This document shows positions 1 through 64,000 of a DNA stretch of 64,000 bases, piece by piece (the stretch's first letter is position 1; every line of letters begins with the position of its first letter). The stretch is from Spiribacter curvatus (lineage in GTDB: Bacteria > Pseudomonadota > Gammaproteobacteria > Nitrococcales > Nitrococcaceae): positions 1,550,001-1,614,000 of the forward strand of contig NC_022664.1 of the NCBI RefSeq assembly GCF_000485905.1. The letters run 5' to 3'. The notes under the pieces are model-generated. The model worked only from the letters and a program-made list of their open reading frames with translations. It was not told the origin of the DNA and searched no databases. The position numbers and the translations under genes were made by a program.

Positions 1-1151
1 TCGCGCCCATACACGACGGCGCCACGGGCGACACCGTTGAGCGCATCGGCAAGTGGCTCGAATCGCTGCCCCTTCGCCGCCCCGCCGGCCAGCAACACCA
101 ATGGGACGTCCATCCCCCGCACTGCCGCAATGGCAGAGGCGACGTTGGTCGCCTTGGAGTCATTGACCCACAGCCGCCCACTGCGCCAGCCCAGTGATTC
201 CGTGCGGTGCGCCAGCGGCCGGAAGCGCCTGAGCGCCTCACACATGGCGGCTCGATCAAAACCGGCGGCGTCGCCGATCGCCAGCGCCGCCAGCGCATTC
301 AGTGCGTTGTGGCGTCCCAGCAGGGCCAGCGCGTCGCGTCGCAGAACCGCCTCGCCGTTGCCGGTCAGCCACTCCTCGCCATCACGGCGTTCAAGCCGCC
401 AGTCCGCCACGGTGTCGGGGTCGTTGGTGAACCGACTCAGCGTGGCCCCGGTTGGTGCCATCCCTCGAACCCAGGGATCATCCGCATTGATCACCGCGTG
501 GTGAGCACCAATGAAAAGCCTTGCCTTGGCGGCCGCGTAATCCTCCATCGCGTCATAGCGATCAAGGTGGTCGGGACTGATATTGAGAACGGCGGCAACA
601 CGGGGCCGCAGCGAGCGGGTCGTCTCGAGCTGGAAACTGGAGAGCTCAACAACGAAGCATTCCGTATCGGGATGATGCTCGAGCAGCGTCAGTGCGGGCG
701 GACCAAGATTACCGCCCGCGGCGATATTGACCCCCGCCTGTGCCGCCATCGCCGCTACCATCCGGGTCACAGTGGTTTTACCATTGGAGCCGGTGATCGC
801 CACCACCGGTGCTGTCACGGCACGCGCGAACAGCTCGATCTCACCGATGATCGGCTGACCGCGCTGCCGCGCGGCAGCCAGCGCGGGGTGGCGTGGATCG
901 ACCCCCGGGCTCAGCACGATCTCCCCGGCTGACGCCAGCAGCCGGTCATCCAGATCACCACTGATCACCGGCACCGCCGGGAACCGAGCCTGCAGGTCAT
1001 CGGCACGCGGTGGGTGCGCCCGGGTATCGAGGACGGCCACCCGTTCACCGGCCGCCGCCAGGTGACAGGCCGCCGCATGCCCTGATTCGCCGAGCCCGAC
1101 GATCATCCGATCCCATTCCAGGCCGGTTTCCATGCGCGCTTCCCCCGTCAT
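1..1151 (-). CDS. murD: UDP-N-acetylmuramoylalanine--D-glutamate ligase (partial)
   Basis: Cytoplasmic Mur ligase that adds D-Glu to UDP-MurNAc-L-Ala. The frame is open from the ATG at 1151 to the window edge, so the C-terminus is cut off. Visible landmarks are the N-terminal nucleotide-binding fold (IVGLGESG, near residue 15), the ATP loop TGSNGKTT near residue 115, and a conserved [10 protein letters not shown] segment. The ATG at 1151 overlaps the mraY stop as ATGA; a second in-frame ATG lies at 1133. It follows mraY in the dcw operon, as in most gammaproteobacteria, and is probably expressed by coupling from upstream. Identification is secure; only the exact start is open. Confidence 0.95.
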
Positions 1152-2230
1152 CGCAGCTTCAACGTCGCGAGGCCGATCAGCACCAGCACAACCGAGATGA
1201 TCCAGAACCGCACGATCACACGGGGCTCGGGCCAGCCCTTGAGCTCGTAGTGATGGTGGAGCGGCGCCATGCGAAAGATCCGCCGACCCGTGCGCTTGAA
1301 CCAGACCACCTGAAGCATCACCGACACGGTCTCGGCGACAAACACGCCGCCCATGATGAACAGCACGATCTCCTGGCGGACCACCATCGCGATCATCCCC
1401 AGCGCCGCCCCCATCGCCAGCGATCCGACATCGCCCATGAAGACCTGCGCGGGATAGGTGTTGAACCAGAGAAACGCCAGCCCGGCCCCGACCAGTGCGC
1501 CGACCAGCACCGTCAGCTCGCCGGCGCCGGCGACGTAGGGAATCGCCAGGTAGTCGGCGAAATTCACATTACCGCTGACATAGGCGAAGATCCCCAATGC
1601 CCCGCCCACCAGCACGGTCGGCATGATCGCCAGACCATCCAGTCCGTCGGTCAGATTGACCGCATTGGAGGCCCCGACCACCACCAGCCAGGTCAGCGGG
1701 ATCAGCAGCGCCCCCAGCGGGATGGCGACCTCTTTGAAAAAGGGCAGGATCAGCGTTGTCTGCACAGGTGCGGCCGCGGTTGCGAACAGCACGACGCCAG
1801 CGATGATCGCGACGGCACTCTGCAACAGCAGCTTGCTTCGTGCCCGCAGCCCCTCGCTGCTCCCGCGGGTGAGCTTCAGCCAATCGTCGGTCCCGCCAAT
1901 CGCACCGAACGCCAGCGTTGTGAGCAGCACCATCCACACGAAGCGATTGGTCAGATCTCCCCAGAGCAGGGTCGCCACTGCGATACCCACGAGCATGAGC
2001 GCGCCGCCCATCGTGGGCGTCCCCGCCTTGGAGTAATGACTGACCGGGCCCTCGCTGCGCACGTTCTGCCCCACCTGGTGGCGCTCGAGCCGGCGGATCA
2101 GCCAGGGCCCGACCAGCAGTCCGATACCCAACGCCGTTAACGCACCGAGAATGGCCCGAAGGGTCAGATACTGGAAAACATTAAAGGCGCTGTAGAAGCC
2201 CTGCAGCTGTTCGGCGAGCATCAGGAGCAT
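1148..2230 (-). CDS. mraY: Phospho-N-acetylmuramoyl-pentapeptide transferase
   Basis: Integral membrane enzyme that transfers phospho-MurNAc-pentapeptide to undecaprenyl phosphate, giving lipid I. The 360-residue product matches the usual family length. It is strongly hydrophobic with about ten membrane segments and carries family hallmarks such as KAGTPTMGG, the NLTDGLDGL loop and the HHHYELKGW segment. The frame is open farther upstream, but MLLMLAEQ aligns with the canonical MraY N-terminus, so the ATG at 2230 is chosen. This overlaps murF by 10 bases, and an ATG at 2221 is an alternative. Its place between murF and murD is the normal dcw order. Confidence 0.96.
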
Positions 2231-3582
2231 GGCCGCCCCTCCCCCGGTCCGCCGGCGGTCAACGCCGCGGCGACCGCCTCCATCGCCGCTGAGCGTGATC
2301 CCTTGACCAGCACGCAGACCCCCGGCGCCGCCGCTGCCGTGACCGCATCGATCAGCGCGGCACGGCTCGCGAACCATTCACCGCCGGCGCCGAAACCCTC
2401 GACCGCGTGGGCGCTCAGTTCGCCGATGGCGAACAGGCGCTCCACTCCCAGTTCGCGGGCGGACTCGCCGGCCTGGCGATGGCGTCGTGACGCCTCATCG
2501 CCGAGCTCGGCCATATCACCAAGCACCAGCCAGACCGGCGCCGCAGTCGCGGTCAGCGTCTCGAGCGCCGCCGTCAGTGATGCCGGATTGGCGTTATAAC
2601 TGTCATCCACCAGCTCAATGGCATGAACGCCGGCCCGCGGCTGCAATCGCCCAGTCATTGTGGAAACGGCGGCAAGCCCCGCCGCAATCGCCCCAGAGTC
2701 CGCACCCGCCGCACGGGCCGCGGCAGCGGCGGCGAGCGCATTGGCCCGGTTGTGCCGCCCCGGTAGCGGCAGCTCGACCGTGAGGGTGGTGTCGTCGAAC
2801 CGGATATCGAGCCCGCCATCGTCCCGCTCGATGCCGGTGACTTCCGCCGGCTTGCCATCGAGGCTGAAGCGCTGGATATGACAGTGAGCCGCCTTCTGCT
2901 CCCAGGTCGATGCATGCGGATCATCGGCATTGATGACCGCACACCCGCCGGCGGGGAGCTCTTCGAACAGTTCCCCCTTACAGTCGGCGACGGCGGCAAC
3001 GCTGCCGAAACCGCTCAGGTGGGCGGGACCGGCATTCGTGACGATACCGATCTGCGGCCGTGCCCAGCTCGCGAGCAGGCCGATGTCGCCGGGTTTCCCG
3101 CAACCCATCTCGACCACGGCGAAGTCATCATCCGGCTCGATCCGGCATAGCGTCAGCGGGACGCCGAGCTCATTATTGAGGTTGCCGCGAGTGGATCGGG
3201 TGGTGCCGCAGCGCGCAAGGATGGTCGCGACCATTTCCTTGACCGTGGTCTTCCCATTGCTGCCCGTCACACCCAGCACCCGGGCACCACTCGCGGACCG
3301 TGCCCGACAGGCGAGCTCGATGAGGATCTGATGGGGGCTGTCGACCCGCCACTGCGGCAGCGCCGATTCGGTGTAGCGGGTCACCAGCGCGGCGACGGCG
3401 CCGGCGCGGGCTGCCGCATCGATATGGTCGTGACCATCGACCCGCTCACCCGCCAGCGCGATGAATAGATCCCCGGGTGACACCCGGCGGGAATCAATCG
3501 CGACCCCGGTGACGGTCACCTCGGCGCCACGGCACGCACCACCAAACTCCGTGGCCAGCGATCGCAGTCTGATCGGTTCCAT
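2221..3582 (-). CDS. murF: UDP-N-acetylmuramoyl-tripeptide--D-alanyl-D-alanine ligase
   Basis: Cytoplasmic Mur ligase that adds D-Ala-D-Ala to complete the UDP-MurNAc-pentapeptide. The 453-residue product has the three-domain Mur layout: an N-terminal substrate domain, the ATP loop TGSNGKTT at 106-113, a VVEMG motif in the central domain, and a C-terminal domain containing DDSYNANP. Its ATG overlaps the murE stop (TGATG), indicating coupled translation. It ends 10 bases inside mraY. Length and motifs show no anomaly. Confidence 0.96.
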
Positions 3583-5075
3583 CAGCAGGCCCTCCGTGAC
3601 AGGAGGTCCGCGGCGGCCTCACGATCACTAAAGGCGTGCGCCGTGGCCCCGATCCACTGCTCAGTCTCATGTCCCTTGCCGGCAATCAGTACACCGTCTG
3701 CCGGTCCCGCCTCATTGACAGCCATCCCAATGGCGGCCGCACGATCCTCGATGACGCGGCATTCATCCGGCTCGGGACAGCCGGCACGGACCGCCGCGAT
3801 GATGGCTTCGGGCGGTTCGGTTCGCGGGTTGTCGTTGGTCAGGATGAGGGTATCGGCCAGCCGACCCGCAACCGCCCCCATCAACGCCCGCTTGCCCGGA
3901 TCACGATCGCCGCCGCAGCCAAAGACCACCCATAGCCGTCCGACAACATGGGGCCGAAGGGCCTCCAAAGCCGCCGAGAGGGCACCGGCGGTATGGGCAT
4001 AATCGACAACAACCAGCGGTGCCCCCGCCGCGGCGAATCGCTCCATCCGACCGGGCACCGGCTGCAGGCCAGCCAACGCCTCAATCGCAGCCGGCGTATT
4101 GCTGCCATCCATGGCCGCGCCGAGGGCCGCCAGGGCGTTGATGGCGTTGAAGCGACCGATCAGCGGCAGCGACCCGGCGTAGCGCTGACCGGCGTAGTCA
4201 ATCGCGACCTCCAGCCCCGCCGGACGGCGTTCACACGCGTGCAGCCGCAGTGTCGCCGGTTGCGTCTGCGAGTAAGTCACGATAGTGGCATCGGAGAGCG
4301 GATGGGCGGCCAGATCCCCGCCAACCCGATCATCGCTGTTGAGTACCTGACGCCGCAGCGTCGGCCACGCGAAAAGCCGGCGCTTGGCCGCGCGATACGC
4401 CTCGGCACTGCCGTGGTAGTCGAGGTGATCGCGCTCGACATGCGTGAGCACAGCGGTGTCAAAGGCCACGGCATCCACCCGGTGCTGCGCCAGGGCGTGG
4501 GAGGAAACCTCCATCGCCACCGTCCTGACCCCCGCATCGCGCAGGGCGGCGAGACGTGCCTGGACAGCCACCGCGTCGGCCGTCGTGTGGCTTGAGGCAG
4601 TCAGATCACCCGGACGCCCCCAGCCCACCGTTCCCATGACGGCCGCGGCCCCATCAAGCGCTTCCATGAGCTGTGCAATGTAATGAGCGACGGACGTCTT
4701 ACCGTCAGTGCCTGTCACTGCGATGACTTGCATGGCCCGCGACGGCTCGCCGTGGAAGCGCCCGGCGATGCCACTCACCTGTGCAGCGAGGCCAGCCCGG
4801 GCAATCGCAATGGCCCCGGCGCGTTCACATTGAGCGGCGATGGCGTGGTCATCGCGCGCCGCGTCCGGCTCATAAAGCACCACGGCGGCGCCGGCAGCAA
4901 GCGCCTGATCGAGAAAATCGAGCCCATGCGCACTGTGACCGCGGACGGCAAGGAACAGCCCCTGCGCCGACACAGCGCGGGAGTCGAGTGCAACACCGCG
5001 TATCGACACCCCGTTCAGCCGGGCGTCCACCAGCCAGGGGGCGAGCAGCGATTCGGCATGCCAGACGGGGTTCAT
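3582..5075 (-). CDS. murE: UDP-MurNAc-L-Ala-D-Glu--meso-diaminopimelate ligase
   Basis: Adds the third peptide residue to the UDP-MurNAc dipeptide in the cytoplasm. The 497-residue product carries the ATP loop TGTDGKTS at 121-128 and the specificity motif DNPR at 415-418. In this family DNPR indicates meso-diaminopimelate rather than lysine, so the wall is the standard Gram-negative DAP type. The start ATG overlaps the ftsI stop as ATGA. The stop overlaps murF. Identification rests on motif order and operon position. Confidence 0.96.
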   Translation of the reverse strand: MNPVWHAESLLAPWLVDARLNGVSIRGVALDSRAVSAQGLFLAVRGHSAHGLDFLDQALAAGAAVVLYEPDAARDDHAIAAQCERAGAIAIARAGLAAQVSGIAGRFHGEPSRAMQVIAVTGTDGKTSVAHYIAQLMEALDGAAAVMGTVGWGRPGDLTASSHTTADAVAVQARLAALRDAGVRTVAMEVSSHALAQHRVDAVAFDTAVLTHVERDHLDYHGSAEAYRAAKRRLFAWPTLRRQVLNSDDRVGGDLAAHPLSDATIVTYSQTQPATLRLHACERRPAGLEVAIDYAGQRYAGSLPLIGRFNAINALAALGAAMDGSNTPAAIEALAGLQPVPGRMERFAAAGAPLVVVDYAHTAGALSAALEALRPHVVGRLWVVFGCGGDRDPGKRALMGAVAGRLADTLILTNDNPRTEPPEAIIAAVRAGCPEPDECRVIEDRAAAIGMAVNEAGPADGVLIAGKGHETEQWIGATAHAFSDREAAADLLSRRAC

Positions 5076-6796
5076 GGTTCACCCCCGCCGGCGACCGTGA
5101 TGCCGCTTTCATCGACCGGGGCATCGGGCATGACGTTGTAGAGGCGCAGGGCATCACTCATGACCGACCGGAACACCGGCCCAGCCACCGGCCCGGCATA
5201 GTAGTCGCTGCCGCGGGGTTCGTTGATGGTGACCACGGCGACGAAGCGCGGATCAGTCGCGGGCGCCATGCCGGCGAAAGTGGAAATGTAGCGATCGTCG
5301 GCATAGCCACCCGCCACCGCCTTGCGGCTGGTCCCCGTCTTACCCGCGACCTGGTAGCCGGGAATGGCGGCCTGCGTGGCGGTTCCGCCCGGCTCGGTCA
5401 CGGCGGTCAGCATCTGACGTAGCTGTCGTGAGCGCTCCGCGGACATCACCCGCTCGGGCGGCGATCGACGCCCCTCGGCGATCAGCGCCGGCGTGGGCAT
5501 CCTGCCCCCCGAGGCGATCGCGGCATAAGCACGGGCGAGATGCAGATTGGTCACCGAGAGCCCATAACCAAAGGCCAGCGTGGCGCGCTCGATCGGCCGC
5601 TCCGAGGGCATAGGCGAGAGGGTGCCGGCAGCCCCTCCAGGGAATCCGAGGCCCGTGGGTGAGCCGATGCCCAGCTCATTGAGTGTCTCCCAGACCCGGC
5701 CCTCGTCGAGTGACAGGGCGATTTGCGCGGCCCCTACATTGCTCGACTTGCGCAGCACACCGGCGACGGTCAGCTCACCGAAATCGCGCACATCACGAAC
5801 GCTGTGACGCCCGACACGCATGACACCCGGCGCCGTGTCGACGACGGTATCGGGCTCGTAACGACCGCTGCGCAGTGCCGCGAGCACCGTGAACGGCTTC
5901 ATCACCGATCCCGGCTCGTAGCTGTCGGTGACGGCGCGGTTGCGGTAGCGATTACCGGTCATTTCCGAGCGCCGATTGGGATTGAACGACGGCCGGTTCA
6001 CCATCGCGAGGATGTCACCATTGTCCGCATCGAGCAGCACGACAGAACCACCGACCGCATTGTGCCGCTCCACCGCCGATGTCAGTTCGCGGTAAGCGAC
6101 ATACTGCAATCGCTTGTCCAGTGTGAGCGTCAGATCATGACCGGGATCCGGCTCCCTGAGTCGCTCCACGTCCTCGATGTTGCGACCATGACGGTCCCGA
6201 AGGACGCGCTTTTGCCCTGGTTCGCCGGACAACCAGTCATCATAGGCGCGCTCAAGCCCCTCCTGTCCGCGGTCATCGATGTTAGTGAAACCCAGGACAT
6301 GGCCGGTCACCTCGCCGGTGGGATAGAAGCGCCGGTATTCGCGCCGCAGAGCGATGCCGGGGACGTCGAGTGCCATCACCGCGTCAGCCACATCCGGGGC
6401 AACATGGCGCTCGAGGTAGAAGAACGCGCGTGACTGGCGTTCCACCAGATCGTCCCGAAGCTGGCCCGGCTTCAGCTCCAGGGCCCGGGCTAATGACCGC
6501 AGCTCCGCGGCCGAGGCCTTATCCACGGTGACACCCGGATCGGCCCACACCGAATCGACCGGCGCGCTGATCGCCAGCGGTCTGCCCTGACGGTCATGGA
6601 TCGTGCCGCGATGCGCCGGCAGGGATTCCACCCGGAGATGGCGCTGATCGCCCTGTCCCTGCAGGAACTGCCCCTCGATCAGCTGCAGCGACACCGCCCG
6701 CGCCATGAGCAGCACCGGCAGCCCGAGCAGCAGCCCGAGCACCAGTACACGACGCCACGCCGGTGGCGTCTCGAGGCGGACCCTGCGCCCGCTCAT
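5072..6796 (-). CDS. ftsI: Peptidoglycan D,D-transpeptidase FtsI (PBP3)
   Basis: Septal transpeptidase of the divisome, working with FtsW. The 574-residue product has a short cytoplasmic N-terminus, one membrane anchor at about 17-37, a PBP dimerisation domain containing the RG(x)I(x)DR segment at 63-69, and a transpeptidase domain. The catalytic motifs are complete: S297-V-M-K300, S351-S-N353 and K486-T-G488. The ATG overlaps the ftsL stop. Its position after ftsL and before murE is the conserved dcw order. It is distinguished from PBP2 (mrdA, 52584-54416) by this context and by its SSN motif. Confidence 0.96.
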   Translation of the reverse strand: MSGRRVRLETPPAWRRVLVLGLLLGLPVLLMARAVSLQLIEGQFLQGQGDQRHLRVESLPAHRGTIHDRQGRPLAISAPVDSVWADPGVTVDKASAAELRSLARALELKPGQLRDDLVERQSRAFFYLERHVAPDVADAVMALDVPGIALRREYRRFYPTGEVTGHVLGFTNIDDRGQEGLERAYDDWLSGEPGQKRVLRDRHGRNIEDVERLREPDPGHDLTLTLDKRLQYVAYRELTSAVERHNAVGGSVVLLDADNGDILAMVNRPSFNPNRRSEMTGNRYRNRAVTDSYEPGSVMKPFTVLAALRSGRYEPDTVVDTAPGVMRVGRHSVRDVRDFGELTVAGVLRKSSNVGAAQIALSLDEGRVWETLNELGIGSPTGLGFPGGAAGTLSPMPSERPIERATLAFGYGLSVTNLHLARAYAAIASGGRMPTPALIAEGRRSPPERVMSAERSRQLRQMLTAVTEPGGTATQAAIPGYQVAGKTGTSRKAVAGGYADDRYISTFAGMAPATDPRFVAVVTINEPRGSDYYAGPVAGPVFRSVMSDALRLYNVMPDAPVDESGITVAGGGEP

Positions 6797-7083
6797 TGCT
6801 CCACCCTCCGGCGATCGAGGCGAATCAGTGTCGTGTTCTCCGGATCGATCGAGCGAAGTCCAATGTCGTCGCGGGCAATCCGCTCCACACGCGACTGCAT
6901 GGCAAGCGCGCCCTGCTCGAGCTGTAACTGACGCCAGGCGGTATTGAGCCGATCGCGATCATCACGCAGCGATTCAAGATCAGTGAACAGGCTTCGGGAC
7001 TGGTGTCTGACCTCGACCACCGCGATCGCCGAGGCGAGGGCTGTCACGCAGAGCACCAGCAGTGTCAGCACCGGTCTCTTCAT
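6793..7083 (-). CDS. ftsL: Cell division protein FtsL
   Basis: Small bitopic divisome protein of 96 residues that pairs with FtsB and FtsQ. It has a very short cytoplasmic tail, one membrane helix at about 5-24, then a periplasmic stretch with coiled-coil heptads ([18 protein letters not shown] and onward). The sequence is poorly conserved in this family, so the call relies on size, topology and its fixed position between rsmH and ftsI, with four-base overlaps on both sides. Confidence 0.9.
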
Positions 7084-8018
7084 GGCAGCCGCTCCGCGAC
7101 GCGCATCGTTGCACTGCGGGCACGGGTATTGACGCGGACCTCCTCATCGCTCGGCCGATGGGCGCGCCCCACGCGCCTGAGGCTGGGCCGCTTCTCGGGG
7201 GGCACGACCCCGGCCCCGGGCGGCAGCTCACCGACCTGGCTGTTGCGGGTCATGAACCGCTTGACGCGTCGGTCTTCCAGGGAGTGGAAGCTGATCACTA
7301 CGAGGCGCCCCTGCGGCGCGAGGAGGTCGATGACGTCGTCAAGCAGCGTACTCAGCGAATCCAGTTCGTCGTTGAGCTGGATGCGGATCGCCTGGAAACT
7401 GCGGGTCGCCGGATGTCGTCCGGGCTCGGGACGCGGCACGGCGGCGGCGATCAGGCCTGCCAGTCCCGTCGTTGTCTGCGGCAGCGCCGAATCGTCCCGG
7501 GCCCGGCCAATCGCCGCGGCGATGCGTCGTGCATAACGCTCTTCGCCGTACTCCTTGAGTACACGGATGAGCGTAGCGGCATCGACCCGCTCGAGCCATT
7601 GCGCGGCGGTCTCACCCCCGCCGTTGTCCATGCGCATGTCCAGCGGCCCCTCGCGGAGGAAACTGAACCCACGCTCGGCCTGATCGAGCTGCGGTGAGGA
7701 CACCCCGAGATCGAGGAGGATACCGGCGATCCGACCGGCCAGGCCGGCCGCGCGTAAGTGCTCACCCAGGTTGGCGAAGTTCGCCTGGACGATCCGGCAG
7801 CGCGGATCATCGCCATGCCGCTCACGAGCCAGTGCAATCGCCTGCGGATCCCGATCGACCAGCCATAGACGGGCGTCGTCTGTGAGCCGGGCCAGGAGCG
7901 CATCGGCATGTCCACCGCGGCCGTATGTGGCATCGACATAGATGCCATCAGGGCGGGGAGCGAGCGCAGCGAGCGCTTCGTCCCTCATAACCGCCTGATG
8001 CGCTTGGGGGTCGTTCAC
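7080..8018 (-). CDS. rsmH: 16S rRNA m4C1402 methyltransferase RsmH
   Basis: SAM-dependent enzyme that N4-methylates C1402 in the ribosomal P site. The 312-residue length is typical. Visible motifs are the N-terminal [10 protein letters not shown], the SAM-binding segment [12 protein letters not shown] near residue 27, [12 protein letters not shown] near 103, and the C-terminal [13 protein letters not shown] block. It follows mraZ after 12 bases and overlaps ftsL, so it is the second gene of the dcw operon and probably shares the mraZ promoter. Confidence 0.96.
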
Positions 8019-8030
8019 GATACGGGCTCC

Positions 8031-8483
8031 CTAGAGCGACAGCGATTGCAGATCATCGGGCAGCTCCTCGGCATCCGTTCCTTCGGCAAGCCACTCGTCG
8101 CGGCGACAATTCCATGTCTCCTCATCCCAGAGCTCGAACTTGTTGCCCTGGCCAATCAGCACAGTCCGCTTATCGAGCCCGGCGAAAGCGCGTAACGGCC
8201 CGGGCAGGAGAATGCGGCCGTTAGCATCCAGCTGGCATTCAGTCGCATGGCCGATCAATAGTCGCTGCAGGCGCCGGGCAGTCGGATTCAGACTCGGCAG
8301 GCGCACCAGCTTGCGTTCAATGTCTTCCCACTCCGGCAGCGGGTAGACGAGCAGGCAGTGATCACGGTCGACGGTGACGATCAGATTCCCGTCGCACAGG
8401 GCAGCCAGCCGCTCGCGATAGCGGCTGGGAAAGGCTATGCGCCCTTTTGCATCAAGATTGATCTGGGTGACACCGCGAAACAA
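8031..8483 (-). CDS. mraZ: Transcriptional regulator MraZ (TTG start)
   Basis: DNA-binding regulator of the dcw cluster, related to AbrB/SpoVT proteins, with two MraZ half-domains of which the second contains ECQLDANGRILLP. The frame stays open to an ATG at 8525. Homology begins at (M)FRGVTQINLDAKGR, whose first codon is the TTG at 8483. A GAGGGG ribosome site at 8490-8495 lies six bases before this TTG, while the ATG at 8525 would place the coding region over the operator repeats. The resulting 150-residue length agrees with the roughly 150 residues of the family. It heads the operon and is probably autoregulated. Confidence 0.93.
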   Translation of the reverse strand: MFRGVTQINLDAKGRIAFPSRYRERLAALCDGNLIVTVDRDHCLLVYPLPEWEDIERKLVRLPSLNPTARRLQRLLIGHATECQLDANGRILLPGPLRAFAGLDKRTVLIGQGNKFELWDEETWNCRRDEWLAEGTDAEELPDDLQSLSL

Positions 8484-8509
8484 CGTTTTCCCCTCAATCG
8501 ACCCGTGGC

Positions 8510-8534
8510 TGCCATTTTTCACCACTTTTTCCCA
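8510..8534 (-). promoter_or_regulatory. Probable MraZ operator
   Basis: Reading on the minus strand, three repeats TGGGA, TGGTG and TGGCA lie exactly 10 bases apart, separated by A-rich spacers. MraZ of E. coli is known to bind TGGGN repeats spaced by five bases just upstream of mraZ. The first copy here is perfect; the other two keep only TGG. The array sits between the predicted transcription start and the mraZ ribosome site, suitable for autorepression. The match is by eye. Confidence 0.6.
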
Positions 8535-8545
8535 CTTATGGTCAC

Positions 8546-8574
8546 ACTGTAGACAGGCCGATATGCCCCGTCAA
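8546..8574 (-). promoter_or_regulatory. Sigma70-type promoter of the dcw cluster
   Basis: On the minus strand TTGACG at 8574-8569 is followed after 17 bases by TACAGT at 8551-8546. This would start transcription near 8539, just ahead of the MraZ repeats, and give a leader of about 55 bases before the mraZ TTG. Spacing and both hexamers are close to consensus. Confidence 0.6.
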
Positions 8575-8610
8575 GCCGAGAGGAAATGATTTCTTCCGGC
8601 ATGACAGACA

Positions 8611-8651
8611 CTTATAAAACCCATCAGAAAACGCGCGGTTTTTTGATCGGG
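8611..8651 (-). terminator. Intrinsic terminator after rnpB
   Basis: On the minus strand a hairpin with arms CCCGATCAAAAAAC and GTTTTCTGATGGG (one bulge, one mismatch) and loop CGCGC is followed by TTTTAT. It lies about 45 bases beyond the mature 3' end of RNase P RNA and just before the dcw promoter, so it would separate the two transcription units. Confidence 0.55.
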
Positions 8652-8694
8652 GACAGATGCGCCGGGGCGTTGCGGGAGGCACGGAAAAGAAGGG

Positions 8695-9049
8695 TGGAAG
8701 CCGGCCTGTAAGCCGGGTTCTGTCGAGGGCAATCATTCATCTCGGATGCGCGTCACCGCGCAACTCAAGCGACCTACCCGGGAGTTCGCACGGGCCGTGC
8801 TTGCACTCCCCTATTCGGTCTTGCTCCGGGTGGGGTTTACCTTGCCGCGACATGTTGCCAAGCGCGCGGTGCGCTCTTACCGCACCTTTTCACCCTTACC
8901 TGTGCCGTGCATGCACGGCCATCGGCGGTCTACTCTCTGCGGCACTTTCCGTCGGCTCGCGCCGCCCAGGCGTTACCTGGCACCCTGCCCTATGGAGCCC
9001 GGACTTTCCTCGACGCCATCTGGCGCCGCGATTGCCCGGCCGACTTCCA
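8695..9049 (-). ncRNA. rnpB: RNase P RNA, bacterial type A
   Basis: Catalytic RNA of RNase P, which matures tRNA 5' ends. The minus strand shows the near-universal core: GAGGAAAGTCCGGGCTCC, then AGGGCAGGGTGCCAGGTAAC and the CTGGG partner, a GGGTGAAAAGGTGCGGTAAG block, and near the 3' end ACAGAACCCGGCTTAC. The 5' arm GAAGTCGGCCGGGCAATCGC pairs with the 3' region GCCGGCTTCC. Length of about 355 bases suits type A. Ends are estimated to within a few bases. Protein-like open frames across this interval on either strand are not genes. Confidence 0.95.
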
Positions 9050-9076
9050 CACTCCAGTGTAACACCGCGCGACAGA

Positions 9077-9943
9077 CTACCCGTGCGTTTCCGAGCCCTG
9101 TCCTGCGGCGCGTCGATAGACGCTGTTGATCGATTCGCCCGTCAACCGCGCAACGACCCGCGCGGTGGACTTCGCACCCAGTCCTTCCTGACGCAGCATG
9201 TGCACCAATTCGTCACTCGCCGGTAGCGCGGCGGTGGTTGACAGCGGCGCCTGCGACGATGGACCCACCACCAGTACGAATTCGCCCCGCACCTGATCGC
9301 TGTCCGCCTGCACCCATTCCAGCAGCGCCGATAGCGAGTCAGTCCGGGTGGTCTCGAAGCGCTTGGTCAGCTCACGACAGATAGCCGCCTCACGCGCGCC
9401 ACCGAATACGGCCTTCATTGCTTCAAGCGTTGCGACAACGCGACGCCCGGCCTCCAGAAACACCAATGTGTGGGCGCACCCGGCGAGTGCTTCCAGACGC
9501 CGGCGGCGTGGCCCGGCCCGCGCGGGAAGGAAGCCCTCGTAGAAGAATCGGTCGGTGGGCAGGCCCGCGATCGAGAGGGCCGCGATGACACTGGATGGAC
9601 CGGGGACGGTGAGGACCGGATAGCCCGCCGCATGAACCGCGCGCACCAGCCGATAGCCGGGATCACTGATCAACGGCGTACCGGCATCACTGACCAGCGC
9701 CACCGACGCTCCGGCCTCAAGCCAGCTGAGGATACGCTCGATGCGATCCATCTCGTTGTGCTCGTGGAGGCTGACGAGGGCGCCCTGGATCCCCAACCGC
9801 TGTAACAGCTGGCGACTGTGACGGGTGTCCTCAGCAGCGATATGATCCACGCTGGCGAGGATTTCACAGGCGCGGGCACTGACATCCCCCAGATTACCGA
9901 TCGGCGTCGCTACAACATGGAGTTGTCCAGTGCGGTTTGACAC
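9077..9943 (-). CDS. rsmI: 16S rRNA 2'-O-ribose C1402 methyltransferase RsmI
   Basis: SAM-dependent tetrapyrrole-methylase-fold enzyme that 2'-O-methylates C1402, the same base modified by RsmH (7080-8018). The 288-residue product shows VATPIGNLGDVS near the N-terminus, AAEDTRHS near 36-43, and VSDAGTPLISDPG near 83-95. The start is a GTG at 9943 with GGGGA six bases upstream. It is divergent from lpoA, the same arrangement as yraL/yraM in E. coli. Confidence 0.95.
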   Translation of the reverse strand: MSNRTGQLHVVATPIGNLGDVSARACEILASVDHIAAEDTRHSRQLLQRLGIQGALVSLHEHNEMDRIERILSWLEAGASVALVSDAGTPLISDPGYRLVRAVHAAGYPVLTVPGPSSVIAALSIAGLPTDRFFYEGFLPARAGPRRRRLEALAGCAHTLVFLEAGRRVVATLEAMKAVFGGAREAAICRELTKRFETTRTDSLSALLEWVQADSDQVRGEFVLVVGPSSQAPLSTTAALPASDELVHMLRQEGLGAKSTARVVARLTGESINSVYRRAAGQGSETHG

Positions 9944-9966
9944 GGTTAATCCCCGGAATCGATACT
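9937..9966 (+). promoter_or_regulatory. Sigma70-type promoter of lpoA-yraN-diaA
   Basis: A perfect TTGACA at 9937-9942 and GATACT at 9961-9966 are spaced by 18 bases. The start point would be near 9973, leaving a leader of about 47 bases before the TTG at 10020. The -35 box lies inside the first codons of the divergent rsmI gene. Confidence 0.6.
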
Positions 9967-10019
9967 TTAAGACGATTTTTCAGTTTAACTGGCCGCAAAG
10001 ACCACCGCGAGGCCTGCCC

Positions 10020-11902
10020 TTGTCCACCCCTCGTCTTCCGATTCTGCTACTGATCATCGGACTGGTGATCAGTGGTTGCTCATCGCTTGAGACCCGCGAT
10101 GCCCAGCCACTTGAGACGGTGACTGCCCCCCGGATCGATGATGCCGAGGCGGCGCTTGCACTGGGGGATCCAAGCAGTGCCCTCACCCTGCTGCGGATGG
10201 CGGCCGACGATTTCTCTGAACCGACATCGACCGGGCTTCGCCTTGAGGCCGCCCGGCTGGCGCTCGCGCTCGACGACCGCTCCATGGCAAGGGCGATTCT
10301 CGACGCCAGCGATGGCGCCACATCTGTTGATCATCAGGCCGTGGCAACGCTGGTTCGCACCCGCCTCGATCCCACGCTGAGCGATGCGGCGGTCATCGAG
10401 CGATTGGAGAGCCTACCGGCGTCCCTGTCGCGGCGGATGGAGCCCTATCGACTGCAGTCACTGATCCGTGCCCGTGCGGCGCGCGGCGATCTGAACGGCG
10501 CCATCAGTGACTGGCAGTCGCTCCAGCGTCAGGCACTGATGCCCGAACAGCGCCGCATCACCGAAGCCCGCCTGTGGCAGGCATTGCGCAGTGCGCCGAT
10601 GGCTGATCTCGATGCCGCTGTCGAGGCGGCCCCTGACGCAACGACTGAAGACTGGCTGCGACTCGTCATCGGCGTGCGCGAGCGGGCACTCGACGCCGCC
10701 GCCACCCGTTCATTCATCAACGACTGGGCGGGTGGGCCGTCAGAGCCGCCCATCAGCGGGGCGACGCTCAATCGCATCATGGCCATGCAGCGAGCGGATC
10801 TCTCACCGCCCCGCCGCGTTGCTGCCCTGCTGCCGCTGAGCGGTGATCTGGCGAGCGCCGGCCGGGCGGTCCGTGATGGCCTGCTCGCCGCCTATCACGC
10901 CGATGATACCGATCGCCCCAGCCTCATGTTTATTGATGTCGGATCCGCCGGGCGGGGCGTGACCGACGCGTACCGCACGGCGATCGCTCGCGGGGCGGGC
11001 AGAGTCATCGGCCCATTGCGCAAGTCGGCCGTGCGCGATCTCATTGCCTCCAGCGATCTCCCTGTCCCGATGATCGCGCTGAACCGCATCGACAGTGATC
11101 GTATGGGCCCCGATGTCCAGCAGTTCGGACTCGCGCCCGAAAACGATGCAGTCGCGACCGCGGCGCTGGTGCGCGAGCTCGGTCACGAACGCCTGCTCGT
11201 CATTGGTCGTGATGATGACTGGGGACAGCGTGTGGCGGAGGCGTTCGAAACCGCACTGACGGCGGCCGATGGCGATATTGCGGGACGCCAGACCTATCCG
11301 ACGGATCAGGAGGACCTCAGCTACCCGATCAAGGCGCTGCTGCTGATCGATGCCAGTGAAGACCGGCGCGAGCGCCTCGAATCCATCACTGGCGCGCGTT
11401 ATGGCTTCGAGGCGCGCCGTCGTCAGGACACCGACGGGATCTTTATTGCCGCCTTCGAGCGTGATGCCCGCCTCGTCGTGCCGCAACTGCGCTTCCATCG
11501 CGGGATTGACCTGCCGGTCTTCGGTATCAGTGACAGCTTCCCCGAGCAGCCCGAACCCGGCGCCAACCGTGACCTCAGCGGTCTGATCTTCGCACGCATG
11601 CCGTGGCTGCTGAATGAGTCGACCGCGACGGTCGCAGCGGACGCCCGGGCGCAGCTGGACGCCCTGCCTTCCAGCGCGCCGACAACACGCCTGGAAGGGC
11701 TGGGCGTGGACGCCTACCGGCTGCTCTCTGGCATTGACCCACTCAGTCGGGATCCTGCGCTGACAATGCCGGGAGTGACCGGGCGGATCTCGGTCAACAC
11801 CGAGGGACAGATCGAGCGGGCCCTTCACCCCGTGCGGGTGGGGACCGGCGGCCTGGAGCGGCTCACGCCGGGCAATGACGGGGCCGGCGACGCCTTCGTG
11901 CC

Positions 11903-11906
<4 letters not shown>
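10020..11906 (+). CDS. lpoA: Penicillin-binding protein activator LpoA (TTG start)
   Basis: Outer-membrane lipoprotein that activates the bifunctional synthase PBP1a from outside the wall. The product has an N-terminal helical (TPR-like) half and a C-terminal periplasmic-binding fold beginning near VAALLPLSGDLASAGRAV. The frame is open to 9930, but that would start upstream of the promoter. A TTG at 10020 with GAGG nine bases ahead gives a compact lipoprotein signal, MSTPRLPILLLIIGLVISGC, with Cys20 as the lipid attachment site. The result is 628 residues. It sits divergent from rsmI and overlaps yraN, as in E. coli (yraL/yraM-yraN). Confidence 0.9.
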
Positions 11907-12878
<972 letters not shown>

Positions 12879-12900
12879 TACGACACCACCGCGTCCGTCG

Positions 12901-13311
12901 TTATTTGATGACCCGCAGCCCGGGCTGCCCCTTGCCACCGTCCGTCGGACCATCGGATGGTGTATCGTCACCACCGCCGGACGGCGGTGGGTCGTTATCA
13001 TGATCCTCGGGTGTGAAGAGCATGCCCCGCCCGTTCTCGCGGGCGTAAATCGCCAGCACCTCGGCGACCGGCACGCTGACCTGTCGCGGCCGTCCCCCGA
13101 ACCGGGCACTGAAACCCAGCCAGTCGTTGCCCAGATCCAGCCCGCGGACGGCAGCCGGGGCGACATTCAGGACCAGCTGGCCGGCGTCGGCATACTCAAC
13201 GGGCGCATCCACTCCTTCGCCCTCGGCATTGACGAGAAGATGCGGCGTGAGACCGTTGTCAACGATCCATTCGTAGAGTCCTCGGATGAGATATGGCCGG
13301 CTTGGCGTCAT
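12901..13311 (-). CDS. sspB: ClpXP protease specificity-enhancing factor SspB
   Basis: Adaptor that binds ssrA-tagged proteins and delivers them to ClpXP. The 136-residue product starts MTPSRPYLIRGLYEWIVDNG, typical of the substrate-binding fold, followed by LVNAEGEGV and NDWLGFSARFGG. A low-complexity Gly/Asp/Pro linker precedes the C-terminal GLRVIK, which fits the short ClpX-docking tail known in E. coli SspB. It overlaps sspA by four bases, so the two are likely co-translated. Confidence 0.94.
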   Translation of the reverse strand: MTPSRPYLIRGLYEWIVDNGLTPHLLVNAEGEGVDAPVEYADAGQLVLNVAPAAVRGLDLGNDWLGFSARFGGRPRQVSVPVAEVLAIYARENGRGMLFTPEDHDNDPPPSGGGDDTPSDGPTDGGKGQPGLRVIK

Positions 13312-13967
13312 GATGCGCTGCGCATCCCCTGTTCCGTGTGAGTGAGGCTGGCAATGAAGGCGTCGCGTCCGAACAGCCGCTGAGCGTAGGCGGTGACCGC
13401 CCCGGCCTCCGGCGGGAGCTCGACACCGTAGTATTCGAGCCGCCAGAGAATGGGCGCCAGCACACAGTCCATCATTGTAATATCGTCGCTGAGGAAATAC
13501 CGCATCCCGGTATCAAAGACATCAGCACCGGCCGCGAGGCTCTGCGCCAGCTGCCGGCGGATCGCCGGTCGACCGCGACGGTCGAGGCGCTCGAGCTGGT
13601 GCAGAGGCATGTACCAGTCACGCTCTATCCGCGAGATCACAAGCTTGGACTTCGCCCGTGAGATGGGATCAATCGGCATGAGCGGCGGGTGCGGGAATCG
13701 TTCGTCGAGATATTCGCAGATCACCCGCGGATCGTAGAGCGCGAGATCCCTGTCGACCAGTGTCGGAGTCTCCGCATAGGGATTGAGCTGCGGCAGGTCC
13801 TCAGGCTGCTGCCCCTCCGGATCGACCTCGACAACCTCGACATCAATGCCCTTTTCCGCGAGCACCATGCGAACCCGGTGGCTGTCCACAGAGAGCGGAT
13901 CGCTGTAGAGGCCGATGGACGGACGCTGGCTGAGCGGGGCCGTCGACGGGGTGCGCTGGCTCCTCAG
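13308..13967 (-). CDS. sspA: Stringent starvation protein A, RNA polymerase-associated (probable CTG start)
   Basis: Glutathione-transferase-fold protein that binds RNA polymerase and acts in stationary phase and acid tolerance. Clear family segments are VRMVLAEKG, LNPYAETPTLVDRDL and CEYLDERFPHPPLMP. The first ATG/GTG/TTG in frame is the GTG at 13889, but homology (IGLYSDPLSVDSHRV) extends above it. The open frame upstream has only a CTG at 13967 that is well placed: GGAGG lies eight bases before it, inside the petC tail, and CTGA overlaps the petC stop. This start gives 219 residues, near the usual 205-215. The start is inference. Confidence 0.85.
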   Translation of the reverse strand: MRSQRTPSTAPLSQRPSIGLYSDPLSVDSHRVRMVLAEKGIDVEVVEVDPEGQQPEDLPQLNPYAETPTLVDRDLALYDPRVICEYLDERFPHPPLMPIDPISRAKSKLVISRIERDWYMPLHQLERLDRRGRPAIRRQLAQSLAAGADVFDTGMRYFLSDDITMMDCVLAPILWRLEYYGVELPPEAGAVTAYAQRLFGRDAFIASLTHTEQGMRSAS

Positions 13968-14695
13968 TGGATATCCCTCCAGTATTCACGCTTGAGCAGA
14001 TAGGCGAGCGTGGTGAAGATCACCAGAAACCCGATCACCCAGATGCCCATTTCCTGACGCTTCGCACGCACCGGTTCCGCCATGAAAGCCATGAAGTTGG
14101 TGATATCACGGGTGACGCGGTGGTACTCGGCCTCGCTGAGCGTCCCCGCCTGTGCCGCGGGAATGACGAGCTCCGAGATCTGCTGCTCTCCATTATGCGC
14201 TTCATAACGCGCCTCGGGCACACCCTGCATCCGCCATAGGACATGCGGCATAGAGGAGTTGGCAAGCACCGTGTTGTTCCAGCCGCCACTCGCGTCCGGA
14301 TCCTCGTAGAAGCTGTTGAGATAGGTATAGACCCAGTCAGCGCCGCGCGCACGAGCGGTCAACGACAGATCGGGTGGCGCCGCGCCGAACCAGTCGGCGG
14401 CATCGGCACTGCGCATGGCCGCATTGATGGTATCGCCGGGCGTGTAGCTGCCATAGATGAGGTTGGACTCGACCATCTCCATGGAGACACCGAGCGCCTC
14501 CGGCAGTGCGTTCCAGCGAACGTACTTCGCTGAGTGACAACCCATGCAGTTATTCGCGAACAGCTTCGCACCGCGCTGCAGTGAGGACTGATCGGATACG
14601 TCAACGCGCGCATCCATCAGATCGCCACCGCCGCCCGCCGCCCAGGCGGAGGAGGAGGCGAACACCATCAGCATAATCGCCAGCAGTCGTCTCAT
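13964..14695 (-). CDS. petC: Cytochrome c1 of the bc1 complex
   Basis: Membrane-anchored haem protein that passes electrons from the Rieske centre to soluble cytochrome c. The 243-residue product has a signal peptide (about 1-19), the haem c motif C50-M-G-C53-H54, the AAPPDLSL segment near the axial Met region, and one C-terminal helix (IWVIGFLVIFTTLAYLL) ending in YWRDIH. It overlaps the petB stop by one base. Its 3' end carries the likely ribosome site of sspA. Confidence 0.95.
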   Translation of the reverse strand: MRRLLAIMLMVFASSSAWAAGGGGDLMDARVDVSDQSSLQRGAKLFANNCMGCHSAKYVRWNALPEALGVSMEMVESNLIYGSYTPGDTINAAMRSADAADWFGAAPPDLSLTARARGADWVYTYLNSFYEDPDASGGWNNTVLANSSMPHVLWRMQGVPEARYEAHNGEQQISELVIPAAQAGTLSEAEYHRVTRDITNFMAFMAEPVRAKRQEMGIWVIGFLVIFTTLAYLLKREYWRDIH

Positions 14696-15948
14696 CAGTC
14701 CGTCACCCGATCCGGTACCGGCTTGGTACGCTCAAACCCGAACGCCGTGTAGCAGAACAGGAAAATGAAGAAGCCGAAGTAGACGGCACTCCAGATCTGC
14801 GCCCACGTCGTCACGTTCAATCCAAAGTAGAGATCAGAGGGCGCCTGCAGCCCCAGATAGCTCAGGCAGAGGAAAGCGACGGCGAACAGCCCCAACGCCA
14901 CCTTGTGCCCCAGACCGCGATAGCGCACCGAGCGGACCCGACCCCGATCGATCCATGGCAGCAGGAACAGCAGGAAGATCGCCGAGCCCATCGCCACGAC
15001 ACCGCCCAGCTTGTCGGGAATCGCCCGCAGGATCGAGTAGAACGCGGTGAAGTACCAGACAGGCGCGATATGGGCGGGTGTCTGCATTGGATCAGCGGGC
15101 TGGAAGTTCGGTGGCTCGAGGAACAGTCCACCCATCTCTGGCGCAAAGAACACGACAGCGGAGAAGAAGATCAGAAAGACCCCCAGCCCGAATGTATCCT
15201 TGACCGTGTAATAGGGATGGAAGGGAATGCCGTCCTTCGGCTTGCCGCTGTCATCCTTGTTCTTCTTGATATCAACGCCGTCGGGGTTGTTGGACCCGAC
15301 CTCGTGCAGCGCAAGGATATGGAAGACGACGAGCCCCACGAGCGCCAGCGGCAGGGCCACCACATGCAGCGCGAAGAACCGGTTCAGCGTCACACCGGAG
15401 ATGTTGAAGTCGCCGCGGATCCACAGTGCCAGCTGTTCCCCGATCCCCGGGATGGCCCCGAACAGTGAGATGATGACCTGCGCGCCCCAGTACGACATCT
15501 GGCCCCAGGGCAGCAGATAGCCCATGAACGCCTCAGCCATCAACGCCACGTAGATCACCATGCCGAACACCCAGATCAGCTCCCGCGGCTTCTGGTAGGA
15601 GCCATAAAGCAGCGCCCGGAACATGTGCAGGTAGACGACAATGAAAAATGCCGACGCGCCCGTGGAGTGCATGTAGCGGATCAGCCAGCCCCACTCCACA
15701 TCACGCATGATGTATTCGACCGACGAAAACGCCCCCTCCGCCGAGGGGTTGTAGTTCATCGTCAGCCAGATCCCGGTCAGCAGCTGGTTGACCAGCACGA
15801 AGATCGCCAGCGCGCCAAAGTAGTACCAGATGTTGAAGTTCTTCGGCGCATAGTATTCGCCGACATGCTCATTCCACATGCGACTCAGCGGGAAGCGGGC
15901 ATCCACCCACCCCAGCATGCCGCCCTGGATCTTGCTCGTATCACTCAT
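14695..15948 (-). CDS. petB: Cytochrome b of the bc1 complex
   Basis: Quinol-oxidising membrane subunit. The 417-residue product has about eight membrane helices. Haem-ligand histidines lie in RYMHSTGASAFFIVVYLHMFR and FALHVVALPLALVGLVVFHILALHEVG. The quinol-site motif is present as APVWYFTAFYSILRAIPDKLGG, the bacterial counterpart of the PEWY loop region. It lies between petA and petC with one-base overlaps, the standard fbc operon order. Confidence 0.96.
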   Translation of the reverse strand: MSDTSKIQGGMLGWVDARFPLSRMWNEHVGEYYAPKNFNIWYYFGALAIFVLVNQLLTGIWLTMNYNPSAEGAFSSVEYIMRDVEWGWLIRYMHSTGASAFFIVVYLHMFRALLYGSYQKPRELIWVFGMVIYVALMAEAFMGYLLPWGQMSYWGAQVIISLFGAIPGIGEQLALWIRGDFNISGVTLNRFFALHVVALPLALVGLVVFHILALHEVGSNNPDGVDIKKNKDDSGKPKDGIPFHPYYTVKDTFGLGVFLIFFSAVVFFAPEMGGLFLEPPNFQPADPMQTPAHIAPVWYFTAFYSILRAIPDKLGGVVAMGSAIFLLFLLPWIDRGRVRSVRYRGLGHKVALGLFAVAFLCLSYLGLQAPSDLYFGLNVTTWAQIWSAVYFGFFIFLFCYTAFGFERTKPVPDRVTD

Positions 15949-16538
15949 CAGGCCGCCTCCGGATCCTCACCCACCACGATCGTGCCGTTATCAGCGATTC
16001 GATGGGGAGGTACTTGCAGGTTGGTCGGCGCCGGCACACCGGCGTACACGCGACCCGCGTTGTCGAACCGCGAGCCATGACAGGGACAGAAGAAACCACC
16101 CGGCCAGTCGGTATCTAGGGAACCGGGCTGGGGCATGTGTGACGGTATGCAGCCGAGATGGGTGCAGATCGGCACGACCACGAAGAACTCCGCGTCGAGC
16201 GAACGGTATTCGTTCTGGGCGTAGGCCGGCTGCTGTGAGGCCACCGCGGAGGCCGGATCGCTGAGCTTGTCGCTATTCGCAGCGAGCGCATCAATCGACG
16301 CTTCCGACCGCCGGATGACCCAGACCGGCTGGCCCCGCCAGGTCAGGTTGACCTTCTGGCCGGGCTGGAGCGTACTGGCGTCGACCTCCACCGGCGCGCC
16401 CGCCGCCCGGGTCCGTGCACTGGGATTCCAATAGGCGAGGAACGGAACGGCAACGTATGCCGCACCGACGCCGCCAACGACTCCCACCGCGCCGGTCAGA
16501 AAACGGCGCCGGCTGCTGTTCGCGTTGTCGTCTGACAT
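15948..16538 (-). CDS. petA: Rieske iron-sulfur subunit of the bc1 complex
   Basis: Periplasmic 2Fe-2S subunit with a Tat-type uncleaved anchor. The ATG at 16538 has AGAGGA five to six bases upstream and gives 196 residues starting MSDDNANSSRRRFLTG, a twin-arginine signal. A longer open frame to 16673 begins inside the promoter and is rejected. Cluster ligands are C125-T-H127-L-G-C130 and C151-P-C153-H154. The N-terminal helix follows the RRR motif. First gene of petA-petB-petC-sspA-sspB. Confidence 0.95.
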   Translation of the reverse strand: MSDDNANSSRRRFLTGAVGVVGGVGAAYVAVPFLAYWNPSARTRAAGAPVEVDASTLQPGQKVNLTWRGQPVWVIRRSEASIDALAANSDKLSDPASAVASQQPAYAQNEYRSLDAEFFVVVPICTHLGCIPSHMPQPGSLDTDWPGGFFCPCHGSRFDNAGRVYAGVPAPTNLQVPPHRIADNGTIVVGEDPEAA

Positions 16539-16644
16539 CTGGATCCTCTGGGTAATCCTGTCGTTGGGTACAGACGGAAAGATCGTGGGAGCGGCCACTG
16601 AAGGCCCACCTGTCACACGATCGAATACTGTCCGCAATGGCGGT

Positions 16645-16673
16645 AGAATCCCGCATCCGGCGTCCACCGTCAA
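16645..16673 (-). promoter_or_regulatory. Candidate promoter of the petABC operon
   Basis: On the minus strand TTGACG (16673-16668) is spaced by 17 bases from GATTCT (16650-16645). The start near 16638 would give a leader of about 100 bases before petA. The -35 is good and the -10 moderate. Confidence 0.45.
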
Positions 16674-16785
16674 GGTTCCACCCCACCCCGGAGCAGCGTG
16701 ACAAAAACGATCACGGCGTCATCAGACCGGTCGGTTGCGTGTATGATTGAGGTTTGTGCGCCGAGCGCTGGATCGAGTATCGAGG

Positions 16786-17946
16786 ATGGCCTTCAAACGC
16801 TTTACCCGCTTCATTGTCAGTTACATCCTGGTGGGTGTATTGGTCGCCATCACCGTTGTCTGGCTGGCGCCCGAGCTGTTGGACAACCGCGGGGCAACGG
16901 CACCCGGCAACAGCGAATCAGTCGCGCAGCCCGCGGACCGGCAGACCACTGAGCAACCATTCAGTTATGCGGATGCCGTTGAGGCCGCCGCGCCGTCGGT
17001 GGTCAATATCTACACGGCGACCCGCAACCCGGATCCACGTAACGTGTTTCTCGATTCCCCGGCACTGGACGAGCTCCTGGGGGGCATGACGCCGACAGAG
17101 GACGCGCGGCTCGATACCTCGCTGGGCTCGGGACTACTCATCGATGACCGCGGCCACCTGCTCACCAACCACCACGTCATCCGGGGTGCGGCGCGCATTC
17201 AGGTGATGCTCGCGGATGGCCGCAGCGCGCCGGCGGAAGTCATTGGCACCGACCCAGAATCCGACCTCGCGGTACTCCGGGTCGATGCTGATGACCTGCC
17301 GCATGTGGCGCTTGCCGACACGCGGCAGAACCGGGTCGGTGACGTGGTCTTTGCGATCGGCAACCCGTTCGGTGTCGGTCAGACCGTGACGCAGGGCATC
17401 ATCAGTGCCCTCGGCCGCAGCGAGCTTGGACTCACCACCTTCGAGAACTTTATCCAGACCGATGCCGCGATCAATCCGGGGAATTCCGGCGGAGCGCTCA
17501 TCAACGCGCGCGGTGAGGTGATCGGCATCAATACCGCCATATTCAGCGAGACCGGGAGCGCCACCGGGATCGGTTTCGCGATCCCCGCCGACCTCGCCCA
17601 GGCTGTGCTGACGGATATCGTCGAGAAAGGACGGGTCATCCGTGGCTGGATCGGCGCCCGGATCCTGCCCAACCCCGGCCGGAGCGGACTGCGCATTGCC
17701 GCTGTCCTGCCCGGCGGACCCGCCGACCAGGCCGGCCTCCAGACCGATGACATCATTGAGACGGCCGACGGCGAGTCGGTGCGCACCGTCCGTGAGCTGC
17801 TCAACTGGATTACCGAGCAATCGCCCGGTAGCGAGGTCGTACTCAGTGGCCGGCGCGACGGCGAATCGCGGCGTTGGCAGGTCGCCATCACAGAACGACC
17901 GACGGATCTGACCGGTGGCGCGCCGGAACGGCCACCGCAGCGTTAA
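16786..17946 (+). CDS. degS: DegS/AlgW-type membrane-anchored serine protease
   Basis: Periplasmic PDZ protease of the HtrA family; DegS/AlgW starts the sigma-E envelope-stress cascade by cutting the anti-sigma factor. The 386-residue product has one N-terminal anchor (about 9-28), a trypsin-like domain with H130, D160 and S234 (TNHHVI, ESDLAVL, PGNSGGAL), and a single PDZ domain from about 290. One PDZ plus an anchor favours DegS/AlgW over DegP. Upstream TTG (16747) and GTG (16756) codons are possible, but TATGAT at 16742-16747 looks like a -10 box, so the ATG at 16786 is preferred. It is convergent with hisD, three bases apart. Confidence 0.88.
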   Translation: MAFKRFTRFIVSYILVGVLVAITVVWLAPELLDNRGATAPGNSESVAQPADRQTTEQPFSYADAVEAAAPSVVNIYTATRNPDPRNVFLDSPALDELLGGMTPTEDARLDTSLGSGLLIDDRGHLLTNHHVIRGAARIQVMLADGRSAPAEVIGTDPESDLAVLRVDADDLPHVALADTRQNRVGDVVFAIGNPFGVGQTVTQGIISALGRSELGLTTFENFIQTDAAINPGNSGGALINARGEVIGINTAIFSETGSATGIGFAIPADLAQAVLTDIVEKGRVIRGWIGARILPNPGRSGLRIAAVLPGGPADQAGLQTDDIIETADGESVRTVRELLNWITEQSPGSEVVLSGRRDGESRRWQVAITERPTDLTGGAPERPPQR

Positions 17947-17949
17947 CCG

Positions 17950-19251
17950 TCAGTCGTCGAAGCGGAACTCGGCGGAGCGCGCATGGGCGGTGAGCCCCTC
18001 ACAACGGGCGAGCCGGGCCGCGATCGGTCCCAGCACGCCAGCGCCCTCGGCAGTGCACTGGACGATGCTTGTGGTCTTGCAGAAGTCGTAGACGCCCAGC
18101 GGCGAGGCGAACCGCGCCGTCCGTGAGGTGGGCAGCACGTGACTGGGGCCTGCGCAGTAGTCACCGAACGCCTCGGGCGTATAGCGACCGAGGAAAATAG
18201 CGCCTGCATGATGGATGGCGGCGGCCAGCCGCTCCGGCTCCACCACCGATAGTTCCAGGTGCTCCGGTGCGATCCGATTGGCGACATCAGCCGCCTCGGC
18301 CAGATCCCGGACGCAGATCAGCGCGCCCCGCCGCGCGAGCGACGCGCGGATGATCTCGGAGCGCTCCATTTCCGGAAGCAACCGCTCCATGGCCGCCTGC
18401 ACGTCATCGAGATAGCGCGCCTCCGGGCAGATCAGCAGGGCCCGGGCATCCTCGTCGTGCTCCGCCTGGGAGAAAAGGTCCATCGCGATCCATTCCGGGT
18501 CGGTCTGGCCATCACAGACAATGAGGATTTCCGACGGACCGGCCACCATATCGATGCCCACATGGCCAAACACCCGGCGTTTGGCCTCAGCGACATAGGC
18601 GTTACCCGGACCGACGATCTTATCCACGGCGGGAACCGTCTCGGTGCCGTAGGCGAGCGCCGCAACCGCCTGCGCGCCCCCCAGCAGGAACAGCCGGTCA
18701 ACACCGGCGACCGCCGCGGCGGCAAGCACCATCGGCGCGATGTGACCGTCCGGCGCAGGCGCCACCATCACGATCTCGTCGACGCCGGCTACATGCGCCG
18801 GAATGGCATTCATGAGCACGGACGACGGGTAGGCGGCCTTCCCCCCGGGGACATAAATACCCACCCGTTCGAGCGGACGGATCTGCTGGCCCAGTCGACT
18901 GCCGTCCGGCTCGGTTTTCTCCCAATCGCTCTGACGCTGGTGGAGGTGATAGTGACGGATCCGCGACGCGGCCGTTTCCAGCGCGTCGCGATCCGCCGCA
19001 TCGAGCCCCTCGAGCGCGGCCTGACAGCCGGCGGCGTCGACCTCGAGCTCGCTGACAGCGTCCACCGCCAGCCCGTCCAGCTTTTCGCTGTAATGGCGCA
19101 GTGCTTCATCACCCTGCCCACGAACGGCGGCGAGGATGTCGGCCACTGCCGACTCGACCCCGTGGGTGGCGCCATCGTCCCAGTCGGTCAGTGACTGGAG
19201 CTGCTGGTCGAAATCGGGCTGTGTCGTACTGAGGCGTTGTATATCCAACAT
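17950..19251 (-). CDS. hisD: Histidinol dehydrogenase
   Basis: Zinc enzyme performing the last two oxidations of histidine synthesis. The product is 433 residues with typical segments [51 protein letters not shown] and [14 protein letters not shown]. The ATG at 19251 has AGGTGA five bases upstream; a GTG at 19260 that overlaps the hisG stop is an alternative. It lies downstream of murA-hisG, an arrangement known in Pseudomonas. The neighbouring hisC found there is absent. Confidence 0.96.
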
Positions 19252-19256
19252 GCCAT

Positions 19257-21420
<2,164 letters not shown>

Positions 21421-21424
<4 letters not shown>

Positions 21425-21738
21425 TGCCCTGCGTTCTCCGCGTCTGTCGCCTCAAGATCCAATAGTGTAGCAACCGAACTGATGCGCGCGAGTGCCCTGA
21501 GCGATTCGGGGACGGCCGTGAGTTCGAGCGTTCCCTGGTGATCGTCAAGACGACGCTGCCATTCGAGAAGGAGCGCCAGCCCCGCGCTGTCGATGCCACG
21601 GACGCCGGCCAGACTGACGCGGTGGACATCACCACTGACCGGGAGCCGCTCGAGTAGCGCGCCCACCTCTGCCGCGGTCAGGTCACCCTCCACCCGCAGA
21701 CCGTCCGGCGCCGTCCCAACCAGCTGCACCGCTGTCAC
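21421..21738 (-). CDS. mlaB: STAS-domain protein MlaB
   Basis: Cytoplasmic STAS subunit of the MlaFEDB phospholipid transporter, which binds the MlaF ATPase. The 105-residue product shows a STAS core: LRVEGDLTAAEVGALLERL, VRGIDSAGLALLLEWQRR and LTAVPESLRALARIS. It overlaps the end of mlaD by four bases and ibaG by four. In E. coli an mlaC gene lies between mlaD and mlaB; here there is none. Confidence 0.88.
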
Positions 21739-22203
21739 TCGTCGCTCCCGCTGGACTGCTCGTAGAGGAATTGGCCGACGATATCCTCGAGCACCAGCGC
21801 CGACTGTGTCAGCGTGATGTCATCACCGTCACTCAGTGAATCCGGCATGCCGCCCGGCTGCAGCGAGACGTATTGCTCACCGAGCAGACCGGAGGTGCGT
21901 ATCCGCGCCGCCGTGTCACTGGGCAGATTGTCGAACGACGACTGAATGGTCAGCTCCACGCGTGCCTCAAAACGATCCGGGTCGAGCGCGATGTCACTGA
22001 CCCGCCCTACCTGCACGCCGCTGAGGCTGCCGGGGCCGCTCGCGCAGGCCCCCGACGTTCTGGAAATAGGCATCGACCGTGTAGCCCTCCGTGCGCTGGA
22101 ACGCGGTGATGTTACTCACCTGCATCGCCAGCACGAACAGGGCCGCGAGGCCGGCGGCCACGAAGACACCAACGGCAATCTCCATGTTGCGGGAATTATC
22201 CAC
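21735..22203 (-). pseudogene. mlaD: MlaD, MCE-domain subunit, with a frameshift
   Basis: MlaD is the single-pass MCE protein whose periplasmic hexamer moves phospholipids in the MlaFEDB transporter. The N-terminal part reads MDNSRNMEIAVGVFVAAG (anchor), NITAF and YFQNVGGLRER from 22203. The MCE part resumes one frame over as GSLSGVQVGRVSDIALDPD and runs to 21735. Both halves are well conserved. The join lies in a G/C-rich run at about 22030-22045; one missing base there would restore a continuous protein of about 155 residues. This may be a true mutation, a sequencing error or, less likely, recoding. No stop codon or other damage is seen elsewhere. Confidence 0.85.
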
Positions 22204-22217
22204 CTGACAAACCTCCG

Positions 22218-22994
22218 TCAGTCGAACATCAGGGCCGTGAGCACGAAATCCAGAGCCAGCACGACGAGTGATGTCACCACCACCGTCCGCGTGGTTGCCC
22301 GGCTCACGCCATGGGAAGTGGGCAGACAGTCATACCCGTTGAACACCGCGATCCAGCCAGCCGCCACGCCGAACAGACCGCTCTTGATCAAGCCGTTGAC
22401 GATATCGTCGGAAAAGCTCACCTGAGACTGCATCTGTGACCAGAACGAACCGCCATCGACACCGAGCAGGTTCACGCTGACCAGCCAGGCACCGATGATG
22501 CCCAGCACGTTAAAAATGACCGTCAGCAATGGCAGTGACAGTATCGCCGCCGCCAGCCGTGGTGCGATCACCCGATGCTCGGGGTCCACGGCCATCATCT
22601 CCATGCCCGCCAGCTGTTCGGTGGCCTTCATCAGCCCGATCTCGGCGGTCAGCGCGGACCCCGCGCGGCCGGCGAACAGCAGTGCCGTGACCACTGGACC
22701 CAGCTCACGGGTCAGCGATAGCGCGACCAGCACACCCAGCGACTGCTCGGCACCGAAGTCGACCAGGGTGTAATAACCCTGCAATGCCAGCACCATGCCC
22801 ACGAAAAGCCCGGAGACGATGATGATGACCAGGGTCAGGACGCCCACCGAGTAGACCTCGTGGGCGAGCAGGCGGGGCCTGCGGACCAGCGTACCGGCCC
22901 CGCCCATCACCCGCAGCAGAAACATCACCGCGCGACCCAGTGTCGCAACGGTCTCCAGGCTGGTGGCCCCCAGGCGCTGAAACCCGCCGATCAT
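22218..22994 (-). CDS. mlaE: ABC transporter permease MlaE
   Basis: Inner-membrane permease of the phospholipid transporter at 258 residues with about five to six membrane segments. Family segments include VGVLTLVIIIVSGLFVGMVL, FGAEQSLGVLVALSLTRELGPV and ALLFAGRAGSALTAEIGLMKATEQL, followed by the EMMAVDP motif. It overlaps mlaF by four bases and is 14 bases from mlaD. It is intact although mlaD is frameshifted. Confidence 0.95.
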   Translation of the reverse strand: MIGGFQRLGATSLETVATLGRAVMFLLRVMGGAGTLVRRPRLLAHEVYSVGVLTLVIIIVSGLFVGMVLALQGYYTLVDFGAEQSLGVLVALSLTRELGPVVTALLFAGRAGSALTAEIGLMKATEQLAGMEMMAVDPEHRVIAPRLAAAILSLPLLTVIFNVLGIIGAWLVSVNLLGVDGGSFWSQMQSQVSFSDDIVNGLIKSGLFGVAAGWIAVFNGYDCLPTSHGVSRATTRTVVVTSLVVLALDFVLTALMFD

Positions 22995-23806
22995 CCATCC
23001 CCCTGCCGCAGATCCTCGGCGATCGGAGCGGCCGGATAGTGAAACGGCACAGGACCATCCGGCAGCGCGTTGAGGAACTGATCCACCCAGGCGCTCTGGC
23101 TGTTGCGGAGCTCGTCCGGCGTGCCCGACTCGATCACCCGACCGTCCGAGATCACATAGGCCCGATCGGCGATCTGCAGGGTCTCACCCACATCGTGGGA
23201 GACGACCACGCTGGTCAGCCCCAGGGCATCGTTGAGCTGCCGGATCAATTGCATGAGCGCGCCCATGGAGATGGGGTCCTGGCCGGCGAAGGGCTCATCG
23301 TAGAGGATGATCTCCGGATCCAGCGCGAGTGCGCGGGCCAGCGACACCCGTCGCGACATCCCACCGGACAGCTCGCTCGGGTAGAAATCACGAACCCCGC
23401 GCAGCCCCACTGCCTCGAGCTTCATGAGCACAACGGTCCGGATCAGCGTCTCCGGCAGCTGGGTATGCTCGCGGAGCGGAAACGCGACGTTGTCAAAGCA
23501 GTTCATGTCGGTGAACAGAGCACCGCTCTGAAACAGCACCCCCATCCGCCGGCGCATTCGATAGAGGTCGCCACGCGAGAGTCCGGCCACCGACTCACCA
23601 TCGACGGCCACACGTCCTGCCGCCGCCCGTAATTGACCGCCGATCAGGCGCAGCAACGTTGTCTTGCCGGTCCCGCTCGGCCCCATGATGGCCACTACTT
23701 CGCCCCGACGGACCTGTAGATCAATGCCGTCGAACAGTCGATGCTGGCCGCGGCTGAAAACGACGCCGCTCAGGTCGATCAACGCCTCGGACTGGCTTGC
23801 TGGCAT
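22991..23806 (-). CDS. mlaF: ABC transporter ATP-binding protein MlaF
   Basis: ATPase of the MlaFEDB system. From the ATG at 23806 the product is 271 residues with Walker A GPSGTGKTT, signature LSGGMSRRVSLARA, Walker B IILYDEPFAGQDP and the switch His in VVVSHDVGE. An open frame to 23875 begins at the -35 box of the likely promoter and is rejected. It heads mlaF-mlaE-mlaD-mlaB-ibaG-murA-hisG-hisD, all closely packed, and is divergent from yrbG as in E. coli. Confidence 0.95.
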   Translation of the reverse strand: MPASQSEALIDLSGVVFSRGQHRLFDGIDLQVRRGEVVAIMGPSGTGKTTLLRLIGGQLRAAAGRVAVDGESVAGLSRGDLYRMRRRMGVLFQSGALFTDMNCFDNVAFPLREHTQLPETLIRTVVLMKLEAVGLRGVRDFYPSELSGGMSRRVSLARALALDPEIILYDEPFAGQDPISMGALMQLIRQLNDALGLTSVVVSHDVGETLQIADRAYVISDGRVIESGTPDELRNSQSAWVDQFLNALPDGPVPFHYPAAPIAEDLRQGDG

Positions 23807-23846
23807 GCGGTTGGCTTCGCTGATGACGATTTTCGATGGGGGCCTG

Positions 23847-23875
23847 AGTATCCGCCAAGGCATGACACCGGTCAA
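23847..23875 (-). promoter_or_regulatory. Sigma70-type promoter of the mla-murA-his operon
   Basis: On the minus strand TTGACC (23875-23870) and GATACT (23852-23847) are spaced by exactly 17 bases. The start near 23840 gives a leader of about 35 bases before the mlaF ATG. Confidence 0.6.
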
Positions 23876-23918
23876 ATGCGATACCGTACGCCGAGTACCG
23901 TGTCACAGACTGGAGCCC

Positions 23919-24893
23919 ATGCTGCTCGCATCCCTCATCATCACAATCACGCTCGGGTTCGTCGCCCTGGCATGGAGCGCCGACCGCTTTGTCGATGGCA
24001 GTTCTGCCCTTGCCCGTCACCTCGGTGTATCGAGTCTGCTCATCGGCCTGACCGTGGTGGGCATCGGGACCTCCCTGCCGGAAATGCTGGTCTCCACCAT
24101 CGCCGCGCTCGAGGGCACGCCGGGTATTGCACTGGGCAACGCACTGGGATCGAATATCGCCAACGTCGGGCTGATCCTGGGGACCACCGCACTGGTCAGC
24201 CCGCTGATCATCGGTAGCGGGATCCTGCGCCGCGAGTTCCCGCTGCTGATGTTCGTTGTCGTGGCGACCGGTGCCCTCCTCGTCGACGGCACACTGTCGC
24301 GCCTGGACGGCCTGCTGCTCCTCGCCGGCATGGTCGGCGTCCTCGCCTGGATGGCCTGGCAGTCGCGCCACGCCCGGAGCGACGATGCCCTGATCAGCCG
24401 CGAACTCGCATCGGCGGTGCCGGCGGCCATGCCGCCCCGCCAGGCGATGCTATGGACCGCTACAGGGCTTGTCATCCTGATCGCCAGCTCACGGATTCTC
24501 GTCTGGGCGGCGGTGGCACTGGCAAGCCGACTGGGTATCAGCGACCTAGTGATTGGTTTGACGATCGTCGCCGTCGGCACCAGCCTGCCTGAGCTTGCGG
24601 CCGGTATCGCCAGCGTGCGGCGCGGCGAGGGCGAGCTCGCGGTGGGCAATATCATGGGCTCGAATCTCTTCAACCTGCTGGCGGTACTGGGGATTGCCGG
24701 CGCCATCGCGCCTTTCAGCTTTGATATGAGCGGGCTGGCGAGGGATTACGGCATCATGACCGGCTTCATGCTGGCGATCGCGGTCATGGGCTTTCTGGTC
24801 GGCCAGCGCGGTCGGTTGAATCGATGGGAAGGCGGGGTGCTGGTCATTGCCTACCTCGCGTATCAGGGGCTGCTGTTCTACAGCCAGGGTTAA
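23919..24893 (+). CDS. yrbG: Ca2+/Na+ antiporter family protein YrbG
   Basis: Inner-membrane cation exchanger of the CaCA family at 324 residues. The two inverted repeats are each visible with the alpha motif: VGIGTSLPEMLVSTIAA...GNALGSNIANVGLILG in the first half and VAVGTSLPELAAGIAS...GNIMGSNLFNLLAVLG in the second. About ten membrane helices are expected. The ATG at 23919 has TGGAG just upstream. As in E. coli it precedes kdsD. The transported ion in this organism is inferred from the family only. Confidence 0.92.
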   Translation: MLLASLIITITLGFVALAWSADRFVDGSSALARHLGVSSLLIGLTVVGIGTSLPEMLVSTIAALEGTPGIALGNALGSNIANVGLILGTTALVSPLIIGSGILRREFPLLMFVVVATGALLVDGTLSRLDGLLLLAGMVGVLAWMAWQSRHARSDDALISRELASAVPAAMPPRQAMLWTATGLVILIASSRILVWAAVALASRLGISDLVIGLTIVAVGTSLPELAAGIASVRRGEGELAVGNIMGSNLFNLLAVLGIAGAIAPFSFDMSGLARDYGIMTGFMLAIAVMGFLVGQRGRLNRWEGGVLVIAYLAYQGLLFYSQG

Positions 24894-24904
24894 GGGCCAA
24901 GACA

Positions 24905-25879
24905 ATGACTGCGGATACAGACTTCTGTCGCCTCGGCCGTGCCGTCGTTGAGACCGAAATGGCGGCGCTCGACGCGCTCCAGTCCCGTATTGACGGGACC
25001 TTTGCCGATGCCTGCCGGTCTCTGCTGGCCTGCAGCGGACGCGTGGTCGTGCTGGGGATGGGCAAATCAGGGCATATCGGCGGCAAGCTGGCGGCGACGC
25101 TGGCAAGCACCGGTACCCCGGCGTTTTTCGTCCATCCGGGCGAGGCCAGCCACGGCGATCTGGGGATGATCACGTCCGGGGACTGCATCATCGCCCTGTC
25201 GAACTCCGGGGAGACGGAGGAGATCAATCGACTGCTGCCGGCCATCAAGCGCCGCGGACTCGATCTGATCGCCATTACCGGCAATGCCCGATCGACGCTT
25301 GCCGGCGCCGCGACCATCCACCTCGACGCCGGTGTTGATGCCGAGGCCTGCCCCCTCGGTCTCGCGCCCACCGCCAGCACGACGGCCGCGCTGGCGATGG
25401 GCGATGCGCTGGCGATCGCGCTGCTCGATGCGCGCGGATTCACCGCCGAGGACTTCGCGCACTCCCACCCGGGTGGCCGTCTCGGCCGACGCCTGCTGCT
25501 ACGTATCGAGGACCTGATGCATACCGGCGAGGCGATCCCTGTCGTGCTGCCGGAGACGACAATGGCCGATGCGTTGCTGGAGATGACCCGTAAGGGGCTG
25601 GGGATGACCGCAGTGGTCGATTCGCAACGGCAGGTGTTGGGCATTTTCACCGACGGTGATCTGCGCCGCGCGCTCGATGAGGGTGTGGATGTCCATGCCA
25701 CGGCGATCGACACCGTCATGACCGCCAATCCACGCTGTGTCGAGGTCTCGCAGCTCGCCGCCGAGGCCCTTGCCGTCATGGAACGGCACAGCATCAATGG
25801 GCTGCTCGTGAATGATGCAGCGGGCTGTCTGTCCGGGGCGCTGAATATGCACGACCTGCTGCGCGCGGGCGTTGTCTGA
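24905..25879 (+). CDS. kdsD: D-arabinose 5-phosphate isomerase KdsD
   Basis: Converts ribulose 5-phosphate to arabinose 5-phosphate for Kdo and LPS core synthesis. The 324-residue product has an N-terminal SIS domain (GMGKSGHIGGKLAATLASTG, SNSGETEE, TASTTAALAMGDALA, HPGGRLGRRLLL) and two C-terminal CBS domains (from about 210). It follows yrbG by 11 bases. The phosphatase gene kdsC, which follows kdsD in E. coli, is missing; lptC begins at once. Confidence 0.95.
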   Translation: MTADTDFCRLGRAVVETEMAALDALQSRIDGTFADACRSLLACSGRVVVLGMGKSGHIGGKLAATLASTGTPAFFVHPGEASHGDLGMITSGDCIIALSNSGETEEINRLLPAIKRRGLDLIAITGNARSTLAGAATIHLDAGVDAEACPLGLAPTASTTAALAMGDALAIALLDARGFTAEDFAHSHPGGRLGRRLLLRIEDLMHTGEAIPVVLPETTMADALLEMTRKGLGMTAVVDSQRQVLGIFTDGDLRRALDEGVDVHATAIDTVMTANPRCVEVSQLAAEALAVMERHSINGLLVNDAAGCLSGALNMHDLLRAGVV

Positions 25880-26438
25880 CGTGCGCCGGGCAGCCATCGG
25901 CCTGCTGGCGATGATCCTGGTGGCACTGATCGGCTGGCGGATGATCGGGACCGACAGCGGTGATCGCACTGCCAGCGTGGGTACTGAATCGGCACTGGCG
26001 GCCTACGCCCGCGATGTCACGCTGACCACAACCGATGTCGAGGGTCATGTCGCCTGGCGGGTGCGCTCCCCGAATGCCCGCCAGAACCGCGGCGACGAGG
26101 CCTGGCGACTGGCCGCACCGGAGTGGCGCGTGGCAACCGATGAGGGCGCACCCTGGCGCGGGCACTCCGATCACGCCTGGATCGGACCCGAGCAGACACA
26201 GGCGCGCCTGACCGGCCATGTCGTCATCGAGCGCGAGCGCCCCGCCGGTATGACCCGGCTGACAACCACGCTGCTGGAACTCGAGATACCCGAGCGGTAT
26301 GCCGAGACCGACCGCGCTGTGACGCTGACGCAACCGGGCACCCGGATCGATGCCATCGGCGCCCGCGCCTGGCTCGATGAGCGGCGTATCGAGCTACTGA
26401 ACAATGTAAGGGGACGACATGATGCGGCTTCATCCTGA
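25872..26438 (+). CDS. lptC: LPS export protein LptC
   Basis: Bitopic periplasmic protein that receives LPS from LptB2FG and passes it to LptA. The 188-residue product has one N-terminal helix (about 7-22) and an OstA/LptC beta-jellyroll with RLTGHVVIERE and [15 protein letters not shown] near the end. The TTG at 25872 gives MSDVRRAAIG and overlaps kdsD; a GTG at 25881 is equally possible. Neither has a clear ribosome site, which suggests coupling to kdsD. Sequence conservation in this family is weak, so the context helps. Confidence 0.88.
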   Translation: MSDVRRAAIGLLAMILVALIGWRMIGTDSGDRTASVGTESALAAYARDVTLTTTDVEGHVAWRVRSPNARQNRGDEAWRLAAPEWRVATDEGAPWRGHSDHAWIGPEQTQARLTGHVVIERERPAGMTRLTTTLLELEIPERYAETDRAVTLTQPGTRIDAIGARAWLDERRIELLNNVRGRHDAASS

Positions 26439-26940
26439 ATACCGCCTGACCGGCGCCATTCTGTGCCTCCTGATCGGATTGCCAGTGGCACACGGCCAGG
26501 ACGGCACCAATGACGCCAGCGCGCCACCGGTTGAACTCATCGCCGACAGCGCGGAGGTGGATGATGCACGGGGCATCAGCGTCTACCGCGGCGAGGTGGT
26601 GCTGACCCGGGGAAGGCTGCGCATCGAGGGCGATGTCATGCATGTCTACGCCGACGATGACGGCCGGCTGGAGCGTGTCACCGTCGACGGTGCCCCGGCC
26701 ACTTACCGGGAGACACTGGCCGATGCGGCTACCCGGCATGCCGAGGCACCCCGCATGGAGTATTTTGCCATCGGCCCCGAGCGGCTGATCCTGCGCCAGG
26801 GCGGACGGCTGTGGCAGGGCGACAATACAGTTACCGGGCGGGTCATCACTCACTACCCCCAGGCCGGCCGAACGGTGGCAGAGAGCGGTGATGACGATGC
26901 CGAGCGCGTCAATGTCACTGTGACGCCGGCAACGGATTGA
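26419..26940 (+). CDS. lptA: LPS transport periplasmic protein LptA
   Basis: Periplasmic bridge protein for LPS transport. The 173-residue product has a signal peptide (about 1-26, cleaved after VAHG) and the OstA fold: [26 protein letters not shown], then [24 protein letters not shown]. The ATG at 26419 has AAGGGGA five bases upstream and sits 20 bases inside lptC. It is followed at once by lptB. Confidence 0.92.
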
Positions 26941-26945
26941 ATCGG

Positions 26946-27677
<732 letters not shown>

Positions 27678-27738
27678 GACTGGCGAGGGGTTCACGCCCG
27701 GCGTTAGTCTGGTGCCATCAAAGAGGGCGCGGGAAACA

Positions 27739-29166
27739 ATGAAGCAATCGCTTGAACTTCGGGCCAGTCAGCAGCTGACCATGACACCACAGCTACAGCA
27801 GGCGATCCGGCTGCTGCAGCTGCCGGCCGCCGAGCTGAGCCTGGAGATCCGCGAAGCGCTCGAGTCGAACGTCATGCTCGAGCCGGATGATGACACCGAC
27901 ACAGCGGCCGCCGACGAGCAGTCCGAAGCGCCCGGCGAGCCAGCGGTCGACCCATCGGAAGCGGTACTGGGGTCGAGCGCCACCGATGCGACCCAGTTCG
28001 GCGAAGGCATCACGGTCGCCGACCACTGGGATGAGCCCGGCAGCGGTGATGACTCCCTCGACCGTCATGCAGCCCCGTCCGGCTCGCTACAGGATCATCT
28101 CCAGTGGCAGGTCGATCTCTCCAGCCTCGGTGAGCGGGACCGGCGCATCGCCGCCGCATTGATCGATGCTCTCGACGAACGGGGTCATCTGACCGAGCCC
28201 CTGGCTGATCTGCTCGAGACGCTCGGAGGTGACGGGGATATCGACGAGGATGACGTCAATGCGGTGCTGACGATCCTCCAGCACATGGATCCCATCGGCG
28301 TCGCGGCGAGCGATGCCCGTCAGGCGCTGCGCATCCAGATCGATGCCATGCCGAGCGGAACGCCCGGCCGGGCGGTGGCACGGCGGGCCATCGACGCCGA
28401 CTGGAAGCTCTTCGGTAGCGCTCAGCAGTCGGTCCTGCGGGATCGACTCGGTGTCGATCAGGCGACGCTGGATGAGGCCCTGCGGCTTATCCGCCAGCTC
28501 GATCCGCACCCCGGCTCACGATTCGGCGAGACCCGGACCGAGTACGTCGTCCCCGACTGCCGGGTCCGGCGCGTCAATGGCCGCTGGCAGGTGGAGATCA
28601 ATCCGGAGGCGTCCCCCCGGATCCGCGTCAATGATTACTATGCCAGCCTGATCCGGCGTGGCGATGGCAGTCGCGATAACAGCCTTCTGCGCGAGCACCT
28701 GCAGGAGGCGCGCTGGCTGATCAAAAGCCTGCAGTCCCGGGGTGAGACCCTGCAGCGGGTGGCTGAGTGCATCGTCGAGCGCCAGCAGGGCTTTCTGGAG
28801 TATGGTGAAGAGTCCATGCAGCCGCTGGTGCTGCGCGATGTCGCCGAGGCGATCGATATGCACGAGTCCACGGTCTCACGGATCACCTCCCGCAAGTACA
28901 TTCTCACCCCCCAGGGCACGCTCGAATTCAAGCAGTTTTTCTCGAGCCATGTCCCGACCGCCGATGGGGGTGAGTGCTCGGCGACCGCCATCCGCGCCAG
29001 AATCCGGCGCCAGATCGCGGCTGAAAAGCCCGCTCGTCCGCTCAGCGACTCACGACTCACCGAGATGCTCCGCGACGAGGGGATTCACGTCGCACGCCGC
29101 ACCGTCGCCAAATACCGGGAAGTCATGGGCATTGCCTCATCCACCGAACGCAAACGTCTGGGCTGA
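27739..29166 (+). CDS. rpoN: RNA polymerase sigma-54 factor
   Basis: Alternative sigma factor that needs AAA+ activators. The 475-residue product has the N-terminal region I (LRASQQLTMTPQLQQAIRLLQLP), an acidic region II, a core-binding domain, the helix-turn-helix near DVAEAIDMHESTVSRITSRKYI and the RpoN box ARRTVAKYRE near the C-terminus. The ATG at 27739 is 61 bases past lptB; the frame is open upstream but homology starts here. Downstream hpf, ptsN and rapZ are its usual companions. Confidence 0.97.
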   Translation: MKQSLELRASQQLTMTPQLQQAIRLLQLPAAELSLEIREALESNVMLEPDDDTDTAAADEQSEAPGEPAVDPSEAVLGSSATDATQFGEGITVADHWDEPGSGDDSLDRHAAPSGSLQDHLQWQVDLSSLGERDRRIAAALIDALDERGHLTEPLADLLETLGGDGDIDEDDVNAVLTILQHMDPIGVAASDARQALRIQIDAMPSGTPGRAVARRAIDADWKLFGSAQQSVLRDRLGVDQATLDEALRLIRQLDPHPGSRFGETRTEYVVPDCRVRRVNGRWQVEINPEASPRIRVNDYYASLIRRGDGSRDNSLLREHLQEARWLIKSLQSRGETLQRVAECIVERQQGFLEYGEESMQPLVLRDVAEAIDMHESTVSRITSRKYILTPQGTLEFKQFFSSHVPTADGGECSATAIRARIRRQIAAEKPARPLSDSRLTEMLRDEGIHVARRTVAKYREVMGIASSTERKRLG

Positions 29167-29188
29167 GAAGACAATAAAAGGGGAAACC

Positions 29189-29515
29189 ATGAAAATCGAC
29201 GTCACCGGCCATCATGTCGACATCACCGACGCCCTCCGCGACTACGTCGAGGAGAAGTTCGAGCGCCTCGAGCGCCACTTCGATCATGTCGTCGATGTCC
29301 ACACGATCCTGACCGTGGAAAAGAAGACCCGGAAAGCCGAGGCGACCATGGTGGTCAGCGGTGCCCGGCTGTTTGCCGAGTCCACGGCCGATGAAATGTA
29401 TGCCGCCATCGACCTGCTGGTCGACAAGCTGGACCGGCAGGTCGTCAAGCACAAGGAAAAGCGCAGCGACCATCACCGCGAGCAGGGACGCGTCGGCGAC
29501 AACCTGGAACCCTGA
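29189..29515 (+). CDS. hpf: Ribosome hibernation-promoting factor, short form
   Basis: Stationary-phase ribosome-binding protein, 108 residues, of the short HPF/YfiA class. It begins MKIDVTGHHVDITDALRDYVEEKF and includes ERLERHFDHVVDVHTILTVEK and ADEMYAAIDLLVDKLDRQ. AGGGGA lies about five bases before the ATG at 29189. No C-terminal dimerisation domain of the long form is present. It is 22 bases after rpoN. Confidence 0.94.
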   Translation: MKIDVTGHHVDITDALRDYVEEKFERLERHFDHVVDVHTILTVEKKTRKAEATMVVSGARLFAESTADEMYAAIDLLVDKLDRQVVKHKEKRSDHHREQGRVGDNLEP

Positions 29516-29520
29516 CTGCC

Positions 29521-29997
29521 ATGCAGCTGACTCGATTGCTCTCGGCGGAGCGCACGCGCTGCGGCGTCACCGTCACCAGTAAAAAACGTGCGCTGGAGCG
29601 CCTGAGCGAGCAGCTCATGGCCGATATCCCGGCAGGCAGCGATGCGACACGCAATATCTTCGAGGGGCTCACGGTTCGTGAGCGCCTCGGCAGCACCGGC
29701 CTTGGCCATGGTGTCGCCCTGCCCCATACCCGCAGTCCTGATATCGAATCGCCGCGCGCGGCGCTGATCAGGCTGTCGACACCCATCAGTTTTGACGCCG
29801 CCGACCGCCAGCCCGTGGATCTTCTCCTCGCCCTGCTGGTGCCGGAGCACAGCAATGACGAGCATCTGCGCATCCTCGCGCGCCTGGCCGAACTGTTCAG
29901 GGACGAACGACTCTGCGACCAGTTACGGAACTGCAACAGCGATGCCGAGCTCTATGCCATCATCACGGGCAAGGATGACGGGAACACCGCTGGATGA
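29521..29997 (+). CDS. ptsN: PTS IIA-like nitrogen regulatory protein PtsN
   Basis: EIIA(Ntr) regulator of 158 residues, phosphorylated by HPr-type proteins and known to affect potassium transport and sigma-54-linked processes. The phosphorylation site is His69 in LGHGVALPHTRSP. The gene is five bases after hpf and its stop overlaps the hprK start (ATGA). Its phosphodonor here is unclear because no Enzyme I gene is present in the cluster. Confidence 0.94.
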   Translation: MQLTRLLSAERTRCGVTVTSKKRALERLSEQLMADIPAGSDATRNIFEGLTVRERLGSTGLGHGVALPHTRSPDIESPRAALIRLSTPISFDAADRQPVDLLLALLVPEHSNDEHLRILARLAELFRDERLCDQLRNCNSDAELYAIITGKDDGNTAG

Positions 29998-30431
29998 CGC
30001 AGATCCCCGGCACGTTAGTGAGTGTCAACGGTCGCGGGATTCTGCTGCGGGGCGCAGCCGGCATGGGCAAAAGCGATACCGTGCTGATGCTGCTCCGCGA
30101 TGGGCATCAGCTGATCGCCGATGATGCAGTGGATGTGACGATCGCGGCGGGACAGCTGACCGGCCGATCGCCTGCCGGCACGCCGGGTCTGCTGTGCCTG
30201 CGCGGACCGGGACTGTTTGATGTCACCCGCCGCTTCGGTCCGGAGGCGACCGCCACCAGTGCGTCCATTGACTGGGCGGTCGAGCTGACCCGGGAGCGGC
30301 GTCCGGCGACCTCACAGACCGACTGGCAGTCGGTCGTGATCGCCGGCATTCGGATCCCGCAGATCGCCCTTTCGCCGGATCGGCCGGTGGCGGAACTTAT
30401 ACAGGTGCTGGAGGTGGGGACATGCGACTGA
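29994..30431 (+). CDS. hprK: Short HPr kinase/phosphorylase-like protein
   Basis: Only the C-terminal catalytic domain of HprK is present: 145 residues against about 310 in Firmicutes. Visible are the Walker A loop G20-AAGMGKS27, the segment LIADDAVDV at 38-46, and GLLCLRGPGLFDVTRRFG around 69-86 in place of the usual IEIRGLGI-type loop. Short HprKs of this kind are known from alphaproteobacteria in PTS(Ntr) clusters. The expected target is a serine of HPr (31682-31969). It lies between ptsN and rapZ with overlaps on both sides. Confidence 0.78.
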   Translation: MTQIPGTLVSVNGRGILLRGAAGMGKSDTVLMLLRDGHQLIADDAVDVTIAAGQLTGRSPAGTPGLLCLRGPGLFDVTRRFGPEATATSASIDWAVELTRERRPATSQTDWQSVVIAGIRIPQIALSPDRPVAELIQVLEVGTCD

Positions 30432-31270
30432 TCATCGTCAGCGGACTGTCCGGCTCGGGCAAGAGTGTCGCGCTGGCAACGCTCGAGGACTCGGGCTTTT
30501 ACTGTATCGACAATCTCCCCGTCGATCTGCTGGACGCCTTCGGTCGGCATATCGCCGAGAGCGGCGATGACACGGACTACGCCGTGGGCATCGATGCGCG
30601 CAACCGGCCGCTGTCGCTGGGTCGCTTCCCGGGCATTCTCGACGCCCTCGCCGATCAGGGGATCAGCACCGAAATCGTGTTCCTCGATGCGGATGACGAC
30701 ACCCTGCTCAAGCGCTTTTCCGAGACCCGGCGACGCCATCCGCTCAGCGGACCCGACATGCCACTCAACGAGGCGATCCGTGGCGAGCGGCAGCGGCTGA
30801 TGCCGCTCAATGAGCGCGCTGATCTGACGGTGGACACCTCACGCACCACGCTCCATGAGTTACGCCGCATCATCCGTACCCGACTGGCGGAGTCGGGCAA
30901 TCACCTGTCGGTGCAGCTCGAGTCGTTCGGCTACAAGCACGGCTCGCCCACCGACGCCGACTTCGTCTTTGACAGCCGCTGCCTCCCCAACCCGCACTGG
31001 CAGCCCGATCTCCGTGCCCTGACGGGACGCGATGCCGCCGTTTCGGATTTCCTCACCGACAGCCCACTGGTATCCCGTTACCTCAAGCAGATCCGTTCTT
31101 TCATGGATGACTGGCTACCGGTGTTCGAGGCGGAAAACCGCAGCTATCTGACCGTCGGCATCGGTTGCACCGGTGGCCAGCACCGCTCGGTCTATCTGAT
31201 CGAGGCGCTGGCCACCCATCTGCGCGATCAGGCGATCAGCGTAACGGTCCGGCACCGAGAGCTGCCATGA
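30422..31270 (+). CDS. rapZ: RNase adapter protein RapZ
   Basis: Nucleotide-binding adaptor that in E. coli presents the sRNA GlmZ to RNase E, so controlling glucosamine-6-phosphate synthase. The 282-residue product has Walker A GLSGSGKS at 8-15, FYCIDNLPVDLL, and the C-terminal domain with SFGYKHGSPTDADFVFDSRCLPNP and IGCTGGQHRSVYL. Full length and motifs suggest an active protein. It overlaps hprK by 10 bases. Confidence 0.96.
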   Translation: MRLIIVSGLSGSGKSVALATLEDSGFYCIDNLPVDLLDAFGRHIAESGDDTDYAVGIDARNRPLSLGRFPGILDALADQGISTEIVFLDADDDTLLKRFSETRRRHPLSGPDMPLNEAIRGERQRLMPLNERADLTVDTSRTTLHELRRIIRTRLAESGNHLSVQLESFGYKHGSPTDADFVFDSRCLPNPHWQPDLRALTGRDAAVSDFLTDSPLVSRYLKQIRSFMDDWLPVFEAENRSYLTVGIGCTGGQHRSVYLIEALATHLRDQAISVTVRHRELP

Positions 31271-31695
31271 CCGTTGGCCTGCTGCTCATCACCCACCCCG
31301 GGGTTGGCGACGCGCTGCGTGAGACCGCAGCGGGCATCCTCCAGCCGCTGCCGCTGGCGGTCGCCAGCATCAGCCCCGGCGAGGGTGAGACGCCCGAGGC
31401 GACGCGCGGCCGGATCGAGTCACTCGCCGATGACATCGATGCCGGCGACGGCATCGTGCTCCTCACCGATGCGTTCGGCGCCACGCCCGCCAATATCGCT
31501 GTCGCGGTCGGTCGCGGCCGTGGCTATCCGGTGATCACCGGCGTCAATCTGCCCATGCTGCTGCGGGTACTCAACTATCCGGAACAGTCCGTCGCCGCCC
31601 TCGCGGAAACAGCCCTGTCAGCGGCCCGCGATGGTATCCTTCAGGCCACACCGCCAGCGATCGGCCATCACGAGGCGAACCATGGGGTCGGATGA
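31267..31695 (+). CDS. PTS EIIA component, mannose/fructose type
   Basis: Cytoplasmic EIIA(Man)-fold protein of 142 residues. His10 in LLLITHPGVGD matches the phosphorylation site, and GDGIVLLTDAFGATPANIA matches the conserved DxxGxxP-type loop. No EIIB, EIIC or EIID genes are present, so it is likely regulatory rather than a sugar transporter part. It overlaps rapZ by four bases and HPr by 14, as in PTS(Ntr) clusters of other proteobacteria. Confidence 0.88.
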   Translation: MTVGLLLITHPGVGDALRETAAGILQPLPLAVASISPGEGETPEATRGRIESLADDIDAGDGIVLLTDAFGATPANIAVAVGRGRGYPVITGVNLPMLLRVLNYPEQSVAALAETALSAARDGILQATPPAIGHHEANHGVG

Positions 31696-31969
31696 GTCGC
31701 GCTACCGGTGCCCATTGCGGATCGTCAACCGACTCGGCCTCCACGCACGGGCGGCCGCCCGATTCGCCACGGCGGCGGGGGAATACGAGGCCGAAGTCAC
31801 GGTGCATTTCGGGGGGCACTCAGCCAACGGCAAGAGCATCATGGGGCTGATGATGCTGGCCGCCGGCCAGGGCAGCGATCTCGAGCTGGTTATCGAGGGA
31901 GCCGATGCCGAGCAGGCGCTGGAGAGCATTCAGGCGCTGGTCGCCGATGGCTTCGGTGAAGCCGACTGA
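31682..31969 (+). CDS. Phosphocarrier protein HPr
   Basis: HPr-family protein of 95 residues. The active site is His21 in RLGLHARAAARF. The regulatory serine region is NGKSIMGLMMLAA, with Ser52 as the site expected for HprK. The ATG at 31682 has GAGG upstream and lies inside the EIIA gene. It resembles the Npr class by its place after rapZ. The Enzyme I gene that often follows is absent; mgtE comes next. Confidence 0.92.
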   Translation: MGSDESRYRCPLRIVNRLGLHARAAARFATAAGEYEAEVTVHFGGHSANGKSIMGLMMLAAGQGSDLELVIEGADAEQALESIQALVADGFGEAD

Positions 31970-31988
31970 CCGGAGACAGGACCACCCC

Positions 31989-33344
31989 ATGATCGAAGAG
32001 CGTGAGCAGAAACAGGGCCGGATTGCCGAGACGGTCACCGACCACCTGCAGGATGGCACGCTGCCGGAAGCCAAGCGCATGCTCAATGCGCTCCACCCCT
32101 CGGAAATCGCCAATCTACTGGAGTCATTCCCCCCCGCCCAGCGCAAGGTCCTCTGGGAGCTGGTGGATGAGGAAATCGATGGCGAGGTCCTCCTCCAGGT
32201 CAATGACGAGGTGCGTGGCGGCCTGATCCGGGAGATGGATGAGCGTGAACTCCTCGCCGCCACCTCCGGCATGGATATGGACGATCTTGCCGATTTCATG
32301 CAGGACCTGCCCCGGACCCTGACCGGAGAGATCCTGCACTCGCTGGACAACCAGAACCGTCAGCGCCTTGAGGCCGTCCTCGCCTACCCTGAGGACAGTG
32401 CCGGCGGGCTGATGAATACCGACACGGTGACGGTCCGGCCCGACGTGAGCCTGGACGTGGTGTTCCGCTACCTGCGCATGCGTGGCGAGATGCCCGAGCT
32501 CACCGATCATCTGTTTGTGGTGAGTCGGTTTGACCACTTCCTCGGGGTCCTCCGGGTGAGCGATCTGCTGACCCGTGATCCGGCCGGCCGCGTCGAGGAC
32601 CTGCTGATCACCGAGGCCGTGGTGATTCCTGCCGAGATGTCGGATCGTGACGTCGCGCGCATGTTTGAGGATCGGGATCTGATATCCGCGCCGGTGCTCG
32701 ACAGCCGGGGCCGGCTGATCGGACGGATCACCATCGATGACGTCGTGGACGTGATCCGGGACGAGGCCGAGCAGTCCATCCTCAGCATGGCGGGTCTGGG
32801 CGAGGAGGAAGACCTGTTCGCGCCGGTCTGGTCGAGCACACGGCGGCGCGCCGGGTGGCTGGGTCTGAACCTGGTGACCGCGCTGCTCGCCGCCTATGTC
32901 ATCGGCCTTTTCGAGGCGACCATCCAGGAGGTGGTGGCGTTGGCGGTGCTGATGCCGGTGGTGGCCAGCATGGGCGGTATTGCCGGCACACAGACGCTGG
33001 CACTGGTGATCCGGGCCCTGGCGCTCGGCCAGATCGCTACCCGTAACACCCGAGCGCTACTCCTCAAGGAACTGGGGATCGGTCTGCTCAACGGGCTGCT
33101 ATGGGCCGCGGTACTCGCGGGCGTGGCCCTGGTCTGGTTCGGCCGACCCACCATCGGTGTCATCATCGCCGCTGCGATGACCATCAACCTGGGGACCGCG
33201 GCCGCGTCCGGCGTACTGGTACCACTGATACTCAAGCGCTTCGGGATTGATCCGGCACTGGCCGGTGGCGTCATCCTGACCACGGTCACCGACATTGTCG
33301 GGTTCACCGCGTTCCTCGGTCTGGCGACGCTGTTTCTGTTGTAG
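31989..33344 (+). CDS. mgtE: Magnesium transporter MgtE
   Basis: Mg2+ channel-like transporter of 451 residues with an N-terminal superhelical domain (LHPSEIANLLESFPPAQRKVLW), two CBS domains (about 135-255) and a C-terminal pore domain of about five membrane helices. The pore signature LMPVVASMGGIAGTQTLALVIRALA is present. It starts 19 bases after HPr and ends five bases from the opposing tRNA-Met. Confidence 0.94.
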   Translation: MIEEREQKQGRIAETVTDHLQDGTLPEAKRMLNALHPSEIANLLESFPPAQRKVLWELVDEEIDGEVLLQVNDEVRGGLIREMDERELLAATSGMDMDDLADFMQDLPRTLTGEILHSLDNQNRQRLEAVLAYPEDSAGGLMNTDTVTVRPDVSLDVVFRYLRMRGEMPELTDHLFVVSRFDHFLGVLRVSDLLTRDPAGRVEDLLITEAVVIPAEMSDRDVARMFEDRDLISAPVLDSRGRLIGRITIDDVVDVIRDEAEQSILSMAGLGEEEDLFAPVWSSTRRRAGWLGLNLVTALLAAYVIGLFEATIQEVVALAVLMPVVASMGGIAGTQTLALVIRALALGQIATRNTRALLLKELGIGLLNGLLWAAVLAGVALVWFGRPTIGVIIAAAMTINLGTAAASGVLVPLILKRFGIDPALAGGVILTTVTDIVGFTAFLGLATLFLL

Positions 33345-33349
33345 AGACT

Positions 33350-33425
33350 GGTGGCTACGGGTGGATTCGAACCACCGACCCCATCATTATGAGTGATGTG
33401 CTCTAACCAGCTGAGCTACGTAGCC
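33350..33425 (-). tRNA. tRNA-Met (CAT), elongator
   Basis: A full cloverleaf is readable on the minus strand: acceptor GGCTACG paired with CGTAGCC, D arm GCTC/GAGC, anticodon arm CATCA-CTCATAA-TGATG with anticodon CAT, and T arm GGTGG-TTCGAAT-CCACC. The CCA end is encoded. The first acceptor pair is G-C, unlike the mismatch of initiator tRNA, so this is the elongator type. Confidence 0.95.
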
Positions 33426-33441
33426 TGATCGAGGAGGCGAA

Positions 33442-33470
33442 AGTATCCAGTGCGCGGCGGTATGTGTCAA
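33442..33470 (-). promoter_or_regulatory. Promoter of tRNA-Met
   Basis: On the minus strand a perfect TTGACA (33470-33465) and GATACT (33447-33442) are 17 bases apart. Transcription would begin near 33435, about ten bases before the mature tRNA. The start lies after the ychF stop, so the tRNA has its own promoter. Confidence 0.65.
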
Positions 33471-33479
33471 ACCCCGCCG

Positions 33480-34571
33480 TCACACATTGAACCGGAAATG
33501 GCAGACGTCGCCCTCGCGCATGATGTATTCCTTGCCCTCGAGCCGCATCCGCCCCGCTTCCTTGGCAGCCTGTTCGCTACCGGCCTGTAGATACTCATCC
33601 ACCGCGATGACTTCGGCGCGGATAAAGCCACGCTGGATATCGCTATGGATGCGGCTTGCCGCCTCCGGAGCCGTTGCGCCCGCCGGCACCGTCCAGGCCC
33701 GCACTTCCTTGGGACCCGCCGTAAAGAACGTCTGCAGGGCAAGGAGCGAGTACCCCGCCCGGATCACCCGGTTGAGTCCCGGCTCTTCCAGATCATACGC
33801 GGCCAGCATCTCGCTGCGCTCCTCGGCGTCAAGCTGTGAGAGCTCCGCCTCAATCGCAGCGCACACTGGCACGACCCGGGCGTTCTCCCGCGCCGCAAGC
33901 TGCTCGAGGTCCGTCAGGGCCTGATTACCGCTGAGCCCCTCTTCGTTGACGTTGGCGACATAGAGAATCGGCTTCGCGGTCAGCAGGTGCAGTTCCCGCA
34001 GCACCTCCCGGCCACTGTCATCCAGTTCCTGCGCCCGGATCGGCTGCCCGGCATCAAGCCCGGCCGCCATGACCTGAAGGGCGTCGCGGATGGCGATCGC
34101 CGCCTTGTCACCGGACTTCGCCCGTCGACCATACCGATCGAGCGCCTTGTCCACGGTCTCCATATCCGCCAGCAACAGCTCGGTGTTAATGGTTTCGATG
34201 TCGGCAACCGGGTCCACGCGTCCCTCGACATGGTGGACGTCCTCGCTCTCGAAGCAGCGCACGACATGCGCGATCGCGTCGGTCTCGCGGATGTTGGCGA
34301 GAAACTGATTGCCCAGTCCTTCGCCCCGTGACGCACCGGCGACGAGCCCGGCGATGTCGACGAACTCCATGGTCGTGGGGACGACGCTCTTCGGCTGCAC
34401 GAGCGCAGCCAGCTGGTCCAGCCGCGGATCGGGCACTGGAACGATACCGACGTTCGGATCGATCGTGCAGAACGGGTAATTCTCTGCCGGGATGCCGTTC
34501 TGTGTCAGGGCATTGAATAACGTTGACTTGCCCACATTGGGCAGGCCTACGATGCCGCATTTAAAACCCAT
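33480..34571 (-). CDS. ychF: Ribosome-binding ATPase YchF
   Basis: Obg-family P-loop protein that prefers ATP. The 363-residue product equals the E. coli length and starts [20 protein letters not shown]. Also present are [12 protein letters not shown], the switch region [22 protein letters not shown] and a C-terminal TGS domain ending in CHFRFNV. The ATG at 34571 is chosen over an earlier in-frame ATG at 34619, which falls inside pth. It follows pth by eight bases. Confidence 0.97.
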
Positions 34572-34579
34572 GAACGCCT

Positions 34580-35164
34580 CTAGCCTCGCGTATGTAACTG
34601 TTGTTGCGCCGAGTCCCAATGGCCGACAGCCAGATCGGGCACCTGGGTCGCCGCGGCGTCGATCGCGGCGTCGATGGCCGAGCGCTCGTCCCGCCCTGGC
34701 GCGTGGAGGACGTAGGGAATCACCTGGTCGCTGTTGCCCGGATGCCCCACGCCGATCCTGAGCCGGGCGAACTCACGGCTGCCGAGGGCGCTGATGATAT
34801 CGCGCAGCCCATTGTGCCCACCGTGACCGCCGCCGCGCTTGAGCCGCACGACGCCGGGCGGTAGATCGATCTCGTCATGGGCCACCAGCACCGCCTCGGG
34901 CGCAATGCGGTGGAACCGCGTCAGGGCCGCCACCGCGCGGCCGCTGTGATTCATGTACGTATCCGGGCAGAGCAGATGCAGATCCGCACCGGACTCACGG
35001 TAGCGCCCGAGGGCACCCTGGAACTTGCGCTCACTGCGCAGGTTGACCCCGAGCCGGTCGGCCGCCCGCTCTACAAGCCAGAACCCGGCGTTATGCCGGG
35101 TCCCCGCGTATTTCGAGCCAGGGTTACCGAGCCCCACGATCAGGCGCATCGGCGTGGCACTCAT
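34580..35164 (-). CDS. pth: Peptidyl-tRNA hydrolase
   Basis: Releases peptides from dropped-off peptidyl-tRNA. The 194-residue product shows [20 protein letters not shown] with the catalytic His, YMNHSGRAV, and [30 protein letters not shown]. The second in-frame ATG (35149) is a possible start. The rplY-pth-ychF order is conserved in gammaproteobacteria. Confidence 0.96.
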
Positions 35165-35194
35165 CCCGCCTGGCTCTGAAGACCCACCCGGGCC

Positions 35195-35857
35195 TCAGGA
35201 CTCGGTATCGTCCGACTCGCCACCATCGGTACCTTCATCAGCGCCCTCGTCCTCGTCACCTTCCTCGACCGCCTTGCGCGGCGTATGAATGCTGACGAGG
35301 ATCGGGTCGTGGTCGTTCTCAACATCCAGACCCGGGAAGCTGACACCGGCTGGCGCTTCGACCTGGGAGAGATGGATCGAATCGCCGACGTTGAGCTTGA
35401 TGATGTCCAGCTCGATCGCGGTGGGCAGATCGTCCGGCAGGCATTCGACGTCGATCTCGATGAGATCATGGTGGACAACGCCGTTGCCCTGCTTCACGCC
35501 GACCGCTTCATCCTGATGGAGCAGATGGATCGGCACCTGCTGGCGCATCTTCTCACCGGCCTTGACCCGCAGCAGGTCGAGGTGTGTGACCAGCGGCTTG
35601 AAGGGATGACGCTGGAGGTCCTTGAGAATGGCCTTCTCGGTCCGCTTGCCCTTGACCTTCACATCAAGGATCTGGGAGAAGAAGGCTTCCTCACGCAGCA
35701 GACGCAGGATCTGCTCCTCGTCAAAGGACAGCGAGACGGGTTTCTTGTCCGCACCGTAGAGGATGCCCGGCACCCGCTTTGCACGACGCAGGCGGCGGCT
35801 CGCACCCTTGCCCTGGTCGTCGCGTACGGCGGCATCCAGTTTCAGTTCAACACTCAT
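35195..35857 (-). CDS. rplY: 50S ribosomal protein L25 (Ctc form)
   Basis: 5S rRNA-binding protein in its long (Ctc/TL5) form: 220 residues with an L25 domain (ASRRLRRAKRVPGILYG, near 20) and a C-terminal beta domain (HDLIEIDVECLPDDLPTAIELDI). The last about 25 residues are strongly acidic (Glu/Asp/Gly-rich), a feature seen in halophile-leaning species. It lies between prs and pth. Confidence 0.96.
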   Translation of the reverse strand: MSVELKLDAAVRDDQGKGASRRLRRAKRVPGILYGADKKPVSLSFDEEQILRLLREEAFFSQILDVKVKGKRTEKAILKDLQRHPFKPLVTHLDLLRVKAGEKMRQQVPIHLLHQDEAVGVKQGNGVVHHDLIEIDVECLPDDLPTAIELDIIKLNVGDSIHLSQVEAPAGVSFPGLDVENDHDPILVSIHTPRKAVEEGDEDEGADEGTDGGESDDTES

Positions 35858-35903
35858 TCATTTTCTCCATCGTGGCCCCCGCGACCAGGGGCAATTGGGG
35901 CAA

Positions 35904-36857
35904 TCAGTCGACGAAAAGCTCGCTGACCGATTCATCGTTGTTCACCCGCCGCATGGTCTCGGCGAGCATTTCCGCCAGCGACAGCTGGCGAACCCTATCG
36001 CTGGCGTCAGCGGCCGCGGACAGCGGAATACTGTCAGTGACCACCAATTCATCCAGATGACTGTTCTCGATGCGCTCGATCGCCGGCCCGGAGAGCACCG
36101 GGTGGGTGATGTAGGCGACCACTTTGCCGGCCCCCCGCTCCTTGAGCGCCGAGGCCGCCTGGCAGAGCGTACCGGCGGTATCGATGATGTCGTCGACGAT
36201 GATGCAGGTCTTGTCCTCGACATCACCGATGATGTTCATGACCTCGAGCTCGTTGGCGCGCGGTCGGCGCTTGTCGATGATCGCCAGATCGGCGTTGTCG
36301 AGCCGCCGCGCCACTGCCCGGGCACGCAGCACGCCGCCGACGTCGGGCGAGACGACGATCTTGTCTTCGTGGGTCTGGCGCCAGATATCACCGAGCAGGA
36401 CCGGCGAGGCGTAGACATTGTCGACCGGGATATTGAAAAAGCCCTGGATCTGGTCGGCATGCAGGTCGACCGTGATCACCCGATTGATACCGGCGGTGGT
36501 GATCATGTCGGCCGCGAGCTTGGCGGTGATCGGCACCCGCTGCGAGCGCTGCCGGCGATCCTGTCGCGCATAGCCGTAGTAAGGGACCACGGCCGTGATG
36601 CGCGCCGCCGACGAGCGCCGGAGTGCGTCAGCGATGACCATCAATTCCATGAGGTTATCGTTCGTCGGCGCGCAGGTCGGCTGGATGATGAACACGTCAT
36701 GACCGCGGACATGCTCGTTGATCTCGACCTGCACCTCGCCGTCGCTGAAGCTGGTCACCACGGCGTCGCCGAGCCGGGTCTTGAGATGCGATGCCACGGA
36801 TCGAGCGAGCGTCGGATTGGCGTTCCCGGCGAACACCATCATGCTTCCGTTTTCCAT
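35904..36857 (-). CDS. prs: Ribose-phosphate pyrophosphokinase
   Basis: Makes PRPP for nucleotide, histidine and tryptophan synthesis. The 317-residue product carries [18 protein letters not shown], the catalytic segment [15 protein letters not shown], and the PRPP-binding loop [18 protein letters not shown]. The ATG at 36857 is chosen because homology begins at MVFAGN; the frame runs upstream through tRNA-Gln and must be non-coding there. It lies directly after tRNA-Gln, as in many gammaproteobacteria. Confidence 0.97.
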
Positions 36858-36883
36858 GGCGAGTGCACCCTGCTGCTGGTGTA

Positions 36884-36958
36884 TGGCTGGGGCGGCAGGA
36901 TTCGAACCTGCGCATCCGGGGATCAAAACCCCGTGCCTTACCGCTTGGCTACGCCCCA
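36884..36958 (-). tRNA. tRNA-Gln (TTG)
   Basis: On the minus strand the acceptor arms TGGGGCG and CGCCCCA pair, the anticodon arm is CGGGG-TTTTGAT-CCCCG with anticodon TTG, and the T arm is GCAGG-TTCGAAT-CCTGC. The CCA end is encoded. It sits between ispE and prs on the same strand, so it is likely processed out of their common transcript. Confidence 0.95.
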
Positions 36959-36969
36959 TTTGTTGACGG

Positions 36970-37818
36970 TCACGAAGTCTTGAGACGGCCGAGCAAGGGG
37001 GACCGGTTCGATGCCCGGCTCACCCAGGCCGTCCCATACGCGCTGACGCCCTTTTTTGCCCGCTCTGCCAGCGCGCGGTCACCAAACCAGGCGAACAGAC
37101 ACCCCCCCGTGCCGGTCAGCCGTGTCGGCCCATACGCTGAGAGCGCGTCGATCGCCGCCGCGACTGGCGGATGAAGGCGTCGGACGGTCGCCTCGCAATC
37201 ATTACGCAAGGCCAGCGCGTTAAAGCGCGACATTGTTATACGCTCAGTATGGCGTGTCAATTTGGGATCATTGAATACGGCCCCGGTAGTCACGCTGACA
37301 CCCGGATCGAGCACCACCAGCCAGGGCCGGTCGGCGTCCATCGGCGTCAGCTGCTCACCGATGCCCTCCGCCCAGACCGACTGGCCACGCACGAACACCG
37401 GCACGTCGGCGCCGAGCTCGAGACCCAGTTCCTCGAGCGTCGCCGACGCCAGCCCACACCCCCAGAGCACATTCAGCGCGACGAGTGTGGTCGCTGCATC
37501 CGATGAGCCGCCCCCGAGTCCACCACCGGCCGGAATGCCTTTGCGGATGTGAATGCGCACGCCGGCGGCCACCCGCGCCCGCGATTGCAGAACGCCCGCC
37601 GCCCGAACGGCCAGATCGGCCGTTGGGGCCAGCCCCGGCATTCCCCCTTCGCGGCGGATCACACCGTCCGCGGTCACGGTGAAATCAAGCCAGTCGATCG
37701 GTTCGGCGAACTGAAACAACGTCTGCAGGGTGTGGTAACCGTCGGGGCGCCGTCCGGTGATGTGCAGAAAGCGGTTGATCTTCGCCGGTGCGGGCCAGTC
37801 GGCCGACAGATCATTCAC
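36970..37818 (-). CDS. ispE: 4-diphosphocytidyl-2-C-methyl-D-erythritol kinase
   Basis: GHMP kinase of the MEP isoprenoid pathway at 282 residues. The N-terminus [22 protein letters not shown] and the ATP loop [21 protein letters not shown] are complete, and the C-terminal [16 protein letters not shown] is conserved. The start overlaps the lolB stop as ATGA. The lolB-ispE-tRNA-Gln-prs order is the usual gammaproteobacterial arrangement. Confidence 0.96.
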
Positions 37819-38429
37819 TCACGCGACTCCCAGTCGCCGATGGCGATACGTACCGACATCCCCTCCCGGGCGACGGCAACCCGCTCAGGCAGGCGGTAGC
37901 GGCCGACCGAACGGAACGCCTCATAGGTGACGCGCCAGCCACTCTGGCGGATCACGCTCGGCAGCCCAGCCGAATCCGGTGTCACCCGACCATCCAGCCA
38001 GGGGACCGGACGCCCTGTCACCCAGTAGCGCAGGAAACTGACCGGCAGGTCATAGCCGGTGACCGCCCGGACAAGCTCACGCGGACTGTCCGCCGTATAG
38101 CGCTCGCCATCGGCGGTGGTCAGCCGGACCACGTCATCATCACCGACAATCCGCAGGCTGCCGGCCCCGAAGGCGCCGCGGAGATCGATGCGATACCCCG
38201 AGCCGGACTGATCCCACACAACGGTGGCGGTGACGCCCTCGTCTTCGAGCCGGAGCGACGTCCGCCCGCTGAGCCGCCAGGCGGCCGGGACCGGCGGGGA
38301 TGTCCATGCCTCCACCGCCACGCCATTGTCCGTCGCGGTGGGCTGCGGCGGACGGACCGCGCAGGCGGTCACGAGCCCACACAGCAGCATCAACGCCGCC
38401 GCACGGGATAACCAACCCCAACGCATCAT
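37815..38429 (-). CDS. lolB: Outer-membrane lipoprotein receptor LolB
   Basis: Takes lipoproteins from LolA and inserts them into the outer membrane. The 204-residue product has a lipoprotein signal with Cys23 in LVTAC. The body has the LolB beta-barrel pattern (AWRLSGRTSLRLEDEGVTATVVWDQ, YRIDLRGAFGAGSLRI) and a conserved RYWVTGRPVP segment. Overall conservation is modest; context with ispE strengthens the call. It overlaps the TPR gene upstream by four bases. Confidence 0.9.
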   Translation of the reverse strand: MMRWGWLSRAAALMLLCGLVTACAVRPPQPTATDNGVAVEAWTSPPVPAAWRLSGRTSLRLEDEGVTATVVWDQSGSGYRIDLRGAFGAGSLRIVGDDDVVRLTTADGERYTADSPRELVRAVTGYDLPVSFLRYWVTGRPVPWLDGRVTPDSAGLPSVIRQSGWRVTYEAFRSVGRYRLPERVAVAREGMSVRIAIGDWESRE

Positions 38430-39952
38430 TGATCGAGTCGCTCCATTGTCTCCTCCAGTACCGGGTGATTCCCGTCAGCCGCCTCCCGCGCCTCGAGCCA
38501 GACCGTCCGTGCCGCATCCCGTCGGCCCAGCGCCCAGAGCACCTCGCCCAGGTGGGCGGCGATCTCGGGATCGCTATTGGTCATTTCATGGGCGCGCTCG
38601 AGAAACGCCAGGGCGTCATCGGGCCGACCCTGACGAAATCGGGCCCACCCCATGCTGTCGATAATCGCGGGCGAGTCCGGATCGATCTCATAGGCCCGCT
38701 CGATCAGCGCCGCCCCCTCGTGAACCTGGCCGGTCTGATCCACGAGCACATAGCCGAGCGCATTGAGCGCCTCAGGGTTATCCGGGTGGTCGCGAAGGAT
38801 ACGGCGCAGGTCCGCCTCACCGCCATCGCGATCATCCGCCGCAAACCGCGCCATGGCCCGGGCGTAGCGCAGCTCCACATCATCCGGCCGGTCCCGGAGG
38901 GCGCGGTCGAACACATCGAGACTCTCTTCCAGCCGATCGAGACGACGGAGCAGCCGACCTTCGAGCAGCAGACTGCGGCGGCTGAGCGGTCCGCTCGTGG
39001 CGCGCAGACGCTGCAGCGCGCTCAGCGCAAGGCTGTCCTCACCCGCTCTCAGCGCCAGGACAACCGTGGCATTGAGCAGTCGCGGTCGTGTCGCGCCCGC
39101 CTCGATCAGTGATCGAAACTGGACCAGTGCCTCTGCCTCCCGGTCACGCGACACGAGGGCGCGGGCATACTCATAGCGCAGGGCTTCGTCGTCCGGCGCC
39201 TCGGCGAGCAATGCCTGAAACGCCGCGAACGCCTCATCGGCGCGATCCAGTGCCATCAGTGCATCGGCACGGATCAGTCGGGCACCGCGGGAGGCCGGAT
39301 CGCGCGCCAGCACCGACTCCACGGCCTCCAGCGCCACCGTCGGCCGGTCACGCGCCATCGCCAGTCGTGCCAGGGCGAGCGGCGCACCCGCCGACGCCGG
39401 CGCCGATGCGGCAACCGCCCTCATGACCTCGATGGCTTCCGGCGGAAGGCGACTGTCCTGCAGTCGCTGACCCAGCCGATCGATCGCCGCGTCACGGCTT
39501 CCGGGGTCGGTGGGTAGCGCTTCCAGGAACCGGCTCACAGCCGCCTCGGTGTCGCCCTGGTGCAATCTGACCAACCCCTGGACACGCTTTGCCTCGGCAC
39601 TGTCCGGCGCCAGCGACACCCAGCGATCGGCGAGGCGGCCAGCCGCTGGCATGTCATTGGCCCTCAGCGCCAGGCGCGCGCCCCGTGCGACGACTTCCCC
39701 GTCGCGCATCCGGTCGGCGATGCGCCCATAGAGTGCGCCAGCCTGATCAATCTCACCGCGGGCCACGGCCAGTTCCGCCGCCATCACGATCGCCATGGGC
39801 GCGCGCTCGGCCGACTCAGTCACCGGCGTCTGATCGCGCTCCAACGGGGCACAGGCAGCCATCAGACCCATCACCAGCAGCCCGCCCAGACGGCGTTGCC
39901 AGCACGGCCGCTGCCGGGCATGGAATGTCTTTCGATTCGCGAACCTTTCCAT
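38426..39952 (-). CDS. TPR-repeat lipoprotein
   Basis: Predicted lipoprotein of 508 residues with Cys34 in GLMAAC, then a long array of tetratricopeptide repeats. Recognisable units include GLVRLHQGDTEAAVSRFLEA, DEALRYEYARALVSRDREAE, NPEALNALGYVLVDQTGQVHE and PAIIDSMGWARFRQGRPDDA. Such TPR proteins commonly sit next to lolB/ispE or hemA in gammaproteobacteria, but their role is not established; scaffolding in the periplasm or outer membrane is inference. The N-terminal about 20 residues ahead of the signal look long, so the true start may lie a little downstream. Divergent from hemA. Confidence 0.85.
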   Translation of the reverse strand: MERFANRKTFHARQRPCWQRRLGGLLVMGLMAACAPLERDQTPVTESAERAPMAIVMAAELAVARGEIDQAGALYGRIADRMRDGEVVARGARLALRANDMPAAGRLADRWVSLAPDSAEAKRVQGLVRLHQGDTEAAVSRFLEALPTDPGSRDAAIDRLGQRLQDSRLPPEAIEVMRAVAASAPASAGAPLALARLAMARDRPTVALEAVESVLARDPASRGARLIRADALMALDRADEAFAAFQALLAEAPDDEALRYEYARALVSRDREAEALVQFRSLIEAGATRPRLLNATVVLALRAGEDSLALSALQRLRATSGPLSRRSLLLEGRLLRRLDRLEESLDVFDRALRDRPDDVELRYARAMARFAADDRDGGEADLRRILRDHPDNPEALNALGYVLVDQTGQVHEGAALIERAYEIDPDSPAIIDSMGWARFRQGRPDDALAFLERAHEMTNSDPEIAAHLGEVLWALGRRDAARTVWLEAREAADGNHPVLEETMERLDQ

Positions 39953-39968
39953 CGACCCCGTATCCTAC

Positions 39969-39996
39969 TTGTGTTGAGGCAATGCTGCCCTACAAT
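39969..39996 (+). promoter_or_regulatory. Candidate promoter of hemA-prfA
   Basis: TACAAT at 39991-39996 is a near-consensus -10 box, 16 bases after a weak -35 TTGTGT at 39969-39974. The start would be near 40003, 22 bases before the hemA ATG. Confidence 0.4.
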
Positions 39997-40024
39997 CTGC
40001 CACATTCCAGTCAACCGGATCCCG

Positions 40025-41299
40025 ATGCCTGTCGTCAGCCTGGGGCTCAACCATGAATCCGCACCGCTCGCCGTCAGGGAGCAGGTGGTTCTCCCGGCGG
40101 AAGCGCTGGACAGTGCCCTGTCCGCGCTCGCCGATCGCCCCGGTGTGCGCGAGGCGGCGGTGCTGTCCACCTGCAATCGCACCGAGATCTATGCAGTGCT
40201 GGCGCCCGAGGCAACGCCCGCCATCCTGCATCGTTGGCTCGCCAGCCAGCAGGGCCTGGATGCGGACTGGCTGGAGCCCTACCTCTATGTCCACGAGGGC
40301 CGTGACGCGGTTGTCCACCTCCTGCGGGTGACGGCGGGGCTCGACTCACTCGTCCTCGGTGAGCCCCAGATCCTTGGGCAGGCCAAGCTGGCCTATCGCT
40401 CGGCGGCGGATGCCGGGCTGCTCGGACAGATCCTCGAGCGTCTCTTCCAGCATGCATTCTCGCTTGCCAAGCGCGTACGCACCGAGACGGCCATCGGCAC
40501 CCACCCGGTCTCGGTGGCCTTCGCAGCGGTCACCCTCGCGCGACAGATATTCGACCGACTCGATCGTCGCCGGGCCCTACTGATCGGGGCCGGCGAAATG
40601 ATCGAACTGACCGCCCGGCACTTTCGGGAACAGGGCATGGGCGAGCTCGTCATCGCCAATCGCAGCCGCCACCGGGCGGAGGCACTGGCCAGTACCTGCG
40701 GTGGCAGTGCGCTGGGGCTCGATGAGATCGACGCGTTCCTCCCGAAGGCCGACATCATCATCTCCTGTACAGCCAGCAATGAACCGATTCTGAGCCGCGG
40801 GCAGATCCGCACGAGCCTCCGCCAGCGCCGGCATGAGCCGGTCTTCATGGTGGATCTCGCGGTGCCGCGGGACATCGAGCCCAGCGTGGACCGGCTCGAG
40901 GATGTCTATCTGTATACTGTCGACGACCTCCGCGATGTCATTGATCGCAATCAGCGCAGCCGCGCCGCCGCCGCCGAAGAGGCCGAGATACTCGTCGACG
41001 GACAGGCCGAGCGGTTTATGGACTGGGTCCGGACGCTGGATGCGGTCAGCGCGATCCGACGCTACCGCCTGCATGGCGAGCAGCAGCGGGAATATGCCCT
41101 CGAGCAGGCGCAACGCGAGATCAGCGCCGGCCAGCCGCCTGATCAGGTGCTGGAGGCACTGGCGCACCGCCTGACCCGTAAACTCTTGCACCTGCCCACC
41201 CTGGGGCTGCGTGATGCGGCCCGCAGTGGCGATCCGGAAATCATCCGGCAGAGTCATCGCCTGCTGGGCCTCGACGACAGCCGGGACGACAACGAATGA
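40025..41299 (+). CDS. hemA: Glutamyl-tRNA reductase
   Basis: First enzyme of the C5 pathway to haem. The 424-residue product begins [19 protein letters not shown] and has the catalytic Cys50 in [10 protein letters not shown]. Also present are [15 protein letters not shown] and the NADPH-binding segment [17 protein letters not shown]. The lolB/TPR divergent from hemA-prfA arrangement is common. It overlaps prfA by four bases. Confidence 0.97.
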
Positions 41300-42384
41300 A
41301 TGACAATCTGCGCCGCAAACTCCAGAGTCTGCTGGAGCGCCACGAAGAGATCGAGCAGCTGCTCGCCGATCCGGAGATCATCAGCGACAACCGCCAGTTC
41401 ACTCGTCTGTCACAGGAGTACGCACGGCTCGAACCACTGGCGGAGACACTCACGGCGTTCGAATCCACCGAGGCCGACCTTGCCACTGCCGAGGAGCTGG
41501 CCGCGGATGGCGACGAGACCATGCGGGCCATGGCCGAGGAAGAGATCAGCGACGCGCGGGAGCGTCTGGGTGAACTGGAGCGGGCACTGACGCTGCTGAT
41601 GATCCCGGAGGATCCCAATGATGCGCGCAACACCTTCGTCGAGATCCGCGCCGGCACGGGCGGCGACGAGGCGGCACTGTTCGCCGGCGATCTGCTGCGG
41701 ATGTATCTGCGCTACGCCGAGTCTCAGGGATGGAAAACGGAGATCCTCAGCGAGAGCATTGGCGAGCAGGGCGGCTACCGCGAGGTTGTCGCACGGGTCG
41801 CCGGCGAACGGGTCTACTCAAAGCTCAAGTTCGAGTCCGGGGCCCATCGCGTGCAGCGCGTTCCCGCCACTGAATCCCAGGGCCGCATCCACACCTCCGC
41901 ATGCACGGTCGCGATCCTGCCCGAAGCGGCAGAGATCGACGAGATCGAGATCAATTCCGCGGATCTGCGCATCGACACATTCCGCGCCTCCGGCGCCGGC
42001 GGTCAGCACGTCAATAAGACCGATTCCGCTGTGCGCGTGACACACATGCCGAGTGGCGTGGTGGTGGAATGCCAGGAGGAGCGCTCGCAGCATAAGAACC
42101 GCGCCCGGGCGCTGGCGCTTCTACAGGCGCGTCTGATGGATCAACAGCGCGATGCGGCTGCGGCCGAGCGCACCGAAACCCGACGCTTACTGGTGGGGAC
42201 CGGCGATCGATCCGATCGAATCCGGACCTACAACTTCCCTCAGGGACGGGTGACTGACCATCGGATCAATCTCACCCTCTACAAGCTCGAATCCGTTCTC
42301 AGCGGGCACCTGGAGGACATCATCGATCCGCTGACCAGCGAATACCAGGCCGACCAGCTCGCGGCACTGGCGGCCGAGAGCTAG
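41296..42384 (+). CDS. prfA: Peptide chain release factor 1
   Basis: Recognises UAA and UAG and releases the finished chain. The 362-residue product has the GGQ catalytic motif ([14 protein letters not shown], around 234-236), the long N-terminal coiled-coil domain and the anticodon-like region ([17 protein letters not shown]). Its GGQ glutamine is the target of PrmC, whose gene lies 2 kb away (44350-45201), not adjacent as in E. coli. Confidence 0.97.
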
Positions 42385-42407
42385 TCACCCGGGACCGGGC
42401 TGACCGC

Positions 42408-42839
42408 TCAGGCCACCCGCTGCTTTTCGCGGATTTCCTCGAGGGTCTTGCAGTCCACGCAGAGCGTCGCCGTCGGGCGTGCCTCCAGGCGCCGGATACC
42501 GATTTCCACGCCGCACTCATCGCAGAACCCGTAGTCATCCTTACGGATGCGCTCCAGGGTCTTGTCGATCTTGCGGATCAGTTTGCGCTCCCGGTCACGG
42601 GTGCGCAGCTCCAGCGCGAATTCCTCTTCCTGGGTCGCCCGGTCGGCTGGATCCGCGTAATGGTTGGCGTCATCACGCATGTGGCTGACAGTCCGCTCTA
42701 CCTCTTCCTGGAGCTGTTGCTTCCAGGCGCCAAGTATCGACTGAAAATGCGCCAGTTGAGCCTCATTCATGTACGTCTCGCCCTCAGCAAGCGGGTACGG
42801 CTCAATCCCTCGAACAGGCAGGGAAGCATTGTCGGTCAT
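42408..42839 (-). CDS. dksA: RNA polymerase-binding transcription factor DksA
   Basis: Secondary-channel factor that works with ppGpp. The 143-residue product begins at the ATG at 42839, which has GGAGGTAACC directly before it; an earlier ATG at 42863 is rejected. The coiled-coil tip is conserved (DPADRATQEEEFALELR), as is the zinc finger CDECGVEIGIRRLEARP...CVDC with four cysteines. It follows the DAHP synthase gene by 38 bases. Confidence 0.96.
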   Translation of the reverse strand: MTDNASLPVRGIEPYPLAEGETYMNEAQLAHFQSILGAWKQQLQEEVERTVSHMRDDANHYADPADRATQEEEFALELRTRDRERKLIRKIDKTLERIRKDDYGFCDECGVEIGIRRLEARPTATLCVDCKTLEEIREKQRVA

Positions 42840-42875
42840 GGTTACCTCCGTTGGCTCGGCCACGTATTCATCGGG

Positions 42876-42898
42876 CTTCAGGCGATCCGCGCCTGAAG
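42876..42898 (-). repeat. Perfect inverted repeat across the aroG stop codon
   Basis: Arms CTTCAGGCG and CGCCTGAAG (nine pairs) flank a five-base loop. The hairpin contains the last codons and the TGA of the DAHP synthase gene. No T-run follows on the minus strand, so it is not a standard intrinsic terminator. It may stabilise or partly terminate the upstream mRNA ahead of dksA. Confidence 0.5.
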
Positions 42899-43951
42899 CG
42901 GTTGGGAGAGTTTACCGGCCGCCTCGCGTAGCATACGCTCAGTCGTTGCCCAGTCGATGCACCCATCGGTGATGGAGACGCCGTACTCAAGGGCTGAGGG
43001 GTCATCGCCCAGCTTCTGCTTGCCCCAGCCGATATGGCTTTCGATCATTGCCGCGACAATGGACCGATTCCCTTCGACAATCTGATTGACGAGATTATCC
43101 ATCACCAGCGGCTGCAGGCCAGGATCCTTGCTTGAATTGGCATGGCTGCAGTCGACCATCAGGCAGGCCGACAACCCCTCATCGGCCAGGGCCTTTTCGC
43201 ACAGCGCGATGCTGACCGAATCATAATTCGGCTGATCTCCACCCCGCAGGACGACATGCCCATACCGGTTCCCCGCGGTGCGGATGATCGCCGAGCGGCC
43301 GTCATGCTGGGTGATGCCAAGAAAACTGTGCGGGCTTGCCGCCGAGCGCATGGCGTTGATGGCGACATCGAGACTGCCATCCGTACCGTTCTTGAACCCG
43401 ACCGCCGTCGACAGTCCGCTCGCCATTTCCCGGTGCGTCTGCGACTCGGTGGTGCGTGCGCCGATGGCGGTCCAGCTGATCAGATCCCCCAGATACTGCG
43501 GCGTGATCGGATCCAGCGCCTCGGTTCCGGCGGGCAGCCCCAGCTCGGCCATGTACAGCAGCAGCTCGCGCGCCCGGCGCAGGCCCTCTTCGATGTCGAA
43601 ACTGTCATCCATGTACGGATCATTGATCAGCCCCTTCCAGCCCACGGTGGTCCGTGGCTTCTCGAAGTAGACCCGCATGACGATGAAAAGCGAGTCACTG
43701 AGCTCGTCATGCAGTCCCTTGAGGCGGCGGGCGTAATCCTTGGCCGCCTCGAGGTCATGAATCGAGCAGGGACCGATCACCACCAACATACGCGGATCCT
43801 GGCCATCGAGAATGGCCTCCACCGCCTGCCGGCCGGCCTGCACGGTCTCCATGGCTCTGTCCGAGAGCGGCTGCCGGGCCTTGAGATCGGCCGGCGTTGG
43901 CAGCGGATCCTGCGAGAGGACGTTGAGGTTATCGATACTGGTTTCGCTCAT
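42878..43951 (-). CDS. aroG: 3-deoxy-7-phosphoheptulonate synthase, class I
   Basis: First shikimate-pathway enzyme (DAHP synthase), condensing PEP and erythrose 4-phosphate. The 357-residue product has class I hallmarks: VVIGPCSIHDLEAAKDYA, VYFEKPRTTVGWKGLINDP, GARTTESQTHREMASGL, VDCSHANSSKD and IESHIGWGKQ. Which aromatic amino acid inhibits it cannot be read from the sequence; the aroG symbol is a class label. Divergent from the Trm112-like gene. Confidence 0.93.
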   Translation of the reverse strand: MSETSIDNLNVLSQDPLPTPADLKARQPLSDRAMETVQAGRQAVEAILDGQDPRMLVVIGPCSIHDLEAAKDYARRLKGLHDELSDSLFIVMRVYFEKPRTTVGWKGLINDPYMDDSFDIEEGLRRARELLLYMAELGLPAGTEALDPITPQYLGDLISWTAIGARTTESQTHREMASGLSTAVGFKNGTDGSLDVAINAMRSAASPHSFLGITQHDGRSAIIRTAGNRYGHVVLRGGDQPNYDSVSIALCEKALADEGLSACLMVDCSHANSSKDPGLQPLVMDNLVNQIVEGNRSIVAAMIESHIGWGKQKLGDDPSALEYGVSITDGCIDWATTERMLREAAGKLSQPLQARIA

Positions 43952-44086
43952 GACGTGTTCGTACCCACTGTGCTGTTACTCATCTCAGCCGGCATGGTAG
44001 CCCGCAGCCCGGATTTTCTCCATGACGGGCGTCGCCCGAAGCGCAGTCTGCTATCCTTCAGGATCATTCGTACAGGTTCAATCGCC

Positions 44087-44353
44087 ATGGCCATCGATCG
44101 CAAATTACTCGACATTCTTTGCTGTCCGGTTACCAAACAGCCGGTGCATATGCTCGGACGGCGTGAACTCAAGGCCCTCAACGAGCGCATTGCCGGGGGC
44201 GGCGTCCACTATCAGGATGATTCCCCCGTGGAGCAGCCACTGGAGGAAGGACTGATCACCGCCAATGAGGAGCGCGTCTACCGGGTGGATGATGGTATCC
44301 CCGTCATGCTCGAGGAGCGAGCCATCAATCTGCGCGCCGCCGATCTGAAGTGA
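44087..44353 (+). CDS. Trm112/YcaR-family small protein
   Basis: Protein of 88 residues with the family's two conserved ends: RKLLDILCCPVTKQPV near the N-terminus and VDDGIPVMLEERAINL near the C-terminus. Between them is an insertion of about 30 residues, making it longer than the roughly 60-residue E. coli YcaR. The first CPxC zinc pair reads CPVT and no second pair is present, so zinc binding is doubtful. In eukaryotes and archaea Trm112 activates several methyltransferases including the release-factor enzyme. Its stop overlaps the prmC GTG, which suggests a similar partnership here (inference). Confidence 0.85.
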   Translation: MAIDRKLLDILCCPVTKQPVHMLGRRELKALNERIAGGGVHYQDDSPVEQPLEEGLITANEERVYRVDDGIPVMLEERAINLRAADLK

Positions 44354-45201
44354 GCGACGGGGTCACCCTTGCACAGGCGCAGCGTCGCGGCGTGGAACTG
44401 CTCGCTGCCACGCCGGCCGATGCCGACATCGACGTCGACTGGTTGCTCACCGCTGCGACGGGCCTGAGTGCCGCCCAGCGCCGCGCTCATCCGGAAGATC
44501 CGATCACCGAAACCGCCTGGCGACGCTTCCAGGCCCTGCTGCAGCGCCGCTATCGAGGCGAGCCAGTGGCTTATCTACTGGGCCGTCGGGGGTTCCTCGA
44601 TTTCGAGCTGGTGGTGACGTCGGCCGTGCTGATCCCCCGTCCAGAGACCGAGCATCTGGTGGAAGCGGCATTGGAGACGCCCGCCGCCCGGGTGCTGGAA
44701 CTGGGCACCGGCAGTGGCTGTATCGCCATCGCTCTGGCCCGCGCCTGGCCTGCTGCCACCGTCGACGCCACTGACTGCTCGGCGGAAGCCCTGACAGTCG
44801 CCACGCAGAATGCGGCTATCCTCGGCGCCGACGGGATTCGTTTCCGGCTGGGAGACTGGTACGAACCGGTCTCCGGATCGCGGTACAACCTGATCGTCGC
44901 CAACCCGCCCTACATTGGCGAGCAGGCACCGGAACCGGACCAGGGCGATGCCCGGTTCGAACCGCGCCTGGCGCTGCGGGCGGAGGAATCCGGCCTGGCG
45001 GCATTGCGGACGATCATCGTCGGCGCGCCCCGGCATCTGGAGCCGGCCGGACGGATCTGGCTCGAGCATGGCTATGATCAGGGGCCCGCTGTCAGGGAGT
45101 GCCTGGCGGCGCATGGTTTCCAGGCCATCGAAACCCGGCGCGACCTGGCGGGTCATGAGCGGGTCAGTGGTGGCCGTCTGGGTGACACCCCGCATGAATG
45201 A
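44350..45201 (+). CDS. prmC: Release factor glutamine methyltransferase
   Basis: Methylates the GGQ glutamine of RF1 and RF2. The 283-residue product has an N-terminal helical domain, the SAM-binding segment VLELGTGSGCIAIALARAWP and the catalytic NPPY at 185-188. The GTG start overlaps the Trm112-like stop (GTGA). In E. coli prmC directly follows prfA; here dksA and aroG lie between them. Confidence 0.95.
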   Translation: MSDGVTLAQAQRRGVELLAATPADADIDVDWLLTAATGLSAAQRRAHPEDPITETAWRRFQALLQRRYRGEPVAYLLGRRGFLDFELVVTSAVLIPRPETEHLVEAALETPAARVLELGTGSGCIAIALARAWPAATVDATDCSAEALTVATQNAAILGADGIRFRLGDWYEPVSGSRYNLIVANPPYIGEQAPEPDQGDARFEPRLALRAEESGLAALRTIIVGAPRHLEPAGRIWLEHGYDQGPAVRECLAAHGFQAIETRRDLAGHERVSGGRLGDTPHE

Positions 45202-45946
45202 TGAACAGCTGATCCGCTACAGCCGACAGATCATGGTCCCCGGCCTGGATCTGGCCGGTCAGGAGCGGCTCCTGGCGAGTCGGATATTACTGGTAGGGGC
45301 CGGTGGCCTCGGCTCAGCCGTCGCCCTGTACCTGGCCGCATCGGGCGTCGGCCATCTCAGCGTCGCCGACTTCGATCAGGTCGAGCTCACCAACCTGCAG
45401 CGCCAGATCCTCCATGGCACATCCGATGTGGGCCGACTGAAAACCGATTCCGCCCGTGAGCGGCTGGGTCAGATCAACCCCGACGTGAGCGTCGAGCCCG
45501 TCAACGAGCCGCTCGGCGCCGACAACCTGCCCGCCATTGTCGCCGGAGTGGATCTCATCATCGACGGCTCGGATAACTTCGCCACCCGCTTTGCGGTCAA
45601 CAGCGCCTGCGTCAACGCGCGAAAACCGCTGATCTCCGGGGCCGTCATCGGAATGGACGGTCAGATCGCGGTGTTCCGACCCGACCTGGATGGTCCCTGC
45701 TATCACTGTGTCTACCCCGATATCGGCGAGGAGGCCCTGAGCTGCAGCGAGACCGGCGTCCTGGGCCCATTACCCGGCGTCATCGGCAGTCTACAGGCGG
45801 TCGAGGCCATCAAGGTGCTGACCGGCCTGGGTGAGCCGCTCAATCACCGGCTCCTGAGTGTCGACGCCCTCAGTCAGCGATGGCGCCGGCTCGAACTGCG
45901 CCGCGACCCCGCCTGTCCGGTCTGCGGTCGCGGTGCGGATCAGTGA
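45194..45946 (+). CDS. moeB: Molybdopterin-synthase adenylyltransferase-like protein
   Basis: ThiF/MoeB/HesA-type E1-like enzyme at 250 residues that activates the C-terminus of a sulfur carrier (MoaD or ThiS). It has the ATP loop LVGAGGLGSAVALYLAASGVG, the NLQRQILH motif, the adenylation region IDGSDNFATRFAVN, and zinc-type cysteines CYHC and CPVC. Substrate choice between MoaD and ThiS cannot be set from sequence. It starts eight bases inside prmC and overlaps the hslO end by seven bases. Confidence 0.9.
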   Translation: MNDEQLIRYSRQIMVPGLDLAGQERLLASRILLVGAGGLGSAVALYLAASGVGHLSVADFDQVELTNLQRQILHGTSDVGRLKTDSARERLGQINPDVSVEPVNEPLGADNLPAIVAGVDLIIDGSDNFATRFAVNSACVNARKPLISGAVIGMDGQIAVFRPDLDGPCYHCVYPDIGEEALSCSETGVLGPLPGVIGSLQAVEAIKVLTGLGEPLNHRLLSVDALSQRWRRLELRRDPACPVCGRGADQ

Positions 45947-46821
45947 GACTGGCCGCTGTCCGGTGAGCGGTTGGCCGGCTCGGTAAACATCGCCTCGACA
46001 TCGACGGCGTCAAACCGGTAGGGCTCGTTGCAGAAATCGCAGCGCACCTCAACCAGACCCTCCGCCTCGAGCGTGTCCCGCATCTCCTGCTCACCCAGCC
46101 CCTGCAGCATCGCGGCGACCCGGTCGCGCGAGCAGCGGCAGCGGAACCGGAACGGCATGGGATCGAAAATGCGGATATCCTCCTCGTGGAAGAGCCGGCG
46201 GATCACCTCACCGGGGGCCAGCTCACGCAGCTCCGGACCGGTGATCGTCGCTGCCAGCTGATCCGCCCGCGCCCAGGCATCGGCATCGCCGCCGGCGGCA
46301 TCGCTGGCCGGCAGCCGCTGAATCAGCATGCCGGCGGCATGGCCCTCCCGCGCCGACAGCCAGACCCGTGTCGCGAGTTGTTCGGACTCGCGGAAATAAT
46401 GCTCCAGCGCCGCCCCGAGACTACCACCCGCCAGATCGACCACTCCCTGATAGCGCTCGGCATCCGATTCCGGGTCGATGGTAATGGCCAGCGTCCCGCC
46501 GGCGGCCTGCGCGTCGAGCGGCGCATCCGCCGGAACCGTCGCGCTGGTCTGCGCCATCGCCCGCAGTGAGCCATCACTGCCCGCCTGCACGAGCAGGAGC
46601 CGGAGCGGACCACCCGCCTGCAGCTGCAGGGTCAGATCGCAGGGATACTTGAGCGTCGCGGCCAGCAGCGCCACCGCCGCCAACCCCTCACCGATCAGTC
46701 GATCGACGGCCGGTCCGTATTCAGCCCGCTGGGTGATCGCCGTGAAGGCCTCGTCCAGCTGGACGACTTCGCCGCGGACGTCGGCATGCTCGAAGAGGAA
46801 CCGATGGAGCCGGTCAGTCAT
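45940..46821 (-). CDS. hslO: Hsp33 redox-regulated chaperone
   Basis: Holding chaperone switched on by oxidation. The 293-residue product has the Hsp33 fold and the C-terminal zinc switch: CRC in FRCRCSRDRV and CDFC in RCDFCNEPYRFD, giving the four ligands. The frame starts at an ATG at 46821, six bases after gatB, so it appears to be the last gene of a gatCAB-hslO unit. Confidence 0.94.
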   Translation of the reverse strand: MTDRLHRFLFEHADVRGEVVQLDEAFTAITQRAEYGPAVDRLIGEGLAAVALLAATLKYPCDLTLQLQAGGPLRLLLVQAGSDGSLRAMAQTSATVPADAPLDAQAAGGTLAITIDPESDAERYQGVVDLAGGSLGAALEHYFRESEQLATRVWLSAREGHAAGMLIQRLPASDAAGGDADAWARADQLAATITGPELRELAPGEVIRRLFHEEDIRIFDPMPFRFRCRCSRDRVAAMLQGLGEQEMRDTLEAEGLVEVRCDFCNEPYRFDAVDVEAMFTEPANRSPDSGQSH

Positions 46822-46827
46822 CGTGAA

Positions 46828-48261
<1,434 letters not shown>

Positions 48262-48267
48262 CGTCTG

Positions 48268-49725
48268 CTATCCCTCCACCGACGGCCGCTGCCGGTGCCA
48301 GTCGGTGAGCTGCTGGTATCCATGGGCGGCGCCGAGCAGCCGCCCTTCCTGGAAGTGATTGCCGATCAGCTGCAGGCCGACCGGGCGACCGCCACCGAAC
48401 CCGGCAGGGACCGAGAGCGCCGGCAGCCCGGCCAGATTGACGGCGATCGTAAAGATGTCGGACAGATACATCTGCACCGGATCATCCGCCTTTGACCCGA
48501 GCGGGAAGGCGGTGGACGGCGCCGTCGGGCCGGCGATCACATCCACCGACTCGAACGCCCGCGCGAAGTCTTCCTGCACCAGCCGCCGCACCTGCTGGGC
48601 CTTGCGGTAATAGGCATCGTAGTAGCCCGCCGACAGGGCATAGGTCCCGACCATGATGCGGCGCTTGACCTCTTCGCCGAAGCCTTCGCCGCGGCTGCGC
48701 TTGTAGAGGTCCTCGAGATCCGCCGGACTGTCGCAGCGATAGCCATAGCGCACGCCATCGAAGCGCGACAGATTGGACGAGGCCTCGGCGGGAGCGATCA
48801 CGTAGTAGACCGGTACGGCCATACCGGCGTTAGGCAGTGAGATCTCGCGCACATCGGCGCCGGCCTCGCGCAGCGCATCGGTCGCGGCGGTCACGGCGCC
48901 TGAGACCTCAGCATCCACACCATCCGCCTCGATGAACTCCCGGGGCAGACCGATCCGCAGGCCGCGCACGTCGGTCTCCGCCAGTGCGGCCCGGTAGTCG
49001 GGCACGGGGCGATCGACGCAGGTCGAGTCACGACGGTCGAACCCGGCCATGCCCTGCAGCATGATCGCCAGATCCTCAGCACTTGAGGCCATCGGGCCGG
49101 CCTGATCAAGGCTCGAGGCGAAGGCGATCATGCCGTAACGCGACACCCGGCCATAGGTGGGCTTGAGGCCACTGATACCGGTCAGCGCCGCCGGCTGCCG
49201 GATCGAGCCGCCGGTATCCGTCCCCGTCGCCGCCGGCACCAGCCCCGAGGCCACGGCCGCCGCCGATCCGCCCGACGACCCACCCGGCACCGCGTTGCGG
49301 TCCCAGGGGTTTTTCACCGGGCCGAAAAAGCTTGTCTCGTTGGACGACCCCATGGCGAACTCGTCCATGTTGGTCTTACCGACCGCCACCGCCCCGGCCG
49401 CCCGGAGCCGCGCGACGACGAAGGCATCGTACGGGGGGACAAACCTCTCGAGCATGCGGCTGCCGCAGCTGGTGCGCACGCCCTCGGTACAGAAAATATC
49501 CTTGTGAGCAATCGGAATGCCGGTCAGCGGACCCGCCTCGCCGCGAGCGCGGGCGGCATCCGCCTCGGCGGCCTCGGCCAGGGCCGATTCAGGTGTCAGG
49601 GTGATGAAGGCATTGAGGTCGGCGGCCTGGTCGATCCGCTCGAGGGTGGCACGGGTCAGTTCGACGCTGGAGCATTCACCCCGCTCGAGCGCCGTACCGA
49701 GTTCAGCAATGGTGCGATCATGCAT
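48268..49725 (-). CDS. gatA: Asp/Glu-tRNA amidotransferase subunit A
   Basis: Amidase that supplies ammonia from glutamine to GatB. The 485-residue product has the amidase-signature triad Lys75 ([12 protein letters not shown]), cis-Ser150 ([12 protein letters not shown]) and Ser174 ([13 protein letters not shown]). The ATG at 49725 is 42 bases after gatC. Motifs and length are standard. Confidence 0.97.
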
Positions 49726-49767
49726 AGTGAGTTGAAATCCTGGGCCACAGCCCTGTCGGGCCGGTGA

Positions 49768-50055
49768 TTATTCGATAACCCGCGGGACGAGGTAGTGACC
49801 CGCCTCGGTCGCCGGGGCAATGGCCTGGAAGCGCTCGCGCTCATCCGGCTCGGAGGGCTCGTCGGTGCGCAGACGCTGGGTCATCTCCAGCGGGTGGGCG
49901 AGTGGCTCGACATCCCCGGTATCCACCGTGCCGAGCTGCTCGACGAAATCGAGGATCTCGGAGAGATTGCGGGCGTGGGTCTCGCTGTCCTCAGCGCTCA
50001 CCGCCAGCCGGGCCAGATGAGCGATCTGGGCAACTTCGTTCGCATTCATGGGCAT
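49768..50055 (-). CDS. gatC: Asp/Glu-tRNA amidotransferase subunit C
   Basis: Small belt subunit of GatCAB, 95 residues. Typical segments are VAQIAHLARLAVSAED, NLSEILDFVEQLGTVDT and the C-terminal GHYLVPRVIE. Many gammaproteobacteria with GlnRS and AsnRS still carry GatCAB. It is divergent from mreB across a 115-base gap. Confidence 0.95.
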   Translation of the reverse strand: MPMNANEVAQIAHLARLAVSAEDSETHARNLSEILDFVEQLGTVDTGDVEPLAHPLEMTQRLRTDEPSEPDERERFQAIAPATEAGHYLVPRVIE

Positions 50056-50109
50056 GGGGTCACCTGACGGTCAGATCGTTAAGCCGTCAAAGCTACCATA
50101 GGGGCTACC

Positions 50110-50138
50110 TTGCCCAAACCCCCACCGGTTGATAGATT
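50110..50138 (+). promoter_or_regulatory. Candidate promoter of the mre-mrd operon
   Basis: TTGCCC at 50110-50115 and TAGATT at 50133-50138 are 17 bases apart, each matching four of six consensus bases. The start near 50145 gives a leader of about 26 bases before mreB. Confidence 0.45.
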
Positions 50139-50170
50139 AACGCGTCTTTTCAACTCGTCTGGATTTCTTC

Positions 50171-51214
50171 ATGTTCAAGGGCATACGGGGCATTTTCTCC
50201 AATGATCTTTCGATCGACCTGGGTACCGCCAACACCCTGATTTACTCCCGTGGGCAGTCCATCCTGCTTGACGAGCCGTCGGTCGTCGCGATCCGCCAGG
50301 ATCGTGACGGCGGCCCGAAGACGATCGCCGCCGTGGGGCACGAGGCCAAGCTGATGCTGGGTCGCACGCCAGGCACGATCAAGGCGATCCGCCCGCTCAA
50401 GGACGGCGTCATCGCCGATTTCACCGTCACCGAGAAAATGCTCCAGCACTTCATCAAGAAGGTTCATGAAGCGCGTTTTTTCCGCCCCAGCCCGCGCGTT
50501 CTGGTCTGCGTGCCCTGCGGATCGACGCAGGTTGAACGCCGCGCGATCCGCGAATCCGCCGCCGGCGCCGGGGCCCGTGAGGTCTATCTGATCGAGGAAC
50601 CCATGGCGGCGGCCATCGGCGCGGACATGCCCGTCGGCGAGGCGCGCGGGTCGATGGTGCTGGATATCGGCGGCGGCACCTCGGAAGTCGCGGTCGTCTC
50701 GCTGAACGGCATTGTCTACTCGGCCTCCGTACGCATTGGTGGCGATCGCTTCGAAGAGGCCATCGTCAACTATGTCCGCCGCAACTACGGCATCCTGATC
50801 GGTGATTCGACGGCCGAGCGGATCAAACAGGAGATCGGACAGGCCTTCCCCGGCAATGAAGTCCGCGAGCTCGAGATCAAGGGGCGCAATCTCGCACAGG
50901 GCATCCCGCGCAGCTTCACCCTGAACAGTAACGAGATCCTCGAGGCACTCCAGGAGCCTCTGTCAGGGATCGTCGGCGCTGTCACCACCGCGCTCGAGCA
51001 GACCCCGCCGGAACTCGGCGCGGATGTCGCCGAACGGGGCATCGTCATCACCGGCGGTGGAGCGCTGCTCCGGAACATCGATCGTCTGCTCATGGAGGAA
51101 ACGGGGCTGCCGGTGGTGATCGCCGAGGAACCGCTGACCTCGGTGGCTCGTGGCGGCGGTCGGGCACTCGAGCTCATGGATGAGAAGGGCGCGGATCTTT
51201 TCACCAGCGAGTGA
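50171..51214 (+). CDS. mreB: Rod shape-determining protein MreB
   Basis: Actin-like protein that guides lateral wall synthesis. The 347-residue product has [17 protein letters not shown] (phosphate 1), [17 protein letters not shown] (phosphate 2) and [18 protein letters not shown] (adenosine region). Full length with no unusual insert. It heads an operon that runs to lipB at 59369, most of whose genes overlap. Confidence 0.97.
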
Positions 51215-51267
51215 TAGCGTCCATGCTCACCTGACCGGGAGGGTCCTTCGCTGGAGGCTGCAGTACC

Positions 51268-52101
51268 ATCAAACCGCTTTTCTCACAGGCCCCGTCCGTC
51301 ACCGCCCGATTCGCTCTGGTCACCGTCCTGTCCGTTGTGCTTCTGCTCGTCGATCACCGCGAGGGGCTGCTGGCGCCAGTCCATGACGGGCTCTCGGTCA
51401 TCGCACACCCGATCCGTGTCATCGCCTCACTGCCCGACCAGATCGGTCAAATCGCGACTGAGATCACCACCAGCCGTCGCGAACTGATCCAGGAAAACCG
51501 CCGCCTGGAGGATCGACAGAAGCTCTATCAGGCGCGACTCCAGCGCCTTGACGCGCTGGAGGTCGAGAACATCCGACTGCGCAGCCTGCTCGACTCGTCC
51601 TACGAGCTCGACCGCCCGGTGGCGATCGCCGAGATCACCGCCGTCGATCTTGATCCATTCAACCACCTCATCCAGATCAACAAGGGACTCCGCGACAGCA
51701 TCAGCATCGGACAGCCGGTCATCGACGCCGACGGGGTGATCGGCCAGGTCGAGACCGTCTCGCCCTTCACCGCGACCGTCCGGCTGATCAGCGATCCCAG
51801 TCATGGCATTCCGGTACAGGTCAACCGCAACGGTCTGCGCAGCGTCGCCTTCGGGACCGGGCGAACCGACACGCTGGCCATCACCAGTCTGTCCAACAAC
51901 GCCAGTATCGAGGTTGGCGACCTGCTCGTGACCTCCGGCCTGGGCGGGCGATTCCCGGCCGGCTATCCCGTGGGCAAGGTGCGCAGGGTCAGCATTGATG
52001 AAGGTCAGGCCTTCTCCGCGATTGAGGTAGAGCCGCTCGGCGGACTGGGACGGGTCGAGGAAGTGCTGCTGATCCAGGAGCGGGGCGAGCGCCGTGAATA
52101 G
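51268..52101 (+). CDS. mreC: Rod shape-determining protein MreC (probable ATC start)
   Basis: Periplasmic elongasome scaffold with an N-terminal helix, coiled coil and beta domain. Homology begins at (I)KPLFSQAPSVTARFALVTV, matching the MKPxFSRGPS start of MreC. The codon at that first position, 51268-51270, is ATC. No ATG, GTG or TTG occurs in frame between a TGA at 51232 and a GTG at 51337, and starting there would remove most of the membrane helix. GGAGG at 51253-51257 is 10 bases ahead of the ATC. The product would be 277 residues, with a coiled coil near 70-110 and VTSGLGGRFPAGYPVG conserved. The start is inference. Confidence 0.85.
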   Translation: MKPLFSQAPSVTARFALVTVLSVVLLLVDHREGLLAPVHDGLSVIAHPIRVIASLPDQIGQIATEITTSRRELIQENRRLEDRQKLYQARLQRLDALEVENIRLRSLLDSSYELDRPVAIAEITAVDLDPFNHLIQINKGLRDSISIGQPVIDADGVIGQVETVSPFTATVRLISDPSHGIPVQVNRNGLRSVAFGTGRTDTLAITSLSNNASIEVGDLLVTSGLGGRFPAGYPVGKVRRVSIDEGQAFSAIEVEPLGGLGRVEEVLLIQERGERRE

Positions 52102-52582
52102 CGCCCGCCCCCATGCGCGCTGGCTGATCGCAGTCACCCTCGTGATTGCGCTGGCGCTGACCATTCTCCCCTTCCCGACCGGTCTGGCGCCCTACCGACC
52201 GGAATGGGCGATGCTGGTCATCCTCTACTGGAGCCTCGCCCTGCCCGCCCGCGCGGGTGTCGGCGTCGCCTGGCTGACCGGGCTGCTGCAGGACATCCTG
52301 CAGGCCACGGCACTCGGCTCACACGCGCTGGCGTTCGCGCTGGTCGCTTATCTGACCATCCAGCTCTACCAACGCATCCGCAATGTGCCGATATGGCAAC
52401 AGACGCTGACCGTACTGGCGGTGCTTCTGGCCGCCCACGGCGTGCTGTTCATCACCCGGGGGCTGAGCGACGATCCCAGCGTCGACTGGCGGTTCTGGCT
52501 CCCCGCGCTCACCAGCACGCTCCTCTGGCCCCTGGTGTTTGTGCTGCTGAGGACCCTGCGGCGGAGTTTTCAGGTCAACTGA
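52094..52582 (+). CDS. mreD: Rod shape-determining protein MreD
   Basis: Inner-membrane partner of MreC, 162 residues with about five hydrophobic segments. The segments LPFPTGLAPYRPEWAMLVILYWSL and WLTGLLQDILQATALGSHALAF match the family. The GTG at 52094 overlaps the end of mreC by eight bases. Confidence 0.93.
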   Translation: MNSARPHARWLIAVTLVIALALTILPFPTGLAPYRPEWAMLVILYWSLALPARAGVGVAWLTGLLQDILQATALGSHALAFALVAYLTIQLYQRIRNVPIWQQTLTVLAVLLAAHGVLFITRGLSDDPSVDWRFWLPALTSTLLWPLVFVLLRTLRRSFQVN

Positions 52583-52583
52583 T

Positions 52584-54416
52584 ATGGATCTGGGTACGCT
52601 GCGCAATAAACCCCGGGAGCGACAGGTCATCCGCAGCCGTCTGCTCATCGCCGGCGTCATCGGGGCGCTCCTGTTCCTGCTGCTCGCCGGCCGGATCGCC
52701 TATCTACAGACCGTCAAATACGACCATTTCGCCGCCCAATCCCAGGACAATCGCATCCGCATCGCTGCCGTGGCACCCACCCGGGGGCTGATCCGCGACC
52801 ACCGCGGTCGCATCCTCGCCGAGAACCAGCCGGCCTTCCGCCTGACGATTGTGCCCGAGCGGGCCGATGACCCCGCCGCGCTGATCGACGAGATTGACGC
52901 GCTGATCGGAGTCAGTGACGCCGAACGGGATGCCTTCAGCGATGCCCGCAAGCGCAGCCGGGGGTTTCAGGCGCTCCCGCTGAAACGTCAGCTGAGCGAT
53001 GAGGCAGTGGCGCGTATCGCGGTCAACCGTCACCGATTCCCCGGTCTCGAGGTCCAGCCGCACCTCATCCGCCACTATCCCTACGGATCGCTCGGCGCCC
53101 ACGCCGTGGGCTATGTCGGCCGGATCAATGAATCCGAGCTGAGCGAGCGCGACCGTCGCCAGTACCGGGGCAGCAGCGTGATCGGTAAAACCGGCGTGGA
53201 GAAGGCCTACGAGCAGCGACTGCGCGGCGAGATGGGCTACGAGCGCATCGAGACCAATGCCCTGGGGCGGCCGATCAATGTCATCGAGCGCGACCCACCG
53301 ATTCCCGGCGAGGACCTGACCCTCACCCTGGACATCGAGCTGCAGCGGATTGCCGAGCAGAGCCTCGGCGACTATCGTGGTGCCATCGTCGCCCTGGATC
53401 CGGGTACGGGTGCGATCAGAGCGCTGGCAAGCCAACCCGGGTTCAATCCCAATCAGCTCATTGCAGGCCTCGACCGGGGCACCTTCCAGGCGCTGCAGAC
53501 CGACCCGGATCAGCCGCTGTACAACCGCGCCATCAGTGGACGCTATCCTCCCGGATCGGTGGTCAAGCCGTTTCTGGGACTCGCCGGCGTCGCGACCGGA
53601 GCCATGGAGCCGGACGAAACAATCCATTGCAACGGCACCTTCCGTCTCCCCAATGTATCCCGCGTGTGGCGCGACTGGAAACGGACCGGTCATGGCAACG
53701 TTGACCTCAATGAATCGATCGCCGAGTCCTGCGACATCTACTACTACGAGCTCGCTGAACGCCTGGGGATCGATCGCATGCATGACTGGATGACCCGGTT
53801 CGGATTCGGGACCGGGAGCGGTATCGATCTGCCCGGCGAGCGGGTCGGTGTCATGCCCTCCCGCGACTGGAAGGAGCGCAACCTCGGCGAACCCTGGTAC
53901 CAGGGCGAGACCATCAATACCGGCATCGGGCAGGGATTCACGCTGGTCACCCCGATTCAGCTGGCGTCCTCAACGGCCATGCTCGCCAACCGCGGCGCAC
54001 CGGTGACGCCCCATCTCCTCGAGGGTCGTGCCCCGCGGGATGACGCCGCGGGTGCCGAACCGGTCATGCTCGAGGACGAAAACCTCTGGCAGGCCGTCAT
54101 CGATGCCATGGTCGATGTGGTTCATGGGCCGCGCGGCACGGCGCGGGCGATTGGCGAGGGACTCGATTATCGGATTGCCGGGAAAACCGGCACCGCGCAG
54201 GTCATCGGGATCGCGCAGGGCGAGGAATATGATGAGGATGCGATTAATCCACGCTTCCGTGATCATGCCTTGTTCACGGCCTTCGCCCCGGCAACATCGC
54301 CGCAGATCGCAGTCAGTGTCCTGGTTGAGAATGGGGGGAGCGGCAGTGAAACGGCCGCGCCCATGGCGCGCCGGGTCATTGAGGCATGGATGCAGCAACG
54401 GGGCGACCGGCGGTGA
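52584..54416 (+). CDS. mrdA: Peptidoglycan D,D-transpeptidase PBP2
   Basis: Elongasome transpeptidase partnered with RodA. The 610-residue product has an anchor at about 22-42, a dimerisation domain with PTRGLIRDHRGRILAENQPA, and a transpeptidase domain with S325-V-V-K328, the SxD-type motif in ESCDIYYYELA and K534-T-G in AGKTGTAQ. SxD and context mark it as PBP2 rather than FtsI. It starts two bases after mreD. Confidence 0.96.
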   Translation: MDLGTLRNKPRERQVIRSRLLIAGVIGALLFLLLAGRIAYLQTVKYDHFAAQSQDNRIRIAAVAPTRGLIRDHRGRILAENQPAFRLTIVPERADDPAALIDEIDALIGVSDAERDAFSDARKRSRGFQALPLKRQLSDEAVARIAVNRHRFPGLEVQPHLIRHYPYGSLGAHAVGYVGRINESELSERDRRQYRGSSVIGKTGVEKAYEQRLRGEMGYERIETNALGRPINVIERDPPIPGEDLTLTLDIELQRIAEQSLGDYRGAIVALDPGTGAIRALASQPGFNPNQLIAGLDRGTFQALQTDPDQPLYNRAISGRYPPGSVVKPFLGLAGVATGAMEPDETIHCNGTFRLPNVSRVWRDWKRTGHGNVDLNESIAESCDIYYYELAERLGIDRMHDWMTRFGFGTGSGIDLPGERVGVMPSRDWKERNLGEPWYQGETINTGIGQGFTLVTPIQLASSTAMLANRGAPVTPHLLEGRAPRDDAAGAEPVMLEDENLWQAVIDAMVDVVHGPRGTARAIGEGLDYRIAGKTGTAQVIGIAQGEEYDEDAINPRFRDHALFTAFAPATSPQIAVSVLVENGGSGSETAAPMARRVIEAWMQQRGDRR

Positions 54417-55549
54417 ACTGGCCGGACGGTGGCGTACAGGCGGCCGCCCGCCGGGCGACCGGGGGGCTGCTCCAGCGTGCCCTGCACCTCGAGGGCGTGC
54501 TGCTGGCGCTCCTCGCGCTGCTGTCAGGATTCGGCCTGATTGTCCTCTACAGTGCATTCGGCGGTCGGATCGAGCCAGTCCAGGGCCATCTCATCCGACT
54601 CGGCATCGGCGTCGTGGCGATGATCATCGCCGCGCAGATCCCGCCCTGGCAATTGTCGCGCATCGCCCCCCTGCTTTTCGGCCTGGGGATCGTGCTGTTG
54701 ATCGCCGTCCTGATCGCCGGCCAGCTGGGCGGTGGCGCCCGTCGCTGGCTGGATCTCGGCGTTGTGGCGTTCCAGCCCTCAGAGATCATGAAACTGGCGG
54801 TGCCGATCATGGTGGCCTGGCTGATTGCCCGATCTCTGCTCCCGGTCACACTGGGCCGTTCGGCGCTCGTGCTTGCCATCATCGCGCTGCCCGTCGGGTT
54901 GATCGGCGCCCAGCCCGACCTCGGAACCGCCGTACTCATCGGCGCCGCCGGCGCCAGTGTCCTGTTCCTGGGTGGGATCCGCTGGCGGATCGTATCGGCG
55001 TTGCTGTTAGTCGCCTCCGCCGCCGTGCCACTGCTCTGGCATTTCGGTATGCGGGCCTATCAGCGCGAGCGTGTACTGACATTCCTCGACCCGTCACGGG
55101 AGCCGCTGGGTGCCGGCTATAACATCATCCAGTCGCAGATCGCGATCGGATCAGGCGGTATCCACGGCAAGGGCTGGCTGAACGGCACTCAGGCCCATCT
55201 TGAGTTCATTCCCGAACGCCATACCGATTTCGTCTTTGCCGTGATGGCCGAGGAATTCGGTTTCGTCGGCGTCGTATCGCTGCTCGTCCTCTACCTCGCG
55301 ATCACCGCCCGTGGCTTGTGGATCGCCTTTGAAGCCCAGGACAATTTCTCGCGACTGCTCGCGGGCGGCCTGTCACTGACGTTCTTTGTCTATTGCTTTG
55401 TGAACATCGGCATGGTGTCCGGCGTGCTCCCGGTGGTGGGGCTGCCACTGCCCCTGATCAGCTATGGTGGATCGGCGATGGTGACGCTTCTCACGGGGTT
55501 CGGTATTCTCATGTCCATTCATACCCACCGGCGGATGTGGTCATCGTGA
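54413..55549 (+). CDS. mrdB: Peptidoglycan glycosyltransferase RodA
   Basis: SEDS-family polymerase of the elongasome at 378 residues with about ten membrane segments. Motifs include GGARRWLDLGVVAFQPSEIMKLAVP, AQPDLGTAVLI, YQRERVLTFLDPSREPLGAGYNIIQSQIAIGSGG and LPLPLISYGGSA. The GTG at 54413 overlaps the mrdA stop (GTGA); an ATG at 54386 is an alternative with a longer overlap. Confidence 0.95.
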   Translation: MNWPDGGVQAAARRATGGLLQRALHLEGVLLALLALLSGFGLIVLYSAFGGRIEPVQGHLIRLGIGVVAMIIAAQIPPWQLSRIAPLLFGLGIVLLIAVLIAGQLGGGARRWLDLGVVAFQPSEIMKLAVPIMVAWLIARSLLPVTLGRSALVLAIIALPVGLIGAQPDLGTAVLIGAAGASVLFLGGIRWRIVSALLLVASAAVPLLWHFGMRAYQRERVLTFLDPSREPLGAGYNIIQSQIAIGSGGIHGKGWLNGTQAHLEFIPERHTDFVFAVMAEEFGFVGVVSLLVLYLAITARGLWIAFEAQDNFSRLLAGGLSLTFFVYCFVNIGMVSGVLPVVGLPLPLISYGGSAMVTLLTGFGILMSIHTHRRMWSS

Positions 55550-56538
55550 AAACGCTTCATCATTGCTTGCGCATCGTGACGGCTACCCTGCTCGCAGTCC
55601 TCATCGCCGCCCCCGGCGTCGCCGACACAACCGAGACCACGACGATCCGCGCGTTCAGCGAGCAGGTTGGCGCACGTCACGATCTGGATGCAGCCGCCGT
55701 GGAGCGGCTGATCCGCGATGAGGCCACTCACCGGCCGGAGATCATCGAGGCCATCAGCCGTCCAGCGGAGGCACTGCCGTGGCACCGCTACCGCGATATT
55801 TTCCTGACCGAGGCCCGGATCACTGCCGGGGTCGAGTTCCAGCGGCGCCACCGGCGGTGGCTCGAAGCGGCTGAGCAGCAGTACGGCGTACCCGCCGAGA
55901 TCGTGGTCGCGATCATCGGCGTGGAGACGTTTTATGGACGCTACGCCGGCGATTACCGCGTGATCGACGCGCTGCGCACGCTGGGGTTCGGCTATCCACC
56001 CCGCGGCGAATTCTTCCGTGATGAACTCGAGGCGTTCCTGCTGCTCGCTCACGAGGAGGACATCGATCCAACCACGGTGCTCGGTTCCTACGCCGGCGCC
56101 ATGGGTGTCCCACAGTTCATCAGCAGCAGCTACCGCGCCTATGCGATCGACTTCAACCAGAATGGCCGCCGTGATCTATTCTCAGAGCCAGCAGACGCCA
56201 TTGGCAGCGTTGGCCACTACCTATCGCGCCATGGCTGGCAGGCCGGCGCCCCGATCGCCGTGCCCGCGCGACTGGACGGCGACCAGTGGCGCTCACGACT
56301 GCGCGCGCCCCTCGAGCCGGTGGATACGATCGCCACACTGGCATCCGCCGGCGTCAGTGCCGAGCGCCCGCTAGCCGCCGCGCTGGACGCGCGGCTGCTC
56401 GAGCTACAGACCGGTGCCGGCGCAGAGCACTGGATCACGCTTCGCAACTTCTATGCGATCACCCGCTACAACCACAGCGCGCTCTATGCCATGGCCGTGC
56501 ACCAGCTCGCCGATGCCATCCGCGGGGCCAGTACCTGA
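55546..56538 (+). CDS. mltB: Membrane-bound lytic murein transglycosylase B
   Basis: Cleaves glycan strands with 1,6-anhydro product formation. The 330-residue product has a Sec signal (about 1-26) rather than a clear lipobox, so it may be soluble in the periplasm. The catalytic Glu127 lies in IIGVETFYGRYAGDY, with GSYAGAMGVPQFISSSYRAYAIDFNQNGRRDLF downstream. The GTG overlaps the rodA stop. Its pairing with rlpA in a mrd operon is common. Confidence 0.94.
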   Translation: MKTLHHCLRIVTATLLAVLIAAPGVADTTETTTIRAFSEQVGARHDLDAAAVERLIRDEATHRPEIIEAISRPAEALPWHRYRDIFLTEARITAGVEFQRRHRRWLEAAEQQYGVPAEIVVAIIGVETFYGRYAGDYRVIDALRTLGFGYPPRGEFFRDELEAFLLLAHEEDIDPTTVLGSYAGAMGVPQFISSSYRAYAIDFNQNGRRDLFSEPADAIGSVGHYLSRHGWQAGAPIAVPARLDGDQWRSRLRAPLEPVDTIATLASAGVSAERPLAAALDARLLELQTGAGAEHWITLRNFYAITRYNHSALYAMAVHQLADAIRGAST

Positions 56539-57332
56539 TGCGGGTCACGATCCTGCTCGCAACGCTCCTCGTGGCTGGCTGCAGCGGCCTCGCGCCTGAA
56601 CCGCAGGACGGTCCGGGACGAGTGATCGATGATCCCATGGCGATCCCCGATGCGGTGCCGCAGGACGTGCCCGCCAGTCGTTACGGCAACCCCGAGCGCT
56701 ACGAGGTGTTCGGCCGTACCTACGAGGTGATGGCGAGCGCCGAGGACCACCGCGAACGCGGCATCGCCTCATGGTATGGCAGCAAGTTCCAGGGCCGGCG
56801 GACCTCGAGCGGCGAGCCCTACGACATGTATGCGATGACCGCCGCGCACAAGCATCTGCCTCTGCCCACCTGGGTAGAGGTCCGGCATCTGGACAACGAC
56901 CGCACCATTGTCGTCAAGGTCAACGACCGGGGGCCATTCGCCGACAACCGCATTATTGATCTGTCCTATGCCGCCGCGGCCAAGCTCGGCATGCTCGAAA
57001 AGGGCACCGCACCGGTGGCGATCCGTACCGTGACACCGGGACAGGCGACAGGCTCAGCCAAGGCCACGCCTGAGGCGGGCGAGCGTGGTTACTGGATTCA
57101 GCTCGCCGCGTTCCGCAGCGCCGGCAACGCCAGGCGGCTCGCAGAGCGGCTTCGGGCCGCAGAGCTGTCCGCGGCACCCACGGTCCGGGAGGGCGAGGAT
57201 GGCCTGCATCGGGTCCGCCTCGGTCCGCTGCCGGATGTCGACAGTGTCGATCGACTCAGCACCGAACTGGATGGCACCCGTTTTTCGTCCGGGCGTGTCA
57301 TCATTCCCGCTAGTACAACCCAACCGGAGTGA
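56538..57332 (+). CDS. rlpA: Septal ring lytic transglycosylase lipoprotein RlpA
   Basis: Outer-membrane lipoprotein that in Pseudomonas cuts denuded glycan at septa. The 264-residue product has Cys15 in LLVAGC, a double-psi beta-barrel domain (GIASWYGSKFQGRRTSSGEPYD...VKVNDRGPFADNRIIDLSYAAA), and a C-terminal SPOR domain (GYWIQLAAFRSAGNARRLAERL) that targets denuded peptidoglycan. Catalytic-type E/D residues of DPBB proteins are in the middle block. The ATG overlaps the mltB stop. Confidence 0.94.
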   Translation: MRVTILLATLLVAGCSGLAPEPQDGPGRVIDDPMAIPDAVPQDVPASRYGNPERYEVFGRTYEVMASAEDHRERGIASWYGSKFQGRRTSSGEPYDMYAMTAAHKHLPLPTWVEVRHLDNDRTIVVKVNDRGPFADNRIIDLSYAAAAKLGMLEKGTAPVAIRTVTPGQATGSAKATPEAGERGYWIQLAAFRSAGNARRLAERLRAAELSAAPTVREGEDGLHRVRLGPLPDVDSVDRLSTELDGTRFSSGRVIIPASTTQPE

Positions 57333-58489
57333 AGCCCCCCATCATGACGTCGCTCAGACTCGCCCTGCTCATCATGACCCTGCTACTGGGCGGCCACGCC
57401 GCCGCGCAGTCCCAGCCCGTGCCGGTCCCGGATCCGCCAGCGCTGGGTGCCAAGGGATACGTGCTGATGGACTTCCACAGCGGCCGGGTACTGGCGAACG
57501 AGCAGAGCGACGTACGGCGCGATCCCGCCAGTATCACCAAGGTCATGACGGCCTTTGTCGTGTTCAATGAGCTCCAGTCAGGCGATCTCAGCATGGATGA
57601 ACAGGTCGTGATCAGCGAAAAGGCATGGCGGGCCCGTGGCTCACGGATGTTCATCGAGGTGGGCAATCGCATCCCGGTCCGGGATCTGGTCCGCGGCATG
57701 ATCATCCAGTCCGGCAACGACGCGAGCATCGCCCTGGCCGAGCATATCGCCGGCAGCGAGGCGACCTTCGCGGCGCTGATGAACCAATACGCCGCCGAGC
57801 TGGGCATGACCAATACTCAGTACACCAATGCCACGGGGCTGCCCGGCGACGATCACTACTCGTCGGCGGCGGACACCGCGACGTTGGTGCGCGCACTGAT
57901 CAACCGCTTTCCGGACTACTACCGCTACTACTCGGAGCGCCAGTTCACCTGGAACGGCATCACCCAGCGCAACCGCAATCGCATGCTCTGGCAGGATCCC
58001 TCCGTTGATGGCGTCAAGACGGGCTATACCGAGGCCGCTCAGTATTGCCTGGCGACCTCCGCCAACCGTGATGGCATGCGCCTGATTTCGGTGGTGATGG
58101 GTGCAGAGACACCGGAGAACCGCGTCGAGCAGTCCAAGACCCTGCTGAATTACGGCTATCGCTTTTTCGAAACCCACCGCCTCTACGAGGCCGATGCAAC
58201 CATCAACACACCCCGCCTGTGGAAGGGGACCGCTGATACGCTCCCGGTGGGCGTGAGCGACGATATCTACATCACCCTCCCCACTGATACCTACGATCAG
58301 CTGGATGCACGGATCACGTTGAATGACCCACTCCAGGCGCCCGTTGCCGAGGGCGACAGCGTGGGTCGCCTGAGCGTCTCGCTCAACGGCGAAGTGGTCC
58401 GCGAGCGATCCATCATTGCCCTTGAGGGTGTACCGGAAGCGGGTTTTGTGGGCCGGACCATCGACAGTGTGCGCCTATGGATCAATTGA
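57329..58489 (+). CDS. dacA: D-alanyl-D-alanine carboxypeptidase (PBP5/6 type)
   Basis: Trims the terminal D-Ala of peptidoglycan side chains. The 386-residue product has a signal peptide ending near AAAQ, motifs S68-I-T-K71, S128-G-N130 and K230-T-G232, and a C-terminal amphipathic membrane anchor ([12 protein letters not shown]). The GTG at 57329 overlaps the rlpA stop; the ATG at 57344 is also possible. Whether it corresponds to DacA or DacC is not resolved. Confidence 0.94.
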   Translation: MKPPIMTSLRLALLIMTLLLGGHAAAQSQPVPVPDPPALGAKGYVLMDFHSGRVLANEQSDVRRDPASITKVMTAFVVFNELQSGDLSMDEQVVISEKAWRARGSRMFIEVGNRIPVRDLVRGMIIQSGNDASIALAEHIAGSEATFAALMNQYAAELGMTNTQYTNATGLPGDDHYSSAADTATLVRALINRFPDYYRYYSERQFTWNGITQRNRNRMLWQDPSVDGVKTGYTEAAQYCLATSANRDGMRLISVVMGAETPENRVEQSKTLLNYGYRFFETHRLYEADATINTPRLWKGTADTLPVGVSDDIYITLPTDTYDQLDARITLNDPLQAPVAEGDSVGRLSVSLNGEVVRERSIIALEGVPEAGFVGRTIDSVRLWIN

Positions 58490-58752
58490 ACGCCTCGCCC
58501 GAGGGGCTGACCTTCCCCTGCAGCTTCCCGATCAAGGCGATGGGACGGAACAGTGACGCGCTCCCGCAAACGGTACTCGAGATCGTCCGTCGCCACGCCC
58601 CTGAGTTATCGGCCGACACCCTGACGACCGCCGAGAGCCGGGGCGGGCGTTTCATCTCGGTGACCGCCACCATCACCGCCAGCAGCCGAGCTCAGCTCGA
58701 TGCGATCTATGGGGAGCTGAAGGCGCACGACAGCGTTCTCGCCACACTCTGA
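58477..58752 (+). CDS. ybeD: DUF493/UPF0250 family protein YbeD
   Basis: Small alpha/beta (ACT-like) protein of 91 residues with [12 protein letters not shown] and [25 protein letters not shown]. The function is not firmly known. It lies between dacA and lipB exactly as in E. coli, with a 13-base overlap with dacA and a one-base overlap with lipB. It begins [10 protein letters not shown]. Confidence 0.9.
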
Positions 58753-59355
58753 TGGCGGTGCCGATCGCGATCCGCGACTGGGGCCGGTGTGACTATGAGA
58801 CGGTCGCGGCAGCGATGCGTGACTTCACGGACACCCGCGATACCCGCAGCGCCGATGAAATCTGGCGGGTCGAGCATCCAGCGGTCTTCACGCTGGGGCA
58901 GGCCGGCCGCCCGGAGCATGTCCTCGAGCGCGGTGATATTCCGCTCGTGCAGACCGACCGCGGGGGCCAGGTCACCTACCATGGCCCCGGCCAGATCATC
59001 CTCTACCCCCTTGTTGATCTACGCCGTCGCAGGCTGGGTGCGCGGGCCCTGGTCACGCGGCTTGAGCAGACCGTCGTCGACTGGCTCGCCAGCCAGGGGG
59101 TCAGCGCCGCACCGCGGGCCGACGCCCCGGGTGTCTATGTCGATGATGCCAAGATCGCGGCACTGGGACTGCGCGTCCGGCGTGGCTGTAGCTACCACGG
59201 CCTTGCCGTGAACATCGCCATGGATCTGTCACCCTTTCAGCGCATCAACCCCTGCGGCTATGCCGGTATGACCGTCACCGACCTTGCCTCATTGGGGATC
59301 GACTGCTCGCTGGCCACCGCTGCCGAAGCCCTCACCGACCAGCTGCTGGTACAGC

Positions 59356-59369
<14 letters not shown>
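58752..59369 (+). CDS. lipB: Octanoyl-[ACP]:protein N-octanoyltransferase
   Basis: Transfers octanoate from ACP to lipoyl domains. The 205-residue product has [37 protein letters not shown], the catalytic Lys134 in DDAKIAALG, and Cys168 in INPCGYAGM. The E. coli partner lipA does not follow; murU and amgK lie next on the other strand. Its last 14 bases overlap the end of murU. Confidence 0.96.
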
Positions 59370-61005
<1,636 letters not shown>

Positions 61006-61007
61006 GA

Positions 61008-61036
61008 TTGCTGATGCTCCCCGCCCTGAATATTCT
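61008..61036 (+). promoter_or_regulatory. Candidate promoter of lptD-surA
   Basis: TTGCTG at 61008-61013 and TATTCT at 61031-61036 are spaced by 17 bases. The start near 61043 leaves about 57 bases before the lptD GTG. No sigma-E type GGAACTT box is seen, although lptD has a sigma-E promoter in E. coli. Confidence 0.4.
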
Positions 61037-61099
61037 GAAGTCTATAGGGTACCCTTCCGTTTCCAAAGCGCTCCACCAACTGACTGGGACAACCGTTTC

Positions 61100-63298
61100 G
61101 TGCCGCGACACCAATCAACGCCACTCATTGCCATCGCCCTGGCGACAGCGCTCACCTGGTCCAACGCCACGCCAGCGGCCGATGGCCGCTGGGCGCTGTG
61201 CAGTGCGCCGCTGCTCGCGCCCATGGTCGATGCCCCCAGCGCAGCGCCGACAGCCAGCGGCGCGATCAACGTCACCGCCGATGAAGCCCGGGTATCCGGC
61301 TCGCCGCCGATCTACGCGTTCAGTGGCGATGTGCGCGTGCGAAAAGGCGAACAGCGCGTGCGCGGTGAGCGATTGCGCTACGACACCGGCGCGGGTGATC
61401 TGCAGGGCGAGGGGGGCGTCCAGTTACGCCAGCCCGGGGTACTGATCGATGCCGAGCGTGCCCGCTACTGGCTGGCGCCGGAGCGTGGCCACTTCGAAGG
61501 GGTCAGCGATTACCGCATTGCCGCGGGGCATCTCCAGGGCAGTGCCGAGCGCATTGTCCGTGAAGGTCCGACCCGCAGCCGCTATCAGGGCGTCACCCTG
61601 AGCACCTGTCTGCCCGAGCAGCCGTTCTGGACACTGCGCGCCGGCAGCGCCGACATCAACCGCGACACCCGCCAGGGACGGGCCCGCAATGCCGTGCTCT
61701 CGATCGGCCGCCTGCCGGTCTTCTATACCCCGTATCTTCAGTTCCCGGTGGGCAGCGAGCGGCTGACCGGTCTGCTCGCCCCTACGATCGGTCGATCCGA
61801 CAGCAACGGGACCACGCTCTCGCTGCCCTGGTACTGGAATATCGCCCCGGACCAGGATGCGACGATCACGCCCACCTCCTACTGGAAACGCGGCGTACTG
61901 CTCGATACCGAGTATCGCTATCTCCAGGAATGGATCGAGGGCACGATCAGCGCCAGCTATCTGCCCTCGGACGATGTCTACGGCGCCGATCGCTGGGCGA
62001 TCGATCAGACCCATGAGCTGCGTCTGGGCCGCTCGGTGCGCGGCGAACTCCGCCAGCAACGCACCAGTGATACGGCATTCAACGATGACTTCGGCAATGA
62101 ATTCGACGATCGCTCGGCGGCATTCATGGAGAGCCGGGCGGAACTCTCCTGGGCCGACCGGGGGGTGCTGGCCTCGATCGACGCCCAGTCATGGCAGCGC
62201 GTCGACGACGGACCGTCATCGCCCTATGCGCGTCGACCGCGGGTGCAGCTGGGCTATGATCCGATCGCGGGCCTGGGCCCCATCCAGTTCGACATCGCAT
62301 CGGAGTACACCGACTTTTACAACGCCGATGCCACGCGCGAGCAGGGCATCGAATACAACATCGCCCCACGGGTGTCCGTGCCGATCAAAAGGCTCGCCTA
62401 CCGGTTCGAGCCCGCGGTCGCGTTCCAGCACTCCGGTTATGACCTCACCAGCGCCGATGGCGATGACGACTCGCCGAGTGCGTCGGTGCCGATCTACACC
62501 GCCGACGCCCGGGTGTTCTTCGAGCGACCTGACACCCTCTTCCAGGGCGTCTACCAGACCCTCGAGCCCCGCGTCCTCTATCGCCATGTGCCCGACCGCG
62601 ATCAGGATCAGCTCCCGGATTTCGGGAGCGCGTCGACAACCGGCAACTTCTCGAGGCTTTTCCGGGCAACGGCATTCAACAACGATCACACCGAACAGGC
62701 GAGTGTCGGCGTGACGAGCCGATACATCGACGAGCGCACGGGCAGGGAGTACCTGCGCGCGTCCCTTGGCCAGACGTTCTTTTTCCATGACGACGCCGAG
62801 CGCGACCGGTCGGATTACATCACCGAGCTGCGTCTGTCGCTGCCCCGCGGATTCGAGATCGACGCGGACTATCGCTGGGACCCGGACAACGCGGATACCA
62901 ACAAACTGCGGACGCTGCTGCGGTGGCGGGGGAGCGATCAGGCCGCTGTCAATCTGTCACTGAGACGCGAAAAGACCGATGGCGTGACCGACCGGAATCA
63001 GGTCAGCGCCTCCCTGGCGGTGCCGATCACCGCCGCATGGCGGGGCTTCGCAGGGGCCCGGGAAGATCTGGAGACGCGGCAGACACTCGAGACGTTTTTC
63101 GGCTTCGAGCAATCCGGCTGCTGCCACTCGTTCCGTTTCATTGTGAGCGAGGAAAGGCTTCGCAACGTCGATCCAGGCCAACCCTCACTGGATCAGGCGA
63201 TCATGCTCGAACTCGAGCTCAAGGGTCTGGGCGGTATCGGTGATAGAATCCGACCTTTCCTCGACGCCGAAATCGACGGCTACAACCCAAGGCATTGA
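61100..63298 (+). CDS. lptD: LPS-assembly protein LptD
   Basis: Outer-membrane beta-barrel that inserts LPS with LptE. The product is 732 residues from the GTG at 61100, with a signal peptide of about 27 residues, an OstA-like N-terminal domain (ADEARVSGSPPIYAFSGDVRVRKGEQRVRGERL) and a barrel. Four cysteines, C34, C170, C674 and C675, match the C-terminal CC and N-terminal arrangement whose disulfides are essential in E. coli. The frame is open to 60968, but that overlaps amgK and lacks a signal sequence. Barrel loops are Asp/Glu rich. Confidence 0.94.
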   Translation: MPRHQSTPLIAIALATALTWSNATPAADGRWALCSAPLLAPMVDAPSAAPTASGAINVTADEARVSGSPPIYAFSGDVRVRKGEQRVRGERLRYDTGAGDLQGEGGVQLRQPGVLIDAERARYWLAPERGHFEGVSDYRIAAGHLQGSAERIVREGPTRSRYQGVTLSTCLPEQPFWTLRAGSADINRDTRQGRARNAVLSIGRLPVFYTPYLQFPVGSERLTGLLAPTIGRSDSNGTTLSLPWYWNIAPDQDATITPTSYWKRGVLLDTEYRYLQEWIEGTISASYLPSDDVYGADRWAIDQTHELRLGRSVRGELRQQRTSDTAFNDDFGNEFDDRSAAFMESRAELSWADRGVLASIDAQSWQRVDDGPSSPYARRPRVQLGYDPIAGLGPIQFDIASEYTDFYNADATREQGIEYNIAPRVSVPIKRLAYRFEPAVAFQHSGYDLTSADGDDDSPSASVPIYTADARVFFERPDTLFQGVYQTLEPRVLYRHVPDRDQDQLPDFGSASTTGNFSRLFRATAFNNDHTEQASVGVTSRYIDERTGREYLRASLGQTFFFHDDAERDRSDYITELRLSLPRGFEIDADYRWDPDNADTNKLRTLLRWRGSDQAAVNLSLRREKTDGVTDRNQVSASLAVPITAAWRGFAGAREDLETRQTLETFFGFEQSGCCHSFRFIVSEERLRNVDPGQPSLDQAIMLELELKGLGGIGDRIRPFLDAEIDGYNPRH

Positions 63299-63303
63299 GA
63301 TCA

Positions 63304-64000
63304 ATGATGAGAACGCTGCTTGCCACCCTGCTGCTGGTTTTCGTGCAGACCGTTCAGGCGGAGGAGGTGCTGCTCGAGCGCATCGTCGCGCTGGTCAACG
63401 ATGACGTCGTGCTCAGCTCCGAGTTCGAGGCCGAACTCGCCTCGGTGCGGCAGAACCTCGAACAGCGGGATGTGCAGATGCCACCCGCCTCCGAGCTCCG
63501 GCAGCAGGTGCTGGACCGGCTGATCGTCCAGACCCTGCAGCTGAATGTCGCTGAGCGCCAGGGTGTCCGCATCGACTCGGCGACGCTGGACGCTGCCGTG
63601 CGGCGGATCGCGGAGCGCAACCGTCTCACCCTGCCCCAGCTTCGCGACGCGCTCGCCGAGCGCGGGTTGGATATGGCGGCGTTTCGGGATCAGCTGCGTC
63701 GGGACATCATCACGCGGCGACTGCGCCAGCAGGTCATGAACCAGCGGGTGGATGTCACCGAGCAGGAAATCCGGCAGTTCATCGAGCGCAACCGCAGCCT
63801 CGATCGCGACTACCGCCTCTCGCAGATCCTCATCAGTGTGCCCGAGGCGGCCTCGGCGGATGCCATCGAGGACGCGCGCGACGAGGCGCAGGCGGTCAGC
63901 GAGCGTCTTGACGACGGGGAGTCCTTTGCCCGTGTCGCCACAGCCGCCTCCGATGCCCGCAATGCCCTCGAGGGCGGCGACCTCGGCTGGGTGCCGGCGT
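63304..64000 (+). CDS. surA: Periplasmic chaperone/PPIase SurA (partial)
   Basis: Folding chaperone for outer-membrane proteins including LptD. The 232 residues visible include a signal peptide (about 1-19), the N-terminal SurA domain (RIVALVNDDVVLSSEFEAEL, LDRLIVQTLQLNVAERQGVRID) and the start of the first parvulin domain (YRLSQILISVPEAAS...GGDLGWVPA). The frame runs off the window. It starts five bases after lptD, the conserved lptD-surA order. Confidence 0.95.
   Translation, partial: MMRTLLATLLLVFVQTVQAEEVLLERIVALVNDDVVLSSEFEAELASVRQNLEQRDVQMPPASELRQQVLDRLIVQTLQLNVAERQGVRIDSATLDAAVRRIAERNRLTLPQLRDALAERGLDMAAFRDQLRRDIITRRLRQQVMNQRVDVTEQEIRQFIERNRSLDRDYRLSQILISVPEAASADAIEDARDEAQAVSERLDDGESFARVATAASDARNALEGGDLGWVPA

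Follow-up and report, generated by a model that had tools for sequence, protein, structure and literature searches.

In Spiribacter curvatus, a small gene of the Trm112 family is located directly upstream of prmC, the gene of the release factor N5-glutamine methyltransferase, and the same arrangement is seen in every genome of its order (Nitrococcales in the GTDB lineage) that yielded both genes. The window analyzed here is a stretch of 64,000 nucleotides (NC_022664.1, positions 1,550,001 to 1,614,000), in which the pair is confirmed as real, and the phylogenetic range of the trm112-prmC adjacency is now defined as this one order. The explanation that we favor, with moderate confidence, is that the small gene encodes a YcaR-type partner protein of a methyltransferase, which became part of the prmC operon at the root of the order and is not a subunit of PrmC.

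In the Eukaryota and Archaea, the partners of Trm112 include a homologue of PrmC (PMC5372719). In reviews, the function of bacterial Trm112 is described as unknown and PrmC as active as a single chain (PMC5372719, PMC7708063), and our literature searches found no partner of bacterial Trm112. Because the two genes are joined in all genomes of the order that yielded both, the order offers a clean, testable case for the function of this family in the Bacteria. If the two proteins are partners, then a partner of bacterial Trm112 can be named and the GGQ methylation of the three domains of life is tied closer together; if they are not, the pairing reflects operon history.

Gene layout of the locus

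The features of the locus are listed in Table 1. Profile searches matched the trm112-like gene to PF03966 (Trm112p) at 39.7 bits (cut-off, 22) and prmC to TIGR03534 (RF_mod_PrmC) at 261 bits (cut-off, 199). The identities of both genes, which had been proposed from the nucleotide letters and open reading frames alone (hereafter, the sequence-only reading), were thus upheld, and the GTGA overlap between them that it described is present in the window. The end of prmC and the start of moeB overlap as well, by 8 nt. There is no obvious Shine-Dalgarno sequence before the GTG start of prmC in positions 44330-44349 (ctgcgcgccgccgatctgaa), and because of this the arrangement would be suited to translational coupling. 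The host genome is a single contig of 1.93 Mb with one Trm112 match, and the closest homologues among named relatives are records of Spiribacter and the Ectothiorhodospiraceae.

Table 1. Genes and overlap at the trm112-prmC locus, in positions of the window.
Feature	Position	Strand	Details
prfA (RF1), gene of a PrmC substrate	41296..42384	+	TIGR00019, 531 bits
dksA	42408..42863	-	TIGR02420, 170 bits
aroF/G/H-type DAHP synthase	42878..43951	-	TIGR00034, 486 bits; divergent, upstream of trm112
trm112-like ORF	44087..44353	+	ATG start at 44087, TGA end at 44353, 88 aa; Trm112 family, long form, YcaR/UPF0434 counterpart
GTGA start/stop overlap	44350..44353	+	4 nt, from the sequence; possible translational coupling
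prmC, release factor N5-glutamine methyltransferase	44350..45201	+	GTG start, 283 aa; TIGR03534, PF17827
moeB-like adenylyltransferase	45194..45946	+	NF004281, 332.7 bits; third gene of the unit

In many other bacteria, prfA and prmC adjoin each other. In the window (41296-45201), the opposite-strand dksA-aroG pair and trm112 stand between them, and this layout is order-wide.

The long form of the Trm112-like protein

The match of the protein to the YcaR equivalog NF008806 was 22.9 bits, below the threshold of 126. Its first cysteine motif reads CCPVT (in the context LCCPVTK), so that neither the CPxC nor the C/D pair of a zinc-knuckle Trm112 is found; the loss of the CPxC pair was correctly read from the sequence at the outset. 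The 40-position Pfam model is stretched over residues 4-70, which leaves an insert of ~27 residues. The closest solved relative is XF2673 of Xylella fastidiosa (PDB 2k5r), with an E-value of 4.8e-17 over residues 3-81 (79 residues), the insert included, and the alignments with 2k5r and of 23 members assign the protein to the insert-bearing long form of the 2k5r type. Among 23 diverse members, 16 alignment columns are invariant and the mean column identity is 64%; along with the insert, the members of the order have conserved residues N32, V48, L56, T58, and N60.

With a profile built from the 23 members and a threshold of E<=1e-12, the long form was detected in 21/370 gammaproteobacterial genomes; in the order itself, 37 of the 39 genomes carry it. 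Because each genome with the long form has one Trm112 match in a Pfam survey, the long form seems to take the place of the short one (YcaR). The aligned long forms have a CPxT/CPxS motif, and the short forms have CPxC in 28/30 cases and CPxT in 2/30, in a sample that is biased because it consists of the 30 best-scoring ones; CPVT is also found in the short form NMA0874 (2jr6).

The sequence-only reading had supposed that, with the lost cysteine pair and a gained insert of roughly 30 residues, the protein may be adapted to a new partner. The insert itself was borne out, at a slightly smaller size; its PrmC-specific origin was not. CPVT or CPVS and the insert are ruled out as PrmC-specific adaptations, because relatives that are nowhere near prmC carry both, and an adaptation of the Trm112-like protein to PrmC is not supported by these comparisons. 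The solved Xylella protein 2k5r likewise has such a motif and the insert. In addition, residues L7, L8, L11, P14, Y65, D69, I71, P72, and L75 are conserved alike in ~20 long-form loci outside the order with no adjoining prmC. The residues that form the partner-binding face in eukaryotic Trm112 (LL..L and IP..L) show little or no variation among prmC-adjacent and non-adjacent long forms, and because they are kept in both, their conservation points to a common partner that would not be specific to PrmC.

Five positions of the protein are order-specific. The most striking is R63 (window 44273-44275), which is invariant in the order (36/36 members) and occurs in 2/20 long forms elsewhere; shared descent would account for this pattern equally well as a new partner. 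On a tree of the long forms, prmC adjacency takes two changes, and a single clade is not rejected (p-AU 0.42), the columns being too few to resolve the question.

Conservation of the adjacency

In the order, trm112 and prmC are immediate neighbors in 36/36 genomes yielding both genes, with trm112 on the 5' side and the two on one strand; these genomes represent five families and 16 genera. This count leaves out two genomes in which both genes are missing, probably through assembly gaps (G007 and G028), and G036, in which trm112 lies at a contig end and a prmB/prmC chimera occupies the position of prmC on a different contig. In the latter (L167 3976-4731, contig C25), a prmB-like 5' part (TIGR03533, 295 bits) runs into the tail of prmC and is followed by moeB-hslO-gatB; it is probably a metagenome-assembly artefact that joined two paralogues. 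As judged from the first usable start codons, the distance from the stop of trm112 to the start of prmC is -8 to +40 nt in 35/36 sequences, and the 4-nt GTGA overlap is found in all of the sequences measured from the same genus and in some from other genera.

Outside the order, the adjacency was not found. In a sample of 140 genomes of the phylum, with coordinates compared by eye, the window's own genome was the only one with an adjacent pair, and the nearest other case had the two genes ~14 kb apart; on this sample, widespread adjacency is rejected. The sequence-only reading would have been refuted by a lack of conserved adjacency in relatives, and the adjacency is in fact conserved there, completely within the order, with no case in the other genomes of the 140. 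PrmC was present in all seven of the phylum-sample genomes that had no Trm112 match. At 20 long-form loci outside the order, the neighbors, named by eye from the sequence and not by profile, are thrS, fhs/peroxiredoxin, purE/purK, yidD, aroG, and others, and not prmC.

Fusions of bacterial Trm112 to methyltransferases have been reported, and in agreement with this, we observed Trm112p matches within open frames of ~330-775 aa (in G421, G443, G433, G409, G415, and others), whose partner domains could name a general partner.

Regions of up to 19.5 kb from 20 genomes of the order were compared with 18 genes of the window. They reveal a block of ~17 kb that is syntenic across the order, in the arrangement prs-ispE-lolB-tpr, hemA-prfA, dksA-aroG, trm112-prmC-moeB, hslO-gatBAC, and mreBCD, where the names prs, ispE, lolB, tpr, hslO, gat, and mre come from reading the sequence and not from profile searches. 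Within the block, trm112-prmC is kept in 20/20 regions, dksA-aroG in 19/20, ispE-lolB in 13/13, and the gatC/mreB junction in 13/13, and we know of no joint function for the last three pairs. Because such unrelated neighbors are nearly as well kept, conserved adjacency is weak evidence for joint function here, and its use as proof is weakened accordingly. In its favor, the trm112-prmC pair holds while its borders change: aroG and trm112 are contiguous in only 6/20 regions, moeB is absent or turned around in several genomes with trm112 and prmC still together, and in one genome (G038; L110, 9622-10741) the two genes are turned around together against the orientation of the remaining block, with no moeB between prmC and aroG.

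In many relatives, a second copy of clpX lies between aroG and trm112 (L093, L095, L096, L099, L106, and others; for example, L095:10281-11540). It is divergent, stands upstream of trm112, and scored 386-560 bits against TIGR00382 in the 7/7 relatives tested, besides the main clpX elsewhere. The genome of the window has one clpX only and no copy upstream of trm112.

PrmC and its possible contact with Trm112

The PrmC of this locus is canonical. Besides the equivalog profile match, it has the N-terminal domain PF17827 (PrmC_N, 58.5 bits), the methyltransferase domain, and the NPPY motif, and it matches the structures of Escherichia coli PrmC (2b3t/1t43) with E ~3e-52; the modelled PrmC of a relative superimposes on 2b3t with a TMt of 0.97 at 48% identity.

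The residues of N6AMT1 that contact Trm112 in the human complex have been listed (PMC6796863). We mapped them onto PrmC by motif landmarks, counting V, I, L, M, F, W, Y, and C as hydrophobic; the motif spacing of N6AMT1 that we assumed for this mapping was checked against the residue numbers in the contact list. Of the 36 PrmCs with an adjacent trm112, 2, 4, 1, and 8 have a hydrophobic residue at the positions corresponding to I48, L72, L87, and I101, respectively, and of the 39 PrmCs with none, 2, 2, 2, and 5 do; these four positions are mostly polar in both groups. The equivalent of M74 is less often hydrophobic in the order (8/36 vs. 21/39), and the groups do not differ at those of A83, P99, and L108, which are hydrophobic in each. 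In other words, a hydrophobic Trm112-binding surface of the Mtq2 type was not found on PrmC in this comparison of 36 with 39 sequences, nor was there any sign of its gain.

In a few relatives, trm112 and prmC lie in the same frame, and in one of them (L102) the intervening stop was read as glycine to give a single chain for AlphaFold2. This fused chain, which is tethered, has no non-partner control, and is judged by pTM only, gave a pLDDT of 96 and a pTM of 0.85; PrmC alone gave a pTM of 0.92. A value of ~0.75-0.78 is expected for an unplaced Trm112, and 0.85 corresponds to a mean placement error near 6 Å, again for a tethered chain with no non-partner control. The model is suggestive of a contact between Trm112 and PrmC.

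Possible roles of the small protein

On our preferred explanation, the protein is the one Trm112/YcaR counterpart that this bacterial genome has, in the CPxC-less, insert-bearing long form. By analogy with its eukaryotic and archaeal relatives, it would most likely be a small accessory subunit, stabilizing or activating, of a methyltransferase other than PrmC, and it may dock on this partner through its conserved N-terminal LL..L segment and C-terminal GIPVML strand, as eukaryotic Trm112 does. The gene may have become the first in a trm112-prmC-moeB transcription unit in the common ancestor of this gammaproteobacterial order, and would have been kept there together with the other genes of a block that rearranges slowly; PrmC would act alone, as in E. 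coli, and coupling with trm112 would mainly set its expression. This explanation is supported by the long forms away from prmC that share the conserved residues, the lack of adjacency in the other genomes of the phylum sample, the presence of PrmC in the seven genomes of that sample with no Trm112 match, the nearly equal conservation of unrelated pairs in the block, the N-terminal domain and E. coli-like fold of PrmC, the mostly polar residues at its contact positions, and the published descriptions of PrmC as active by itself. Counted against this explanation are the persistence of the pair while its borders change, the pTM of the fused model, and the invariance of R63.

An alternative is a true partnership with PrmC in this order, in which Trm112 would stabilize the enzyme or boost its SAM binding, as for HEMK2/Mtq2, and translational coupling would co-supply the two subunits. 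We regard this as possible but unlikely. It fits the complete conservation of genes that overlap or nearly touch, their joint inversion in L110 and their retention where the flanks change, the conserved methyltransferase-docking residues of Trm112, a fused pTM above that of an unplaced Trm112 with its implied error of ~6 Å, and the fact that Trm112 has a homologue of PrmC as its partner in eukaryotes and archaea (PMC5372719). However, PrmC has no hydrophobic patch of the N6AMT1 type and shows no shift relative to PrmCs with no Trm112 neighbor, the long form exists away from prmC, the fused model was obtained with a tethering linker and has no non-partner control, and the phylum sample holds no adjacency elsewhere. 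That the order's CPxC-less long form binds and assists PrmC through a different or re-evolved surface, and so gives a bacterial GGQ methylase a Trm112 subunit, seems to us rather doubtful.

A purely regulatory link, in which trm112 would provide prmC with a promoter and with ribosome loading, and two translation-related proteins would be co-regulated and make no contact, agrees with the GTGA overlap, the lack of an evident Shine-Dalgarno sequence before the GTG, and the tight spacing in nearly all relatives; the spacing of other pairs in the block is just as tight, however, and no promoter-like site was detected by a search that is uninformative for this organism, and we consider such a link improbable. 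It is hardly credible that a decayed ycaR remnant with no function is carried ahead of prmC: the lost CPxC pair would be in keeping with decay, but the invariant columns and the mean identity among the 23 aligned members indicate strong constraint, and wherever the ORF was found in the order it is intact.

Comparison with known systems

The solved long form of Xylella, XF2673 (2k5r), resembles the protein studied here in its length class, its insert, and the absence of the CPxC pair; it belongs to a different organism and is itself functionally uncharacterized. With the short YcaR/UPF0434 form of E. coli and others (e.g., 2pk7, 2jr6), the protein shares PF03966, the N-terminal DxKLLxIL(A/V/C)CP, and the C-terminal (D/G)IPVML, whereas the short form has ~60 aa, usually a CPxC, and no central insert. 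In E. coli, ycaR forms an operon with kdsB, is listed as non-essential, and has a CRISPRi effect that is listed as polar on kdsB (PMC5954155); in the S. curvatus genome, kdsB is located ~660 kb from the trm112-like gene.

The locus resembles the eukaryotic and archaeal Trm112-Mtq2/HEMK2 holoenzyme in that a gene of the Trm112 family adjoins that of a homologous GGQ methylase. HEMK2 requires Trm112, whereas PrmC is described as working alone, and the PrmC of this locus has its own N-terminal domain and does not have the hydrophobic contact surface. Compared with bacterial PrmC (2b3t, 1t43), it has the same domains, motifs, and fold, and the only notable difference is the trm112 gene in front of it.
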